Assembly (NCBI RefSeq): GCF_002723955.1
Contig: NZ_BEWN01000004.1
Coordinates: 62,001-126,000, forward strand
Length of the DNA stretch: 64,000 bases
Source of the DNA: Gluconobacter frateurii
GTDB taxonomy: Bacteria > Pseudomonadota > Alphaproteobacteria > Acetobacterales > Acetobacteraceae
Direction of reading: 5' to 3'
Part shown: in pieces, positions 1 through 64,000 of the stretch
Layout: each line of letters opens with the position of its first letter
Numbering within the stretch: position 1 is the first letter of the stretch
Position numbers and translations under genes: made by a program
The notes under the pieces: model-generated
Told to the model about the DNA's origin: nothing
The model's database searches: none
What the model saw: the letters and a program-made list of their open reading frames with translations, nothing else

Positions 1-1096
1 GGCGAAGGCTTGCCAGAACGCGTTCCAGAGCATCAGGCGTATGGGCGTAATCTACATACGCTGCGGCACCATTGGACAGTTCAACGGCACGCTCGCAGCG
101 TCCACGCACACCCGTTAACTGTGGGAGCAGATCCACAAGACCATGTGCGTCGTCTTCTGTCTGCCAGCACATCGCCGCAGCCAGCATCGCATTGTCGGCC
201 TGGAACAGCCCTGGCAGACCAAGCGTCATTTCCGGCAAATCTTTGCCATAGAGAGAGAAGCGCACAATCTGGCCCGTCGGTGTTGGGCGTGTCTCCAGAA
301 GACGGAGGGTCTGTCCCGTTTTGCCTGTCGTCCGAAGCGTCATGCCGCGTTGTGCTGCGATAGCGTGCAGTGCGTTCAACGTGTCCGCGTCCATGTCGGC
401 ATTAATGGCCGCAATCCCGTTGGCAGGCAGAAGATCTTCGAACAGACGCAGTTTTGCGGCCCGATAGGCCTCAAGAGTGCCGTGATAATCCAAATGGTCC
501 CGCGTCAGGTTTGAGAACCCGGCGGCATTGAGCCTGACACCATCCAGCCGGTGCTGCTCCAGACCATGAGACGACGCTTCAAGGGCGACATGATCCACAC
601 CGTGCTGAGCCAGCGACGCCAGGGTGGCTGCCAGTGAGACCGGATCGGGTGTTGTCAATGAAGGCGGAGGCGGAACATCGACATTCGCAATCAGCCCCAG
701 CGTGCCAAGGCTTGCAGCCTTGAGACCCTGAAGAGTCCAGATCTGACGCAGAAACTCAGCCGTGCTGCTCTTGCCGTTCGTTCCGGTGACTGCTGCGATG
801 CAGGATGGCTGCGGGCCTGCAAGTGTTGCCGCCGTCAGTGCAAGCAGACGTTTGGCGTCAGGCGTCAATAGAACCGGGACGTCTGCTTCAGCGGGATGAT
901 CTGCAATGATAGCGACAGCACCATTTGCAATAGCCTGAGGAATAAACGCTGCTCCGTCCTGTTTCGCACCCCTTAGGGCGAAAAACAGTGTGCCTGGTCG
1001 AACCTGTCTGCTGTCTGCTGTCACAGTCAGAATTTCAGGGTCGACGGAAGGCGACAGAACGGAACCATTCTGCCGGAGAAGTTCAGAGAGACGCAT
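1..1096 (-). CDS. murE: UDP-MurNAc-tripeptide synthetase MurE (C-terminus outside window)
   Basis: Mur ligase that adds the third stem-peptide residue to UDP-MurNAc-L-Ala-D-Glu in the cytoplasm. Reading the minus strand from ATG at 1096 gives an open frame of about 365 residues to the window edge. It contains the ATP-binding loop TGTNGKSS near residue 108, the substrate region with TTPDP, and a YVDYAHTPDALE segment typical of the MurE C-terminal part. The family is about 490 residues, so roughly the last quarter is missing. It starts 8 bases after the ftsI stop, as expected in a dcw operon. Whether it uses meso-DAP or Lys cannot be read because that motif is beyond the edge; DAP is expected in this group. 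Confidence 0.96.
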   Translation of the reverse strand, partial: MRLSELLRQNGSVLSPSVDPEILTVTADSRQVRPGTLFFALRGAKQDGAAFIPQAIANGAVAIIADHPAEADVPVLLTPDAKRLLALTAATLAGPQPSCIAAVTGTNGKSSTAEFLRQIWTLQGLKAASLGTLGLIANVDVPPPPSLTTPDPVSLAATLASLAQHGVDHVALEASSHGLEQHRLDGVRLNAAGFSNLTRDHLDYHGTLEAYRAAKLRLFEDLLPANGIAAINADMDADTLNALHAIAAQRGMTLRTTGKTGQTLRLLETRPTPTGQIVRFSLYGKDLPEMTLGLPGLFQADNAMLAAAMCWQTEDDAHGLVDLLPQLTGVRGRCERAVELSNGAAAYVDYAHTPDALERVLASLR

Positions 1097-1104
1097 GGGC
1101 AGGC

Positions 1105-3075
1105 TCAGTGCTGTGTCTTGGGAGAATGCGCCTGATTGCGCGGATCACCGGGATCATTTCCGGGACCGAGGGCACGATAGCCCGCTGGCACAGACGGATT
1201 CATGGGAATGGCGAGAGACGCTTCAATCGCGTCTTTGTTGGCCGTGTCCGGGAACTGGTTCAGAATTGGCCCAACACGTGAGATGATTTTTTTCACGGTC
1301 GGCGCGGCGTTCCATGCGGCTGTGGTCCAGCCATGGGTCGCGGCGGTTCCCTGCGGGCTGTCGAGCATGACATAGACCGCATAATGCGGGTTGTTCATCG
1401 GGAAGACGCTGGTGAAGGCCGAAACGTTGACGTGCTTCAAATAGCCGCCATGGGCACCGATCTTTTCCGCCGTACCTGTCTTGCCGCCAACATAGTAACC
1501 CGGAACTTCAGCCGACTTGCCGCTTCCAAGTGTGACGTCGAGACGAAGCAGTTTGCGAAGCAATGCAGAGGTCTTCTCTGACAGAACCCGTGTTCCCACC
1601 GGGGTCTGTGCGCCAATGTCATCGCCATTATCCGTCTCATCCGGTTTGTAGGCGACGGGACGCACTTTGGCTTCTGGAGTTTGCGCCTCATCCTGCTGGT
1701 CGCGCGCTACAAGTGTCGGCTTGAGAAGGATACCGCCATTCACGGTCGCTGCGGTTCCGCGGACAATGGCCAGAGGCGGTTCGGCAACACCATGACCAAA
1801 GCCGACAGTCATGACGGTTGAAATACCCCAGTTCTTTGATGCGGGCACAAGGGGGCGCCCGGCTTCGGGCAGTTCGACCGGAACACGATTGAAAAAGCCC
1901 ATGTTGCGCAGCCAGTCCTGCTGGCGTTGAGCACCGACATCCAGAGCGATATGGGCCGCAGCCGGGTTTGACGAGTATGCCAGAACGCCGGGCAGAGACA
2001 GCCAGGGCGCAAAATGATCGGTCTTCATGTCACGGATGGTGAAGCGTCCGACCCGGATGGGAATGGTCGAGAAACGATCCCAGATATGTACAACGCCAAG
2101 CTGGAGACCCATGGCAGCGGTCTGAAGCTTGAATGTCGAGCCCGGCTCGTACATGCCCGTCACAGCACGGTTAAAACGGGCATCATTCGGTGCATGGTTG
2201 AAGTCGTTGGCGTCATAGTCAGGCAGGCTGACCATGGCGAGGATCTCGCCGGTCCGAACATCCATGACAATCGCTGAGGCACCAATAGCCGAGAACTCGT
2301 CCTTGGCAGCCGCAAGTTCATCATGTGCAACGGCTTGAACACGAACATCAAGAGACAGCCGAAGCGGCGTACGGTCCGAATTCAGGCGTTGATCGAAAAA
2401 GCGTTCGACGCCAGCAATGCCATGGTCGTCAATATCTACGCTTCCCATGATCTGGGCAGCGGTCCGGCCAAGAGGATAGTGACGGCGCTCGCCAGCCTCA
2501 AAATAGATGCCAGGAATACCAAGATTGTTGATCGCGATTTCCTGCACCGGAGAAATATCGCGGGCAATGTAGACGAACTGCTTTTTCAGTGAGAGGCGAC
2601 GGACTGTTTCCGCCTCATCCAGTTTCGGCAGAACGGTTTTCAGCTTCTTCGTCGCATCCTCCGGATCAATCAGCTCCATCGGATTGGCATAGACCTGCGC
2701 CACGGGAAGGGAGAGAGCCAGAGCCTGGCCGTTTCGATCCGTGATGGTTGCACGCTTGACGGATGGCAGAACGAAATCGCCAGCCATCTCACCGCGCGGA
2801 TCACTCTTGGGAATTTCCGGAACCTGAGGGGCGATCTGGCGCTTTTCCGGCTCCATGGGCATCAGGACGGTTGCAAAGGTCGCCTTAAGAGCGACAGCAC
2901 CATAGATCGCAAGAAACCCCATGCCAGCCACCAGAAGGCGGCCATGCATCTGGTCAAGGTTCAGACGACGGGATGAAGGCTTTGGTCCCGTTGCCTGCGA
3001 GCCGCGCTGCTCCGCCCGTTTTTTCTGGCGCGCTGCGCGACGCGAACCTGATGGGGGTGGCACGTCCTGAGGCAT
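1105..3075 (-). CDS. ftsI: Peptidoglycan D,D-transpeptidase FtsI (PBP3)
   Basis: Septal penicillin-binding protein that cross-links peptidoglycan during division. The 656-residue product has a basic cytoplasmic N-terminus, one membrane anchor at about residues 46-70, a PBP dimer domain, and a transpeptidase domain. The catalytic Ser313 lies in GSTFK (SxxK), an SSN motif follows, and the third motif is KTGTAEK. It lies between ftsL and murE in the dcw order on the minus strand. The long Lys/Arg-rich N-terminal extension is common in alphaproteobacteria. The start ATG at 3075 is 84 bases downstream of the ftsL stop. Confidence 0.95.
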   Translation of the reverse strand: MPQDVPPPSGSRRAARQKKRAEQRGSQATGPKPSSRRLNLDQMHGRLLVAGMGFLAIYGAVALKATFATVLMPMEPEKRQIAPQVPEIPKSDPRGEMAGDFVLPSVKRATITDRNGQALALSLPVAQVYANPMELIDPEDATKKLKTVLPKLDEAETVRRLSLKKQFVYIARDISPVQEIAINNLGIPGIYFEAGERRHYPLGRTAAQIMGSVDIDDHGIAGVERFFDQRLNSDRTPLRLSLDVRVQAVAHDELAAAKDEFSAIGASAIVMDVRTGEILAMVSLPDYDANDFNHAPNDARFNRAVTGMYEPGSTFKLQTAAMGLQLGVVHIWDRFSTIPIRVGRFTIRDMKTDHFAPWLSLPGVLAYSSNPAAAHIALDVGAQRQQDWLRNMGFFNRVPVELPEAGRPLVPASKNWGISTVMTVGFGHGVAEPPLAIVRGTAATVNGGILLKPTLVARDQQDEAQTPEAKVRPVAYKPDETDNGDDIGAQTPVGTRVLSEKTSALLRKLLRLDVTLGSGKSAEVPGYYVGGKTGTAEKIGAHGGYLKHVNVSAFTSVFPMNNPHYAVYVMLDSPQGTAATHGWTTAAWNAAPTVKKIISRVGPILNQFPDTANKDAIEASLAIPMNPSVPAGYRALGPGNDPGDPRNQAHSPKTQH

Positions 3076-3159
3076 CGTGCGGCGTTGCGTCCTATGTAAG
3101 GTGCTCGCCCGAAGCTATCCGGAAAATACTTAACGAGCAGTTAACAAGAGAGAAGGGTC

Positions 3160-3975
3160 TCAGTTAGCCAACGGAACCGGCGGGGGCAATGCGTCTCCGT
3201 CATTTCCCAGTGCAGAACTGGCATGATGATGGATGCGCGGGCGCTCTTCTTCAGCAACCCGCGTCAGGGAAGCTTCCCTGACCTGATGCGCAGGCTGGCT
3301 ATGCCAGGCTGTTGCAACGACAGGCGTCGGGCGTGTTCCACGGTAGCTTACAAGCCGAACGCTAGGTGTCACGTCCGAACGTGCCGTGCTCAGGTGAGGA
3401 GCAACGGGACGCGTCGTTGCAACAGACGCCAGTTCGGCGTCCGGAGAGTGAACGATCCGGTCCGCGTGCGGATGAGCCGCATGTGGTGGGATAGCCTTGG
3501 CCGTCATGACATGCGGCGTTGTCGGAAGAGGCTGTGGCGTAACTGCTGCAATGACAGGGGCATGCGTAACGGGTGCGGCAGGGCGCACAACCGGCGTTGC
3601 GGGCAGCGGAAGGTGGGCTTCGGTTGCGGCGCGGTTCACAACTTCATGCAGACCTTCACGCGGATCAATCGCAGCAGCGCGCGATCCAGGAGCTGGAAGG
3701 CGCGCTTCCACGCTCGCCATGCGAACAAACTGATCAGGCGCCATAGGATGCAGATCGGGAACGAAGCGGGCTGCCAGCGTATTCAGGCGATCCGGCTGAT
3801 TGAGAAGCGCCCACTCCGTCCGCAGCATGGCCGTCTGCGAGCGGACCTTCTGCGTCTCCTGCACGATCTTGGTGATCTTCTGGTCAAGGACCGTCGTCTC
3901 ATGTTTCTTGGTGTAGAGAAACAGGCCAGACCCTGCGGCGAGGACAGCGCAGGCGATGGTGAAGGGCCGGATCAT
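3160..3975 (-). CDS. ftsL: FtsL-like division protein with long Pro/Ala/His-rich tail
   Basis: This 271-residue protein has a short N-terminus, one membrane segment at about residues 5-22 and a heptad-like helix at about 30-60, which is the FtsL layout (FtsQLB divisome subcomplex). The motif region with LNQPDRL and an ARF...LHPM stretch resembles alphaproteobacterial FtsL. The remaining 150 or so residues are low-complexity Pro/Ala/His/Val-rich and probably extend into the periplasm. Position between rsmH and ftsI supports the call. The start overlaps the rsmH stop by ATGA (3972-3975). E. coli FtsL is about 120 residues, so the tail is an unusual extension. Confidence 0.78.
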
Positions 3976-4943
3976 GCTCGGTTTCCTGAGGCGGACGGTT
4001 GTGGGGCGGAATTACGAACCAGGGCGCGCAGACGTGCGCTTCTTGCTCTGGGGTTTTCCCGCGCTTCCTCTTCCGTGGCAGGCAGGGGGCGGGAATGGAG
4101 AAGAGAAAAAGCCGGCGGCTCTTTCCGGACAGGGGCCGGATCATAGCGGGACGGGTTGGCGGTACGGCCAGCCAGTTCCGCCATGGCACGCTTTGCCAGA
4201 CGATCTTCAAGGGAATGGAACGTCACGACGACAAACACACCGCCGGGAGCCAGAAGACGAGGGGCAGCTTCCAGCGCGCGTTCAAGTTCGCCAAGCTCAT
4301 CGTTCACGGCAATGCGAAGGCCCTGAAAGCTGCGGGTGGCAGGGTCGATCTTGGAGCGATCTTTGGGAACGCAGGAGCGCACGATATGAGCCAGACGGCC
4401 TGTTGTCGTGATCGGCTCTTCGGCGCGCGCGGCAACAATGGCGCGGGCAATACGGCGGGACAGCTTCTCTTCGCCGTAGCGATAAAGAACATCTGCCAGA
4501 TCGCCTTCCTTCATGGAATTAACGAGGTCAGCGGCAGATGGTCCGTCAGTTCCCATCCGCATGTCCAGTGGACCATCATTGCGGAAGGAAAACCCGCGCT
4601 CTGCCTGATCGATCTGAAACGACGATACGCCCAGGTCCAGAACGATCCCGTCAAATGGACCATCCTGACCGACGAGCTCTTCCATGTTCCCGAATGTTCC
4701 CTGATGCATGATCAGGCGGCCATTGGCCTGTTGAGCCATGGCCTCGCCGCGGGCAATGGCCGTGGGATCACGATCAATACCGTGAAGCGTGCAGTCCGCA
4801 CTGTTCAGAATAGCGCGGGCATAACCACCACCGCCAAAAGTGCCGTCCAGATAGCGGCCACCATCGCGGGGGGAAAGCGCCTCAAGCACTTCCTTTAGCA
4901 TGACGGGGACATGCCCCTGATGGACGAGGGTAATCGCGTTCAT
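3972..4943 (-). CDS. rsmH: 16S rRNA (cytosine(1402)-N(4))-methyltransferase RsmH
   Basis: SAM-dependent methyltransferase (MraW) that methylates C1402 of 16S rRNA. The N-terminus [13 protein letters not shown] is followed by the SAM-binding [10 protein letters not shown], then DLGVSS and a C-terminal VVTFHSLED motif, all diagnostic of the family. The start at 4943 is chosen because it forms an ATGA overlap with the mraZ stop and gives the conserved N-terminus; a longer in-frame extension to 5039 runs inside mraZ and lacks similarity. The length of 323 residues is normal. It is the second gene of the dcw cluster. Confidence 0.97.
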
Positions 4944-5410
4944 GCCGCAACTCCGTTGGCCGGTCTGCGGCTGCCTGTCAGTTCTTTCGCCCGTGCGCGT
5001 GCCTGGAGACGGCGCTCTGCGGCGGCTTCCGGATTCCAAATCTGGAAAACGCGCCCCAGTCCCATGAAGGAGACTTCGTCTGTTAGCGAGGCATGCGTAC
5101 GCAGGACATCGGGAAGAATGATCCGGCCTTCCTTGTCGCTGTCCAGTGGGTAGGCATCCGCATACAGGCTGGCAGCAAGGTCATCGTGATCTTCGGAGAA
5201 CGGATCGTACTCGTCGAGCGGCTGAGCCAGAGAGGCGAAAGCAGCGGATGTCCAGGCCTCGATGCAGGGATGCAGATGCGATGGACGAAGAATCACCAAG
5301 GCCTCACCAGGCTGTGCCTGTGTTCTGAGAGCGGATCGGAAAGGAGCCGGAATGGAAACACGTCCCTTGGCGTCAAAGCGGTTCTGATGCGTGCCGAGGA
5401 ACATGCTCAT
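4940..5410 (-). CDS. mraZ: Transcriptional regulator MraZ
   Basis: AbrB-like DNA-binding protein, first gene of the dcw cluster and a repressor of its own operon in E. coli. The product begins [19 protein letters not shown], matching the family start, and carries a second half-repeat with [13 protein letters not shown]. The start at 5410 is preceded by GGGAGG ten bases upstream. It is tightly coupled to rsmH by a 4-base overlap. A set of TGGGA repeats 66-90 bases upstream is the probable autoregulatory operator. Confidence 0.94.
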
Positions 5411-5697
5411 TGATGATGTGCCTCCCTTCACTTCAGGACCCGCGCAAGGTGTTCAGGTATTTCTCTGTTCTTTCTTGGGATACCATGGGATTTTATGGGA
5501 CGTCAAACACATATCTGCGAAAAACGGCAGAAAACTGCGGCTATTTTCAATGCGGGAATTGTGACGCGATTTTTTGCTATTTATTAGGAATTATCAGGGA
5601 TAATCGCCGGGCGAGATCTATACCTGCCGCTATTTGTTCTCTTTATGTTCTCACAATATCTCTTCTGGCGAGTATTGGAGAACGGTTTTGATCAGAG
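5411..5697. other. mraZ / rnpB intergenic region
   Basis: AT-richer than its surroundings. It holds the mraZ ribosome-binding site (cctccc on the plus strand), the TGGGA operator and presumably the dcw promoter. No convincing open frame was seen. Confidence 0.5.
5476..5500 (+). promoter_or_regulatory. MraZ-type operator: three TGGGA direct repeats
   Basis: TGGGA occurs at 5476-5480, 5486-5490 and 5496-5500, each separated by exactly 5 bases (10-bp period, one helical turn). MraZ of E. coli binds three TGGGN repeats with 5-base spacers upstream of mraZ. The array lies 66 bases upstream of the mraZ start. Here the repeats read on the strand opposite to mraZ. Confidence 0.75.
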
Positions 5698-6102
5698 GTG
5701 CCAGACGGCCTGTAAGCCGGGTTCTGTCCGCCAAAGGCGGGACGATCATTCCTCTGGGACATACATTGCTGCATGCCTCACGCAACCAACCCGAACGACG
5801 GAGTGAGACGCTCCCGGCCATCTTGCGACAGCCTGCCGTTCCTATTCGGTTTTGCTCCCGGTAGGGTTTACCGTGACCGACGCCGTTGCCGGAATCGCGG
5901 TGCGCTTTTACCGCACCGTTTCGCCCTTACCCGCAACATGTTCCAGAAGGAACAGTCCGGCGGGCGGTCTGTTTTCTGTGGCACTGTCCCTAGGGTCGCC
6001 CCCGCCGGCTGTTAGCCGGTACCGTTTTCCCATGGAGCCCGGACTTTCCTCCATGACAGGGATCCTCATCCCGGTCACAGCGATCGTCCAGCCGTCTGGC
6101 GG
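5698..6102 (-). ncRNA. rnpB: RNase P RNA (M1 RNA, bacterial type A)
   Basis: Catalytic RNA that matures tRNA 5' ends. On the minus strand the 5' part contains the universally conserved GAGGAAAGTCCGGGCTCC and the 3' part contains AGAACCCGGCTTACAGGCC. The ends pair to form helix P1 (GCCAGACGGC near 6093-6102 with GCCGTCTGGC near 5699-5708). The length of about 405 nt is normal for type A. Exact ends are inferred from helix P1. Confidence 0.95.
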
Positions 6103-6173
6103 GCGGACCTTGCGCCGGGAGCGAGTGCGGGTCAAGGGCAGACTTTCGGTTCATTTGTCGCCATGGTGCTGGA

Positions 6174-7169
6174 ATGCAACCAACTTTTGCTCTGCGGATC
6201 TTTCTTTTCTGGCTGGAATGGCAGGCCCGGCGGCGGGGGATAGTCTCCCGTTCAGTGCCTGTCGATGTGATCCCGGATATTCCTGCGCCTATGCCGTCAG
6301 CCGCCGCGCTCGCCCAGATCCGGCGCATCACCGGGCGCCCCAGCTTCCCTGAATGTCTGTCTTCCCTTCGAATTCGCAAGTGGATCGAGATCAAGGTCCC
6401 TGGTGAAGTCGGGGAGCGACCTGCACGGCTCTATCGCCCAAGGGGGAAAGTCACTGGAGTCGTGCTGTTCCTGCATGGCGGAGGATTCGTTCATTGTGAC
6501 ACAACATCCCACCACGGCATCTGCTGCCGACTGGCCGCAACATCGGGCGCGATGATTTTGTCACTCGACTACCGCCTTGCCCCTGAGCATCGTTTTCCGG
6601 CTGGCCTGAGAGACGCACAGGGAGCCCTCAAATGGCTCCGGCAGGTTGTTGCGCCCGATCTTCCGATTGCAGTGGCGGGGGACAGTGCTGGTGGAAACCT
6701 CTCAGCCGCGCTTACGCACTGGAGTCGGACTGACCCTGATATCACTTTGTCTGCCCAGCTTCTTTATTACCCGGCAGTCAGTGGCCCCATCATTCCACCG
6801 TCCCGGCAGGCATACGGCCAAGGCTATATGCTCACGACGGAGTTGCTCCACTGGTATTGCGGTCAGACGCTTGCATCCCCGGAGGACCTGTTCGATCCGG
6901 AGTTCTCGCCTGTCTTTGCCGAGACCTTCAGGGATCTTCCGCCTGCGATGATCGTAACCGCCGGATTCGATCCGCTGAGAGGCGAGGGGGAGCTCTACGC
7001 CCGTCTTCTCCGAGACGGAGGTGTAGCGGTTCGGTATCGACGGTTCCCGCGCATGATTCACGGCTTCCTGAACGGTTATGCCTTGTTCAGGGACGGTCGG
7101 ACAGCATTGCGGGAAGGCGGAGAATTTTTGCGGGAAGCTTTCAGGAAGGCCGGATCACGATCTTCCTGA
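6174..7169 (+). CDS. Alpha/beta hydrolase fold-3 esterase (HSL family)
   Basis: Carboxylesterase/lipase of the hormone-sensitive lipase family, 331 residues. The oxyanion-hole motif is HGGG (101-104), the nucleophile is Ser171 in GDSAGG, and the other triad residues are Asp266 (GFDPLRGEGE) and His296 (MIHGF). The DYRLAPEHRFPA stretch is also family-typical. There is a hydrophobic N-terminal segment but no clear cleavable signal. The gene is isolated between rnpB and a convergent gene. The substrate is not predictable from sequence. Confidence 0.88.
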   Translation: MQPTFALRIFLFWLEWQARRRGIVSRSVPVDVIPDIPAPMPSAAALAQIRRITGRPSFPECLSSLRIRKWIEIKVPGEVGERPARLYRPRGKVTGVVLFLHGGGFVHCDTTSHHGICCRLAATSGAMILSLDYRLAPEHRFPAGLRDAQGALKWLRQVVAPDLPIAVAGDSAGGNLSAALTHWSRTDPDITLSAQLLYYPAVSGPIIPPSRQAYGQGYMLTTELLHWYCGQTLASPEDLFDPEFSPVFAETFRDLPPAMIVTAGFDPLRGEGELYARLLRDGGVAVRYRRFPRMIHGFLNGYALFRDGRTALREGGEFLREAFRKAGSRSS

Positions 7170-7182
7170 AAGTCTGGTTTTG

Positions 7183-7641
7183 TCAGGGTTGAAGCTGACG
7201 GAAGGAACCGGGTGTCCCTGCATCGGTTTGGAGCGTCCGTTCGCTGCGATCCACTTTCACGCTGAACAGCTTGTCGGCTGAAGGCTTGTCGCCCGGGCAA
7301 CCGTTTCCGTGCCGTCCCAGAACGTCAATAACCGGGTTATTATCCGCAGCAGTACCATTCACGACGAACACCAGGCACTTTTTGGGCATGTCCGTCAGGC
7401 CGTCATTGGTCACGACGAGGCGGAGATGTTCCACAAGGGCTGTATTGTCGAACCAGCTCAGCTTGTTGAACGTGAACTTGTCGTAGGAAAAATCCAGAAG
7501 TCCGGTACGAACGATCACGAACATCAACAGAAACGCCGGCACCACAATCAGGAGCCGGCGCATCAGGTGCTGTTTGAGTGTACGGGGCGGACGCCGTGTG
7601 CCCCGTGAAAAACGGGGCTTTGCGTTCGCGTTGTCAGTCAA
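7183..7641 (-). CDS. Hypothetical single-pass membrane protein
   Basis: This 152-residue protein of unrecognised family has a basic N-terminus (residues 1-28), one membrane segment at about 28-46 (LLIVVPAFLLMFVIV) and a presumably periplasmic C-terminal domain with two Cys. It starts 6 bases after the zwf stop and is therefore probably co-transcribed with zwf. It converges with the esterase gene. No function is proposed. Confidence 0.7.
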   Translation of the reverse strand: MTDNANAKPRFSRGTRRPPRTLKQHLMRRLLIVVPAFLLMFVIVRTGLLDFSYDKFTFNKLSWFDNTALVEHLRLVVTNDGLTDMPKKCLVFVVNGTAADNNPVIDVLGRHGNGCPGDKPSADKLFSVKVDRSERTLQTDAGTPGSFRQLQP

Positions 7642-7647
7642 AAGCGT

Positions 7648-9117
7648 TTACTCCATGTCTTCGTGCCATTTGTCGCCACGTTCAGCGAGCATTTCCGCAG
7701 ACGTCTCCGGTCCGTACGAACCGGCACTGTAAGTCTGCATCGGCACCTTGTTCTCGCTCCAGGCTTTGAGAACAGGCTCAGCCCAGCGCCATGCCGCTTC
7801 GACCTCGTCGCGACGGATGAAGAGAACCGGATTGCCCCGTACCGCGTCAAGCAGAAGGCGCTCATAAGAATCAGGGAAGGGAAGACCTCCCTCCATCCGG
7901 ATCGTTGTATCCAGATCCGCAGTTCGCAGGGTGTATGCGTCCAGCGCAGGATTTTTGACGTTTAAATGAAGCTCGATGCCTTCATTGGGCTGAACGCGGA
8001 TCACCAGAACGTTTCCTGCGGGTGCCGACCCAAAAAGCGTAGTCGGAGCAGACCGGAAACGGATGACGATCTCGCTGACCTTGCGGGCGGAACGCTTGGC
8101 GGTGCGGATGTAGAACGGCACGCCCTTCCAGCGTGGCGTATCAACCCAGGCACGAACAGCAGCATAGGTTTCCGTGTTGCTCGGCTGACCCAGTTCTTCC
8201 AGATAGCCGGGGACGCTCTGGCCTCCGACAACACCTGCCGTGTACTGGCCACGGACGGTCTCGGCTGCAACCGTTTCATCGGTGATGGGACGCAGCGCGT
8301 TCAGAACTGCCAGTTTCGCATTGCGAACCGTGTCGGCTTCCAGGGAGTCCGGTGCTTCCATCGCGACAAGACACAGAACCTGAAGAAGGTGGTTCTGGAT
8401 CATGTCCCGCATTGCGCCGGACGTGTCGTAGTAGGATGCGCGCCCCTCTACACCAACGGTCTCGGCAGCGGTGATCTGCACGCTTTCAATCTGCTCGCCT
8501 GACCAGATTGCATTCATGATCGGATTGGCAAAGCGAAGTGCCAGAACGTTCTGGACCGTCTCTTTCCCAAGATAATGATCGATGCGGTAGATCTGGCTCT
8601 CCGGGAAATACTGACCCACACCATCATTAATGGCTGTGGCGGTCGCCATATCCGTGCCGATCGGCTTTTCCAGAACCACGCGTGAGTGAGGCGTTACGAG
8701 ACCATGGCTGTGCAGGTTCTCGCAGATGCTTCCATAAAGCTGCGGCGCGGTAGCAAAATAGTAGACACGGATGCGGTCAGCCGGAGCTTCGGACAGAACG
8801 GCGGAGAGATCTCCCCACTGACTGTCGGCTCGGGTACCATCAAGTGTGACGTAGTGTATAAGGCCCAGAAAACGGTCTACAAGGACCGGTGACCGGACAT
8901 CATCGGGTATGAAGCGTTCCAGCGCCTCTCTGGCGCGGGCAACGTAGCCCTCCCGGTCGATATCCGTACGGGCCGTCCCGATGATGCGGGCATCATCAGG
9001 AATCTGCCCCATACGGAGACGGTTATAAAGCGCAGGCAGAAGCTTGCGCATCGTGAGATCGCCGGTGGCGCCAAAGATAACATAGTCGAATGGCTCGACC
9101 TGCTGGACGTGTTCCAT
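7648..9117 (-). CDS. zwf: Glucose-6-phosphate 1-dehydrogenase
   Basis: Oxidises glucose-6-phosphate to 6-phosphogluconolactone with NAD(P)+, the entry to the oxidative pentose phosphate pathway. That pathway is the main cytoplasmic sugar route in acetic acid bacteria lacking phosphofructokinase (general knowledge of the group). The 489-residue product has the dinucleotide motif FGATGDLTMRKL near the N-terminus and the substrate/active-site motif RIDHYLGKE with the catalytic His region. The start at 9117 gives the expected N-terminus. Downstream is a small membrane protein gene. Confidence 0.97.
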   Translation of the reverse strand: MEHVQQVEPFDYVIFGATGDLTMRKLLPALYNRLRMGQIPDDARIIGTARTDIDREGYVARAREALERFIPDDVRSPVLVDRFLGLIHYVTLDGTRADSQWGDLSAVLSEAPADRIRVYYFATAPQLYGSICENLHSHGLVTPHSRVVLEKPIGTDMATATAINDGVGQYFPESQIYRIDHYLGKETVQNVLALRFANPIMNAIWSGEQIESVQITAAETVGVEGRASYYDTSGAMRDMIQNHLLQVLCLVAMEAPDSLEADTVRNAKLAVLNALRPITDETVAAETVRGQYTAGVVGGQSVPGYLEELGQPSNTETYAAVRAWVDTPRWKGVPFYIRTAKRSARKVSEIVIRFRSAPTTLFGSAPAGNVLVIRVQPNEGIELHLNVKNPALDAYTLRTADLDTTIRMEGGLPFPDSYERLLLDAVRGNPVLFIRRDEVEAAWRWAEPVLKAWSENKVPMQTYSAGSYGPETSAEMLAERGDKWHEDME

Positions 9118-9386
9118 GAGTGCTCTCTGACCTCTCGAACCCGGATTGTCGGGGAAAAGGGTTTAGGGTTCAGACCTTTGCAGGCACGGTCTAGTTCCGC
9201 TTTGGGGGGCTTCCTGTCAAGGGAACGGGCATGCACGACATCGGGAGGATACATCACGGAAACGCGTGCGTTCCCTAAATGTGCGCATAAATCCGTTGAC
9301 CTCCCAAGCCCCGGCGCGATAAGCCGCGCGGCTGGTATCGCATCTTTGCGGCACCCTGGACTTATGCCTGAAAAAGGAAATCGAAC

Positions 9387-9653
9387 ATGGACGCAGAAAG
9401 CAAAATCGAAGGCGCCGCAACGGGTGGCATTGCTGCCGACCGCCTGCGCTCCATCATCGAGCGGGTTGAGCGTCTGGAAGAAGAACGTAAGGCTCTGGCA
9501 GGGGACATCAAGGATATTTTCTCCGAAGCCAAGTCTGCCGGGTTTGACGTGAAGGTGATCAAGCAGATCATTAAACTGCGTAAGCAGGAGCCTGCCGAGG
9601 TGGAAGAACAGGAAACCCTCCTCGACATTTATCGTCGTGCTCTGGGCATGTAA
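9387..9653 (+). CDS. gapR: GapR-type nucleoid-associated protein (DUF2312)
   Basis: An 88-residue helical protein with the DUF2312 core (coiled coil VERLEEERKALAGDIKDIF, then KIIKLRKQE-like segment IKQIIKLRKQEP). In Caulobacter this family, GapR, binds overtwisted AT-rich DNA ahead of replication and transcription. It is nearly ubiquitous in alphaproteobacteria. A GGAAA sequence precedes the start. The short N-terminal Ala/Gly-rich leader before DRLRSIIERVERLEEE is variable in the family. Confidence 0.85.
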   Translation: MDAESKIEGAATGGIAADRLRSIIERVERLEEERKALAGDIKDIFSEAKSAGFDVKVIKQIIKLRKQEPAEVEEQETLLDIYRRALGM

Positions 9654-9702
9654 TCTGGATTAACTCAGCATCGTCAGACTTCCCTAACATCCGGACCGGA
9701 AC

Positions 9703-10284
9703 ATGATGTCCGATATTTCATGGCTGCCCACCTGGGCAATGATGTGTCTCCTGATCATAGCCGGTCTGTTTGGGCTGGCGTTGCTGTGCATGCCATTTGC
9801 GGTCTTCGGCGTGAAGCCAAGGTTGCAGGAACTGGAATTCCAGATCGCGGAGCTGCGCGCTGAATTGCAGTCTCTCACGCTTCGCCTGACCGCACCTCCT
9901 TCAGACAGGACGGTGGCGTCAGGCCAGAGCGTAGAGGGCACCCTGCGTGCGCCTCTGCGCTCTACACCAGAGAAGATGCGCTCTGGGGAGCCTGCACCGT
10001 CAAAGACGGCAGATTATTTCGAGCCCGCAGCAGTTGTCCGTGCCGACGGCCCGACATACGAGGATGGCCCGATGGCTGCTGATCCAGAGGTTCTGCGTCG
10101 TGCCGTTAAAAAGCAGGAGCCAGCGAAAAGCTGGTCTCGTGCGCCTTGGGAAGATGAGCGTCCGCAAACGGGTAACCGTGAGCGTGAAGAACTCGCACCG
10201 CGTTCTGTAGCAACCCGCAATGACGACGAAGAAACATTCCGTCGCCGCGCCGAACCAAAGCTCCGCTGGCCGCCAAGGGGCTAA
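9703..10284 (+). CDS. Hypothetical membrane-anchored protein
   Basis: A 193-residue protein with one hydrophobic segment at about residues 11-34, a short coiled-coil-like helix at about 40-62 (LEFQIAELRAELQSL), and a charged Pro/Arg/Glu-rich C-terminal tail of low complexity. Not recognised. It follows gapR in the same direction by 49 bases and converges with proB. The start could be either of two adjacent ATG codons (9703 or 9706). Confidence 0.62.
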   Translation: MMSDISWLPTWAMMCLLIIAGLFGLALLCMPFAVFGVKPRLQELEFQIAELRAELQSLTLRLTAPPSDRTVASGQSVEGTLRAPLRSTPEKMRSGEPAPSKTADYFEPAAVVRADGPTYEDGPMAADPEVLRRAVKKQEPAKSWSRAPWEDERPQTGNREREELAPRSVATRNDDEETFRRRAEPKLRWPPRG

Positions 10285-10300
10285 AGCACTGTTATGACGA

Positions 10301-12498
<2,198 letters not shown>

Positions 12499-12522
12499 CG
12501 CTCGCGCTTGGGGCGCGGTGAC

Positions 12523-12789
12523 TTATTCGGCGGCTTCCGGCAGCGCCACGGAAACGTGGACGCGGCCTTCGGCGCGACGCTGGAACTTCACATGTCCGTC
12601 CACGAGGGCGAACAGGGTGTGATCGCGACCAACGCCGACATTGCTGCCAGCCTTCATCTTGGTTCCACGCTGACGGACAATGATGTTGCCTGCCAGAACG
12701 CTCTCGCCGCCGAACTTCTTGACGCCGAGACGGCGACCGGCGCTATCGCGCCCGTTACGACTGGAACCGCCTGCCTTTTTTTGTGCCAT
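12523..12789 (-). CDS. rpmA: 50S ribosomal protein L27
   Basis: Basic 88-residue L27 that reaches the peptidyl-transferase centre. It starts [20 protein letters not shown], the conserved N-terminus, and contains VKKFGGE and IIVRQRGTK. No Firmicutes-type cleavable N-extension is present. It follows rplU by 28 bases. Confidence 0.97.
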
Positions 12790-12817
12790 GGCTGTTTATC
12801 CTTCCTGGTGCGGGCTA

Positions 12818-13132
12818 TCAGGCCGCGTTGATCGCGTCGATGCGCAGCACGGTGACGTGCTGACGGTGGCCGTTCTTGCGACGGCTGTTCTGACGGCGAC
12901 GCTTCTTGAAGATGATGACCTTGGCCAGACGATCCTGTGCGACCACGGTGGCCGTCACGGTTGCGCCTGCAACCAGAGGTGCGCCAACGGTGACGCTGCC
13001 TTCGCAGCCGACCATCAGGACGTCGGAGAAGGTCACGGTGCTGCCGGCTTCCGCCTCAAGCTTCTCAACCTTCAGGATGCTCTCGGGAGCAACACGATAC
13101 TGTTTTCCGCCCGTGCGGATGACTGCAAACAT
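12818..13132 (-). CDS. rplU: 50S ribosomal protein L21
   Basis: A 104-residue L21 beginning [14 protein letters not shown], with [25 protein letters not shown] rRNA-binding C-terminal half. It is the first gene of the rplU-rpmA-obgE-proB run; the promoter must lie in 13133-13415, where nothing else was seen. Confidence 0.97.
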
Positions 13133-13415
13133 TCTGGAAACTCTCGCTGTTCCGATCTCGTGGCTGCTTTTGCCGGGGTATTCCCGATCTGGCGCAACCC
13201 AGTCGCTTCTTATCGTTGGTTCCTGTCATATCTATGAAAGACGGACAGAACAGGCGGGTCGATACAGGCCAGCAGCCTTTGCGTCAATCAAAAACAGCAT
13301 AGTGAGGCGCTTCAAGCATGCTTTTTTCAAGGTACTTGGCCGAGCCCTCTTGCAATGTCCTGAAAACCTCGCCATAAGCCGCTCCATCGATCAGGCCTGT
13401 TTACGCAGGCTGTAC

Positions 13416-13512
<97 letters not shown>

Positions 13513-13932
13513 CAAAAATTCCCAGATTTTTCAGAGAGTTATCTGATTTATCAAAATTCATCCCGCCTTGGGCCCCATCTTAAAAAATGCTTCATCGTGC
13601 AGCGTCCGGACGCGATATGCGTCGTCCTGTAAATTTATCGACGCGACCTGCTAACTGAAATCCTGTCATTCCCCGAGGCATCCAGATAATCTGAGGCCGA
13701 GACTGAAGCAGCACTCCGCAAAAATTCGCTCAGAAATTTCTTGAAATCGTCGCCCGTGTTCAGCTAACGTTCTCTCGTTAGTTGACGCCACGTTACAGAA
13801 GACTTCCACAAGGGAAGTGCACGACCTGCCTCTGATCGAAGCAGCAATTTTGCAGAATCTTGAACGCCCAAAAAACCAGCGAAACCGGTGTCATCGTGAG
13901 CCCTGCAAGGGGCATGGTTGGATAAGCGTGTC
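13513..13932. other. Non-coding left end of island
   Basis: No supported gene in about 420 bases between attL and the excisionase-like frame. A minus-strand frame over 13764-14183 is Arg/Ser-rich and antisense to the better-supported plus-strand gene. Confidence 0.4.
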
Positions 13933-14179
13933 ATGGATTCTATACTATCAAGTCGTCTTTCGGATGACTTTTTCATAAGCCGTCGCGAAGCTGCGATACG
14001 GCTCTGTGTCTCTCTCTCTCTCCACAATTGATCGGTATGTCGCGGCTGGAGTTCTGCAGCGCTACAAGATCGGACCACGCCGGACGCTCTTTCGGCTACG
14101 CGACGTCGAGCATCTCGTCCGTCGCGACGATGTCGGCTTTCAGGCACCTGCGCCAGTGCGCTTGAGGTCGGATTTCTAG
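13933..14179 (+). pseudogene. Excisionase/AlpA-type HTH protein, frameshifted at a (TC)7 tract
   Basis: From ATG at 13933 the frame reads FISRREAAIRLCVSLS and then hits a stop at 14029. In the frame used after a TC-dinucleotide run (14009-14022) it continues as TIDRYVAAGVLQRYKIG, then RRTLFRLRDVEHLV, to a stop at 14179. Together these form an excisionase-type helix-turn-helix (Xis/AlpA/MerR-like) of about 80 residues, which fits a gene next to an att site. With 5 or 8 TC units the frame would be open; with the observed 7 it is closed. It could be a pseudogene or a slippage-controlled gene. Confidence 0.6.
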
Positions 14180-14223
14180 TCATCTCGCCCCTTCAGGGCC
14201 AGATCCCCGCAAATCCCGCTTCA

Positions 14224-14909
14224 ATGCTGAAAGTCGCCCAGATGTTTGATGTCGCTGAAATAGAATTCTCTTGGGACGCTCCCTGGGGCTCCCTCGAAGT
14301 CAAAAATGTTGCCCAGGATTTTTTCTACTGGCTTCTCACGAATGTCTTCAGAGGCCCCACGGATGGAACTTATACAGATCCTGATCACCCGCAGGGCAGT
14401 TGGTCACTGTTAGACATTTCCAAAGCCATCGAGCGCTCTTTGCCGCGTGATATCGGCGCAAGGTGGTCCCGCGTTTATTTTGAAAGCCCAAATTTCTCGG
14501 ACAGAAAAATAGATGAAATCATAGAGAGGCTGACACTGCGACAGCCCCATTCGATAATAGGGGCCCGCACTTTTGGGCACAGACAGATGCACTCATGGAA
14601 TTGCTGTTCGCTTGGACATCCTTCTGGTCTGATGCATTGACACTGGATGACCTTCTTCCGCAGCTGACATCAGGCCGGATGATCCAGGTTTATGACGAAT
14701 ACCGGAAGGCAGGTCTGCCACTCAATGTGATTGCAGAGCACGTTCTCTTTTATAAAAGACCAATCCGATCCGATGAGCAGCGCGATGTTGCTCGCGCTTT
14801 GAGGGATCTTGGTTGGACACAGCATCGCACTGCTCAGGCCCGGCGTTGGATAGCACCCCCTGATTTTCCATCGCGAGACCGAAACAAGCCCCGATGGCAT
14901 CACAGGTGA
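14224..14909 (+). pseudogene. Unrecognised protein split by a frameshift
   Basis: Two plus-strand frames appear to be one gene: 14224-14640 (138 residues, starting MLKVAQMFDVAEIEFSW) and the frame opening near 14572 that contains 14595-14909 (104 residues, ending PRWHHR). One extra T in the TTTT at about 14571-14574 would join them as ...GARTFWAQTDALMELLFAW. The joined product would be about 228 residues, soluble, Trp/Asp-rich, with a C-terminal RDVARALRDLGWTQHR helix reminiscent of primase/VapE-type winged-helix tails (weak). No family assigned. Confidence 0.42.
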
Positions 14910-15188
14910 AGCCCCTTTGAGGCACAGTGGAAAGCAGCACGCTAGGGGGCGCCGTAGAAGCAAATCTGACACCCCCAAGTTGTCAGCTATGGGGGGTAAA
15001 CGGAATGTCCGCTGTTCAGATGAGACAGCGGACATCATCAGCCTATTTTCACCAGACTACGTCTGTTGTTTCGATCCATTTCTGGATGGAAGTGTGCTGA
15101 GGCGTCTAGAACATCCGATCAGGCTGCAATTGCGTCTGTCAAACTCCGAGCTAAGACGGATTTTTCGTAGCACAAAAATCGAGAGGTT

Positions 15189-15970
15189 TTAATCGCAATT
15201 TATAATATACTCATCTTTTTTAAGTGAGAATTTATAAAACTCAATACTTTTATTGAACTCTCTTATTTTGGATTTTAAGCTTTCTTCAAATCTTTCTTCA
15301 GATTCGTCCCCAAAAAAAACTTTCGTTATAGTTCCTTGTAGAAATTTCACTAATCTTTTGCCATTATTTATTTTGACAAAATATCTCCATTCTTTCTCGT
15401 AACTCCATGTTTCTGCTTTTTTACTTAAAATATCTCTCATTAGATCGACTTTTTTATCAACCTTGTATTGAGGGATAAAGCCGAACGGTTCGAATTTTGG
15501 TCTAATATCAGTATATTCTACTTTCTCCAACATATTAGAAGGCGTTTCTTTTATAGAATATTCTAAGCAAACTCCTTTGTGATTTTCAGCGTAATGTGAC
15601 CACATAAGAATATTCGAATTACATTCGGAAAGACAAAATATTCCAATTCCTTCTATACCACATTTCCATTCGGAAATAATTTCCTCATCTGTTTTCCTAT
15701 ATAATTCTTTTCGTAAGTTCTTTATGAAATTAGCCCTATTATGAATTTTATTTTTCCTTATCTGTCCTTTTTTATCTTTTTTCGTATTATCATAAATATC
15801 ACCAAGTGTTTTATTATCTAGTTTTTTTCTATAAAAGGAGCGCAATCAAAAGGATCATTGAAATCATTTGGGTTTTCCGCCCAAACTGTTTCGTTTTTAA
15901 TACCAGAGAGCAAACGGTCCTCATTCGGACGACTATATTTATATAAATATTGAGGAAGGGAAGAGGACAT
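15189..15970 (-). pseudogene. DUF2971 protein, frameshifted in an A7 homopolymer
   Basis: The minus strand from ATG at 15970 reads QYLYKYSRPNEDRLLSGIKN and ETVWAENPNDFNDPFDC, the hallmark N-terminus of DUF2971. It then stops after FIEKN because the A run at 15822-15828 has 7 instead of 8 bases. One more A gives FIEKKLDNKTLGD and continues to 15189 with the rest of the domain (CLSECNSNILMWSHYAENHKG; YEKEWRYF). Base composition is strongly AT-rich, unlike any neighbour, indicating recent transfer. DUF2971 proteins have no settled function but are frequent in islands. A sequencing error in the homopolymer is possible. Confidence 0.75.
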
Positions 15971-16318
15971 ATTTTGTTCCTATTATCATTTCTAATTTAC
16001 ATGCTGAAGAGTGGCAGCTTCATATCTCTAGCACGCTATGCCGCGTTCAGATTCCCGTGAAGCTTCTTAAGAATAGTCATCTCGACCTGCCCCTCCCGAG
16101 CTTCATTTCGCTATCGAGCTTCTCGTCGTCGGTCCGTTATGCGGAGTGTACTCGAGGCATACTACGTCTGAGATGTAGGCGACTGCCGCCTGTCTGCTCC
16201 TGCGTCACTGAACGGACAGGCAGTTCAGGGGGGGGGGGGAACCGAGCAGTCTGCTTTCCGAGTGGAAACAGTCAGAAGCAGACGTTTCCGATCGCTTCAA
16301 GTAGTTCACCTCTTCAGT
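15971..16318. other. Non-coding stretch with poly-G run and repeat unit
   Basis: It holds a 12-base G run (16228-16239) and the first copy of a 24-bp repeat (16175-16198). A 103-residue plus-strand frame is Ser/Arg-rich and not supported. Confidence 0.4.
16175..16198 (+). repeat. 24-bp direct repeat, copy 1
   Basis: GTAGGCGACTGCCGCC followed by TGTCTGCT; matches copy 2 at 17865-17888 at 23 of 24 positions. It opens an imperfect hairpin (GCCTGTC 16189-16195 with GACAGGC downstream). Confidence 0.6.
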
Positions 16319-17599
16319 CTATGCTGAAGGTGAGTCGGCGGCCGGGGGCGAGTTCGGATTGGGGATAAGTCTTATTACCATAGGGCCTTGGAAAGGTTCC
16401 CTGCTATCGAAAGCGTATGGTCGCCAACTCCCAACATTTCCGTAATGCTGGAAAACATCGTCAAAGACTGGACTTCCAATAAAATCTGGCTCTTTCACAT
16501 CCCTGTCAGAGAAAGGAAGATGGAAAACGAATAGAAAACAACCTAGCCGAAATTCACCCACGATGTGCGGGAGCGGCGACTTCTCGTCCTTTCGGATGTA
16601 GACCGTCAGTTGTGCAGACGAATTTGGCGGAAGCGGTACGATTGCAGCCTGCACTGGTAGAAGGGCGCGGACTGGAGACGGCACTACTCCGTTACGCACC
16701 CAATCTATAGTCCGAGTGAGGTGAACCAAGTTGTCCTCGGGAATGATCGAAAGCACAAACTTCGCTAATGTGCGGTAACAGCGTTCCGGTATGATGGGCA
16801 AATCACCAGCCAAATCAATCGTGACCACGCCGTCTTCGTTACGAAGCTTCTCTCTCGGCACGGCGACAACCATTTTCTCGCCATCGTTGAGGATCGTGCC
16901 TCCATGACTTTCTATGCGAAGGTTTCCGGCGCGGCCAGTAATTCCAAGGAAAGCACGCTGGATTTTGAGAAATTCAAGAAGGTGCGGCTCCAACTCATTG
17001 CCGAAGAACTCGTTGCAATCGTCACACTCGTCTGCGAGTGTCAAATGAATGTTCCCAAGTGCGCGCGAGATTGCATGCGCTTGTTTCACGAATTTGGCCC
17101 CATCCGCCCTGGAACGTCGACAGAACCGACAGGTGCGCCGCTCAATCTGTGCGTTGCCGACCTGCGTGCGCCGATCAGTACGAGCTACACAGCAATTATA
17201 TTTGCTCAAAAGCCCACCAAACAACTGCTCATGTTTGGTGATATCCTCCTCCTTCACCGTACCATTCGACCACCCGACCAACATCTCGAAGACGCTAATC
17301 TGCGCCGATGTCCACTCCCTCGCCGGAACAACAACAAATCCTTCATCGTCGGCGAGCCCCCCAATTAGCTTAATGAACGCACCAAGCTGCGGGGCGTGTG
17401 CGCGCCGCTCGGCACAAAAGTTAGCGATGGCGGTTTTCAGCACTGGGGTGGCGCGCTGGACCGCCTCGGTGTTTATTTTGCCATCCTGAACCGTCCCAAA
17501 GATACCGAAGAACGCTACGATGTCAGACTCGCCACAAACGTGGAAATCTAAGCGGTGGTGTCGATCCTTCGTGAAGATATCGACCGAAAATAGGGGCAT
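16319..17599 (-). CDS. HNH endonuclease-like protein (HNH_5 type)
   Basis: A 426-residue protein with a central zinc-ribbon/HNH region: C157RFC160, then VKQAH175AISRALGN, then EC192DDC195N196EFFG. This pattern (two CxxC pairs, AHxI..ALGN, CN..FG) is typical of the HNH_5 endonuclease family, often found in restriction or defence loci. The N- and C-terminal regions are unassigned. Its ATG overlaps the TAA of a short upstream frame (TAATG at 17597-17601). It is flanked on both sides by copies of a 24-bp repeat. The substrate is unknown. Confidence 0.75.
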   Translation of the reverse strand: MPLFSVDIFTKDRHHRLDFHVCGESDIVAFFGIFGTVQDGKINTEAVQRATPVLKTAIANFCAERRAHAPQLGAFIKLIGGLADDEGFVVVPAREWTSAQISVFEMLVGWSNGTVKEEDITKHEQLFGGLLSKYNCCVARTDRRTQVGNAQIERRTCRFCRRSRADGAKFVKQAHAISRALGNIHLTLADECDDCNEFFGNELEPHLLEFLKIQRAFLGITGRAGNLRIESHGGTILNDGEKMVVAVPREKLRNEDGVVTIDLAGDLPIIPERCYRTLAKFVLSIIPEDNLVHLTRTIDWVRNGVVPSPVRALLPVQAAIVPLPPNSSAQLTVYIRKDEKSPLPHIVGEFRLGCFLFVFHLPFSDRDVKEPDFIGSPVFDDVFQHYGNVGSWRPYAFDSREPFQGPMVIRLIPNPNSPPAADSPSA

Positions 17600-17820
17600 T
17601 ACGCGATAGTCCTCGAAATGTGTATATGCGGGGCACGGTCGTCAGGGTTCAAGAGGTACTTAACTACCGGCTGCGACAAGTCGACCTCACCAGTCCGCAT
17701 CGACGATAGCCTCGCACTCATAATCGGCCAGATGTGCTCCTAGACCCACAGGTCGTCGATAGAGTCTTTTTTTTGGGGGGGAGATAAGCGCAGATCGACT
17801 TTGGCGCGCCGTACCGTCAT
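17599..17820 (-). pseudogene. Short frame interrupted by an in-frame TAG, coupled to HNH gene
   Basis: From ATG at 17820 the frame reads MTVRRAKVDLRLSPPQKKDS and IDDLWV, then TAG, then EHIWPIMSARLSSMRTGEVD and more to TAA at 17599, which overlaps the HNH gene start. Apart from the single amber codon it is open for 73 codons and crosses a C7A8 run. It may be a degraded gene, or the part after the amber codon may restart at ATG 17721 (40 residues). No family recognised. Confidence 0.35.
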
Positions 17821-17864
17821 GTCAGCTTTCGGGAAACACGAAACTCGCCTACAAGATCGGTAAA

Positions 17865-17888
17865 GTAGGCGACTGCCGCCGGTCTGCT
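17865..17888 (+). repeat. 24-bp direct repeat, copy 2
   Basis: Second copy of the unit at 16175-16198 (one mismatch). It forms the left half of a stronger hairpin: CCGCCGGTCTGCT (17876-17888) with AGCAGACCGGCGG (17901-17913), 13 bp perfect, 12-base loop. Confidence 0.6.
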
Positions 17889-18101
17889 TCAAATTCATTG
17901 AGCAGACCGGCGGTTAAGGGGAGGAGTGGAAGGGCACGAAAACGAACGCTCAAGATATTGAGGCCCGTATCTGCAGGATCAATCCATCATCTCACGTTTC
18001 CACCCAACTCTTTCCTGCGTCTTATAATCGGCAGATTAGATACCATCCAGACCGTATAGATCTTTTATGAGTATCGCTTAATTCCCAACGCTGTCGTCAC
18101 G

Positions 18102-19049
18102 TCATTCCATATCACTTGGACCATCTGCCTTGAGGTGTTCTCTTCGATGACAGCGAGGGTAAAGCACTACAAGGTCGTTAACGGACGTATCGCGCACACC
18201 TTTAGCAAGAATAATGCGATGGTGTACTTCGAACATCTTCCTTCGATCCTCAATTTTTATCCATTGATCATTTGCTGCGGTATAACCGCACTCTTCATCT
18301 TCGCATGTATATTCCCCAAATTTTTTAATATTTGAATCAAGTGCTGCATCTACTGCTGCTTTCGATCTAGCTTTTTCATATCGCGCTCTGCGTGGAATTA
18401 AATAACCCTCACGATATTTTTTTTCTTCCTTGATTACATTCGATGGAATTGACGAAGGACGATCCAGTATCACTTCACGTAGTCGACAACTGCCAATTTT
18501 GGAGGAAAGTCCAGAAGCTAGCTTATCAAGAGGGATTACATTCGTTCCGTCACTCTGATTGAATGGACGTGGCTCGCAGCTTAGAATATCCGCAAACGAT
18601 ACCGGGGGGTGACTCAACCAAACTCGGAGAAATGGCACTCCCATAGGCCACCGAAATTTACCATCATCCGAATTAAAATCTTCTCGCTGTAAATCTTCTT
18701 TATGTAAGATTTCTTCAGCAGGCAGATTCCCTGGATAGGCTAGAGCCACACCGTAGAGCGCGCGTGGAACTCCCCCATATTTAGCAGCTCGTTTCAAGCT
18801 ACCCATAGCAAGTAAAAAGGGCTGTCGTGGATTCCCGCCCGTAGCTTTTACCTCTTTGGCCCGATTACATAGATAAAATTGCATACTATTTCCGGGAAGT
18901 ACAGCAGCGCACCAGCGTAGACGCCCGTCTGCACCAAACTCACCTTCGCCGTATCCCATCACAGCACCAACAATGGATCCGAAAACAGCCTCCAATTCGG
19001 CCACATTTACTTCAGGGCCAGTAAACATCGGGGTCGTATTAATACTCAT
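18102..19049 (-). CDS. HNH endonuclease-like protein with a Cys-to-Tyr change in the zinc site
   Basis: A 315-residue protein whose C-terminus has the HNH/McrA layout: C249EDEEC254GY, FEVHH277R, N291DLVVLYPRC300HRREH. Usual members read LCPxCHR; here the first Cys of that pair is Tyr297 (TAC, one G-to-A step from TGC), so the zinc knuckle may be impaired. The N-terminal 240 residues are unassigned and may be a specificity domain. The gene stands alone with the same orientation as the other HNH gene. Confidence 0.7.
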   Translation of the reverse strand: MSINTTPMFTGPEVNVAELEAVFGSIVGAVMGYGEGEFGADGRLRWCAAVLPGNSMQFYLCNRAKEVKATGGNPRQPFLLAMGSLKRAAKYGGVPRALYGVALAYPGNLPAEEILHKEDLQREDFNSDDGKFRWPMGVPFLRVWLSHPPVSFADILSCEPRPFNQSDGTNVIPLDKLASGLSSKIGSCRLREVILDRPSSIPSNVIKEEKKYREGYLIPRRARYEKARSKAAVDAALDSNIKKFGEYTCEDEECGYTAANDQWIKIEDRRKMFEVHHRIILAKGVRDTSVNDLVVLYPRCHRREHLKADGPSDME

Positions 19050-19323
19050 GCGAACTCTCTACGTTAATTCAACCCTGCAGTCTTTATATGTTTCGAGAAT
19101 GCGATTTGTTGCAATAGCCATCATATGGAGCAGGAGCGCAATATAATTTATGGTAGAGTACCTATGCCTCATTTTGAGATGTTATTTTGGACTTGTGCTT
19201 GATCGCATGTGAGGCAGCTTCACGGACTAGGATGGTTCTGGTCTGAACAGGCCTCCAGGATTAGGCGATGCCCTGTTCTCGCAGAGCGAGCCGGTGCTGA
19301 AAACGGCTCTGCCAGCAAGCCTT

Positions 19324-19590
19324 CTATTTGGCGCCACCCATCAGCTGCATGTTAACCACATCAAGATGATCAAACCCCAGATTGCGCAGATTGTCATGCT
19401 CAGCTCTGGTCAGATTTTCCGCACTTTGGGGTGGTTGCCACAACACATCCTCACCTCGCACCACCCCCATCTTGGTCACGATCACAAGGCTATCATTATA
19501 AGAACGTAGCGCTTTCTGGATGATCTGGTTCGTGACATGCTAGCCATAGAAGTAACAAGTACCGATATGATTGACGCTAGCTTCGACAGC
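19324..19590 (-). pseudogene. Aldo/keto reductase fragment
   Basis: The minus strand from about 19590 reads AVEASVNHIGTCYFYG, a TAG, then HVTNQIIQKALRSYNDSLVI, then TKMGVVRGEDVLWQ and NLTRAEHDNLRNLGFDHLDV before a stop at 19324. This matches the central part of aldo/keto reductases (GVNHIDTADFYGPHV...ATKVG...LRNLGLDVLDVV). Both ends of the family are missing and there is an internal stop, so it is a relic. Confidence 0.6.
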
Positions 19591-19650
19591 AAAGCTTTGA
19601 GCTAGTGATGTCCGGTATGTGAAAAGCGATCTAGACGGCTGCAGGTCTTA

Positions 19651-19689
19651 CATGAAGGCGTAAGCGGCAGGTCCGCTTACGCCTTCATG
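19651..19689. repeat. Perfect 17-bp inverted repeat, 5-base loop
   Basis: CATGAAGGCGTAAGCGG, loop CAGGT, then the exact reverse complement. There is no T tract on either side, so it is not a typical terminator. It may be a REP-like unit, a recombination remnant or a protein-binding site. Confidence 0.65.
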
Positions 19690-20075
19690 TCGGTCATATA
19701 GGCGCGTTGAATGGTTTCCCGAAAGCCGACATTGCTCTGCAAACCACCATAAAGCGAGTTTTGGGACTTAGCTGCCGTTCGTAGGCACAGTGGCGAAAGT
19801 CACCTTCTGGCGGGAGCGGACATTTCTGTGGCTTCATATGCCCAATTGGCGTACCCAGCGCGAAGCTGTCGCCTCTGCTTCCGGGTAATGAGCGCGGTAA
19901 GGTGTGTCTGGCAAAGACCGACCCTCGGCAGGCATTCTCTCCCAGCGCCACTTCAATTGCGGCATTCTTGGACGGCTCCGGGTGCGCAGCCAATCGCAGC
20001 AGCCCTCTGCGTCGCTCAAGCGACGTGGATACCCGGCTGCTGGAGCCATTTGTCCACAGACTCTTGTGGATAGCG
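19690..20075. other. Region without a supported gene
   Basis: Overlapping frames on both strands give low-complexity products. The minus-strand reading near 19795-19835 (PEGDFRHCAYERQL) resembles a peptide often over-predicted in sphingomonad-type repeats, suggesting transferred non-coding DNA. Confidence 0.35.
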
Positions 20076-21542
20076 TCAGACCAATCTCGCTGGAACGCCG
20101 CTCAGCCAGCTCTGGTGCCAGACGCCAGCACGCCACTGCAGCTTGGCAGCACCGATAGCACCGGCTTCGATCTCGACAATGGCCATCGCGCGATCCACAT
20201 CGTCAACATGACCATCCGCTGTCTCCTTGGGCCCGACGGCGAGCCCCATGCCCGTCTTCCCGCCCGCAAACGCCATGTTCGTGACGGCGAGGCAGCGCGC
20301 TTGCGACAGATTGCTCAGCCCGAATGCCCGCGCGTGCGCCCAGCGACCAGCGTCGATCGAACAATCGAAGATCGGCGTGAATATCCAGTCGGGCTGGAAG
20401 ACGGTCACGACAGCTGGTGCGAAGACCGGCATCTCGCAGTCTTGGCAGATGAGGATCACGCAGCGGCCAAGGCCGTCGAGATCAGCAACAACCAGCGTGT
20501 CCCCGGCCGCATTGTCTTCAAGCGTGAGCCCTTTTGCATCAGGCTTGTCGATGCCATACTTGGCTGCAGTCTTGTGATCGACGCCGGCCGGCCAGAGCTT
20601 GCGCTGTCGCCACAGCTCCGTCCCCCGTGCATTGAGGACGCGCGTCTCATTCCAAGGCTGATCCTCGCCACTCAAGGCATTGCTGTTGCAACTGCCCGCG
20701 ACGATGAGCTTGGGCACAGGCTTGGAATTCCCGGCGAGCGCGTCGGCCAGCCAATCATGGTGCGCCTCGTTCATGGCCAGCTCGGGCATGACTGCGATAT
20801 CGATCCCGCCAAGTTCGGTCAGGGCCGCGAGCGCCGCGGCACCGGCGTCGAAATGAGGAGCTGGGCCATAACGCGCGAAGATACGGTCAGCATGGGGACG
20901 CGGCTCAGCGATAAGGTCGCCCGAAGTGATAGCCAACGGCACGAACCCAACCGTCTCGGATCCTGGCACGGAACTGGCGGGGACACCGGTGAACGGATCG
21001 AGCGGGATCGCCTTCATCTCGACCCTGATCGCACGGCCATCATGAGTCAGCGTGCGGGGCGCCACGGTGAGCGCCGCGAAATAATCAGAGAAGAGGTCTG
21101 CATTTGACGCGTGCGGGTTGCGGGACGCGCGCAGCAGCGGCCCGCGGGCTATCAGCTGCCAGTCAGCGGTTTGAAGATAAGCGCCGCTTTTGCGCCGCAT
21201 AAAACGAGCATCGCGCAACCAGTCCGGCAGCGGTGGTGCCGCGGCAGTCAGGATGGCACGCGGATGGATGCGATAAAAGGCGTGATCGATTGCCTGCAGC
21301 ACCGCCAATATGCGGCCACGCCAGACTTCCACGCTGAAGATTTTGCCTTCTACAAGATCCTTGAGCAGGTCGTGAGCCTCTGCTCCGGAGTGCCGCGCCA
21401 GAAAATCTGCGGCGAGATCTGCGAAGCCGACGTCTGGTCTTGGCGCGATTGCACGCTGCGAGGCGGTCCACGATGCCGCCAGCGAATGATAATCGACGAA
21501 CAGGGTGGCCGGGCTGCGCTCCGGCGGGGCGGCCGCGTTCAT
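20076..21542 (-). CDS. Nitrilase/CN-hydrolase-domain protein of the KGGVGR operon
   Basis: A 488-residue protein. The C-terminal part (about 195-480) has a carbon-nitrogen hydrolase layout with the Glu-Lys-Cys triad: E254 in VMPELAMNE, K315 in WRQRKLWPAG, C366 in LICQDCEMP. Nitrilase-fold enzymes cleave or transfer on C-N bonds (amides, nitriles, N-acyl groups). The N-terminal 190 residues are helical and unassigned. It is the last gene of a three-gene operon and overlaps the ATPase stop by ATGA (21539-21542). The fusion to an unknown N-terminal domain and the ATPase partner suggest an effector rather than a metabolic amidase (inference). Confidence 0.75.
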   Translation of the reverse strand: MNAAAPPERSPATLFVDYHSLAASWTASQRAIAPRPDVGFADLAADFLARHSGAEAHDLLKDLVEGKIFSVEVWRGRILAVLQAIDHAFYRIHPRAILTAAAPPLPDWLRDARFMRRKSGAYLQTADWQLIARGPLLRASRNPHASNADLFSDYFAALTVAPRTLTHDGRAIRVEMKAIPLDPFTGVPASSVPGSETVGFVPLAITSGDLIAEPRPHADRIFARYGPAPHFDAGAAALAALTELGGIDIAVMPELAMNEAHHDWLADALAGNSKPVPKLIVAGSCNSNALSGEDQPWNETRVLNARGTELWRQRKLWPAGVDHKTAAKYGIDKPDAKGLTLEDNAAGDTLVVADLDGLGRCVILICQDCEMPVFAPAVVTVFQPDWIFTPIFDCSIDAGRWAHARAFGLSNLSQARCLAVTNMAFAGGKTGMGLAVGPKETADGHVDDVDRAMAIVEIEAGAIGAAKLQWRAGVWHQSWLSGVPARLV

Positions 21543-23800
21543 TCCTTAGGCCCAGGCCGCTTTTTGAGGGCGAGGCGCTCTTGAAGCAGCGCCAGCTGCG
21601 CCAGTCCCTCCCTCGGCGCCGCCGGATTCCTGGCCAGCCGGCTGCGAAGCTCGTCGAGATGGGGCAAATCGACTTTTGCTCTCCAAGGCAGCACGATCCG
21701 CGCCTCCACGAACCTGCTGAGCAGCTCGACCAAGATCTGGACCAAGAACGGATAGTTCTCGTCGCGGGTACCCGGCTTCTCGTCGAGCAGCTCGGCGAGG
21801 GTATTGATGAAGTCAATCGCCCTCGCCAGGTTACGCGGACTCCGGCTGTAATATTGAAGGAACTGCTGCTGCCGACGCTCGGTCGAAGAAAGTGCCTTCT
21901 GCACAAACTCGATCGCCAGTTGCGGGTCTTTTGCTCGCAGTACCGCCTGACCGAGATCAATGAAGCGCACGACGAAAGCATTGGAGTTCCCTGTCCAGTC
22001 CAGTGCCTTTACCGCGTTGCGTGCCGCGTCTTCCGCACTGATGGCGCTGGCTGGAAGACGCGCCAGCCTGACATGCAGGTCGAAACGCAGGCGTGTCAGT
22101 TCGGCGCGGCTGCGCGCCTCATCCGATGAGACGGTCTTCAGCCCATTTTCATAGAATCGGCGTGCCGCATCCGGTTTGCCGCTGGCGACCTGGACATCGC
22201 CTCGCAGCAGCGCAAGGTCCATCTCCGAGATCAGCAGTTCGATGCGCGCGTCCCCTGAGATGCGGGGCGCAAGCTCGCCGCTCAGCTTGCCAAGTTCCAC
22301 GATGAGCTGTTTGGCGGCGTCGGCATTGTCCAACATAAGGTGCAGCCGTGCCGCGCGCCGGCGGTTCGACAGAAGCCTCAGTTTCGCATCATCGCCCTGC
22401 AGGACCACCAGGATCGCTGCCGCTTCGTCGAGCAGCAGCAGTTCCTCGTCCTCCTCGATCGCGAGGCCCGCCACGTCTAAATAGAATCCGATATAGTCCA
22501 CCAGCAGCGCCGACCATTGTGCCGAATTAGCGGCGGCAAGCTCGCGGAGCAGATTGAGAGCCAGCGACATCATAGTCGCGGCATCCGTATCCTCGCTGTT
22601 GCGCGCGAGATGGATGACCGTCGCGATCAGTGTGCGGATATATTCGCCACTGGTCTCGCCATCGACCGGATCCTCAAGCAAGCTTTCGATCAGTTGGGTG
22701 ACCTCCTCCACCGCGCGCTCTGGATCCCTCGAACGCAGGCCGAGGATGTATTCCGACGTCGCCTGCCGCGGCTGCAGCCGTCGGCGGACCTGCGCCACCC
22801 AGTCCTCCCTGAGCTCGGGCATCTCGAAGCTCGCGTTGAGGAGCTTGTTGGCGAGGTTGAGATAATCGAGTGTGAGCGGATCGCTCGACGGCCGCTCCGA
22901 TGTCACGAAGGCGATGGCCTCGTAGAAGGGCACGTTGGGCGCCTGCCGCACGGCGAGCCATTTTTGGTCGAACTCGATCTCGTCGGCTGCGAATCCGCCC
23001 TTGCGGCGCAGTTCCTTGCGAGCCCGGGCCCGGGCGTCGGATTCCTCGGACGTGTTCTCACGCGCGACGCGCATGGGAACGGCATGGAGCTGAACGCCCG
23101 CCGACCGCTTGGCACGGATGGCGCCACCCACCTGCGCGATGCCGTCAATATTCTGACGGTTGTAGATGTAGCAGAGCGCCACTTGGTCGGGGATCTGCAT
23201 CGTGCAGATGCCCGCAACGTCAGCAAAGCCGGTTCGGCTGTCCAAGAGGATGTAATCGTAATTTGTCCTCGCCCAGTCGCGCAGCGCGGCAAGAAGGACA
23301 CCACCCGCCTCGTCCGCGAAAAAGCTCGACCAGTCGAAGCGGGACAGAGCGTCCTCGTACGAGACCGGTTCTGGAGTCGCGATCGTCGCGGCCCCCGCGC
23401 CGATATGGTGAAGCGCGCCCTCTCTGGCAAGACCGTCGACATAGAGTGGCCGGACCATCTCGTCGAACGGCGCGCCCTCTCGGTAGCTCTCGACCAGCTT
23501 GGCGACGTCGTCCGTGGACCGGGCCTCCCGCAGGGCGCTCGACCATCCCCATACGAGGTCGAGCACGCCAGGTGCCGAACGGACCGCTCGGGCTTGGATC
23601 GGCTCCTGCATGCCCCGGAAGTAATAATGAAGGCCAGGGGCCTCAAGGTCCCAGTCCATGACCAGGACACGCTTGCCGTTCAGCGAAGCAAGAAACGCCA
23701 CGTTGGCGAGCGCCATGGTCCTGCCCACGCCGCCCTTGAACGAGTAGAAAGTGACGATCTTCCCCGGACGTGATCCGGCAGCGGATTCAGGTGTCGGCAA
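21539..23800 (-). CDS. KGGVGR-variant ParA/MinD-like ATPase with helical-repeat tail
   Basis: A 753-residue protein. The N-terminal 330 residues form a SIMIBI-class ATPase: deviant Walker A K22GGVGR27T (the usual final Lys is Arg), VLVMDWDLEAPG, and DYILLDSRTGFADVAG. Positions 340-753 are alpha-helical with repeated ~35-residue Leu/Ala-rich segments resembling TPR units. The start is TTG at 23800, inside the upstream regulator gene (14-base overlap); no ATG precedes the ATPase motif. KGGVGR ATPases are a known variant family associated with predicted conflict systems. The tail probably senses or binds a partner, here perhaps the nitrilase protein (inference). Confidence 0.85.
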   Translation of the reverse strand: MPTPESAAGSRPGKIVTFYSFKGGVGRTMALANVAFLASLNGKRVLVMDWDLEAPGLHYYFRGMQEPIQARAVRSAPGVLDLVWGWSSALREARSTDDVAKLVESYREGAPFDEMVRPLYVDGLAREGALHHIGAGAATIATPEPVSYEDALSRFDWSSFFADEAGGVLLAALRDWARTNYDYILLDSRTGFADVAGICTMQIPDQVALCYIYNRQNIDGIAQVGGAIRAKRSAGVQLHAVPMRVARENTSEESDARARARKELRRKGGFAADEIEFDQKWLAVRQAPNVPFYEAIAFVTSERPSSDPLTLDYLNLANKLLNASFEMPELREDWVAQVRRRLQPRQATSEYILGLRSRDPERAVEEVTQLIESLLEDPVDGETSGEYIRTLIATVIHLARNSEDTDAATMMSLALNLLRELAAANSAQWSALLVDYIGFYLDVAGLAIEEDEELLLLDEAAAILVVLQGDDAKLRLLSNRRRAARLHLMLDNADAAKQLIVELGKLSGELAPRISGDARIELLISEMDLALLRGDVQVASGKPDAARRFYENGLKTVSSDEARSRAELTRLRFDLHVRLARLPASAISAEDAARNAVKALDWTGNSNAFVVRFIDLGQAVLRAKDPQLAIEFVQKALSSTERRQQQFLQYYSRSPRNLARAIDFINTLAELLDEKPGTRDENYPFLVQILVELLSRFVEARIVLPWRAKVDLPHLDELRSRLARNPAAPREGLAQLALLQERLALKKRPGPKE

Positions 23801-24500
23801 GCGCGGCGTCCTTTTCCGTCACCACAGTCTCCAGCTCGTGCGCGAAGGTCGGCGCTACCCGCATGAATTCCGGCATCTCGCGCTTCTCACTGCGCGCCCA
23901 AGCCCGGACCGGCGGCGAAAGCCGCGTGCGCATCATCCGGCCGCCAGCCTGTTCGGCGAGATCGCGCGTTGCGGGCGTCAAGAAGTTAATAAGCCTCGTA
24001 CCTTCGCGGCGATAGTCCACCGCCCCCATCTCTCTCAGCTTGCGCAGATTGCGGCTTACCGTTTCCGGCCGATGGCCAATCTCCTCGGCCAGCTCGACCC
24101 CCGTCAGGTCGTCAGCCCGAAGTGCCCGAACGTAGGGCGCCAGACTCTCGCTCGCGAGCAACTGCTCGAAGCCAGCATCGGCGCGCTTAGCGGCGATATC
24201 CGCGGCGAACTGGTGGGCGAAACTGATTTGGCCAAGGTCGAAGGCATGGCCGCTGGCAGTGCTCCGGCTGGCGGCATCCCGCCGCGCAGCGCGTCGAGCC
24301 TCCGGTTCCGCGCCTGCAGACGCCTGCACCAGCAGGTCCTCGAGCTGCGCCGCCAACGCGCGTATCTGCGCCGGATCCTTGTCCCCCGCCGCCTCGCGCA
24401 GACGTTCGGCAAGCTCCGTGTAAACGGCATAAGGCAGGGTGAGCGGCCCTTGATCCGCCACCAAGGAATCGAGATGGGTCCAGCGCTTCACGTTTGTCAT
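23787..24500 (-). CDS. Winged-helix transcriptional regulator of the KGGVGR operon
   Basis: A protein of about 237 residues. A central winged helix is visible near residues 125-185: SLAPYVRALRADDLTGVELA, then EEIGHRPETVSRNLRKL and REMGAVDYRREGTRLINFL, similar to ArsR/MarR-type DNA-binding domains. The N-terminal 110 residues are helical and Ala/Glu-rich, the C-terminus is basic. Start choice is uncertain: ATG 24500 lies just after a putative -10, ATG 24506 and TTG 24509 are alternatives. It overlaps the ATPase gene by 14 bases and is the first gene of the operon, so autoregulation is likely. Confidence 0.75.
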   Translation of the reverse strand: MTNVKRWTHLDSLVADQGPLTLPYAVYTELAERLREAAGDKDPAQIRALAAQLEDLLVQASAGAEPEARRAARRDAASRSTASGHAFDLGQISFAHQFAADIAAKRADAGFEQLLASESLAPYVRALRADDLTGVELAEEIGHRPETVSRNLRKLREMGAVDYRREGTRLINFLTPATRDLAEQAGGRMMRTRLSPPVRAWARSEKREMPEFMRVAPTFAHELETVVTEKDAALADT

Positions 24501-24507
24501 GGCCATC

Positions 24508-24553
24508 AATTTAATCAGCCAACACTAAGTGTCAACTAACTATCAATGACACT
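24508..24553 (-). promoter_or_regulatory. Putative promoter and operator of the KGGVGR operon
   Basis: On the minus strand TTGACA (24530-24535) and TAAATT (24508-24513) are 16 bases apart. The -35 overlaps an inverted repeat AGTGTCA (24528-24534) and TGACACT (24547-24553), spacing 12. This is a plausible autoregulatory site for the winged-helix protein. The predicted start of transcription would be close to ATG 24500, implying a leaderless message. Confidence 0.42.
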
Positions 24554-24642
24554 TTCTTGACATGCCGATGGCGGACGCCATCTTTCGTATCCAATGCCCA
24601 GCCCGCCGTACCGTGCTCGCCGACAAGATTGCGAGGTACACT

Positions 24643-24896
24643 ATGCGGGACCGAAGCGCTGCTTCGAGACCGTCCGACGCAAGCAATGTCTGCGTGAACT
24701 GCTTTGTCGACGATGATCTCAAAAAGGTCATCTTGCGTCATCGGCGAAAGGGCTGCTGCGCCTTCTACGGTTCACGCGGTGTGGCGGTCCTGCCGTTCCA
24801 CGGCATGGTGTGGATTATCTCGAGCGCATCATCCATGCGAACTACAGTCGCGCGGTAGACGAGCTGCCTTGGGAATGCAGATATCGGGGCGGCTGA
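24643..24896 (+). pseudogene. Relic of a HEPN/RES N-terminal domain (toxin fragment)
   Basis: From ATG 24643 the frame reads VCVNCFVDDDLKKVIL, GCCAFYGSRGVAVLPFHGM, and after a 2-base slip near 24808-24814 continues VDYLERIIHANYSRAVDELP to a stop at 24896. The order CxxCF.D..LK..I, C.FxG, V.V.P, then a helix ending DELP.E...GG matches the N-terminal domain that precedes RES toxin domains. The RES domain itself is absent, the second zinc Cys is Tyr, and there is a frameshift, so it is a relic. Confidence 0.5.
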
Positions 24897-25180
24897 ACTG
24901 CGCCCTATCCGTATTCCGGACGGACGGTGGAGGATGGCATAACGGCCGACCTCGTCTGGTTTAATGGAACGCCACGCTCTTTCCATCGGGCATCGAAACT
25001 CGCAACGATTACCAGTGAAGCTGGGTGATCGCTTCCACCGGTATGTCAGACGAAGGCGTTAATATCGTTCGGCACGTAGTTTAGTCGAGTAAGAACGTCT
25101 GTTATTTTACGTTCAAGCACGGATAGCGGACGTTCTGCTTCTCCCCCCTTAGCTGACAAACTTCTCCTCTCCAGCGCCAG

Positions 25181-25931
25181 TCAGAACCTGGAGAGTAAGA
25201 TATTCCCCCGGCTACGACCACGGCGCTCATACCCACACCGGCGCAGCACCGGAAAGACGTCCTGGACCCACCGGCCATGCTCGGTATCTTCCATGATGAG
25301 ATGACCAGGCCACAATGTCGCCGGCGCCTCGCGGAAAAACGGTAGGAGAGCCCGGTCTTCGTAGCCTTCGATATCGATCTTCAGCACATGCACGGCCGTC
25401 ACATCGCAGGCCTGCAGAATATCCAGAAGCGGACGGATCCGCACCGCAGCGCCATGTCCCGCACCAATCCGACCACCGCCAAAATCCCCGTTCACGCACG
25501 AGCTGACCAGAGCCCTCCTGATCGCCCACCGCGACACGCAAGAGATCGGCCCGCATCCCGTTTAGCTTCATATTGGTGGCCAGCCGCCCGAACAGGACCG
25601 GGTTCGGCTCGATGGCGATGACGCGGGCTTCTCTCTGCGCAGCAAAGAGGGAGAAGAACCCCATATTCGCGCCAACATCCACAAACGTCCCGCCTTTCGG
25701 CAGATGGCGACGCAGCCATTTCAGCTCCCGATGATTGTAGTACGTGCCACACACCGCCGACTTTGCGTCCGTCTGGTTGTCCTGAGGGTAAAACCGCACC
25801 CTCAGTCCGAACAGGATCGCATCGACAGGACCTGAGGAGCAGTCTTTCTTGAACCGCTCCATGAACGGCCGTCGCAGACGACTGTATCCCAACGGCGTGT
25901 TGAAAAAGACCTTCCGGATCTTCTTCTGCAC
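25181..25931 (-). pseudogene. FkbM-family methyltransferase, frameshifted and 5'-truncated
   Basis: SAM-dependent methyltransferase of the FkbM type. The first frame (25931 to about 25490) has GGTFVDVGANMGFFSLFAA (SAM site) and VIAIEPNPVLFGRL. The frame then shifts near 25490-25505 and the second frame continues VLKIDIEGYEDRALLPFF (family motif) to a stop at 25181. The 5' end abuts the left end of IS66 at 25939, and coding similarity continues up to that junction, so the start was probably removed by the insertion. Such enzymes often act in surface glycan modification. Confidence 0.78.
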
Positions 25932-26018
25932 ATCCGTCGTAAGCGTCCGGAGATGACACGCTGCGATCCTGCTTGAGGTGTGCCTTTATCGTGCCTTCAC
26001 TACGGGTATTGGAGTGTC

Positions 26019-26666
26019 ATGATGAATCGGGAAGAGGTTTGGCGAGACCGGCTTGTCCTGTTTGCTGAGAGCGGGCTGACGCAGACTGCTTTCTGCAGCC
26101 GCCATGGTCTCAGCGCCAAAGCTCTTCGTCTCTGGGCGCGCCGGCTCGGTTTTGTCTGGCCACCCCCGATCAAGGCTTCGACCCCGGAGAGTGCATCAGG
26201 AGAACGGGCTAAGGAATTCTCTGGCTCGTCTAGGACGGATCTTGCGATCCCCGTAGGGGATCTGAAAAGTCTTCTGGCCGTCCGGGTGCGTAAGACATGG
26301 ACGCCCGAAGAGAGTTTGGCGCTTCTGGTCGATGCCCGGCAATCAGGGATGTCGCTGGATCGCTATGCCAAAATGAACGGTCTGACTCCCAGTATGCTGT
26401 ATCGTTGGCAGAAACAGTTCGCAGATCAAATCGCAGAATGTCCGGCTGAGCCCCTGGCACGTCAGCCGAAATTTGCCTCAGTTAAAATCGAAGAGATCCC
26501 TTCCACGCCCCAAACACAAGTCTCTCCGCTTGTCTCGAAAGACAGGCAAAACCCCGAAGCGCATATTGAGATCTTGCTGCGCAATGGGCGTATCCTGCGG
26601 GTTACTCCTCCGATCGACTTCGACGTGATGACCCGACTGGCGGATGCGCTCGAGGCTGCGGCATGA
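26019..26666 (+). CDS. tnpA: IS66 accessory protein TnpA
   Basis: A product of about 215 residues from ATG 26019 with two HTH-like segments (LTQTAFCSRHGLSAKALRLW; MSLDRYAKMNGLTPSMLYRW) typical of IS66 OrfA (IS3-OrfA/Tnp_8-like). A DNA-binding accessory factor for transposition. The stop overlaps the tnpB start (ATGA at 26663-26666). Confidence 0.85.
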   Translation: MMNREEVWRDRLVLFAESGLTQTAFCSRHGLSAKALRLWARRLGFVWPPPIKASTPESASGERAKEFSGSSRTDLAIPVGDLKSLLAVRVRKTWTPEESLALLVDARQSGMSLDRYAKMNGLTPSMLYRWQKQFADQIAECPAEPLARQPKFASVKIEEIPSTPQTQVSPLVSKDRQNPEAHIEILLRNGRILRVTPPIDFDVMTRLADALEAAA

Positions 26667-27025
26667 TCAGCCTGCCACCTCATATCCGGGTCCATGTGGC
26701 CCTGGGCTACACCGATCTGCGCAAGGGAATCGACGGGTTGTCGGTGCTGGTGCAGGAGACGCTGCGGGCCGATCCGTTCAGCGGGCATGTGTTTGTGTTT
26801 CGCGGCCGAAAGGCCGGACTGATCAAGATGCTGTATCACGATGGCAACGGCATGTGCCTGTATGTGAAGCGCCTCGATCAGGGGATCTTTACGTGGCCGG
26901 TCACACAGGCCAGCCCAGGAGAACCGGCGACGGTTCTGCTCACCCCGGCCCGATTGTCGATGCTTCTGGAAGGGCTGGACTGGCGGGCACAGGCCCCTGC
27001 ACGACGCATGCTGATGGCAGGGTAA
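26663..27025 (+). CDS. tnpB: IS66 accessory protein TnpB
   Basis: A 120-residue product with the TnpB signature (YTDLRKGIDGLSVLVQE; GHVFVFRGRKAGLIKMLYHD). It is required with TnpA and TnpC for IS66 transposition; its biochemical role is not settled. This protein is unrelated to the RNA-guided TnpB of IS200/IS605. Confidence 0.92.
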   Translation: MISLPPHIRVHVALGYTDLRKGIDGLSVLVQETLRADPFSGHVFVFRGRKAGLIKMLYHDGNGMCLYVKRLDQGIFTWPVTQASPGEPATVLLTPARLSMLLEGLDWRAQAPARRMLMAG

Positions 27026-27041
27026 AACGCGCCGATTTTTC

Positions 27042-28604
27042 TTGCAAAAACCCCCAGAAAACTGGCATTTTATACGCATGCGGATTGCCCTCGACAACCT
27101 GCCATTTGACCCGGTTACCCTGCAAGCCATGGTGCGGGATCTGGCGGGTGCAGTCGATGAGGGGCAGATCGAGATTGATCGCTTGCGGCAAATGATCCGG
27201 GAGTTCCAGCGCGCCAGGTTCGGTCGTCGTGCCGAAACACTCGAACCCGACCAGCTCCTGTTTACGCTTGAGGCTGATGCTGACCAACGGCCCCCTATGA
27301 CGCCGATCTCCACGACACTACCGGACATCAGCGGCATAGCGCCGACCGTAAAACCATCGCATCGCAAAGCCCTGCCAGAGCACCTGCCGCGCACGGACGT
27401 GACGATCCTGCCCGAGGTGACAGCCTGCCCGTCCTGCGGTGGCGCACTGCGCGACGCAGGCACGACTACCAGTGAAATGCTGGACTGGGTTCCGGCCTCG
27501 GTGCGGGTCGCGCGGATCAACCGGCCCAAATGCGCGTGTCGCGCCTGCGGGACGCTGCATCAGGCTCCGGCGCCTGAGCGCATCGCCGAAGGATGTCTCG
27601 CCACGCCGGGTTTGATCGCGCATGTGCTGACCAGTCGCTATTGCGATCACCTGCCGCTGTATCGCCAAAGCCAGATGTTGGCCCGTCACGGTGTCGCTCT
27701 CGCGCGTTCCACGCTGGCCGATTGGGTCAAGGCCGCCGTCTGGTGGCTGGCCCCGCTGCGCGACCAGTTGATGAACCATGTCTGTGCCGCAGAACGAGTT
27801 TTCGCAGACGACACCCCACTGCCCATCCTTGATCCAGGACGCGGACGCACCCGAACTGGACGGCTCTGGGCCTACACGTGCGACGATCGTTCCTTTGGCG
27901 GTACGGCCCCACCCGCCGTGGTGTTTTATGCGACACCGGATCGCACGTCCGCCTGGCCCGCCCGTCATTTGAAGAACTATCGCGGCGTTCTGCAAGTCGA
28001 CGGTTATGCCGGGTTTGAGCATCTGACACAGGACGGAAAAATCCATCTGGCGGCCTGCTGGGCACACACGCGCCGCAAGTTTTATGAGTTGCACCAGACA
28101 GGATCGCCAATCGCAACCGAGGCTTTGATGCAGATCCGGTCTCTGTATGAAATTGAGGCATCCCTTCGGGGATTACCGCCTGATCAGCGTCGAACCCTTC
28201 GACAGATGCACAGTCGACCGCGTGTTGAGGCGCTGGAACTCTGGCTCCGACAAAAACTGACTTTGCTCCCCTCCCGCGCCAGACTGGCAGAAGCGATCCG
28301 CTATGCGTTAAACCGCTGGGATGATCTCGCGCGGTTTATCGAGGACGGGCGCATAGATCTCGACACCAATCCGGTAGAACGGGCCATTCGACCTGTCACG
28401 CTTGGTCGCAAGAATGCTCTGTTCGCGGGCAGCGAGGGCGGCGCCAACCGATGGGCCATCGTGGCGTCCCTGGTCGAAACGGCCAAGCTCAATGGGATCG
28501 AGCCGTTTACCTGGCTGCGCGATGTGCTGACACGCATGATCGACGGACATCCAGCAGCTCGCATCGCCGAACTGCTTCCATTTCCCCAAAGCGCCAACGG
28601 CTGA
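27042..28604 (+). CDS. tnpC: IS66 transposase TnpC
   Basis: A 520-residue DDE transposase. It has an N-terminal coiled coil, zinc-binding ACPSCGGAL and CACRACG motifs, a central HVLTSRYCDHLPLYRQ region, and an RNase H-like core with ADDTPLPIL, LQVDGYAGF and CWAHTRRKF, plus DTNPVERAIRP and EGGANRWAI near the end. It appears full length and intact. Confidence 0.95.
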   Translation: MQKPPENWHFIRMRIALDNLPFDPVTLQAMVRDLAGAVDEGQIEIDRLRQMIREFQRARFGRRAETLEPDQLLFTLEADADQRPPMTPISTTLPDISGIAPTVKPSHRKALPEHLPRTDVTILPEVTACPSCGGALRDAGTTTSEMLDWVPASVRVARINRPKCACRACGTLHQAPAPERIAEGCLATPGLIAHVLTSRYCDHLPLYRQSQMLARHGVALARSTLADWVKAAVWWLAPLRDQLMNHVCAAERVFADDTPLPILDPGRGRTRTGRLWAYTCDDRSFGGTAPPAVVFYATPDRTSAWPARHLKNYRGVLQVDGYAGFEHLTQDGKIHLAACWAHTRRKFYELHQTGSPIATEALMQIRSLYEIEASLRGLPPDQRRTLRQMHSRPRVEALELWLRQKLTLLPSRARLAEAIRYALNRWDDLARFIEDGRIDLDTNPVERAIRPVTLGRKNALFAGSEGGANRWAIVASLVETAKLNGIEPFTWLRDVLTRMIDGHPAARIAELLPFPQSANG

Positions 28605-28612
28605 TTTGGGGG

Positions 28613-28763
28613 GATAGTATTGAAAAAGTCAGATTGAGGTGTCTGCTCAGGATTTTGTATGCAATTGGGAATGAAAATTCACCATGATTACAAAGCCCTA
28701 TACATTATGATATCGAACCTAAATGTTGAGCAGAAGCTCCAGCGGGACTTTTTCAACACAATC
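28613..28763. mobile_element. 151-bp MITE-like element
   Basis: The ends are 18-bp terminal inverted repeats, GATAGTATTGAAAAAGTC (28613-28630) and the complement of GATTGTGTTGAAAAAGTC (28746-28763), 16 of 18 matching. A further TCTGCTCA match lies inside both arms. GGGGG flanks it directly on both sides (28608-28612, 28764-28768), a possible 5-bp target duplication. It contains no open frame, so it is non-autonomous. Confidence 0.55.
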
Positions 28764-29182
28764 GGGGGATAGCGGAAAGTCCGTTTCATACGCCCAGTCC
28801 GTTAAAAGCGGGCATCTCAGCCAGTCTCAGAGCAAATTATCCTGAGAAACAATGTTAAAACCACGCGTCGAGGATAGGTGGTTCCAGATAGGGCGTCAGT
28901 TGCACGAGAGAGGCAAAGCTTCTGGTTTTCTTCCTGCCGCTTTCAGATTATCAAAATCAGCTCTCTTAGTGAGAAAACGTGTAATTCTATTACTAGAGTT
29001 TATCCATATAAAGTCATTAACGGTTTCATTATTTATGGTTTTTGCTTGAAAATTTCATGACTGACAAAGAGTTTCTTGACCTTTCGCAAGGTATCATTTC
29101 GTAACGAACGTCCACCTTTGGCCGCCCCCGTTATGACGAGGATATGGCTCTTCAACCAAGCCTATTTAAGTGAGATAATTTC
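28764..29182. other. Upstream region of toxin locus
   Basis: No supported gene. A 65-codon frame at 28852-29049 is weak. AT-richer towards 29182, probably holding the promoter for the toxin gene. Confidence 0.35.
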
Positions 29183-29650
29183 ATGAGTTCTGATGCAATT
29201 TTTGGGCTACCGTCTGCCCAGACAGACCACAGCATCATTTTTGCCACCGGTTCAACCGGAGCTTTGGGCTCAGACGCTTTGGTTGCTGCTACAAATGGGC
29301 AGAGCAGCCCAAGCGGTACCGGCAACTATTTGGGAACAACTTTTCTCGCGAAGGCGGTCGATCAGCTCTATGCTGCGAACTTGACGCCTATTCATGAGAA
29401 ATTGGCGGCAGTCTCAACGAGTTCTTCCATAGCCAGTCCCAGTGTCGAGAACGACCCGAATTCCGCTTCTTCATCAAAGATATTTTTCGTCACTAGCATA
29501 CCTACCGAAACGAGTAATACGGCAGCTCCCTCAACAGATCTTTCTACGAGTCAAAATAACGGAGCGGTTGCTATCCAAGCAAGATCGTTAGTCGATACGT
29601 CTTCTTTTTCCTGGCCGACATTTGCTCCAGCAGTTGCTGCAGTCGTTTGA
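29183..29650 (+). CDS. N-terminal part of the polymorphic toxin (separate frame)
   Basis: A 155-residue frame, Ser/Thr/Ala-rich, without a Sec signal or membrane segment. It ends PTFAPAVAAVV at TGA 29648-29650. Removing one T in GTTTGA (29645-29647) joins it to the following 806-residue frame as ...AAVVDTDAAAVKYLF. It is therefore probably the N-terminal domain of the toxin, carrying whatever export signal it uses. Either the gene is frameshifted, the frame is recoded, or there is a sequence error. Confidence 0.5.
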   Translation: MSSDAIFGLPSAQTDHSIIFATGSTGALGSDALVAATNGQSSPSGTGNYLGTTFLAKAVDQLYAANLTPIHEKLAAVSTSSSIASPSVENDPNSASSSKIFFVTSIPTETSNTAAPSTDLSTSQNNGAVAIQARSLVDTSSFSWPTFAPAVAAVV

Positions 29651-32042
29651 TACTGATGCTGCCGCCGTTAAATACCTTTTTAATATGATCGAAGAGCGAG
29701 ATCCTACAGCCGACGAGCAGAGCGTCTACAGTGCAAAAATAGATGCACTCCCCGTGACGGTTACGGTTGTTGGCAACATCGTGCATTACAATCGGGAAAT
29801 CACGCCAGTCGCCTCGGAAATTGCCCATCTACAAATCACAACAGACAAGCTTCAGAGCCAATTCCAGACGGCTATGGGACAAACTGTTTCCGATGATATC
29901 ATTTCAGCGGGAGAGGATGATCTCGCTCAAGGCGTTCCTTTTAGTACGCTGCGCGAGGCTATCTTTAATTCTTCAGCAGAAACGAACGCGATCAGTACCG
30001 TCTATCAGAACATCTACGGTCAAGCTGCAACCACTTCAGACCAGCAATATGCTCAGCTCCAACTGTATCAGGGCGGCGTGACCTTCGATCAGTTCCAAAT
30101 CAACGAGGCCCATTCCGCCCGGGAAACAGAAGCTCTCAAGCAGATCATTCGTGATGTTCAGGATCGTGAACCTGCGGATTCAGACAGCGCCTGGATCCAG
30201 GGTACAGAAGATTCGATCGGAAATGGACAGATCAGTTACGCTGACGCTCGTAACGCACTCATCGACTTTGAAGGAGAAAACGGAGTTTTCGACGCCTATG
30301 AGCAGAAGCTCTATGGCGTCAACGCAAGTGATGCCGATCGACAGTGGTTGCGGGATTCCCTGCATTCCGGCTGGAGTTTGGCGGCTCTGCGAAATGTTGA
30401 TGCCCATTCGGATCGAGAAACAGCAGCTCTTCAGCAGCTTATTCGCGACATTCAGGATCGCGAGCCAGTAGATGCAGACAAGGCGTGGATTCAAGGTACC
30501 GAAGATGCACTGGGGAGTAGCCAGACAAGCTTCACAGCTACACGTGATGGACTGATCGACCTCGATGGTGAAAATGCAGTCTTCGATGCCTATGATCAGG
30601 CGCTTTATGGATCGAATGCAGATCAGGCGACCCGCGACTGGCTGCGCGCCTCTCTGCATGCTGGCTGGACGATGGCCGGTATCCGTGAGGTTGATGCTCA
30701 TTCAGCTCTGGAGAAGCAGACGATTGGTCAGGTCATCCGGGACGTTCAGGGGCGCGAACCCGACGACACTCGTGACGCAGCATTTTTCTCTGAGACCATG
30801 GATGATTTGGGGGCTGGCAGGGAAACTCTGGCCCAGGTCTATACAGGCCTTGCCTCGTGGGACGCGGATTTTCTCAAACCGGCCATGACGTTCATCACGT
30901 CACAGAATGTCGGGGCTGATGATGCCTGGATTGTCTCGTCCATCCAGCAGATTGGTGCTCGGGAAACGACTTATTGGGGCGCTGTGCAAGGTTTGGCACA
31001 GTCTGATGCAGCCTATGCCCAGATCCAGAACGTCTATGCGGACTGGGGGCAGCTTCCCCCAAACACGACAGAACTTCAGACAGCAGGCACGGCGCTTTAT
31101 AATCTCTCCTATGCCTGGATCACCACAGTGCAGACTTTGAGTGCCGATCAACTCGCTACGCAGGCAGCAGCCTATAATCCATCCGTATCTGTTTCTTTCC
31201 AGGATATGGTCAGCAACCTTGCATCTTCCACGACACAGGCCGTTGGCCTGGAAGCCAATTTGCTGGTTAATACCTATCTTGAGACCTCAGCAGATCCTGA
31301 TGCTGCCAAAGCTGATCTTGCGGCAGGTGGTGAGAATGCGCTTGCCGCAGCCTTGGATGAGGGGTCTGTCCTGACAGAGCTCAAGAAGATTGAAAACGAA
31401 AACACTAATGACTGCGATCCTGTCGTTTTTCGAAATAACAAGACCATCGTGGAAAATATCAAGAACAGTGACGTTATGGCTGCCAACCAGACGTTTGGCG
31501 ACGTCAACGGGAGCACCTGGGATCAGAGCTACAAAGATCTGGGGATTCAATGGAAGACAAAGACGAGCGGAACAACCACTAACCAACAAGGTTTACCTTA
31601 CGAGGCCTGGGTGCAGAACCGGCTCAATCCATCACAGGATGCGAACGGCGTGATCTGGCTTCAGCCTCTGAAGGCGAACTGGAAGGTCTTCGATCACTGG
31701 GACGAAAAGAATGCCATTGCTACAAGCGACAAGACGATTAACCTTGCAGCTCCGAGCTACAAGAGCAGTCCTTACGCTGTCGCTGCCCGGGTCGAGGCCA
31801 GTGTTGACAAGATGCTTGGCTATATCACTGACGGAACCAAAGATGAAACCGTGAGGTTCAATGCAGGGGATATTGGTTCTTACGTGCTGAACCTGGCTGT
31901 TCCCTATATTGCGGATCCTGAGGCGATGGATCCGCAGACCGCTGCGGAATGGAAGGCCCTTTGCCGCGCCTATCATGATGCCCTAGCTGAAATGTCAGCC
32001 GAAAGCAAAATCTTCACGTTCAATATTACTACGGTAAGCTGA
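29622..32042 (+). CDS. Polymorphic toxin: DUF4214-like repeats plus C-terminal nuclease-like domain
   Basis: An 806-codon frame (TTG start at 29622 as read; probably the continuation of 29183-29650). Residues 160-450 hold three ~98-residue repeats (ALKQIIRDVQDREPADSDSA; LYGVNASDADRQWLRDSLHS; GW..A.R..DAHS.RE), resembling DUF4214 units found in secreted proteins. The last 150 residues (GLPYEAWVQNRL from 657) resemble PD-(D/E)xK nuclease toxins of CdiA C-termini, with candidate residues E661, D691/D694 and K704 (FDHWD...SDKT). The gene stop overlaps the next gene (TGATG), as in toxin-immunity pairs. The nuclease call is by pattern only. Confidence 0.65.
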   Translation: MLQQLLQSFDTDAAAVKYLFNMIEERDPTADEQSVYSAKIDALPVTVTVVGNIVHYNREITPVASEIAHLQITTDKLQSQFQTAMGQTVSDDIISAGEDDLAQGVPFSTLREAIFNSSAETNAISTVYQNIYGQAATTSDQQYAQLQLYQGGVTFDQFQINEAHSARETEALKQIIRDVQDREPADSDSAWIQGTEDSIGNGQISYADARNALIDFEGENGVFDAYEQKLYGVNASDADRQWLRDSLHSGWSLAALRNVDAHSDRETAALQQLIRDIQDREPVDADKAWIQGTEDALGSSQTSFTATRDGLIDLDGENAVFDAYDQALYGSNADQATRDWLRASLHAGWTMAGIREVDAHSALEKQTIGQVIRDVQGREPDDTRDAAFFSETMDDLGAGRETLAQVYTGLASWDADFLKPAMTFITSQNVGADDAWIVSSIQQIGARETTYWGAVQGLAQSDAAYAQIQNVYADWGQLPPNTTELQTAGTALYNLSYAWITTVQTLSADQLATQAAAYNPSVSVSFQDMVSNLASSTTQAVGLEANLLVNTYLETSADPDAAKADLAAGGENALAAALDEGSVLTELKKIENENTNDCDPVVFRNNKTIVENIKNSDVMAANQTFGDVNGSTWDQSYKDLGIQWKTKTSGTTTNQQGLPYEAWVQNRLNPSQDANGVIWLQPLKANWKVFDHWDEKNAIATSDKTINLAAPSYKSSPYAVAARVEASVDKMLGYITDGTKDETVRFNAGDIGSYVLNLAVPYIADPEAMDPQTAAEWKALCRAYHDALAEMSAESKIFTFNITTVS

Positions 32043-32632
32043 TGAATAAGCCACAACCCCAAGAACGCTCTCGTCCGCCGCGTACAAAGTACAAATCGTG
32101 TTTTGTCGGTCGAACTGATAAATTCATTGCTATTGTCTCCGACGAAATCTGGGCCGGGATGTATTTCTCCCGCCATGGGCTGGCGATTCATGCGATCCGG
32201 GAGGTCACGCCTGAATGGATTGGCGCTCACGTGCGGCAGGCGCTTGAAACAAGCGAGTACTGTGCGCCTCCTCTGGGTGTCTCGATTGATCACGGTCAGC
32301 TCGTAACCATGAAGGGCGCCTCAACCGAGAGACGACTGGCGTTCTGGGACGAGATTGCGAGCACATATGGCTACAAGGACAGGGAAGCGGCCTGGAAGAA
32401 GCGCGATCAGCTTTTTATTTCGTGGTTTTACGAGACCGAGCCTGACATCATCATTAGAGCCTCGAAAAGTTCACGAAGCGGAAGTCACAGTGCCTGGCCA
32501 CGCGGCATGAACGAAGGGCGGGTGTTTCATGTTCCCTTTGCTGCATCCGATGAGGAAATTGGTGAGACCGTGTTGAAAGCACTGGCAAAATGCGAAGGAC
32601 CAGGGAAATCGACACAGCCTGTCTTTCCTTAA
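32042..32632 (+). CDS. Immunity protein, CdiI/DUF1436-like
   Basis: A 196-residue soluble protein starting within the toxin stop (TGATG). The C-terminus VFHVPFAASDEEIGETVLKA resembles the DUF1436 (CdiI) ending, and the N-terminal part has a beta-rich VGRTDKFIAIVSD stretch. Position directly after a toxin nuclease domain is the strongest evidence. It would bind and neutralise the cognate nuclease. A second, damaged paralogue follows at 32790. Confidence 0.65.
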   Translation: MNKPQPQERSRPPRTKYKSCFVGRTDKFIAIVSDEIWAGMYFSRHGLAIHAIREVTPEWIGAHVRQALETSEYCAPPLGVSIDHGQLVTMKGASTERRLAFWDEIASTYGYKDREAAWKKRDQLFISWFYETEPDIIIRASKSSRSGSHSAWPRGMNEGRVFHVPFAASDEEIGETVLKALAKCEGPGKSTQPVFP

Positions 32633-32676
32633 AAACGGAAGGAGTGGGCCTCCCTCGTCATCTGGTCTTGGAACGT

Positions 32677-32787
32677 ATGACTTTGGAGGCGCGGATCGCG
32701 TTTCTCCTTCTCGCGCTCCAAGAAATAGAAAACCGTGTTGCTGGCGACAGTAAAACCATCGACTTCAGAGTGAAGGATATTGCCTGA
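32677..32787 (+). CDS. Possible small protein between immunity genes
   Basis: A 36-codon frame from ATG 32677 (MTLEARIAFLLLALQEIENR, ending FRVKDIA) with its stop 2 bases before the next gene. The frame is open upstream to 32590. One amphipathic helix. It may be a small gene or the remnant of a lost toxin tip between two immunity genes. Confidence 0.25.
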   Translation: MTLEARIAFLLLALQEIENRVAGDSKTIDFRVKDIA

Positions 32788-32789
32788 CG

Positions 32790-33340
32790 ATGGTTGCTCC
32801 AGGCGAAAACGGTATTGTGCGATACGCTCAGCTGATCCGCACCCGGAAGTATGTTGCGGTGATTTCCATGGACAATCGCGGGGGCAGCTTCTTCTCTGTC
32901 ACCGGATGGTCCACGTTCATTGATCGAAAAGACGCTACGCCCGAGTGGATCGGGGAAAACCTGAAAAAGGCGCTTCAGACAAGTCGGGACCTTCTCACGG
33001 AATGGGGTAACTCCCCTTTGCGAGCTGAAAAAGTGTTGCTGAAAGTAAAAAATCGGGTCCGCTTTACATGGAGTTCTGGGGCCGGGTTCAGGAGACATAC
33101 GGCTTCAAGGACTGGCGGGATGCCCGGAAAAAATCAGCTCTGGTTTTTGCCGATTGGGAATGCGAGCAGACGGATCAGGTCCGTCTGGCAGCGTCGAAGG
33201 GGCGGGGAACAAGTCACTCCGCCTGGTATTCGAACGAAAATGCCGGGAAGGTCTTTCATGCCTCGATCAATGCCAGCGATCAGGAGTTTGGTGAGATCGC
33301 CATACAGGCCCTTAATGTCTGCCAGCCAAACTATCTGTGA
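32790..33340 (+). pseudogene. Second immunity-like gene, frameshifted
   Basis: Paralogue of 32042-32632. The first frame (from ATG 32790) reads IRTRKYVAVISMDNRGGSFF and ATPEWIGENLKKALQTS, matching the first gene. Near 33065 the reading shifts, and the frame from 33068 continues MEFWGRVQETYGFKDWRDAR to AGKVFHASINASDQEFGEIA and stops at 33340. One missing base (TTTAC-ATGG) accounts for it. A decayed or orphan immunity gene is likely. Confidence 0.65.
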
Positions 33341-34030
33341 ACTTCCGCTTTTGGGAATTCCACTTGGTGCGGTCTACCTCCGAGAGGTGGGCGTAAGCAG
33401 CCGCCAATTGTGCAATTATCGGACGCTTACGGAGGACCAGCCCGGTCCTCCCTTGCGAAGCCAAAAAAACGACAGAACCCCTCTGATCATTTTTCATCAT
33501 GAGAGAGGGAGAGAGGTTGAGTTCTGCACCGCCGCCCTCCGGGCGGCGCGACCCCGGAACGGGAGCGCGTGCAGGTCCGGATGACGCGTCACAGCGTGAT
33601 GCGGACGCCCCCGGCAGGGCACGAAAATGAAACAGTTTTAAGGGACTGTTTTGAAAGGGTTTTTGGAGCTTTGCGCCAAAAACCCAGTATCGTGCCATCT
33701 TAAGCGATCTGGCAGCACGATTTCATGGCGCATTGCCATGGTCTGAGGTTGCTGATCGGGCATCGCTCTGATCCGCTCTCGGCGTGTGACGCTTGAATGA
33801 CGCATCCCAGGTCCGCGCGATGGCGACATGACGCATGGATGACGCGTCACGGAGGGTGTCCGGACTGGCATGACGCATGAATGACACATGCGTGACGCGT
33901 CATCGGGCGTTTGAGGGGCCTTCAGTGCGATCAGCAGAGTTCATGCATTTTGCCACAGACGCAAAGAGGGATTCTGAAGGCGCAGGAACCATTCCTTGTC
34001 CGGAAAGATTTTCTGAAGTTTGAGGTCTGT
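33341..34030. other. Non-coding right arm of the island with repeats
   Basis: No supported gene. It contains a GC hairpin GCCGCCC-TCC-GGGCGGC (33531-33547) after a purine-rich stretch, and the TGACGC repeat cluster described separately. Likely a control or recombination region beside the integrase. Confidence 0.45.
33582..33902. repeat. Cluster of TGACGCRT motifs, including three TGACGCGTCA palindromes
   Basis: TGACGCGTCA is at 33582-33591, 33840-33849 and 33893-33902. TGACGCAT is at 33798, 33829 and 33871; TGACGC at 33787 and the variant TGACACAT at 33882. Eight units in 320 bases, seven of them within 116 bases, is far above chance. They could be arm-type integrase sites, iteron-like origin repeats, or operators. 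Confidence 0.6.
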
Positions 34031-35323
34031 TCAGGCGTCTGAATCCTCGATGTCAGAGTCTTTCCAGGTGAACAGCGGCGCACTGTCAGGATTGGGACGC
34101 TGAGGCTTTGCGACCGCCTCACTCGATTGACCGGCACAGAAGCGTTCCCAGGCAAACATCATCTCTGAACGCCTGTTGAAGAGATCCCCGCGGCGATAGG
34201 CGGCCTCAACCTTGTCACCGATGGCATGGGCCAAAGCCATTTCGGCGACCTCGCGTGGAAAGTCGGTTTCCTCGGCCGCCCAGTCCCGGAAGCTGGAGCG
34301 CAAACCATGGATCGTCACATCCTTCGTGCCTGCGGCCTGATGGAGGGCCTTCGAGACTGCGACATCGCTCAACGGTGATCCGACCCGGCCACCGGGAAAC
34401 ACGAAACTGTCCTCACCGAGACTGGATCTCAGGGTGTGGACTTTATACAGCAATGCTATCGCTCCGTTCGTCAGGGGCACACGATGCTCCCGCCCGGCCT
34501 TCATCCGCTCGGCCGGGATGGTCCAGATCTTTTTCCTTAGATCGATCTCCGACCACAGGGCCTTGCGGACCTCGCCAGACCGGGTTGCGGTCAGGCAGAC
34601 GAACCGTGCAGCAAGAGCTCCCACGCCATGCTCGGCGCCGAGCCGGCTATAAACCGGCGGGAGGTCGCGATAGGGCAAGGCGGCATGATGCAACACCTTG
34701 GTGACGGCCGTGGGCTTGGGAAGGATGTTGGCCAGATGCCCCCGCCAGCGGGCCGGGTTCTCACCCTCGCGCCAGTGATGGCTCTGCGCATAGTCTAGAA
34801 TACGCTCCATCCGGCCACGCAGCCGTGTTGCGGTCTCGGTTGTGCTCTCCCAGATCGGTCGCAGGACAGCGAGCACGTCCTCTGTCTGCACGCTGCCAAT
34901 CGGTTTCTGACCGAGGACGGGATAAACATGACGGTCCAGAGAGCTGCGCCACATGGGCGCCGAGCGCGGATCTTTCCAGCCCGGCGCCTGTTCGGTGATG
35001 TACTGCTCGGCAACCTGCGCGAAGGTGCGCTCCTGAACGTCGAGGCCCTTCTGGCGGCCCTTTTCTTCCAGGGGGTCGGTCCCCTCCAGAAGCAGGCGCC
35101 GGTTCTCGGCTGCCCGGAGTCGGGCATCAGCCAGAGAAATATCCCGGGCGGGACCGAGTCCCATCTCCCGTCTTTTGCCGGTCTTTGGGCTTTTATAGCG
35201 GAAGGTCCAGGCCCGGGTGTCGCCCCGGACGGTGATCCATAAATTTCCGCCATCGCCGTGAACCCCGTCTTTGAGGGAGGCGACCTTGCGGGCATTCATC
35301 TGGTTCGGCGGAAGCTTGCTCAT
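34031..35323 (-). CDS. P4-type tyrosine integrase
   Basis: A 430-residue site-specific recombinase. An N-terminal DUF4102-type arm-binding domain (residues 1-95) is followed by a core-binding domain and a catalytic domain with R248 (TATRSGEVR), H339xxR342 (HGLRSSFRDW), H366 (ALAHAIG) and Tyr376 (AAYRRGDLF). All catalytic residues are present. It starts about 150 bases from attR and reads into the island. It is the enzyme expected to recombine the tRNA-Ser att sites. Confidence 0.95.
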   Translation of the reverse strand: MSKLPPNQMNARKVASLKDGVHGDGGNLWITVRGDTRAWTFRYKSPKTGKRREMGLGPARDISLADARLRAAENRRLLLEGTDPLEEKGRQKGLDVQERTFAQVAEQYITEQAPGWKDPRSAPMWRSSLDRHVYPVLGQKPIGSVQTEDVLAVLRPIWESTTETATRLRGRMERILDYAQSHHWREGENPARWRGHLANILPKPTAVTKVLHHAALPYRDLPPVYSRLGAEHGVGALAARFVCLTATRSGEVRKALWSEIDLRKKIWTIPAERMKAGREHRVPLTNGAIALLYKVHTLRSSLGEDSFVFPGGRVGSPLSDVAVSKALHQAAGTKDVTIHGLRSSFRDWAAEETDFPREVAEMALAHAIGDKVEAAYRRGDLFNRRSEMMFAWERFCAGQSSEAVAKPQRPNPDSAPLFTWKDSDIEDSDA

Positions 35324-35772
35324 GGCTTTTCAGTCCCATCTTCCGTCCCACCTTACGGGATGGGTTTCAATGCGTCTATCTGCTTCTTCAGGATGGCATG
35401 GATTTCTGTAAAGCCATGAAAAACAAGGGTTATTGCGCTGATCTGCTTTTCCGTGATACCCTACATCGGCGGACACCCTCTCCGCCAGATAAATAAAAAA
35501 ATCTTTATTAGTCCGTGGACGGTTAGGGTAGAACGATACACTCGATCTCTGGAGCCACTTTAGTGCTTACAGGCTTATAAAAGTCTCAGGCCTTGCACGT
35601 ATTGTTCAAGAATGTGTCGGGCACGTTTCGTGCGACTGAAAAGTATCTCGTGCAAATATACAGAAAAGAACTGAGGCTGATATTTTCATAATATGCTGTG
35701 AAGCGGCAGAACGGGTGCAATCTTTAATCAATGTTTGCCAGAACGTATCGTATCTGATGATTTAGGATACTC
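35324..35772. other. Integrase promoter, attR and flanking chromosome
   Basis: It holds the integrase upstream region, attR at 35474-35494, and about 280 bases of AT-rich chromosome downstream of FUSC in which nothing else was recognised. Confidence 0.5.
35474..35494 (+). repeat. attR: duplicated tRNA-Ser 3' end
   Basis: Exact 21-bp copy of 13492-13512. The bases before it do not continue the tRNA, so only the 3' tip is duplicated and the functional tRNA is on the left side. Confidence 0.85.
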
Positions 35773-38022
35773 TTACTGTGATACGCCTTGGAGCTTCAGA
35801 TGACTACGCTCACCCTTGAAGGGGCGACTGGCATCAAGGAAGTCGGCGTTAGTCTGCATGGTGTAGGCAATTACGACGAGATAGGTGATGGCGCGCGTCA
35901 TCTCCAGCCGTGTCACGAGATCTGTTTCATGCTCATCCAGCGCACGTAAACGTCTGACAGCAGCATTGGCAACACGTGCCGCTTTGTCATGCCGTCGTGT
36001 GGATTGTTCAACATAGTGAAGCACCAACTGGATAGGGCGGCGCGCGCTGTCTGGCAGATATTCCCGATCCAGCAATGTGCGAAGGCGAATGATATTCAAT
36101 CCGAGCGTCAGAGTTGCCAATGTTCCGAGAATACAGGCTTCGATAAGTGGGGCAGGGGTTGGGCCCGCGTGACGGATAAGGCGTGCGAAGCGGTCGGTAT
36201 TACGCCCGATCCACACACTGATCTGGGGCGCGTAGTTTGGATCCGCCAGATGGCGCAACTCGGTAAGCATGATGCGGCGCAGACGGAGTCTTTCGTCTGA
36301 ACTGCTGAACGGTAGGACTGTGCGGAACACCAAAACACTGATGCCAACAGCCATCACGACGGCCATATTGCTGTTGTAGAATGCGACTTCATTCATGACG
36401 TGATGATTTTCCAGCCCCAGCATCGCAGGGAGCAGCAGACCATAGGCCGCTGCTCCTCCCGCGGTAGAGGGATTTCCTTTGGCCAGGCCCCCCAGAAACA
36501 TTGCCGGACCAAGGAAAAGAGTCAGTGTCTCAAAGGTTGTAACCTTTGGCATCAGAACAAAAACCAGTACCCATGCTACAACATAAGCGGCGAGTGCACC
36601 TTTCAGGAATTCAGTTGTTCCGAGAACAGGGTTTTCCTTGGTGGCAAATAGCCCGCAAACCAGCGTTGTGATGGCAATAAAGCCAAGCCCACTTGGCCAG
36701 GCAGTTATTTCATAAATCAGAGCCGTAACCAAAACGGCGCAGGCGCCGCGTAAGCCGTTATGAATGGCTTCGCGCGTATCCCGATGGGTCTGGCGTTGAA
36801 AGTGAAAATGGTCGCCAGGAATGGTGTGTGTGCTGGCCTCATATTCTTTGATGGCGAGTTCGAGATCTCCAAGCAGTTCGCCCAGAGACATGAACAGGAC
36901 GCGCTCATCGAGATGGGCCTCCGTGTCCTGTTCATTCAGTCGCAGATCAAAAGGATCAGCCCCCGGAATGGGTTCGTTGCTGTTCTGAAGATCCGTCGCG
37001 CGATGCGGTGCGGCATACAGGCGGCAGACGTCCCGAAGATGTTGCAGCTCTGCCAGTAGGTCCGGAACGGTCTCCGTGTTGGATATTCGCTTCGGGAAAT
37101 CCCTGAGGAAGGAGAGAATTTCGTCGGCGGCCTGTGTGAAGGCGGGATGCTCATGATTGAGGAGCTGGAGGCGCATGGCCATGCCAAACCCGCGTGATAG
37201 CAAGGCGGACACAGAGGCCAGAGCGGCACGGGCGTGGTCGCCTTCGTGGCCGTGCGGGCCCATTTCCACTTCAGCAAATTCGATCTGATCGTTGATGCTG
37301 AGGATGGTGCCAAACTGTCGACGTGCTGCATTCAGGGCGCCGCGCTCTTCGCCAAGAATGCTGCATAATGTCCCGGTTACGAGAACAAGCGCAGATTCCA
37401 GCTTCTGGCGCAGTTGCGCCCGCGCCTGTCGCTCCTGGGTCGTTGCAAAGATCAGCCCCATGAACGCTTCGCACAGAACTCCCAGGATAATGTACGTTGT
37501 TCGGGAAACGGCCACCGTGAAAATATTGTCAGGGTCAGACGCTGCGTCCATGCAAATGATCGAACAGGTATATCCTGCAAGAACAAGGGCATAGGAGCGA
37601 AAGTTACTAACAAATGTTGCTAGTCCGCTGCACATGCCAATCCAGACGGCAATCATGGGAAAGAACAGCCAGGGAGCCTGTGGAGCCGCAGCCATCAGGG
37701 CTATCGAGGCGACTGCGCCGGTAATGGTCCCAATGATACGCCATTTGGCTTTTGACTGGCTTTCGCCGCGCGTAGCCTGCGCTACGGCCCAAACGGTCAT
37801 CGCAGCCCAGGCAGGGCTGTCGAGTTCCATCCAGAACGCAATGCCGATCGCGAGAGATGCCGCAAAGGTATTTCTGAGCGCGAATGTGAGTGTCGCTGCC
37901 GAAGGGGCGTAGATCCACGACAGAGGCAGCTTGACCCTGGGCCGCAGAGCTGAGGACGCGCCTGCACCTGAAGGAGAGCTGTTCGGAGTCGGACGTCCTG
38001 CTGACGTAGTGCTGCCACTCAT
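35773..38022 (-). CDS. FUSC family inner-membrane transporter
   Basis: A 749-residue fusaric-acid-resistance/YccS-like protein. It has two clusters of hydrophobic helices (about residues 45-200 and 400-530) separated by a long cytoplasmic part, and a C-terminal helical domain. The motif TVWAVAQATRGESQSKAKWR lies in the first cluster. Relatives export aromatic acids as part of efflux complexes with a membrane-fusion protein, but none is adjacent. It follows the UdgX gene by 31 bases, so may share its transcript. Confidence 0.85.
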   Translation of the reverse strand: MSGSTTSAGRPTPNSSPSGAGASSALRPRVKLPLSWIYAPSAATLTFALRNTFAASLAIGIAFWMELDSPAWAAMTVWAVAQATRGESQSKAKWRIIGTITGAVASIALMAAAPQAPWLFFPMIAVWIGMCSGLATFVSNFRSYALVLAGYTCSIICMDAASDPDNIFTVAVSRTTYIILGVLCEAFMGLIFATTQERQARAQLRQKLESALVLVTGTLCSILGEERGALNAARRQFGTILSINDQIEFAEVEMGPHGHEGDHARAALASVSALLSRGFGMAMRLQLLNHEHPAFTQAADEILSFLRDFPKRISNTETVPDLLAELQHLRDVCRLYAAPHRATDLQNSNEPIPGADPFDLRLNEQDTEAHLDERVLFMSLGELLGDLELAIKEYEASTHTIPGDHFHFQRQTHRDTREAIHNGLRGACAVLVTALIYEITAWPSGLGFIAITTLVCGLFATKENPVLGTTEFLKGALAAYVVAWVLVFVLMPKVTTFETLTLFLGPAMFLGGLAKGNPSTAGGAAAYGLLLPAMLGLENHHVMNEVAFYNSNMAVVMAVGISVLVFRTVLPFSSSDERLRLRRIMLTELRHLADPNYAPQISVWIGRNTDRFARLIRHAGPTPAPLIEACILGTLATLTLGLNIIRLRTLLDREYLPDSARRPIQLVLHYVEQSTRRHDKAARVANAAVRRLRALDEHETDLVTRLEMTRAITYLVVIAYTMQTNADFLDASRPFKGERSHLKLQGVSQ

Positions 38023-38053
38023 TACGTGGCTTTCTTACCCCCGATAGGTCCAG

Positions 38054-39316
38054 TTAGGCGAGAGCGGAAATGGCCATTCTCAAATCTGCGACAAATTTTA
38101 TGTATTCGCGTGTCTTCGCATTCTCATCCGGTAAACGAAGCAGATAAGAAGGATGGACCGTTACAAGACCAATGCTGTCATCGTCGAGTTTGAAGAGACG
38201 GGAACGTTCGCGAGAAACTGTAACAGGGCGGCCAAGGAGTGCGCTCGCTCCAGTCACGCCCAGCATGACTGTTACTCTAGGACGCAGAAGTCGACGTTCA
38301 GCTGAAATCCAGGGGGCACACGCATGCATTTCAGTTGTTCCGGGTTTCTGATGAATACGTCTGTTGCCTTTCTGAACAAACTTGAAGTGTTTGACGGCAT
38401 TACTGATCCACGCCTCGTGACGGTCTCCACCCGCCTCGCGAAGAGCTCTGTCGAAAAGCTTTCCCGCCGGCCCCACAAAAGGTCGTCCCTGAAGATCTTC
38501 CTGATCGCCAGGTTGTTCACCGACAAACAGAATGCTGGCGGTCTCAGACCCTTCACCAAAAACGGTGCACGTTGCGTGATGACAAAGATCGCAGAACGAA
38601 CAGTCAACAGCTAGAGAACGCAGGTGAGGGAGGGACTGTACCTCGCGAGTATTCTCTTCCGTCGGTGTAACGTGCACTGTACCCAGTTCATGCCAATAGG
38701 CATTGGCACGGGTTGCTGTGGCGGTTTGCAAAGCCTGATGGACCAGATCAGCGTGCGGAGCATCTGCATCTGTCATTGCTGGGCCTATGCGATAATCCTG
38801 ACCATTCCAGCAAAGTGTCCTGTGATCTGACAGAAGAATCCATGGCGCTGTTCGCAGTCTGCTGAGCGGACCAATTTGGCTATCAGTAAGCTGGGGAGGG
38901 CAGTCTGTTCTTATGATCTGCCAGTCCGCGATACGATTTTCCGGAAACGTGCTTCTAAGACGGAGAATTTGTGCGCGGACTTCCGCGGCAATCTGTTCAA
39001 AATCTTTAAGGTCGGTCGCGGATGGTTCTCCATATTTCTGAATATGCTCAAGGGAACGATAAAGCCGATCAAATCTGTCAGGAATTGCGGATGCAAACAC
39101 CGAGGATATTAACCGACCGAAAAAACGAGGTATTTTCAGTGGAGAAGAAGCATTCGGAAGAATACGTTCGCTTTGTGGGGCGTATAATGTCTCTGTTTCC
39201 TGTATGGACCAGTGAACAGCGCTGGCCTCAACCTGCCTGCTCAGGAAATCACGGCTCAGTGATCGCCATCCGAGGAAATCACTTGGAGAGCAGAGTTTGG
39301 CATTGAACGATTGCAT
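38054..39316 (-). CDS. UdgX-type uracil-DNA glycosylase with DUF4130 domain
   Basis: A 420-residue protein. The N-terminal ~220 residues are a DUF4130-like domain and the C-terminal part is a family-4/UdgX glycosylase: four Cys for an Fe-S cluster (CSFCDLC near 240), GEQPGDQEDLQGRPFVGPAG, then NRRIHQKP. The RxxIHQ-type His is the residue by which UdgX proteins form a covalent bond with the abasic site. The start ATG 39316 is preferred over GTG 39325. Function: removal or trapping of uracil in DNA. Confidence 0.9.
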   Translation of the reverse strand: MQSFNAKLCSPSDFLGWRSLSRDFLSRQVEASAVHWSIQETETLYAPQSERILPNASSPLKIPRFFGRLISSVFASAIPDRFDRLYRSLEHIQKYGEPSATDLKDFEQIAAEVRAQILRLRSTFPENRIADWQIIRTDCPPQLTDSQIGPLSRLRTAPWILLSDHRTLCWNGQDYRIGPAMTDADAPHADLVHQALQTATATRANAYWHELGTVHVTPTEENTREVQSLPHLRSLAVDCSFCDLCHHATCTVFGEGSETASILFVGEQPGDQEDLQGRPFVGPAGKLFDRALREAGGDRHEAWISNAVKHFKFVQKGNRRIHQKPGTTEMHACAPWISAERRLLRPRVTVMLGVTGASALLGRPVTVSRERSRLFKLDDDSIGLVTVHPSYLLRLPDENAKTREYIKFVADLRMAISALA

Positions 39317-39517
39317 AAGGCTCACGAAAGAACGTTGGGGAATTTCAAAAATGCTACAGTTATGATTACTTCTTTTTTAGGCTGCATATTCTAGAAATTT
39401 TGTTAAACTTGATTCGCTATCTGCATGGTATTGTGTTGTATATTCAACGTTCGTACAGGCAGAATGTTTTCGCGCCGTGAATGGCTAAAAATTATTCCGT
39501 AGGGAAGGTAAAGTATT

Positions 39518-39982
39518 ATGTCGGAGAACACATCCCACCCGGATCTGCTGGAGCTTACTGCGCAGATTGTTGCGGCACAGGTCTCCAAAGGAAGTGTGGA
39601 TGCGGAAACTCTTCCGGCATTGATTCGGCAGGTCTATGAAGCCCTCGCCAATGCTGGAGTTCCGCAGCAGGCGCCTGAACCAGAGCGTCCGCAGCCCGCT
39701 GTTCCCATCAAGCGCTCGGTGTTCCCGGACTATATTGTCTGCCTCGAAGACGGCAAGAAGCTGAAAATGCTCAAGCGTCATCTTCAGAGTGCTTACAACA
39801 TGACGCCGGAACAGTACCGTGAGCGTTGGGGTCTGCCGTCTGACTATCCGCTTGTTGCCCCTAACTATGCTCAGCGCCGCTCCGCTCTTGCGCGTGAAAT
39901 CGGTCTCGGCCGCAAGATCAGCGCGACGGGAGAGGGCAAGAAAGAAAGCCCGCGCGGCCGCCAGTCCAAGAAACAGGGCTGA
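39518..39982 (+). CDS. MucR/Ros family transcriptional regulator
   Basis: A 154-residue zinc-finger-type regulator. The hallmark is SVFPDYIVCLEDGKKLKMLK followed by HLQSAYNMTPEQYRERWGLP. In relatives the finger begins CLECG; here the fragment is CLEDGKK...RH, so one Cys is replaced, as in many alphaproteobacterial MucR paralogues. MucR proteins bind AT-rich DNA and control surface polysaccharides, motility and cell cycle genes. Confidence 0.9.
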   Translation: MSENTSHPDLLELTAQIVAAQVSKGSVDAETLPALIRQVYEALANAGVPQQAPEPERPQPAVPIKRSVFPDYIVCLEDGKKLKMLKRHLQSAYNMTPEQYRERWGLPSDYPLVAPNYAQRRSALAREIGLGRKISATGEGKKESPRGRQSKKQG

Positions 39983-40054
39983 AGATCTTGATTTCCCAGC
40001 ATAAGATCATGTGGGGAAATTGACATTGTCTGTCGGTCCGGAGACTACTGTTTC

Positions 40055-41008
40055 ATGAATTCTGAAGCAGATACCCTTCTCCGGACCCAGACTGAAAGAC
40101 GGCGGCTTCTCCGATGGAGAATTGCCGCCCTTTTTCTTTTTATCGCAGCCCTCGTTGTCGCTGTTGGTAAAGGCCACCCAGTCGCAGTTGATCTGGGAGG
40201 GCGGCCTCACATCGCGCGCCTCGTTATTCGAGGTGTCATCGGTAACGATGTCTCGCGTATTACTGCCGCCCTGAAAAAAGCCCAGAATTCTTCTTCCGTG
40301 ACTGGTCTTCTGGTTGTTGTAGACAGTCCAGGAGGTGGTGTGACGGGTGGCGAGCGCCTGCATGATGCGATCGAGCAGTTTGCTTCCAAAAAACCGGTCG
40401 TCGTCACAATGGGAGATATGGGAGCGTCAGCCGCCTATATGCTCTCTGTGCCCGCGCAGCATATTGTCGCACTCCCATCCACGCTCACGGGTTCAATCGG
40501 TGTGATCCTGCAGCGTCCGGATGTTTCGCCTCTGCTTGGACGGGTGGGAATCGATGTGGCGGCCATTACTTCGGGAGCCATGAAAGATCAGACAGATCCC
40601 ACAAGTCACCTGACCCCCGAAGGCAGGACAATGCTTCAGGGGCTGGTGAATGACCTTTTCGACCAGTTTGTTGGTATGGTTTCCAAGGGGCGGCATCTTC
40701 CGGAAGATAAGGTCCGTAGTCTTGCTGACGGCCGCGCGTATACAGGCCGGCAGGCTATCGGGCTTGGCCTCATAGACGAACTTGGCGATGAGGATGCCGC
40801 TCGGCTGTGGCTTCGCAAACAGTTGAAAATTGGCAATGCTCAATACCCTGTCATGCCGCTCCTGACAGAGACATCGCGACATTGGTATGATCTTCCGCAT
40901 CGGCGCGCCATTCTGGAGGGCGTGTTCGGGGCAGGCATAATGGAAAAAATGGATAGGCAGCTGGCTATCAGCAGCCTTGACGGGGCCGTTGCGATCTTGC
41001 AACCCTGA
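40055..41008 (+). CDS. sppA: Signal peptide peptidase SppA (short form)
   Basis: A 317-residue membrane-anchored serine protease of family S49 that degrades released signal peptides. There is one N-terminal membrane segment (22-38). The catalytic dyad is Ser125 (DMGASAAYM) and Lys177 (SGAMKDQTDP), with DSPGGGVTGGE upstream and TGSIGVI. Length fits the Bacillus/archaeal-type single-domain enzyme. It is followed by ihfB 37 bases downstream, an arrangement common in alphaproteobacteria. Confidence 0.93.
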   Translation: MNSEADTLLRTQTERRRLLRWRIAALFLFIAALVVAVGKGHPVAVDLGGRPHIARLVIRGVIGNDVSRITAALKKAQNSSSVTGLLVVVDSPGGGVTGGERLHDAIEQFASKKPVVVTMGDMGASAAYMLSVPAQHIVALPSTLTGSIGVILQRPDVSPLLGRVGIDVAAITSGAMKDQTDPTSHLTPEGRTMLQGLVNDLFDQFVGMVSKGRHLPEDKVRSLADGRAYTGRQAIGLGLIDELGDEDAARLWLRKQLKIGNAQYPVMPLLTETSRHWYDLPHRRAILEGVFGAGIMEKMDRQLAISSLDGAVAILQP

Positions 41009-41045
41009 AACCAGTTTCATGGGCGGAGGCAGATAGGCTGCAATC

Positions 41046-41351
41046 ATGACCAGATCGGAACTTATTGCCGAGCTTTCTGCACAATATCCCAACCTTCTGG
41101 CGCGGGATATTGAACGGATCGTTCATACGATTTTTGATGAAATTGGCGCTGCCCTTTCGCGTGGCGACCGGGTTGAGCTGAGAGGCTTTGGCGCGTTCAT
41201 TCCACGCCAGCGTGACGCTAGAACGGGGCGTAATCCCCGAACTGGCGACACAGTGTCTGTGGACGAGAAGAGCGTTCCTTTTTTTAAGGTCGGGAAGGAA
41301 TTGCGCGAGCGAGTCAATCATAGCGCAGTGCGTTCTGCGGGTGAGGACTAA
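41046..41351 (+). CDS. ihfB: Integration host factor subunit beta
   Basis: A 101-residue HU/IHF family protein beginning [17 protein letters not shown], with [20 protein letters not shown] in the DNA-binding arm. With IHF-alpha (58408) it forms the DNA-bending heterodimer. The order sppA-ihfB supports the beta assignment. Confidence 0.93.
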
Positions 41352-41474
41352 CGGGCTGCCGCGTTTCCAGAAGCAAGGCTGTGTTGTGCTGTCCTTGCAT
41401 CATTTCGTGAAGGAATGGTGGCAGGTACCCATTTGGAAGTCTGACACGCATTCAAATGAGGTATTCTCCTCAGC

Positions 41475-41801
41475 ATGTGGGGAGAAGCTTTCTTGCGCTC
41501 TGTATTGAACTCTTTCTGGCTGGTAGTCGGGATGGCTGCGTTGATGCAGCCCTGTCACGCTGCATCAACCGTGCCGAAGTCTGGACATACCGGTATCAGG
41601 CACGTAGCCCAGCAGCATATTTCTCAGAAAAGTTCAGGGGTACCTTGCTATAGATCGCAGGCAGGGCTGATCTTTTTGAAGGGGAGCCCAGGAAAAGGTC
41701 ATCTTGGCCATTCCAATAGCTTTGCGCCGATTGGAGAGGCTGTTTTTCGGTCCTCGGCGGATCAACATGCCTGCATCCTGGAGCACGGACGCCGCGGCTA
41801 A
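41475..41801 (+). CDS. Possible secreted small protein
   Basis: A 108-codon frame beginning MWGEAFLRSVLNSFWLVVGM and AALMQPCHAAS, which looks like a cleavable signal peptide (cut after CHA). The rest is Ser/Gly/His-rich and resembles nothing known. Weak support: frames on other phases overlap. Otherwise the 470 bases between ihfB and the LysR gene hold nothing recognised. Confidence 0.32.
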   Translation: MWGEAFLRSVLNSFWLVVGMAALMQPCHAASTVPKSGHTGIRHVAQQHISQKSSGVPCYRSQAGLIFLKGSPGKGHLGHSNSFAPIGEAVFRSSADQHACILEHGRRG

Positions 41802-41825
41802 GAACCACGACGTCTGTTAAGCGGA

Positions 41826-42722
41826 CTATTCCTGTCCTTTGAGACTGCTGATTTCAGTCAGCAGAAAGTCCCTGAACACGGCGATTCTTTTGGACGTACG
41901 GAGCTCTTCCGGATAGACAAAATAGGCTTCTACCAGAGGGACCGGCTGATCAGGCAGGACGCGCACCAGATTGGAATAGGATGCCGCAGTATAAAGTGGC
42001 AAAGACCCGATACCTGTTCCTGCTGAAATAGCATTTGCGACCGCGGCGATATTGTTGATAGCCAGACGGCTTCCACGATGGGCCAGCCCTTCGTGTCGCA
42101 AGAGATCAAGCATCCAGTTGACATTAGGCAGCGGAAGGTTGCGCCCCGCAAAGCCTATGATCTGATGTTCTGCCAGTTCCCGCAGATTGGTAGGCGTACC
42201 GTAACGCTCCAGATAGTCCGGGCTGGCATAGATAGGCATCGGGAAATTGGCGAGATGTCGCTGAACAAGATCAGGCTGCGTGGGCGGATGGAGTCGGATA
42301 GCCACATCGGCCTCACGCATTCCAAGATCCAGATCAGCATCTTCAAGAAGAAGCGTAACCTCGATATCAGGATGCATTTCCAGAAAGCGATGCAGTCGCG
42401 GAGACAGCCAGGAGAGGCCGAACCCGGTCGTGGTCGTAATCTTGATCTTTCCAGCCGCACGCTCCTTGCTCTCGCTAAGAAAAGCCTGCGTCAGAGCCAG
42501 CTTCGAGAAAACTTCCCGTACGGTCCGGTTCAGGACTTCACCCTGTTCCGTCAGAATAAGGCCCCGGGCATGCCGATGAAACAGCGGTACCCGTAACACT
42601 TCTTCCAGTGCGGAAATCTGCCGCGAGACGGCAGACTGACTGAGATTCAGTCTGTCGCCCGCATGGGTGAAGGATCCGGCTTCAGCGACTGCGTGGAAAA
42701 TACGCAGCTTGTCCCAGTCCAT
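41826..42722 (-). CDS. LysR family transcriptional regulator
   Basis: A 298-residue regulator starting MDWDKLRIFHAVAEAGSFTH (winged HTH with LSQSAVSRQISALEE) followed by a periplasmic-binding-like effector domain. The start at 42722 is preceded by GGAGA. Upstream in-frame codons to 42773 lack conserved sequence. Downstream of trxB in the same direction with about 117 bases between. The target genes are unknown. Confidence 0.9.
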   Translation of the reverse strand: MDWDKLRIFHAVAEAGSFTHAGDRLNLSQSAVSRQISALEEVLRVPLFHRHARGLILTEQGEVLNRTVREVFSKLALTQAFLSESKERAAGKIKITTTTGFGLSWLSPRLHRFLEMHPDIEVTLLLEDADLDLGMREADVAIRLHPPTQPDLVQRHLANFPMPIYASPDYLERYGTPTNLRELAEHQIIGFAGRNLPLPNVNWMLDLLRHEGLAHRGSRLAINNIAAVANAISAGTGIGSLPLYTAASYSNLVRVLPDQPVPLVEAYFVYPEELRTSKRIAVFRDFLLTEISSLKGQE

Positions 42723-42839
42723 GTGGTGGTCTCCCCGATCGCTGGCGCGTCGGTCTTCGTCCTTCTTGCCCATGTCACCTGGCGTTATTTCTGCGGTGTG
42801 TCGTTGAAGGGACGAAACTGTCTTAACCTGAGGCGAGGG

Positions 42840-43814
42840 TCAAGTTTTTGTCATAGCAGGTATGCCAGAAAGATATCGTTCCGCCTCAAGAGCTGCCATG
42901 CAGCCGGTGCCAGCGGCGGTGACTGCCTGTCTGTAAATGCGATCCTGGATATCACCGGCAGCGAAAACACCCTCAACAGAAGTACCGGTTCCTCCCGCCT
43001 CTGTCAGGATATAGCCATCTTCATCACAACGCACTTCGTGGCGGAATGGCCCCGTATTCGGACTATGGCCAATGGCAACAAAGACCCCATCAACCGCCAG
43101 AGTAGTGGTCTCACCTGTCTGGGTGTTCCTGAGCTTTACGCCGCAAACGACTTCCGGAGTGCCAGCTCCCAAAACTTCTTCAACTGCCTGGTTCCAGTGA
43201 AGTTCAATCTTCGGATTCGCGAAAAGGCGTTCCTGCAAAATCCGCTCTGCCCTCAGCCCATCGCGACGATGAATGAGATGAACCTTGTCAGCATGATGGG
43301 TGAGGTACAGGGCTTCTTCGACAGCAGTATTGCCACCACCAACCACGGCAACGGTTTTGCCCCGGTAGAAGAAACCGTCACAGGTCGCGCATGCGGAAAC
43401 ACCACCAGCCTGAAGACGTTTTTCCGACTCGAGGCCCAGCCACTTGGCCTGTGCCCCCGTTGCGATCACGACAGTGCGGGCATGATACTCGTCCCCGGAA
43501 TCGCCTTTGAGACGAAAATAACCGTCCGTGGCCGGTCCGTTTCTGAGGTCTGCTTCCGTAATGAGATCGTAAATCAGACGGGTGCCAACATGCTCTGCCT
43601 GTTCCCGCATCTGCTCCATGAGCCACGGCCCCTGAACCGGAGCGGCAAAGCCGGGGAAGTTCTCCACATCTGTTGTGATCGTCAACTGACCACCTGGCTG
43701 GAGCCCTGTGACGAGAATCGGTTTCAGGCTGGCGCGTGCGGCGTAAATGGCGGCAGTGTAACCGGCAGGGCCCGCGCCTACGACCAGAAGGTCCGTATGA
43801 TGGATTTCAGGCAT
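42840..43814 (-). CDS. trxB: Thioredoxin reductase
   Basis: FAD/NADPH enzyme reducing thioredoxin. The 324-residue product has FAD motif [18 protein letters not shown], redox pair C142ATC145DG, NADPH motif [15 protein letters not shown] and C-terminal [10 protein letters not shown]. It is divergent from an lrp-like gene with about 100 bases between, the same trxB/lrp arrangement seen in E. coli. Confidence 0.96.
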
Positions 43815-43912
43815 GATTGATCCTCGTCCGTGTTTTGACCCCTCATATAAAGGTTTCGGACGCATGTGCCATCTTTGCGGAAGACGCCTCCTGCCATATA
43901 CGTCAGATTCAA

Positions 43913-44395
43913 ATGAACGCTTCTCTCTCTCCTATCCCCGTTGAACTGGATGCCATTGACCGGCAGATTATCGCCGAGCTTCAGGCAGACGGCCGTATGA
44001 CCAATGTGGAGCTGGCCAGACGGGCTGGCATTTCTGCGCCTCCCTGTCTGAGGCGTGTCAGGCGCCTTGAAGAGCTGGGAATCATCAAGGGCTACCATGC
44101 CGAAGTTGATGCGCCTCTTTTGGGGTGGTCGCTGAATTTTTACGCGCTGATCGGGCTGGATAGTCAGAAAGGAAGTGTTCTCGAGGCTTTCGAGGCGCAG
44201 GTCGGGGCTTGGCCCGAAACACGGGAATGTCACATGATCCGCGGCGGAGGGGACTTTCTGGTCCGTCTTGTCGCCCGTGACGCCGCCCACCAGAACATTC
44301 TTACCCGTCGCCTGACGGATAGCGTTCACGTCGTTCGCGTCCAGACGCTTCAGACCATTCATACCAGCCGGGATCTTGCCGGGGTTCCCATCTGA
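43913..44395 (+). CDS. Lrp/AsnC family transcriptional regulator
   Basis: A 160-residue protein: N-terminal HTH ([35 protein letters not shown]) and a C-terminal RAM effector domain. Divergent from trxB. The stop overlaps the next gene's start (TGATG), coupling it to the glycosyltransferase gene. It is probably a leucine-responsive-type global or local regulator. Confidence 0.93.
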
Positions 44396-45510
44396 TGGCT
44401 CTGGGATCTGAAAGAACAGATCTCCTCTTGCCCGCACGGTTGAGCGTCATTGTTCCCTGCTACAACGAAGCGGAAAATGTGGCTCCCATGGTCGCGGCTC
44501 TCAGCCGGGTCCTTGCAGGTGAATACTGGGAAGTCATTTTCGTTGATGACAATTCCCCTGATGGCACTTCAGCCCGTGTTTCCGCCATTGCCGCTCACGA
44601 CCCTCGCGTCCGGGTAGTGCGGCGTGTCGGCCGTCGAGGACTTTCCTCTGCCGTCATCGAAGGGTTCCTCTCGTCCAGCGCGACGTATGTGGCGGTCATG
44701 GATGGAGACCTCCAGCACGACGAAGCCGTTCTTCCGAAAATGATTGCTGCTCTTGATGCCGGATCACAGGTCGTCGTCGGTAGCCGGCATGTGGAAGGCG
44801 GCGACAATTCTGGCCTTGCCGGACATTGGCGTCACATGCTGTCGGATACCGGTATCCGAGCCGCTCAGGCGGTTCTGCCTCATCCCCTGACAGATCCCAT
44901 GAGTGGCTTCTTTGCGATGAGACGGGATCTCTTTATCGCGACCCTTCCAAAACTGTCTGGCACCGGCTTCAAGATCCTGCTGGACGTTGTCATGTCCGCG
45001 CCTAAAGACACGACAATCACCGAAGTGCCGTTTGTTTTTCGGCCGAGGGTTGCTGGGGAAAGCAAGCTGGACGTTGTCGTGCTGCTTCAGTTTGCGACAA
45101 TGCTGCTCGACAAACTCACGCATGGCTGGCTGCCGACCCGCTTTTTGGCGTTTGCGCTGGTTGGTCTTGTCGGCGTCGTAGTGAATGTTGTGGTCATGCA
45201 ACTGGCACGCATGGCGGGAATGGATTTCTCCCAGTCCCAGCTTGTTGGTACGGCTGTCGCTATTCTGACCAACTTCCTCCTCAACAATCGTCTGACCTAT
45301 CATGACCGCCGCCTCAAGGGCGCCCGGATGTGGCGGGGTTTTGCACTCTTTGCTGTTGTCTGTTCAGTTGGTGTTTTCGCCAATATCGGCGTCGCCCGAA
45401 TGGTTCTGCATGATGTGGGCCATGGCCATTGGGACCGTGCATCTGCGGCCGGAGCCGTCATTGGGGTAGTCTGGAACTACGCGGTGTCATCAACGCTGAT
45501 CTGGCGCTGA
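44395..45510 (+). CDS. Polyprenyl-phosphate glycosyltransferase (GT2) fused to GtrA-like domain
   Basis: A 371-residue protein. The N-terminal GT2 domain (LSVIVPCYNEAENVAPMV; VDDNSPDGT; VMDGDLQHD) is of dolichol-phosphate-mannose synthase type. The C-terminal GtrA-like domain has four membrane helices with the LLNNRLTYHDRRLKG motif. It probably makes a polyprenyl-phosphate sugar and flips it for the following glycosyltransferase. Starts in the stop of the Lrp gene. Confidence 0.92.
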   Translation: MALGSERTDLLLPARLSVIVPCYNEAENVAPMVAALSRVLAGEYWEVIFVDDNSPDGTSARVSAIAAHDPRVRVVRRVGRRGLSSAVIEGFLSSSATYVAVMDGDLQHDEAVLPKMIAALDAGSQVVVGSRHVEGGDNSGLAGHWRHMLSDTGIRAAQAVLPHPLTDPMSGFFAMRRDLFIATLPKLSGTGFKILLDVVMSAPKDTTITEVPFVFRPRVAGESKLDVVVLLQFATMLLDKLTHGWLPTRFLAFALVGLVGVVVNVVVMQLARMAGMDFSQSQLVGTAVAILTNFLLNNRLTYHDRRLKGARMWRGFALFAVVCSVGVFANIGVARMVLHDVGHGHWDRASAAGAVIGVVWNYAVSSTLIWR

Positions 45511-45511
45511 G

Positions 45512-46909
45512 ATGCCGGCCATTACGGTTCGAAAGCGGGAAATGTTCTGGGCATTTCTCGCTGTTCTCACAGCTGTGCGGCTCACGCTGGCTGCCATTCT
45601 CCCCCTGACACCGGATGAGGCCTATTATTGGGTCTGGTCTCGCCATTTACAGATGGGGTATTTCGACCATCCGTTCATGGTTGCTCTCTGGATCCGGATC
45701 GGAACCTGGATTGCGGGAGACACACCTCTCGGGGTGCGTTTTCTAGGGCCTGTCTCTGTTTTGCCAGGAAGCTGGGCGTTATTCCATGCCGCCCGATCGC
45801 TGCTTCCCTCCCGCCCATGGCCGCTGTCTGGTTTTCAGGCTGTTCTTCTTTTGAACGCTACCCTGATGCTGGGTCTGGGGGCGGCTACCATGACGCCCGA
45901 TACGCCTCTGGTATTTTTTGTCTCGCTGGCTCTGTACGCCATCGGCAAAGCGGTCAGTCTCCCTGCCAACAGGGCACTCGGATGGTGGTTGCTCGCCGGC
46001 ATACTGCTGGGGCTGGCGTTTGATTCGAAATATACGGCCGTTCTGATCGGTCTTGGGCTTGGCGGCGCAGTCGTTTTCTCCCCTGCATGGAGGAAACAAC
46101 CGGGTCCATGGCTAGCCATTCCAGTTCTGTTAGCCGCGACATCGCCCGTTCTGTACTGGAACGCGACCCACCATTGGGCAAGCCTGCTCAAACAGGGAGG
46201 ACGTGCAGGGGACTGGCATCCTGCACGGGCAATCCAGTTTCTATCAGAACTCCTGGGTGGACAGATTGGCCTCGCCACGCCCCTGATCTTCGGTCTGTTC
46301 GCGATCGGCCTATGGACCTGTTGTAAGCGCAACAGGCTTCTTGGGTGGCTAGGGGCTCTTCCGCTGGCTGTGTTCATTTTTCACGCCTTCGGAGACCGAG
46401 TTCAGGCAAACTGGCCCGCGGTCGTGTATCCCGTCCTCGCTTTGGCGGCGGTAGAGGCGGGGCGACGTGTTCGCTGGGCTGTGACCAGCGGTTTTGTTTT
46501 GACGGCACTCGTCTGCATGCAGGCTGCGTTTGCACCTGTGCCGCTGCCGCCTTCAAAGGATCCTGTTGAGCGTCAGACCGCTGGATGGCCAGAGTTCAGC
46601 CAGAAACTGGGCGCGCAGGCTGTGGCCCAAGGAGCTACAGTCTTCATGGCGGAAGATTACGGCCTCGCGTCGCAGTTGGCTTTCAATCAGGCTCATTTGG
46701 ATGTGCTGGGAACAGACCGTCGATGGACCCTGTTTCGCCTTCCTGTTGTGCAGGCTGGCAAAGGGCTTCGGGTCGAGGAAATACACCATATCCCGGAGCC
46801 GCTACCTGCAGATGTTCTATGCCGTGAAAGTCATGGGCATATGGTGCGCTGCTATCGCATGACAGTGGTGGAAAACCCGCTTGGCGTGCAGTTGCCACGT
46901 CACTCTTAA
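45512..46909 (+). CDS. ArnT/PMT-like lipid-linked sugar glycosyltransferase
   Basis: A 465-residue polytopic membrane protein of the GT39/GT83 type with the acidic motif PLTPDEAYYWVWSRHL in the first periplasmic loop, followed by GYFDHP. It starts one base after the preceding GT2-GtrA gene. The pair is a donor synthase plus a transferase and probably modifies lipid A, another lipid or protein in the periplasm. Acceptor and sugar cannot be read from sequence. Confidence 0.9.
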   Translation: MPAITVRKREMFWAFLAVLTAVRLTLAAILPLTPDEAYYWVWSRHLQMGYFDHPFMVALWIRIGTWIAGDTPLGVRFLGPVSVLPGSWALFHAARSLLPSRPWPLSGFQAVLLLNATLMLGLGAATMTPDTPLVFFVSLALYAIGKAVSLPANRALGWWLLAGILLGLAFDSKYTAVLIGLGLGGAVVFSPAWRKQPGPWLAIPVLLAATSPVLYWNATHHWASLLKQGGRAGDWHPARAIQFLSELLGGQIGLATPLIFGLFAIGLWTCCKRNRLLGWLGALPLAVFIFHAFGDRVQANWPAVVYPVLALAAVEAGRRVRWAVTSGFVLTALVCMQAAFAPVPLPPSKDPVERQTAGWPEFSQKLGAQAVAQGATVFMAEDYGLASQLAFNQAHLDVLGTDRRWTLFRLPVVQAGKGLRVEEIHHIPEPLPADVLCRESHGHMVRCYRMTVVENPLGVQLPRHS

Positions 46910-46959
46910 AGCTCTCCTTAACCTTTGACTGCCATACTTGAGGTCTCTCAGGAGGTGGA

Positions 46960-47889
46960 ATGTCGAAAGCAGGTGGCAAGGACGAGCGCAAGATCATTAT
47001 CAAGCGCTTTGAAGTGGTGGAGGGCGGCCATCACGGTGGAAGCTGGAAGATTGCTTACGCCGATTTTGTAACAGCCATGATGGCGTTCTTTCTCGTGATG
47101 TGGCTCATCAACGCCACGACGGAAGAGCAGCGCAGAGGCATTGCAAATTTCTTCAACCCCATGGCGATCCAGCAGGATATTCCGCCTCCGGCTGAGAACG
47201 TGATTCATCTGGTTCCAGATCCAGTAGCCTCATCCCAGAAACCCGCTGCCATTCATCCTGGAGATCCGGCGGGCGCACATCCGGATAACGGGGAACCAGG
47301 CCAAAATCACCTTCTGAATAGGGATGCCGGAGATCGCAGCACTCAGATCGTCGTCCTCCATGACCGGCAGGTTCAACCCGGTGTGCCCCCGGCAAATCCA
47401 AATGGGCAAGAGGCTCAGCAGGGCGAACTGCGTCGTGCTGCAACGGAAATCAACAAGGCGCTTGATGCTTCACCCCAACTGGCAGATGTGCGTTCTCAGG
47501 TCTCGGTCAGCATGGGAGATGACGGACTGCATGTGGAAATTGCGGATTCCGATCATCAGCCCATGTTCGCACTCGGTTCCGCTACCCCGACACGGCATGC
47601 ATCCGATCTGCTGAAACTGATTGCGCCCTATCTGGAAAAGCTTCCAGGGCGCCTGTCCGTCAGCGGCTATACGGACGCAGCCCCTTATCGTCCTGGCCTT
47701 CCGGGGAACTGGAGCCTGTCCAGTGACCGGGCTGTGACTGCACGCGATATTCTTGTGCGCAGCGGCTTCCCTGACAGAAGGCTGAAAGCGGTCACAGGAT
47801 ACGCTGACCGGAACCTCTTTGACCCCGCCAATCCTCTCAGCGCCCGGAACAGACGCGTCGTTCTCGTCCTTTCCCCGGATCAGCCGTAA
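46960..47889 (+). CDS. motB: Flagellar motor stator protein MotB
   Basis: A 309-residue protein with one membrane helix containing the proton-conducting Asp35 (WKIAYADFVTAMMAFFLVMW), a Pro/Gln-rich plug/linker, and a C-terminal OmpA-like peptidoglycan-binding domain (LSVSGYTDAAPY; LSARNRRVVLVLS). It is upstream of motA, the reverse of the enteric order. Confidence 0.95.
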   Translation: MSKAGGKDERKIIIKRFEVVEGGHHGGSWKIAYADFVTAMMAFFLVMWLINATTEEQRRGIANFFNPMAIQQDIPPPAENVIHLVPDPVASSQKPAAIHPGDPAGAHPDNGEPGQNHLLNRDAGDRSTQIVVLHDRQVQPGVPPANPNGQEAQQGELRRAATEINKALDASPQLADVRSQVSVSMGDDGLHVEIADSDHQPMFALGSATPTRHASDLLKLIAPYLEKLPGRLSVSGYTDAAPYRPGLPGNWSLSSDRAVTARDILVRSGFPDRRLKAVTGYADRNLFDPANPLSARNRRVVLVLSPDQP

Positions 47890-47915
47890 TCCTTCGCCAG
47901 TCAGGAAAAATCTGA

Positions 47916-48782
47916 ATGTTTATTCTTATCGGTCTGGGCGTTGTCCTTGCGTGCGTCTTTGGATCATTCGTTGCGTCTGGAGGGGCCATCGGGCCACTGC
48001 TCGCGTCAATGCCTTTTGAGCTCCTGACAATTCTTGGGGCCGCAGTTGGCACCTTCGTGATGGCCAATTCCATCGGTGCGGTGAAACACCTTCCCGGTGG
48101 AATTAAGAAGGCTATGAAAGGCTCCCAGTACACGCGTCAGGATTATCTGGAGCTGCTGGGCCTGCTCTTTCACATGACGAAGCTCGCCGCAGCCAAGGGA
48201 ATGATGGCGATTGAAAGCCATATTGAAGATCCCCAGGGCAGCACGGTTTTCGGAGCATTCCCCAAAATTCGCGATAACGCGCATGTCTGTTCATTTATCT
48301 GCGACTATCTTCGCATGGCGGGAATGAACGCGACGGACCCGTTCCAGATGGATGACGTCATGGGGCGTGAGTTGAAGAAAAATCTGCGTGAGGAAATGCA
48401 CCTCCCACATGCGCTTCAGTCCGTGTCTGATGCGCTGCCAGCCCTGGGTATCGTGGCGGCCGTGCTGGGCGTCATCAAAACGATGGCCTCTATCAGCAAG
48501 CCTCCTATCGTTCTGGGTGAGATGATCGCCGGTGCCCTTGTGGGAACCTTCCTCGGTATTCTTCTGGCCTACGGTATTGTCGCACCCATCGCCGGGCGGC
48601 TTGGAGGCGTCGTGGAAGAAGAGGCCTCTTACCTTGATCTGGTTCGTTCCGTTATCGTGGCCCATCTTCAGGGAAATGCCCCGCAGGTGAGCGTCGAAAT
48701 CGGGCGCAAAAGCATCCCGTCGGACTTGATGCCGACCTTCCAGGAAGTTGAGGAATCCCTTAGTGCGGTTGCCGTAAACTGA
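47916..48782 (+). CDS. motA: Flagellar motor stator protein MotA
   Basis: A 288-residue protein with four membrane segments and the cytoplasmic torque loop. Recognisable parts are ASGGAIGPLLASMPFELLTI at the N-terminus and the conserved PALGIVAAVLGVIKTM and GALVGTFLGILLAYG. Partner of MotB 26 bases upstream. Confidence 0.95.
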   Translation: MFILIGLGVVLACVFGSFVASGGAIGPLLASMPFELLTILGAAVGTFVMANSIGAVKHLPGGIKKAMKGSQYTRQDYLELLGLLFHMTKLAAAKGMMAIESHIEDPQGSTVFGAFPKIRDNAHVCSFICDYLRMAGMNATDPFQMDDVMGRELKKNLREEMHLPHALQSVSDALPALGIVAAVLGVIKTMASISKPPIVLGEMIAGALVGTFLGILLAYGIVAPIAGRLGGVVEEEASYLDLVRSVIVAHLQGNAPQVSVEIGRKSIPSDLMPTFQEVEESLSAVAVN

Positions 48783-48850
48783 GGTTGTTTTCCCGAGCGT
48801 GACCTTTACGATGCCGTCATCATCATGAATGACGGCCGAAAGGATCAGGC

Positions 48851-50983
48851 ATGCGCCCCTCCGCACTGCGGGCTCTCTGTCTCTTACTTCCTCTTTTTCC
48901 TCTGGTCTCCTCAGCGCACGCTGACACCGTGAGTTCACCTCAAGTACCCTCCCGTACAGAGCTTGAGCGGGTCGATGGCTCCTCAGCTCTGCGCTGGGTA
49001 AAAGCAGAAAATGCAAAAACCCAGCAGGCTCTTACATCGGACCCGCGGTACAAACCTCTCTATGAGCGCATTCTTGCGGCTCAGCAGTCTCCAGACAGGT
49101 TGGCAGTTCCAACCCAGATGGCCGGAGAAATCTGGAATTTCTGGCAGGATAAAGCCCATACACGTGGAATATGGAGAAGCACCTCCATAGTGAATTTCCA
49201 GTCCGGGCATCCGATCTGGAAAACGCGCTTTGATCTGGATGCCCTTGCGAAGGCAGAACATGCCAACTGGGTGATGGAAGGCCTGAACTGCCTTGAGCCG
49301 GACGATCAGCATTGTCTGATGGGCCTGTCCAACGCCGGCGAAGATGCGCATGAGTTGCGGGAATACGATACATCTACGGACCGCTTTGTCCCTAAGGGGT
49401 TCGCTCTCCCGAATGGCAAGCAGGTCGTATCCTGGCTCGATCAGGACACACTTCTGGTGTCTCGGGACTGGGGCGCAGCAGATGCTGGCCTGACGACTTC
49501 AGGCTATCCTTACGTTGTTCGTGCCCTGAAGCGGGGCCAGTCGCTCTCACAGGCGCAGGATGTCTTCCGAGGAACGGCGAGCGACATGGAAGTGGCCCCC
49601 ATGGTCCTGCGGGACGGGCAGGGGCGCCAGCTCTATCTGATCGATCGTCACAAGGATTTTTTCCATAGTGACGTAGAACGAGTGGACCCGAAGACACTCC
49701 ATGTCAGCCAGCTTCCGATGCCAGAGAAGTATGATGGCCTGAGCTATCAGGATGGCCAGTTGGTGTTCCATCTTCTGCAGGACTGGAAGACGGCTCACGG
49801 CAATATTCCTGCTGACAGCATCGTCGCGATCGACCCGGAACATCCGGGCTTGCCGGAAGTCATCATATCTCCCACCGCGCGTCAGACGATTGGTGACGGG
49901 ATGGAAGGCGCAATCGCAGCGACCAAAGATGGCCTGATTGTTGTGCTGTACGATAACGTGCAGCCAAAACTGATGCTCTATCGTCGTAGCGAAAATGGGC
50001 ATTGGACTGGACGAGCCATAGAACTCCCGAAGAACATGGCTGCGACCATCGTTTCGTCAGATGCCAGAAGTTCGGACGCTTACCTTCAGTTGGAAGGGTT
50101 TATCCAGCCTCCGCAGATCTGGAGCGTGGATACTGCTCGTCAGACCACACATCTGCTGTATAGCCAGCCACATCTCTTCGATGCGTCTAAACTAACCGTC
50201 GAACAACAGTTCGCGACCAGCACGGATGGGACCCAGGTGCCATATTTCATCGTGCACGCAAAAAACTGGACGAAGAACAGCCTCAACCCGACGCTAATGA
50301 CCGCCTATGGTGGCTTTGGTTTGTCCTATCTGCCTGTCTACCACCCCGATCTTGGAATCACGTGGTTCGAGCGCGGTGGCGTGTATGTGATGGCAAATAT
50401 CCGCGGTGGCGGCGAATTCGGTCCCGCCTGGCACGAAGCAGCCCGTTACGCCGGGCACCAACATGCCTATGACGATTTTGCGTCCGTTGCCCGGGATTTG
50501 TTTACCCGAAACATCACATCTCCCAAGCGATTGGGAATCCGTGGCCGCTCCAATGGTGGCCTGCTGATGGGGGTAGAATTCACGCAACATCCCGAACTGT
50601 GGAACGCGACCATTATCGGTGTCCCGCTTCTGGATATGCTCAATTACGAACATATGGCGGCAGGCGCCTCATGGGCGGCGGAATATGGAAGTATCTCCAC
50701 GCCGGAAGGCAAGGCTTTCTGGGAGAAGGCATCTCCTTTGCAGGCGCTCAAGGCAGATGTGCATTATCCGACGCCTTTCATCTTCACATCCACGCGTGAT
50801 GACCGCGTTGGTCCTGTGCACGCACGTCTGTTTGCAGCGCGTCTGCAGCAACTGCATGTGCCGCTCTTCTACTACGAGGATACGGAAGGCGGGCACGCTG
50901 GTACCGTCAATGCGGCCGAGGTTGCCCATGAGAGGGCGCTGGAGGCCATCTACCTCAGCAAAAGGTTGATGGACCCACGTTGA
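48851..50983 (+). CDS. Prolyl oligopeptidase family serine peptidase (S9A), exported
   Basis: A 710-residue enzyme with a Sec signal peptide (LRALCLLLPLFPLVSSAHA). A beta-propeller region (about 60-430) gates an alpha/beta-hydrolase domain with nucleophile in GRSNGG, Asp in STRDDRV and His in EGGHAG. Cuts short peptides, commonly after Pro; periplasmic. A bidirectional terminator follows. Confidence 0.93.
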   Translation: MRPSALRALCLLLPLFPLVSSAHADTVSSPQVPSRTELERVDGSSALRWVKAENAKTQQALTSDPRYKPLYERILAAQQSPDRLAVPTQMAGEIWNFWQDKAHTRGIWRSTSIVNFQSGHPIWKTRFDLDALAKAEHANWVMEGLNCLEPDDQHCLMGLSNAGEDAHELREYDTSTDRFVPKGFALPNGKQVVSWLDQDTLLVSRDWGAADAGLTTSGYPYVVRALKRGQSLSQAQDVFRGTASDMEVAPMVLRDGQGRQLYLIDRHKDFFHSDVERVDPKTLHVSQLPMPEKYDGLSYQDGQLVFHLLQDWKTAHGNIPADSIVAIDPEHPGLPEVIISPTARQTIGDGMEGAIAATKDGLIVVLYDNVQPKLMLYRRSENGHWTGRAIELPKNMAATIVSSDARSSDAYLQLEGFIQPPQIWSVDTARQTTHLLYSQPHLFDASKLTVEQQFATSTDGTQVPYFIVHAKNWTKNSLNPTLMTAYGGFGLSYLPVYHPDLGITWFERGGVYVMANIRGGGEFGPAWHEAARYAGHQHAYDDFASVARDLFTRNITSPKRLGIRGRSNGGLLMGVEFTQHPELWNATIIGVPLLDMLNYEHMAAGASWAAEYGSISTPEGKAFWEKASPLQALKADVHYPTPFIFTSTRDDRVGPVHARLFAARLQQLHVPLFYYEDTEGGHAGTVNAAEVAHERALEAIYLSKRLMDPR

Positions 50984-51065
50984 CCTGAACATCACTCCTT
51001 CTCTCGTCTGCAAGGGCGAGAGAACGGTTGCGGCAGATGCAGGCCGTGTCTGCCAAAACGGCAAT

Positions 51066-51102
51066 AAAAAAAGCCGCTCCCTGACAGGGTAGCGGCTTTT
51101 CT
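51066..51102. terminator. Bidirectional intrinsic terminator
   Basis: AAAAGCCGCT (51069-51078) and AGCGGCTTTT (51091-51100) with inner CCCTGACAGGG form a strong hairpin with A and T tracts on both sides. It separates the convergent prolyl oligopeptidase and rpsU genes. Confidence 0.85.
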
Positions 51103-51128
51103 CGTCCGTTCAGATAACGGGAAGGACT

Positions 51129-51332
51129 TTAGAAGCCTTCACGCTCCAGACGCTTGCGCTCCATCTTGCGGGCACGACGAACAGCTTCTGCTGCTTCGCG
51201 GGCGCGACGCTCAGAGGGCTTCTCGAAGTGGCGACGCAGCTTCATCTCACGAAACACGCCTTCGCGCTGCATCTTCTTCTTGAGCGCCTTTAGCGCCTGG
51301 TCAACATTATTGTCACGAACGAGTACCTGCAC
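51129..51332 (-). CDS. rpsU: 30S ribosomal protein S21
   Basis: A 67-residue basic protein reading [20 protein letters not shown] followed by a lysine/arginine-rich helix. The start is probably GTG at 51332 with GAAGGAG 11 bases upstream, giving the normal length; the frame is open to 51371. Confidence 0.93.
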
Positions 51333-51521
51333 GGTGCCGTCAACTCCTTCTGGGCCCGCCTTTAGCGTCACCCGTGATATGGCAATCCAATTGGGATGGA
51401 GCCCTTAACACACTCTTTTGGCGGTACGCAATTCATTCGATGGTTCTTGTGCAGATTTTTATCCATGCGCAATCTGCTGGCGACTTGTGCGTTAATAATC
51501 AGTCACAGAGAGAGGAAGCTC

Positions 51522-52034
51522 ATGGCCCTGCTTAAGATTGCCCGTATGGGCCACCCCGTCCTGCACCAGATTGCCGAACCCGTGAGTGACCCGACAGCGC
51601 CGGAAATCCGCCGTTTGATCGAGGATATGCTTGAAACAATGGCGGACGCACGCGGAGCCGGACTGGCCGCCCCACAGGTTCACGTTCCTCTGCGACTATT
51701 CATTTATCACGTTCCCGCAAATAGGGTGTCAGACCCGGAACAGGCAATGCTGCCCCGCGTTCTCATCAATCCGGAAATTATCCCTGTTGGTGATGAAATG
51801 ATGTTGTGTAGTGAGGGATGCCTCTCGATTCCGGGTCTCAGAGGCGACGTCCCGCGTTATGCAAAAGTCCGTTATCGCGGTCTGGACGAAAATGGCGATC
51901 CTGTTGAAGGGGAGGCTGTCGGCTTCCATGCCAATGTGCTTCAGCACGAGAGTGACCATCTTGATGGTGTATTGTACCCGCAGCGTATTCAGGATTTTAC
52001 GCGCTTTGGGTATGTGGAGGAAATGGTTCGGTGA
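51522..52034 (+). CDS. def: Peptide deformylase
   Basis: Removes the formyl group from nascent proteins; metal enzyme. The 170-residue product has motif 1 GAGLAAPQV, motif 2 EGCLSIPG (metal Cys; usual EGCLSxP) and motif 3 QHESDHLDG (two metal His and catalytic Glu). ATG 51522 has GAGGAAG upstream. No fmt is adjacent; it is followed by a MarR gene with a 4-base overlap. Confidence 0.95.
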   Translation: MALLKIARMGHPVLHQIAEPVSDPTAPEIRRLIEDMLETMADARGAGLAAPQVHVPLRLFIYHVPANRVSDPEQAMLPRVLINPEIIPVGDEMMLCSEGCLSIPGLRGDVPRYAKVRYRGLDENGDPVEGEAVGFHANVLQHESDHLDGVLYPQRIQDFTRFGYVEEMVR

Positions 52035-52519
52035 CAGCGCGGCCGCCTGAAGGGCCTTCCTCTGCCACAGCGCATCTTTACCTTCGTGAAGAACAGATCC
52101 GTCAGTCCTATGAGTCGCTCATGCTCGCCTGGCGAAGCCTGAATTCCGAATGCGAGGCCTTCCTGAGGGAAAATGGCCTAGGGGCAGCTCACCACAGAAT
52201 ACTTTTTCTTGTTGCAGCTCACCCGGGCATTACGCCGAGTGTTCTGCTATCCAGTCTTGGTATTACCAAACAGTCTCTGGGACGCGCCCTGGGAGATCTG
52301 AGAGAGCGTAATCTTTTGATCCAGGAAGAAGACCGCCATGATCGCCGCAAGCGCCCCCTGAAACTGACACCTCATGGAGAGGCAATCGAGCGCCAGCTTT
52401 TTCAGCTGATCCGTGAAGCCATGACACGGGCTTACAGAGAGGCTGGGGTCACAGCCGTGGAAGGGTTCAAGCGCGTCCTTTCTCCTCTTCAGATGGCTCC
52501 GGGAGGGGGCTTTCGATGA
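52031..52519 (+). CDS. MarR family transcriptional regulator
   Basis: A 162-residue winged-helix protein (GTG start overlapping the def stop): HRILFLVAAHPGITPSVLLS, LGITKQSLGRALGDLRERNL, then a wing EEDRHDRRKRPLKLT. It overlaps the response regulator gene by ATGA. The def-marR-RR-HK run suggests joint expression. Confidence 0.9.
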   Translation: MTARPPEGPSSATAHLYLREEQIRQSYESLMLAWRSLNSECEAFLRENGLGAAHHRILFLVAAHPGITPSVLLSSLGITKQSLGRALGDLRERNLLIQEEDRHDRRKRPLKLTPHGEAIERQLFQLIREAMTRAYREAGVTAVEGFKRVLSPLQMAPGGGFR

Positions 52520-53214
52520 GCGACGAACATATTCTCGTTGTAGACGACGATCAGCGTCTTTTAAGGCTTCTCCAGCGATACCTTGCGGAGAACGGCTATC
52601 GGGTCACCATCGCCCAGGACGCCTTACAGGCACGGGACGTGCTGAAGCTGATCCAGCCGGATGCTCTGGTGCTGGATGTCACCATGCCGGGAGAAAGCGG
52701 GTTGTCTCTGACACAGTCCTTGAGGGCGGAGGGACTATCCCTTCCTATTCTTCTGCTGACGGCACGCGGTGAACCAGCCGATCGGATTGATGGGTTGGAA
52801 TCCGGCGCAGACGACTATCTGGGAAAGCCTTTTGAGCCACGGGAACTCCTCTTGCGCCTGAGGGCGCATCTAAGGCGCGTCGTACCAGCGTTGTCGCCTG
52901 TTACGGAGGTGCCGTCTGTTCTCAGGCTAGGTCCTCTCGAATTTGACGTCGAGCGAGGCCTCCTGACAGGTCCGGAAGGGCCTGTTCATCTCACCGGGGG
53001 CGAGGCTGCTCTGCTGGGGGTTCTTACCACCCGGCCGGGCGTCGTCATGTCTCGGGAAGATATCGCGAAATCGCTGGATATGGACGAGATTGGCGAGCGG
53101 GCAGTCGACGTGCAGGTCACGCGTCTGCGTCGTCGCATCGAGGCCGATCCGAAGGAGCCAAGGTTCCTCCATACCGTTCGCGGCAAGGGTTATGTTCTCA
53201 AACCCGGAATCTGA
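52516..53214 (+). CDS. OmpR-type response regulator
   Basis: A 232-residue two-component regulator: receiver domain (VDDDQRLL; phospho-Asp in LVLDVTMPGESGLS; LTARGEPADR; GKPFEPREL) and a C-terminal OmpR/PhoB winged helix (VDVQVTRLRRRIEADPKEPR). It overlaps the sensor kinase gene by 23 bases. Related to alphaproteobacterial OmpR/FeuP-type envelope regulators. Confidence 0.94.
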   Translation: MSDEHILVVDDDQRLLRLLQRYLAENGYRVTIAQDALQARDVLKLIQPDALVLDVTMPGESGLSLTQSLRAEGLSLPILLLTARGEPADRIDGLESGADDYLGKPFEPRELLLRLRAHLRRVVPALSPVTEVPSVLRLGPLEFDVERGLLTGPEGPVHLTGGEAALLGVLTTRPGVVMSREDIAKSLDMDEIGERAVDVQVTRLRRRIEADPKEPRFLHTVRGKGYVLKPGI

Positions 53215-54559
53215 CGAGCGCTGGGGTAAGCTGGATCGTCCGCTCAGGCGTGTGCTGCCGCGCTCCCTTCTGGGGCGCTCCATGCTGATCGTGCTGATTC
53301 CACTCCTCGTGACGCAGGCTATCGTTCTGGGCCTGTTTTACGGGACCTATCTGAACGTTGTTTCCAGACGTCTGTCGGATGGGATTACGGGTGAAATTTC
53401 CCTTGTGATCTCCATGATGGAGCGCACGCCTGAAGCGGATCGTCGTGGGGAATTGCTGAAAGATGCCGCGGCTCGCACCCAGCTCCAGTTCATTTTTCAT
53501 CCTCACGCCGCTCTGCTGCGCGAAGGGACAAACCATGTTCTGGGTCCGATTGACGATGATTTTGAACGCGCACTGAAGCAGGGGCTTGGCCGTCCGTTCT
53601 TTGTGGACTGGTCGGCAGCTCCGGACACGGTCCGTGTTTCAATCGGCTTGCCGGACGGAATGCTGGACGTTCTGACGCCGCACAAAAGACTGAGCATCGG
53701 CCCGATCTGGATGTTTCTCGCATGGGCTTTCAGCAGTTCGGCCTTACTGTTTCTGATCGCCGGACTGTTCATGCGCAATCAGGTTCGCGCTATCCGGCGG
53801 CTGGCAGAAGCCGCCGAACTCTTCGGTTTAGGCCGTGACGAAGGGGCAATCCGCCCGCAGGGCGCGCGTGAGGTCCGTCAGGCCGCAATCGCGTTCAATC
53901 GCATGCAGGAACGTGTCAATCGGTTCGTAGCTCAAAGGACGGCGGTTCTGGCGGGTGTCTCTCATGACCTGAGGACGCCACTCACACGGCTGCGCCTGAG
54001 TATGGCCATGCTTCCCACCAAAGGGATGATCCGCGCTGAGGATCTTCAGCCGGATGTTCACGACATGGTTGCGGACATCGAAGACATGGAGCGTCTCATT
54101 GGAAGCTACCTGTCGTTTGCGCGTGGGGAAGGGGCTGAAAAGCCCGTTCTGACGGACATCCGGGGTCTTATCGAGGATGTAGCTGTTGCAGCCCGGCGCG
54201 CAGGTGGCCATGTGCTGAGCGTGGAGGGCAAGGAAGGGGTGGATGTTGCCGTCCGCCCGGATGCTCTGAAACGCGCGCTGACCAATCTCGCTGACAACGC
54301 CCGACGGCACGGCGGAGCGATGCGATTCTCACTCTGGGAAGGGGAGCGCCGGATCGAGATTACGGTCGAGGATGATGGAGGCGGTATCCCGTCTGATCGT
54401 CGGAAGACACTTCTTGAAATAGGCGGTTCAGGAAATAACGGTGGAACCGGCCTCGGACTGACCATCGTGCGCGACATTATTCACGCGCATGGCGGTACAA
54501 TCCGGCTTCTGGAAAGCCCACTTGGCGGACTGAGCGTTTTGCTCAGCCTGCCAAAGTAA
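53192..54559 (+). CDS. EnvZ-like sensor histidine kinase
   Basis: A 455-residue kinase from ATG 53192. It has two membrane segments (about 32-52 and 172-195), a periplasmic domain of ~120 residues, a HAMP region, the H-box VSHDLRTPLTRLRLSM, N-box NLADNARRHG, and G-boxes DDGGGIP and GGTGLGLTIV. Partner of the preceding OmpR-type regulator. The signal is unknown. Confidence 0.93.
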   Translation: MFSNPESDERWGKLDRPLRRVLPRSLLGRSMLIVLIPLLVTQAIVLGLFYGTYLNVVSRRLSDGITGEISLVISMMERTPEADRRGELLKDAAARTQLQFIFHPHAALLREGTNHVLGPIDDDFERALKQGLGRPFFVDWSAAPDTVRVSIGLPDGMLDVLTPHKRLSIGPIWMFLAWAFSSSALLFLIAGLFMRNQVRAIRRLAEAAELFGLGRDEGAIRPQGAREVRQAAIAFNRMQERVNRFVAQRTAVLAGVSHDLRTPLTRLRLSMAMLPTKGMIRAEDLQPDVHDMVADIEDMERLIGSYLSFARGEGAEKPVLTDIRGLIEDVAVAARRAGGHVLSVEGKEGVDVAVRPDALKRALTNLADNARRHGGAMRFSLWEGERRIEITVEDDGGGIPSDRRKTLLEIGGSGNNGGTGLGLTIVRDIIHAHGGTIRLLESPLGGLSVLLSLPK

Positions 54560-54569
54560 GTCAGTTGGA

Positions 54570-55142
54570 TCAGGGCAGCGTGTTGCCTGCGCCGCCATTG
54601 CCGGTGCCCTGATTGCCCAGCGGTCCCTGGCTGCCGCCAAAGGTGCTGCTCATGTTGCTCATCGGGTTGTAACGGCCGACGTTACCCAGCAGCTGCTGGA
54701 TCACAGAGGTCTTGGTTCCCGGCGTCGGGGTTGTTTCGCCAACCATGCCGACGCGGACGCCATCCTTGCGGTTCAGCGTATCCATCTTCCGCAGAACGCC
54801 AGAGTTGTCGAAGTTCAGGACCACGACCTGCTGCTTGTCCACGGTTGGAAAGCCCAGAGGCGTTGGGGACGTGATCATGGACACATAAATCCATGTGTTG
54901 TCATCGAACGTCGCATGAGCGGTTGGAGAGCCCATTGCGTCGAGAACGTCTGAGCGCGTGCTCGTGCCCGGAACCAGCTGTGCGTAGTCCGTTTTCTCGA
55001 TCAGCGAGCCGCGGGGTTCGGGAATCGGGCTGAAAAAAGAGCATCCCCCCAGAAGAAGCGGCGCGCAGGTCAGTCCTGCCAGGCTCAGGCGCTGCAGAAG
55101 ACGTGTTCTGCTTTTGGCCGTCGGAAAAGATGCGTTATTCAT
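54570..55142 (-). CDS. bamE: Outer membrane assembly lipoprotein BamE (SmpA/OmlA)
   Basis: A 190-residue lipoprotein with lipobox LLLGGC at about residues 30-35 and the BamE core GTSTRSDVLDAMGSPTAHAT. Part of the outer-membrane protein assembly machine. A Gly/Asn-rich C-terminal tail (about 40 residues) is an extension. The start at 55142 is preferred; a TTG at 55166 is also possible. Divergent from yceD with about 110 bases between. Confidence 0.9.
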   Translation of the reverse strand: MNNASFPTAKSRTRLLQRLSLAGLTCAPLLLGGCSFFSPIPEPRGSLIEKTDYAQLVPGTSTRSDVLDAMGSPTAHATFDDNTWIYVSMITSPTPLGFPTVDKQQVVVLNFDNSGVLRKMDTLNRKDGVRVGMVGETTPTPGTKTSVIQQLLGNVGRYNPMSNMSSTFGGSQGPLGNQGTGNGGAGNTLP

Positions 55143-55251
55143 GGAACCGGAAACTATCCTGTGCAAGAGAACCGCTCAACCCAGCGCGTGCCTTAAACGG
55201 AACCCGCCTGTCAACGATTTCCCCCATTATGACCGGGGGTGGAGTGCTCAA

Positions 55252-55833
55252 ATGTCCAATACTCCCGAATTTTCCCGCCGCATTCCCATGAGCCGGCTGG
55301 GATCGGGTCTGGAAGAAACGATTACGGCAACGGAGCAGGAGCGTGAGGCTCTGGCTCGGCGTTTCGGTATTCCTGCCATCCATCATCTGGAATGCCGCTT
55401 CCTTCTCACGCCTGAAAACAAGAAGCACATTCTTGCCGAAGGGCGTCTTTCAGCAAGGGTGACACAGCTCTGCGTCATTACCGCAGAAAAATTTGATGAC
55501 GTCCTCGCAGAGACATTCATTCTGCGCTTCATCCCTGAAGCGGAAATGCCGGAAGATGAATTCGACATCGATTCCATTGATCTCGAAGGTCCGGACGAGG
55601 TTCCGCATGATGGTCGGGGGCTTGATATCGGAGAGGCTGCGGCTGAGCAGCTGGCCCTGATGCTGGATCCCTATCCGCGCAAGCCGGGCGCTGGTCTGGA
55701 AAATGCTGTTGACGTTACCCCCGCAGAAGGGGAAGAAGAGGTCGGTCATTCCGATGACCTGCCAGAGTCAGAGCGTCGTCCAAACCCGTTTGCGGCGCTG
55801 GCGACCCTGAAGAACGGGGATAAAAAAGAATAA
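55252..55833 (+). CDS. DUF177/YceD family protein
   Basis: A 193-residue acidic protein: core LECRFLLTPENKKHILAEGR with LCVITAEKFDDVLAE, then an acidic PEDEFDIDSIDLEGPDEVP stretch. YceD is widespread upstream of rpmF and is associated with ribosome-related functions. Start ATG 55252 gives the conserved N-terminus SRRIPMSRLGSG. Confidence 0.9.
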   Translation: MSNTPEFSRRIPMSRLGSGLEETITATEQEREALARRFGIPAIHHLECRFLLTPENKKHILAEGRLSARVTQLCVITAEKFDDVLAETFILRFIPEAEMPEDEFDIDSIDLEGPDEVPHDGRGLDIGEAAAEQLALMLDPYPRKPGAGLENAVDVTPAEGEEEVGHSDDLPESERRPNPFAALATLKNGDKKE

Positions 55834-55985
55834 AATCCCCAGCTTTGGCTTGCGGGTTCGCGTTTGCTCTGCTAGAGCCGCCCGCCTGAACTCGGCGTAA
55901 ATACGAGACGACGAATAACGGGGCACCGCATGCCGCTGGGAGCGGAGAGGGTGCCGACACAGAAGCAGAAAGAGGCATAAAAGCC

Positions 55986-56189
55986 ATGGCCGTCCCCAAA
56001 AGAAAGACCACGCCGTCCCGTGCCGGTATGCGTCGCAGCCACCATGCCCTGCAGGCTGAAGCACATGCTGAATGCGCGAACTGCGGTGAGCTGAAGCGCC
56101 CGCACCACGTCTGCAGCCATTGCGGCCACTACGATGGTCGTGAAGTTGTTGCAGCAGGCAAGAGCCTGAAGACGGCCGTCCGCGCCTGA
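55986..56189 (+). CDS. rpmF: 50S ribosomal protein L32
   Basis: A 67-residue L32 starting [20 protein letters not shown], with two zinc-type Cys pairs (CANCGE and CSHCGHYDG). Lies between yceD and plsX as in most proteobacteria. Confidence 0.97.
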
Positions 56190-56252
56190 TCTCTTCTGCG
56201 GGCACCCTAAAGGCGTGCCCGCATCTGCGATGCTGTCCGGGAAACTGTCTTA

Positions 56253-57362
56253 ATGTCTAAAGCGCCTGTCACGTCTGATCGTGACGTCGCGGCCACAAGG
56301 CCCTATGCCCTCGCCGTCGACGCAATGGGAGGAGACAGGGCACCGGATATCGTTCTCGCCGGCCTTGAGCTGGCCGCAGACCGGCATCCGACAGCCAGAG
56401 TGCTCCTGATCGGAGATGAGGCGGTTCTGAAGCCGGCTCTGGCACGATATCCAAAAGCTGCCCGTATCTGTGACATTCGTCACGCCTCTGCTAGCATTTC
56501 CATGGAAATGAAGCCGACTGCGGCCTTGCGCGTCCGCGGCTCATCCATGCGTCTTGCAATGGAAGCCGTTGCGTCTGGTGACGCACTCGGGGTGGTCTCC
56601 GCTGGTAACAGTGGTGCCATGCTGGCCCTCGCTAAAATTATCGTGAAAGCTCTTCCCGGCATCTCCAGACCCGCGATGGTGGCTGTGCAGCCATCGTCGC
56701 GCGGCGATACCGTGATGCTGGATCTGGGGGCAAACATCGCTTGCGATGCCCGCAATCTGGTTGAATTCGCGGTTATGGGTGAAGCTTTTGCGCAGGCTGC
56801 ACTCGGTCTTCCAAAGCCCACGATCGGCCTTCTCAATGTTGGCTCCGAGGATCTGAAAGGCGACGAGCGTCTGCGTCAGGCCGCTGAACGTCTGCGTGAA
56901 AGTGTTCTGGCAGAGCAGTTCCATGGCTTCGTGGAAGGGCATGACATCACAGCGGGCACGACCGATGTGGTTGTGACTGATGGTTTTACCGGAAACGTTG
57001 CTCTGAAGACTGGCGAGGGGGCTCTCAAGCTCGCTTTCGGTCTGCTGAAGAACGTGTTCCAGACCAATCTTCTGACGCGCATCGGATATCTTCTGGTTCG
57101 TCCCGGGCTGGAGCGTATGCGTGAGTGGATTGATCCGCGGCGTTACAACGGTGCCGTGTTTGTCGGGTTGAACGGCATTGTTGTAAAATCCCATGGTGGC
57201 GCGGATGGCGAGGGCTTTGCGTCAGCCATTGATGTCGCAATGGATGCTGTCACCCATAACCTGAACGACAAGATCCGTGCCCGTCTGGATCAGCTTGGCA
57301 TGCTTGGAGCCGACCCGGCTCCGGTTTCTGCCAGCATGGTCGCTCCAGAACCTGTGAGCTGA
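56253..57362 (+). CDS. plsX: Phosphate acyltransferase PlsX
   Basis: A 369-residue enzyme converting acyl-ACP to acyl-phosphate for phospholipid synthesis. Motifs: AVDAMGGDRAPDIVLAGLEL at the N-terminus, SAGNSGAML, DLGANIACDARNLVEFA, DGFTGNVALKTGEGA. It precedes fabH by 5 bases. Confidence 0.96.
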   Translation: MSKAPVTSDRDVAATRPYALAVDAMGGDRAPDIVLAGLELAADRHPTARVLLIGDEAVLKPALARYPKAARICDIRHASASISMEMKPTAALRVRGSSMRLAMEAVASGDALGVVSAGNSGAMLALAKIIVKALPGISRPAMVAVQPSSRGDTVMLDLGANIACDARNLVEFAVMGEAFAQAALGLPKPTIGLLNVGSEDLKGDERLRQAAERLRESVLAEQFHGFVEGHDITAGTTDVVVTDGFTGNVALKTGEGALKLAFGLLKNVFQTNLLTRIGYLLVRPGLERMREWIDPRRYNGAVFVGLNGIVVKSHGGADGEGFASAIDVAMDAVTHNLNDKIRARLDQLGMLGADPAPVSASMVAPEPVS

Positions 57363-57367
57363 AAACA

Positions 57368-58336
57368 ATGTCCGGTCCTATTCGTGCCCGCCTGACAGGC
57401 GTGGGTGGCTATCTGCCACGTACGGTTGTCACCAATGACGATCTTGCTCAAAAGATCGATACATCCGACGAATGGATCCGGACGCGTACCGGCATCACTC
57501 AGCGGCATATTGTTTCAGGTGACGAAACGACTGCGTCCATGGCCGCAGAGGCAGCCCGTCAGGCTCTTGAACAGGCTGGCGTGAACGCTGATGACGTTGA
57601 CGCCATTCTGGTGGCGACTTCGACACCTGATCAGGTATTCCCGGCTGTCGCAACGCAGGTTCAGGCTCTCCTTGGCATCACCAGGGGCTTTGGCTTTGAT
57701 ATTAGTGCTGCCTGCTCCGGGTTCGTGTATGCGCTCGCATCTGCCAATTCGTTCATCCAGTCTGGACTGGCGAAGAAGGTTCTGGTGATTGGCAGTGAGG
57801 TGTTCTCGCGCCTGTTGGACTGGAATGACCGCACAACCTGCGTACTCTTTGGAGATGGTGCTGGTGCTGTGCTTCTGGAGGCTGGAGCCGAAGACGGTGA
57901 GGGCGTGCTCTCAACCCATCTTCATTCCGATGGTCGGTCTGGCGATATTCTGTATGTGGACGGTGCAGTAGGCTGCGCTGGAACGACACAGCATCTCAAG
58001 ATGCTGGGGCGGGAAGTGTTCCGCCATGCGGTCGTCAAGCTTTCACAAGCTGTTGACGAAGCGTTGGAAGCCAATAACCTGACGGGTCAGGATATTCAGT
58101 GGCTCGTCCCGCATCAGGCCAATCTGCGTATCATTGATGGTATGGCCAAGAAGCTGGCCCTCCCGTCAGACCGGGTCGTGGTAACGGTAGATCGTCACGC
58201 TAATACGTCGGCTGCGTCCATTCCGCTCGCCCTTAACGAGGCTGTCCGTGACGGGCGTATCCAGAAGGGCGATCTCGTTCTGATGGAAGCTCTGGGCGGC
58301 GGACTGACCTGGGGATCCGCGCTCGTTCGCATGTGA
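57368..58336 (+). CDS. fabH: Beta-ketoacyl-ACP synthase III
   Basis: Condenses acetyl-CoA with malonyl-ACP to start fatty acid synthesis. The 322-residue product has catalytic Cys116 (DISAACSGFVYAL), His near 248 (VPHQANLRI) and Asn near 278 (DRHANTSAAS). Confidence 0.96.
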   Translation: MSGPIRARLTGVGGYLPRTVVTNDDLAQKIDTSDEWIRTRTGITQRHIVSGDETTASMAAEAARQALEQAGVNADDVDAILVATSTPDQVFPAVATQVQALLGITRGFGFDISAACSGFVYALASANSFIQSGLAKKVLVIGSEVFSRLLDWNDRTTCVLFGDGAGAVLLEAGAEDGEGVLSTHLHSDGRSGDILYVDGAVGCAGTTQHLKMLGREVFRHAVVKLSQAVDEALEANNLTGQDIQWLVPHQANLRIIDGMAKKLALPSDRVVVTVDRHANTSAASIPLALNEAVRDGRIQKGDLVLMEALGGGLTWGSALVRM

Positions 58337-58407
58337 GCGCGTTCTGGTCTTTCAAGGTTAACGATTGATTCCTTTGACTGTTCTGAACGTCATGATACGC
58401 ATGTGTC

Positions 58408-58731
58408 ATGAGTACAGTCACGCGCGCGAATCTTGTCGAGCACATCTATAGCCGTGTTGGGCTGTCCCGGCACGATTCCTCCATGATTCTGGAAAGTGTA
58501 CTGGAGAAAATCTCCGGAACGCTTGAGGCCGGAGAATCCGTGAAGCTGAGTGGCTTCGGGACGTTCTCTGTTCGCCAGAAAGGGGAGCGTATCGGGAGAA
58601 ATCCCAAAACCGGCGTAGAGGTCCCCATTCTTCCCAGGGCCGTATTGGTCTTCCGACCGTCCCAAATTCTCCGGGACCGGATGAACGGTATCGTTGACGC
58701 GGCTCATGGAGTGGACGGCGCGGATGACTGA
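58408..58731 (+). CDS. ihfA: Integration host factor subunit alpha
   Basis: A 107-residue HU/IHF protein: start MSTVTRANLVEHIYSRVGLS, with GFGTFSVRQKGERIGRNPKT. Downstream of fabH, and 8 bases overlap with the MerR gene, the usual alphaproteobacterial fabH-ihfA-MerR order. Confidence 0.94.
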   Translation: MSTVTRANLVEHIYSRVGLSRHDSSMILESVLEKISGTLEAGESVKLSGFGTFSVRQKGERIGRNPKTGVEVPILPRAVLVFRPSQILRDRMNGIVDAAHGVDGADD

Positions 58732-59620
58732 AAATTTGTCGACTTCAGTCAATGCTGTTGAGCAGGATCAGGAAAACCTGAATCCTTCCAAGGCAAAAAA
58801 AGGTCCGGATGCGTACCGCACCATTAGCGAAGTTGCAGAAGAACTCCATATTCCGCAGCACCGTCTGCGGTCATGGGAAACGATCTATCCCGGTGTAAAG
58901 CCTTTCCGCGGGGAAAGCGGTCGGCGGTACTATAATCCGGAGCATGTCGAAACACTTCGGCTGATCTCCGATCTTCTTTACGTTCAGGGTTACAAGGGGC
59001 AGGGCGTTCTGCGTGTTCTCCGCGAGCGCAAAGCAAGAAAAGCAGCTGAACATCAGGCTGTTTCGCCAGAGACGGTATCGGCCCCGATTGAGCATTCTCC
59101 TGTTGTGGAAGATGTGCCCGTCTTGACGGTTACGGAAGAAATTTCGGCTACTCCAGTTTCATCCGTTGATGATATCGCCTTTCCTGAGGCTCCTTCGGAC
59201 AGTCTTCATGTCTCTGATCCCGTCATGGCTGAAGTTATGGCGATGTCCCGTCATGAAGAGAATCAAGATTTGAATGCATCGGAACCGGATATGTCTCCGG
59301 AAGAAGAAAAAGCATCTCATGTGCTTGACGAGTGCCTGACAGGAATTACGCCTGCCGAAGCCGAAGCCGAAGCCGAAGCCGAAGCCGAAGCCGAAGCCGA
59401 AGCCGAAGCCGAAGCCGAAGCCGAAGCCGAAGCCGAAGCCGAAGCCGAAGCCGAGCCATTTTCAATTCGTGATACGGAAGAGGTACTGGCGCTTCAGGAC
59501 GCGAATCAGCATCTCTGTGCATCAGTAAAACATCTTGATGCCGAGAACGAATTTCTGCGCGCCGAGCTTAGGGAAATTCTCGAAGAACTTCAGCTTCTGA
59601 GAAATCTTCTCCCAGTCTGA
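58724..59620 (+). CDS. MerR family regulator with Ala-Glu repeat tract
   Basis: A 298-residue protein. The MerR HTH (YRTISEVAEELHIPQHRLRS; RRYYNPEHVETLRLISDLLY) is at about residues 30-100. The middle is acidic and disordered. About 17 Ala-Glu dipeptides lie at residues 211-244, and the C-terminus ends in a coiled coil (LDAENEFLRAELREILEELQ). The family (MerR after ihfA) is conserved but the AE tract looks strain-variable. Start ATG 58724 overlaps the ihfA stop region. Confidence 0.9.
   Translation: MTENLSTSVNAVEQDQENLNPSKAKKGPDAYRTISEVAEELHIPQHRLRSWETIYPGVKPFRGESGRRYYNPEHVETLRLISDLLYVQGYKGQGVLRVLRERKARKAAEHQAVSPETVSAPIEHSPVVEDVPVLTVTEEISATPVSSVDDIAFPEAPSDSLHVSDPVMAEVMAMSRHEENQDLNASEPDMSPEEEKASHVLDECLTGITPAEAEAEAEAEAEAEAEAEAEAEAEAEAEAEAEAEPFSIRDTEEVLALQDANQHLCASVKHLDAENEFLRAELREILEELQLLRNLLPV
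59354..59454 (+). repeat. Hexanucleotide array (GCCGAA), about 17 units
   Basis: Tandem GCCGAA units, uninterrupted, inside the MerR gene. Because the unit is 6 bases, copy changes keep the frame and alter only the Ala-Glu linker length. Confidence 0.97.
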
Positions 59621-59679
59621 ATCAGATGCTCTTGCGGTGACGGCGTTACGCTGCTAAACCACCGCCACCGCAGGACAAA

Positions 59680-59756
59680 CGGGCAGTAGCGCAGCCTGGT
59701 AGCGCACCAGTCTGGGGGACTGGGGGTCGTGGGTTCGAATCCCGCCTGCCCGACCA
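59680..59756 (+). tRNA. tRNA-Pro(GGG)
   Basis: A 77-nt tRNA. Acceptor CGGGCAG pairs with CTGCCCG, anticodon loop CTGGGGG (anticodon GGG), GTTCGAATC T loop, encoded CCA at 59754-59756. No island signs are seen at this tRNA. Confidence 0.95.
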
Positions 59757-59797
59757 GTCCTGCGGTAATTTCCAAAAAAGTTAGTTTCTTAAAAGGC

Positions 59798-60907
59798 CTA
59801 AGAGGCCTTTTTCCCGTCTGTGCGCTCTTCTGTCCAGAGCGTCCACAGCAGGTGAAGTGCGGCCATGATTGCTGGCCCAAGGAATAGACCCAGCAGCCCC
59901 CAGGTTTCTGCTCCTCCAAGGATGCCAAGCAGAACCCATAGGAAAGGCATCTTGGTGCTGCCACCAATTAGAACCGGGCGAACAAAGTGATCGGCTACGA
60001 AGATCACGACTGACCCTAAAGCCATGACAACAATTGCCCCAATCATGCTGCTCTTCGCGAGGAGCAACAGGGCAACGAGCCCCACGGTAGGCCACGCCAG
60101 AAAAGGGATCATCGCTGCCACGGCTGTCAGCATGGCAAAAAGGAGCGGCTGTGGTGCGCCTGTCAGCATGTAGGCTATGCCCATAATGGCGCCTTCGCCC
60201 AGTCCCACCAGAACCAGTCCCGCAAGCGTTCCATGGACGGAAGAAATCATCTGCTTGGCCAGACTTTCTCCTTGCGCCCCAAATAGACGATGGGAACCCA
60301 CCAGGCCTTTGCGGATAACATAGTCGCCATCTTTCAGCAGGAAAAAGAGCGTCAGCAAAGAGAAGGCGAAAAGCGTACCGCGGCGGGCAACCTGCGAGCC
60401 GACCTGTTTGGTCATCTGCATGCCGTGACCAACATCAACGGAATGCAGCAAGTGGGACAGGCGCTGAGGGCTTGTCATGTGGTTCTGCCACCAGGTCGTT
60501 GCCTGGGACGCAATGAAGGGAAGGTGCGGCACCCATTCTGGCATCGGGATACCATTGTTGCGGACGTCATCAATCCATTCGAGGGCACTTCTGATTTCGT
60601 CAGCAAGCTTCACACCCACGAGGGAGACCGGCACGAGGAAAATCAGTGCCACGACGAGAGTGAAGACCATAGGAAGCCAGTCGCTCCGGCCAAAACGTCG
60701 CTCGGCGCGCTGGTAGAGCGGCCAAAGCGAGATGGCGAAAACACACCCCCATAGCAGAGCTGGCAGAAAACTCTTGAGCGTGTAGAGACCGATAGCGACA
60801 AAAAAGAGAGCCAGAAATCCGCGAGCCCGCCGCTGGATGGTTCCGGTGGAATCAGACGCTTCTACCGGGATGACTTCAGGAGAGCGAGGAGGGAGCTGGT
60901 CGATCAT
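59798..60907 (-). CDS. AI-2E family transporter (UPF0118)
   Basis: A 369-residue inner-membrane protein with about eight helices, starting two hydrophobic helices after a soluble N-terminus and carrying the PFLAWPTVGLVALLLLAKSS and PFLWVLLGILGGAETWGLLG motifs of the family near the C-terminus. Family members move varied substrates (AI-2, Na+/H+, others); the substrate here is unknown. Confidence 0.88.
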   Translation of the reverse strand: MIDQLPPRSPEVIPVEASDSTGTIQRRARGFLALFFVAIGLYTLKSFLPALLWGCVFAISLWPLYQRAERRFGRSDWLPMVFTLVVALIFLVPVSLVGVKLADEIRSALEWIDDVRNNGIPMPEWVPHLPFIASQATTWWQNHMTSPQRLSHLLHSVDVGHGMQMTKQVGSQVARRGTLFAFSLLTLFFLLKDGDYVIRKGLVGSHRLFGAQGESLAKQMISSVHGTLAGLVLVGLGEGAIMGIAYMLTGAPQPLLFAMLTAVAAMIPFLAWPTVGLVALLLLAKSSMIGAIVVMALGSVVIFVADHFVRPVLIGGSTKMPFLWVLLGILGGAETWGLLGLFLGPAIMAALHLLWTLWTEERTDGKKAS

Positions 60908-61001
60908 GGGGATCCTGAAAATGGAGGCCTGCAGAAAAGATAGCGATGGCTACCTGCGTCAGATAAATCCGACCTGCAGGCTCCGGAAAACGCTATGGCT
61001 G

Positions 61002-61433
61002 TCAGTTGAACAGAGAGCATCCGGATTGAATGGTGAGCCCAACGGCCTGTTGGGAGAATTGTTGCCGGTAAGCGGCCTGAATTGCACGAATATTGTGTTG
61101 CAGGTTCTTGTCAGCCGGGGCAACGACCCAGAGAATACGGGAGGGTTCTCGGCCAACAATATGCGTGACCGTGTTCATCCACTGACCGTCAGCATTGAAA
61201 ACGGTCAAACCGCTCGGAAAACGTGGCGTGATCTCCTTCGTCACGAAATCCTGCCATTCGTTATCTGTGATCGGTAGTCCGCCTGGGCGGGTCTGCCCGA
61301 ACATCATCCGGATCTGCAAAGTATCCTGCGCGCGCATTTCGCGACAGAGATCAGGCGTAACGCTCACGGGCACAACACATCCTCCCAGAAGAGGAAGTGT
61401 GAGCAAAAGGGCGGCAAGTCCAAAATTTTTCAT
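61002..61433 (-). CDS. DUF3574 lipoprotein
   Basis: A 143-residue protein with a lipoprotein signal (LLTLPLLGGC, lipid Cys19) and the DUF3574 core: IRMMFGQTRPGGLPITDNEW, then ITPRFPSGLTVFNADGQW. Exported, function unknown. The start overlaps the Nudix stop by ATGA (61430-61433), so the two are co-translated. Confidence 0.85.
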   Translation of the reverse strand: MKNFGLAALLLTLPLLGGCVVPVSVTPDLCREMRAQDTLQIRMMFGQTRPGGLPITDNEWQDFVTKEITPRFPSGLTVFNADGQWMNTVTHIVGREPSRILWVVAPADKNLQHNIRAIQAAYRQQFSQQAVGLTIQSGCSLFN

Positions 61434-62338
61434 GATGTTTTTCGTGTCAGAGCATTTTGAAGAATGAGGCTCTCATCGGACGTGAAAAGTCCACGTCTGA
61501 TGAAAAGGTCAATCAGAACAAGATTGACGTTGAACTTGAAATCATCCGTGTCCCGAACGCGGGCAAAAACTTCCGTCAGCGGAAGCAGATGGAAGCTCTC
61601 GACTTCGCCGTCTTCCGCAACGGGAGTGAAATCCTGAGGCAGCATCAGATCATAGCAGTGCAGAACATCTCGTCTAAGCCCCTCAGGCCGTTCCATGGCG
61701 TATTGAAGGCGGCTGACTGCCTGGGCACGGAGTGCGAGGATTTCAGGGATCCCAGCCTCTTCCTTGGCTTCCTTGATGACTGTTGTCCGCGGGTCCAGGC
61801 CTGCACTCATGCCACCAGCCACAAGATGATCCAGCTTCCCCGGGTCCAGTCGCTTGGTCATGCTCCTGCGGGCAATCCACAGCAACGGACCAGAAGGATC
61901 TTCAACCAGACCATTCAGATGCACGCCTTCGGCCGCAACGCCCAGAACCGGAATGGCGCCCCGATCCACTTGACCAACGACAACGTCAAGATCATTCCTG
62001 ACATCAAACGGTTCGTCGTGGGAAGCATAAACGCCCTGTGCCGCCAATCTCTGGGAAAGGGGAAAAAGCTCCTGTCCCGAGGCAACTCCAAAGCCAGTCT
62101 GATCTTTCAGACCAGATGCTTCCATCCGATCTGCGATTTCAGGAGAGATCCATCCAATCTGCTTCTGGGCGCAGAAAAACGGAAGCCTGTTTCCTGGCAA
62201 ACGGGCGCTATTGCAGGCCTCGATATGGCGAAGAAAACGAGAAAGGGACGGGGATATGGATTTATCGAACACGATCGAAAGTTTCGCATGCGCAGGAGAG
62301 ATTGCAAAGCGAAGGCTGTCTTTCTCATAGTCCGGCAT
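61430..62338 (-). CDS. DUF4743-Nudix hydrolase
   Basis: A 302-residue protein. N-terminal DUF4743 domain (about 1-120) and a Nudix domain with the box GGMSAGLDPRTTVIKEAKEE and AGIP, the same architecture as the Nudix part of yeast thiamin-pyrophosphokinase-type proteins. Hydrolyses a nucleoside diphosphate-linked substrate. Start ATG 62338 gives the conserved start; it shares the CATG with the divergent ABC gene. The open frame extends to 62506. Confidence 0.85.
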   Translation of the reverse strand: MPDYEKDSLRFAISPAHAKLSIVFDKSISPSLSRFLRHIEACNSARLPGNRLPFFCAQKQIGWISPEIADRMEASGLKDQTGFGVASGQELFPLSQRLAAQGVYASHDEPFDVRNDLDVVVGQVDRGAIPVLGVAAEGVHLNGLVEDPSGPLLWIARRSMTKRLDPGKLDHLVAGGMSAGLDPRTTVIKEAKEEAGIPEILALRAQAVSRLQYAMERPEGLRRDVLHCYDLMLPQDFTPVAEDGEVESFHLLPLTEVFARVRDTDDFKFNVNLVLIDLFIRRGLFTSDESLILQNALTRKTS

Positions 62339-64000
62339 GTCAAAGAAATACGATTCGACCCCGGAAATGTTGCCTCTGGGGCAGCTCTGGCAGAAAATCC
62401 GCCCAGAAAACCCTGCTCGCACATTCTTTTGGGTCGGTGTGGCGCTGGTTCTCCTCCTTGTTGAAAGTGGAACGACTGTCGCAACCCCCTGGGTCTTCAG
62501 TCGCATGGTGGCTGCCCTTTCGGAGCATCAGGCACTTCTCGCGATTCCTGTCTGGCTGATCGCGCAATACACGGTCATTCGTGTCGTTGCCGGCATTTCC
62601 ACTCCATTGCGCGAAATGCTGATTGCCCCCCTTGAGGCCGACCTTCAGCGTCGGGTGGCGCTGGTCGGGCTTGAGCATCTCCATGCCATGAGCGTGCGAT
62701 TTCATCTGGATCGCCAGACCGGAGCGCTCACGAGAACTCTTGATCGTGGCTCCGACGCTGTTGGAACATTGCTCAGTCTCGTTCTCTTCAACGTGCTGCC
62801 CAATACCATTGAGCTGGCAATGACGCTTTTCGTCATTCTGCGTGTGTTTGACTGGCGATATGTCGCGATTGTTGTCGTCGGCATTGGTGTTTATGCGGCT
62901 GTGTCCTACGTCTTCACGCGAATGCGTATGACAGCGCGGCGGGCACGGAATACAGCCAACAGTCAGGCGCAGTATCAGCTTGTCGACAGTATGCTGAATT
63001 TCGAGACTGTCCGCAGTTTTGCTAATAGTCACCAGGAAATCCTGCGGTATGACCGCTTCAGACAAGCTCTCAAAAACGCGGAAATCAGGCTGAAAAGACT
63101 GGTCGGCTTTTCCCAGATGGCACGTAGCCTCTTGATTGCCGGTGCAACGACGGCTCTTCTGGGGTTGGCGGCTCATGATATTGTGCTGCACCGGATTGGT
63201 GTTGCTCAGTTCGTTCTGATCGGCAGTTATCTACGTGGTTTATATAGTTCTGTCGGAGCACTGAATTATGTGAGCGCCGGATGGCGCAATGCCCGGGTCG
63301 ATCTCGAAAACTATCTTGAGCTTCTAGGGACGCATTCGGAAATCGTAGAGGCACCCAAGCCCGTCCATCTTCCCGTGAGACTGGCCGACGGTGGGGCGGC
63401 AAGGATTACATTCGATCATGTCTGCTTCAGCTACGATCCAGCTCGCCAGATTCTTCATGATATCTCTCTGGAGATCCCAGCGGGCACATCTCTGGCCATT
63501 GTTGGGCATACCGGGTCAGGCAAATCGACCATGGGGCGGCTTCTGACACGGGCCTATGATCCGACATCAGGCGCGATCAGGATTGATGGTCATGATCTGC
63601 GGGATGTCGCTGTGGAAGATCTTCAGCGCGTCATCGGCACGGTTCCGCAGGACACGGTTCTGTTTAATGCAGGTGTTGGAGAGAATATCGCTTACGGCGA
63701 TCCCTTGACTCTGGAAGAAGCGGTTCATCAGGCAGCTCGAAAAGCGCAGATTCATGACTTCATCAATGAACTGCCAGAAAAATATGAAACGATTGTTGGT
63801 GAGCGCGGACTGAAACTGTCTGGCGGCGAAAAACAGCGTGTGGCGATAGCCCGTGTCCTGCTCAAAGATCCACGAATTCTGTTGCTGGACGAGGCGACCA
63901 GCGCACTCGATACGTGGACGGAAGCCGCTATTCAGCAGGAGTTGCGCGAATTGGCACAGTCACGGACGACCGTGATCGTGGCGCATCGCCTTTCAACGAT
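62337..64000 (+). CDS. Atm1-type ABC transporter, fused permease-ATPase (C-terminus outside window)
   Basis: An open plus-strand frame of about 554 residues from ATG 62337 to the edge. It has membrane helices at about 30-300, then a nucleotide-binding domain with Walker A VGHTGSGKST, Q-loop PQDTVLFN, signature LSGGEKQR, Walker B ILLLDEATSALD and the switch VIVAHRLS. The layout and the IAYGDPLT region match the Atm1/HMT1 class that exports glutathione-linked compounds or metals. The last residues after AHRLST are missing. Start could also be ATG 62367. Confidence 0.92.
   Translation, partial: MSKKYDSTPEMLPLGQLWQKIRPENPARTFFWVGVALVLLLVESGTTVATPWVFSRMVAALSEHQALLAIPVWLIAQYTVIRVVAGISTPLREMLIAPLEADLQRRVALVGLEHLHAMSVRFHLDRQTGALTRTLDRGSDAVGTLLSLVLFNVLPNTIELAMTLFVILRVFDWRYVAIVVVGIGVYAAVSYVFTRMRMTARRARNTANSQAQYQLVDSMLNFETVRSFANSHQEILRYDRFRQALKNAEIRLKRLVGFSQMARSLLIAGATTALLGLAAHDIVLHRIGVAQFVLIGSYLRGLYSSVGALNYVSAGWRNARVDLENYLELLGTHSEIVEAPKPVHLPVRLADGGAARITFDHVCFSYDPARQILHDISLEIPAGTSLAIVGHTGSGKSTMGRLLTRAYDPTSGAIRIDGHDLRDVAVEDLQRVIGTVPQDTVLFNAGVGENIAYGDPLTLEEAVHQAARKAQIHDFINELPEKYETIVGERGLKLSGGEKQRVAIARVLLKDPRILLLDEATSALDTWTEAAIQQELRELAQSRTTVIVAHRLST

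Follow-up and report, generated by a model that had tools for sequence, protein, structure and literature searches.

A three-gene operon in a tRNA-Ser island

We analyzed a 64,000-nucleotide stretch of the Gluconobacter frateurii genome (the window), in which three minus-strand ORFs form a compact operon encoding a winged-helix protein, a P-loop ATPase and a nitrilase-fold protein (Table 1). As a preliminary description of this DNA had stated, the genes overlap head to tail, the regulator and ATPase genes sharing 14 bases and the ATPase and nitrilase genes sharing ATGA, and all three frames are open in the ORF listing. Its further statement that most surrounding genes are broken proved overstated, since two HNH ORFs, IS66 ORFs and the integrase ORF are also open. 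The putative promoter and inverted repeat that it had mentioned were found upstream; the palindrome is a possible operator. Sites as good as this promoter occur twice in positions 19800–24900, as compared with 0.8 times in shuffled sequences. The winged-helix ORF is open over 23787–24509, and its first codon is likely the ATG at 24500 rather than the TTG or ATG upstream, because the starts of several homologues align there. A transcript from the sigma-70-like promoter would be leaderless at this ATG.

Table 1. Features of the operon and its island in the window
Feature	Position	Strand	Basis
tRNA-Ser (CGA), island integration site	13416..13505	+	
Left attachment repeat (3' end of tRNA-Ser)	13492..13521	+	
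Nitrilase-fold protein, 488 aa, ATGA overlap with ATPase gene	20076..21542	-	ORF, structure model
Nitrilase (CN hydrolase) domain, residues 189-475; E254, K315, E342, C366	20118..20978	-	Fold search, conservation
N-terminal domain of nitrilase-fold protein, residues 1-188, helices then strands; conserved HPR and RGP motifs	20979..21542	-	
KGGVGR-variant P-loop ATPase, 753 aa, TTG start	21539..23800	-	ORF, NF047398
All-helical repeat tail of ATPase, residues 330-745, fast-evolving; proposed sensor	21566..22813	-	
MinD/ParA/Soj-fold domain of ATPase, residues 11-324; K22, R27, D49, D187	22829..23770	-	
Winged-helix protein, 237 aa from ATG 24500 (240 aa from TTG 24509)	23787..24500	-	ORF, domain match, homologue starts
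Sigma-70-like promoter, TTGACA-16-TAAATT	24508..24535	-	Motif match 10/12
Palindrome ACACTtAGTGT between promoter hexamers, candidate operator	24522..24532	-	Sequence reading
Island tyrosine integrase	34031..35323	-	
Right attachment repeat, 93% identical to left	35474..35503	+	

An integrase, flanking attachment repeats and an empty site in relatives were all found, as expected for an island inserted at a tRNA gene. Among the regions of eight relatives that were opened, two (G024, locus L074; G003, locus L075) carry the tRNA gene followed by about 80 bases and then by a match to the window from 35828 onward.

Features of the three proteins

The wHTH of the first protein lies at about residues 113–185 of the 240-aa ORF, and the part N-terminal to it is probably helical. 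Identity of the regulator with Csa3/CARF proteins was rejected, because what matched in those profiles was their HTH part.

The ATPase belongs to the NCBIfam family NF047398 (AAA_KGGVGR), scoring 132.1 bits over residues 14–224 against a curated cut-off of 90 that was exceeded in none of 14 control genomes. The arginine reported in place of the last Walker A lysine is indeed there in the KGGVGR motif, and this residue (R27) is present in all 47 sequences that have letters at the position (50 rows). The tail has diverged much further than the P-loop domain, with identities of 27% and 56%, respectively, across 13 loci. Elsewhere, KGGxGR relatives are found as TIR fusions and, near a caspase gene, as a fusion with EAD10 and a STAND NTPase; further relatives adjoin BREX genes. 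Plasmid records with ATPase homologues were opened in 10 of 16 cases, including one without annotation (L036).

The third protein of the window has no match in Pfam (E value up to 1), NCBIfam or PADLOC and does not reach the gathering score of CN_hydrolase (PF00795), so that its assignment rests on the structure model and on remote relatives. The model, built from 23 of the 47 homologue sequences including that of the window, matched solved structures that were mostly metabolic amidases and nitrilases in the fold search. Two relatives pass the PF00795 gathering score of 23.2 (L006, 28.8 bits; L045, 23.7 bits), and four others (L003, L005, L026 and L044) match this family below it. The nitrilase fold is thus borne out, and the idea that it was a misreading, prompted by the absent Pfam match, was rejected. 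A sequence-profile search of PDB chains found no nitrilase, and no fold match, in a search with the whole model, reached residues 1–188. The previously proposed E254/K315/C366 triad was correctly numbered; together with E342, these residues are invariant in all 47 homologues and in 11 of 11 sequences of a set that includes remote relatives. The order and spacing of E254, K315, E342 and C366 agree with those of amidase tetrads.

Conservation, spread and co-evolution of the operon

A single-protein query of the contigs found nothing, and an alignment query found 12 loci; repeating the homologue search with a profile again gave 47 proteins. The HTH–ATPase–nitrilase order is kept in 11 of the 12 genome loci, in all three viral contigs, of which two are near-copies, and in two of four plasmid regions opened from the 12 nitrilase plasmid records. 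Of the 15 loci that the profile retrieved from genomes and viral contigs, 14 hold the three-gene operon, the fifteenth being a short contig. The expected co-occurrence in unrelated hosts was therefore seen, the same order recurring across distantly related bacteria and probable prophages, and this conserved order is no matter of chance. Of the 46 non-self nitrilase homologues, 20 (20 of 36 when restricted to contigs of at least 4,500 bases) probably share a contig with an ATPase from the list of 119 that excludes the window's own; sharing was inferred from contigs of identical size to the base, and the comparison omitted one ATPase (P0140, 3721 bases) whose contig matches that of no nitrilase in length. 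The pairwise distances of the ATPases and nitrilases also correlate (r 0.84; 0.74 without L005), with at most one in 5000 permutations giving a value as high. Four loci were excluded from this test: L018, whose nitrilase spans two ORFs; L013, which is broken and lies on a short contig; L004, which IS21 interrupts; and L022, a near-copy of L021.

The distribution of the operon is sporadic: the window's own genome was the only carrier among 299 genomes in the family search. Integrase genes lie upstream in the viral contigs L020 and L021, according to Pfam, and a look-alike ORF in L022. Lysis-type genes were read by eye downstream in L022. Neither the nitrilase nor the ATPase query matched any of 50,697 phage records. 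No transporter or pathway gene common to the loci was seen by eye among the ORFs listed.

Distant nitrilase–KGGVGR operons were present in three of six remote loci opened, and in the two read furthest the ATPase tails are WD40/pentapeptide or TPR repeats. At the other three (L041, L042 and L046) and on two Azospirillum plasmids, the surroundings of the nitrilase relative showed no ATPase. The possibility that close metabolic relatives of the nitrilase gene occur outside such operons, which had been raised as evidence against a dedicated system, is realized in part, namely for remote relatives (25–28% identity) in Azospirillum and other genomes. The neighbor of the nitrilase relative encodes a small wHTH protein in both loci scanned for it, L006 and L041.

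Defense genes near the operon

We scanned the flanks of the operon with PADLOC models, using ParA/MinD-like genes of 11 genomes as control loci; the flank set additionally contains a plasmid and two viral contigs. The scan covered 120 of 138 flank ORFs and 119 of 149 control ORFs, picked mechanically with the longest first, some perhaps on the wrong strand. The flank proteins matched 82 PADLOC families and the control proteins five, the former count being inflated in that, at 1e-8, a single helicase accounted for 23 families and KwaA/KwaB for 15. Of the 82 families, 25 were listed, and named defense genes could be located at four of 14 scanned loci (L005, L009, L016 and L019), including Kiwa at L019 and, at L009, PDC-S01, which also matches five of 14 control genomes. 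The pooled flanks further gave matches to MzaA, PDC-S52, SspH and mad8 without assignment to a locus, mad8 being matched in the control too. These results confirm, for some loci and relative to a control scan, the suggested proximity to known defense genes. RT_UG29 was discarded as a neighboring defense gene; nearly all records searched (11 of 12) and most control genomes (10 of 14) contain a match to this model, so that it is probably a primase look-alike. The dGTPase beside L015, read by eye, is probably a housekeeping enzyme.

Possible function of the operon

Gene order, mobility, the predicted fold and the conserved catalytic residues are established here, as are co-evolution, tail variability and defense neighbors at some loci. 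The conflict-system reading of the preliminary description is upheld in part: co-occurrence, defense neighbors and the nitrilase fold with its residues support it, whereas the remote relatives outside operons do not. We consider it probable that the operon is a mobile conflict system, probably an anti-phage one acting by abortive infection.

The ParA/MinD fold of the ATPase, carriage on plasmids, prophage-like contigs and islands, and the nitrilase–wHTH pairs that have no ATPase nearby (L006 and L041) would also suit an addiction or element-stabilizing module, in which the ParA-like ATPase and the DNA-binding protein keep the island or prophage from being lost, with the nitrilase as toxin and the winged-helix protein as antitoxin. 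This seems unlikely, as sequence variation is much greater in the tail than in the ATPase domain, a pattern that suits a sensor better than a partition motor, and as defense genes lie at the flanks of some loci. It is improbable that the operon serves metabolism or detoxification, with the nitrilase hydrolyzing amides or nitriles, the winged-helix protein as regulator and the ATPase in an accessory role; the mostly metabolic enzymes among the structures listed for the fold and the metabolic genes around the remote Azospirillum relatives agree with such a role, but the near-constant presence of the full operon at the profile-fetched loci, their lack of a common transporter or pathway gene among the ORFs listed, the single carrier in the family search and the co-evolution of the ATPase with the enzyme argue against it. 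Three viral contigs carry the operon, with an integrase upstream in two and probably in the third, which also has the lysis-type genes; even so, a prophage cassette for superinfection exclusion or lysogeny that later moved into islands is very improbable, given the empty search of phage records and the chromosomal or plasmid location of most loci found. Such a cassette and an anti-phage conflict system differ mainly in which element benefits.

For the trigger, the substrate, the ATPase–nitrilase contact and the outcome of such a conflict system, we infer the following. The winged-helix protein would act as repressor of the operon and may, in addition, associate with the complex. The ATPase would be a ParA/MinD-fold switch, the change of whose second P-loop lysine to arginine suggests nucleotide binding and a change of state rather than fast cycling. 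The divergent helical-repeat tail, proposed as the sensor because of its rapid change and its swapping in relatives, would sense an invader product, upon which the ATPase may oligomerize or release the nitrilase-fold protein via that protein's N-terminal domain. Through its E-K-E-C site, the enzyme might then either hydrolyze an amide or amine metabolite that is essential or produce a toxic metabolite, which would halt the infected cell. More tentatively, the operon may represent an undescribed, widespread immune class, in which a free-standing nitrilase effector is gated by a ParA-like KGGVGR latch, whose exchangeable tail (of helical, TPR or WD40/pentapeptide repeats) serves as the sensor.

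Relation to known systems

No prior description of a KGGVGR ATPase–nitrilase system was found in searches of open-access PMC text. NF047398, of which the window ATPase is a member, is named for its domain, and its listing is silent on tail, partners and function. The ATPase also matches PADLOC PDC-M28B around the P-loop (70 bits), the best stretch covering residues 13–60 as compared with models of 438 and 327 positions; the 138-position PDC-M28A was not found in the window genome and was found in one of eight genomes or records. The NTP-dependent conflict systems described by Kaur et al. (2020; eLife 9:e52696) likewise combine a deviant MinD/ParA-like domain, predicted to be inactive, with other conflict-system domains. 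Those described there include vWA–MoxR and AP-ATPase (STAND) systems, whereas Pfam finds no MoxR AAA+, vWA or STAND domain in the three window proteins, which do not form a vWA–MoxR ternary system; the available text of that paper never uses the word nitrilase.

Nitrilases have been tied to a reverse transcriptase in PMC13275509 and PMC9122126. According to the former, the DRT1 nitrilase is an abortive-infection effector activated by oligomerization, and DRT1, which shares a nitrilase domain with the window system, also has a helical-repeat domain. Unlike the window system, DRT1 has its nitrilase fused to a reverse transcriptase making protein-primed DNA (PMC13275509), while the switch in the window system is a separate KGGVGR ATPase. 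With no reverse-transcriptase match in Pfam for any of its three proteins, the operon falls outside DRT1 and class 3 UG/Abi systems. In CARF-nitrilase (PADLOC PDLC01989), too, a nitrilase is the predicted immune effector, and the distant relative L026 matches this model weakly (E 0.0014); the window differs in having no full CARF match, its HTH matching CARF/Csa3 only at the HTH part. If our reading is true, the operon, DRT1 and CARF-nitrilase would together make nitrilases a general, swappable type of immune effector. A second system, free of a reverse transcriptase and with a nitrilase of less than 500 residues, would open the substrate question directly to biochemistry. It would also give the KGGVGR family a role, and its proteins, which occur in TIR and EAD–STAND fusions as well, would rank with STAND NTPases as a general type of immune switch.

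Recurrence of the three-gene operon

The head-to-tail overlap noted in the preliminary description for three minus-strand genes, encoding a winged-helix protein, a KGGVGR P-loop ATPase, and a nitrilase-fold protein, was confirmed from ORF coordinates and sequence (14 bases, then ATGA). The expected recurrence of these genes was also borne out: a search of the GTDB collection with a profile of the nitrilase gave 12 loci, and the three genes stood in the same order in 11 of them, in diverse hosts. One of the 11 (L018) had its nitrilase split over two ORFs, and the twelfth locus was a 4.9-kb contig with broken frames. Hosts of the set include Agrobacterium, Iodobacter, Methylovulum, Variovorax, Polaromonas, Cupriavidus, and Pseudomonas. 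The set also occurred on three viral contigs (L020 and L021, each with an integrase gene upstream of it, and L022, a near-copy of L021) and on two rhizobial plasmids whose ATPases both carry KGGSGR: L004, where IS21 interrupts the set, and L005, whose HTH gene is annotated and alignable yet fell under the BLAST limit. Neither the nitrilase nor the ATPase had a match among 50,697 phage records.

KGGVGR ATPases above the cut-off (NCBIfam NF047398, 90 bits) were present in all 12 genomes checked, including that of the window (one each, three in genome G1058), and in 0 of 14 control genomes. The nitrilase family was rare, occurring in 3/385 genomes of the class and 6/398 of the phylum in evenly drawn samples that counted the window genome. 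Distances of the three proteins correlated over 14 loci (r 0.73–0.84; 0.59–0.74 without L005); values this high arose in no more than 1 of 5000 permutations. Flanks of L011 and L018, read by eye, each hold a calcineurin-like phosphoesterase ORF adjoining a short HAD-like ORF, possibly a common cargo.

Positions of the operon and its island in the window
Feature	Position	Strand	Basis
Winged-helix gene	23787-24509	minus	ORF scan
ATPase gene, TTG start	21539-23800	minus	ORF scan
Nitrilase-like gene	20076-21542	minus	ORF scan
Promoter-like TTGACA-16-TAAATT	24535-24508	minus	sequence scan
tRNA-Ser(CGA), island boundary	13416-13505		tRNA scan
att repeats of island	13492-13521 and 35474-35503		repeat comparison
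Island integrase	34031-35323
HNH-nuclease region	16157-19049
HNH-nuclease ORFs	16319-17599 and 18102-19049
85-nt repeat copies	16157-16241 and 17847-17931
CDI-type gene set	29183-32632

An ACACTtAGTGT palindrome overlaps the first hexamer and spacer of the promoter-like sequence. Since several winged-helix homologues start at the aligned position, ATG 24500 was taken as the putative gene start; the operon transcript would therefore be leaderless.

The island and its integration site

We compared the tRNA-Ser site in eight same-genus genomes. The site is empty in G024 and G003, where sequence matching window 35828 onward begins ~80 bases past the tRNA. The corresponding distance was ~1.4 kb in G009, ~0.5 kb in G022, and ~7 kb in G005. 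In G020, the match to the window extends over the first 120 bases past the tRNA, and ~1.2 kb lies between that stretch and window 35773; the island ends given here are therefore approximate. In G002, shared sequence is limited to pieces close to the left end and at 25 kb. G013 (L070) shares a few pieces and a 93% identical integrase end, ~17 kb from the same tRNA-Ser; its contents are mostly different and the operon is absent, suggesting a hotspot at which cargo is swapped. A family search found no copy of this nitrilase gene in the other genomes of the 299. The island's IS66 had three plasmid matches, all Gluconobacter (best 91% over 71%), which points to an acetic-acid bacterium as the probable host, although a mobile element is a weak guide to this.

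The island also carries a CDI-type set, comprising an 806-aa ORF with a C-terminal EC869-like CDI toxin domain and an adjoining CdiI immunity protein. Each of two HNH-nuclease ORFs is followed just downstream by a copy of an 85-nt repeat (73% similar); a type IV restriction model of PADLOC also matches the second ORF weakly.

Defence neighbours and KGGxGR relatives

Flanking proteins (120, from 14 loci) matched 82 PADLOC families at E 1e-8, 25 of them listed, against 5 families for 119 control proteins around ParA/MinD-like genes in 11 of the same genomes; this count is inflated, as five proteins supply 49 of the 82 (one helicase 23, KwaA/KwaB 15, an E1-E2-JAB protein 6, a P-loop NTPase 5). 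Because of this, and because some models also matched housekeeping genes in control searches, we placed weight on named defence genes. The proposed proximity to known defence genes held at 4 of 14 loci: L019 has KwaA (E 5.5e-61) and KwaB (E 5.8e-55) of Kiwa and a DpdF-like helicase by PADLOC, L009 the E1-E2-JAB protein, L016 the candidate system PDC-S19 (matching 0/14 controls), and L005 SIR2 and a P-loop NTPase.

Among other relatives, a KGGVGR domain is fused to a TIR domain on a Sinorhizobium plasmid (L030:5995-8199), a KGGTGR domain to EAD10 and a STAND NTPase near a caspase gene on a Pseudanabaena plasmid (L038:5998-8472), and a KGGxGR relative adjoins BREX genes in L039. Plasmid loci L031-L035, L037, and L039 encode shorter or otherwise different KGGVGR ATPases, each preceded by a small protein gene (annotated MqsA-like in L032-L034); some may be a two-gene form like the PADLOC candidate PDC-M28.

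The ATPase tail and nitrilases without an ATPase

In the main architecture (13 loci), the tail was 27% identical versus 56% for the P-loop domain (25% versus 53% with L005 added). Six remote nitrilase loci were opened (G581, G588, G568, G116, G123, and G613). Downstream of the nitrilase in G581, G588, and G568 come a ~240-residue protein, with a weak MarR match in one of the three, and then a KGGVGR ATPase, whose tail has WD40 and pentapeptide repeats in G581 and TPR in G568; the G588 sequence ends early. These operons (L043, L044, and L045) are distant forms in same-phylum genomes. A constant switch bearing variable, exchangeable repeat tails would be expected of a sensor, a role we infer for the tail.

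No ATPase relative was present in the stretches fetched around the nitrilase relatives of G116, G123, and G613; in G123, the aligned part is a short piece only. Counting against the reading as a conflict system, nitrilase relatives without the ATPase do exist, as remote ones, in Azospirillum and G116. A wHTH gene adjoins the G116 relative (L041:4589-6870) and one on an Azospirillum plasmid (L006:7884-9904), with no ATPase relative seen near either. Because such ATPase-free relatives exist, the ancestry may be toxin–antitoxin-like or metabolic.

Comparison with known systems

The best fit for the operon is a predicted abortive-infection type system, in which the ATPase tail would sense, the deviant ParA-like domain would switch, and the nitrilase would execute. 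PDC-M28 was ruled out as its A component was not found in the window genome, a vWA-MoxR system as Pfam matched no such domain in the three proteins, and DRT1 itself as Pfam matched no reverse transcriptase in them. The DRT1 nitrilase, whose substrate is given as unknown in the published account, is activated within tetramers, whereas filament formation blocks it (PMC13275509); it offers a functional precedent for the nitrilase of this operon.
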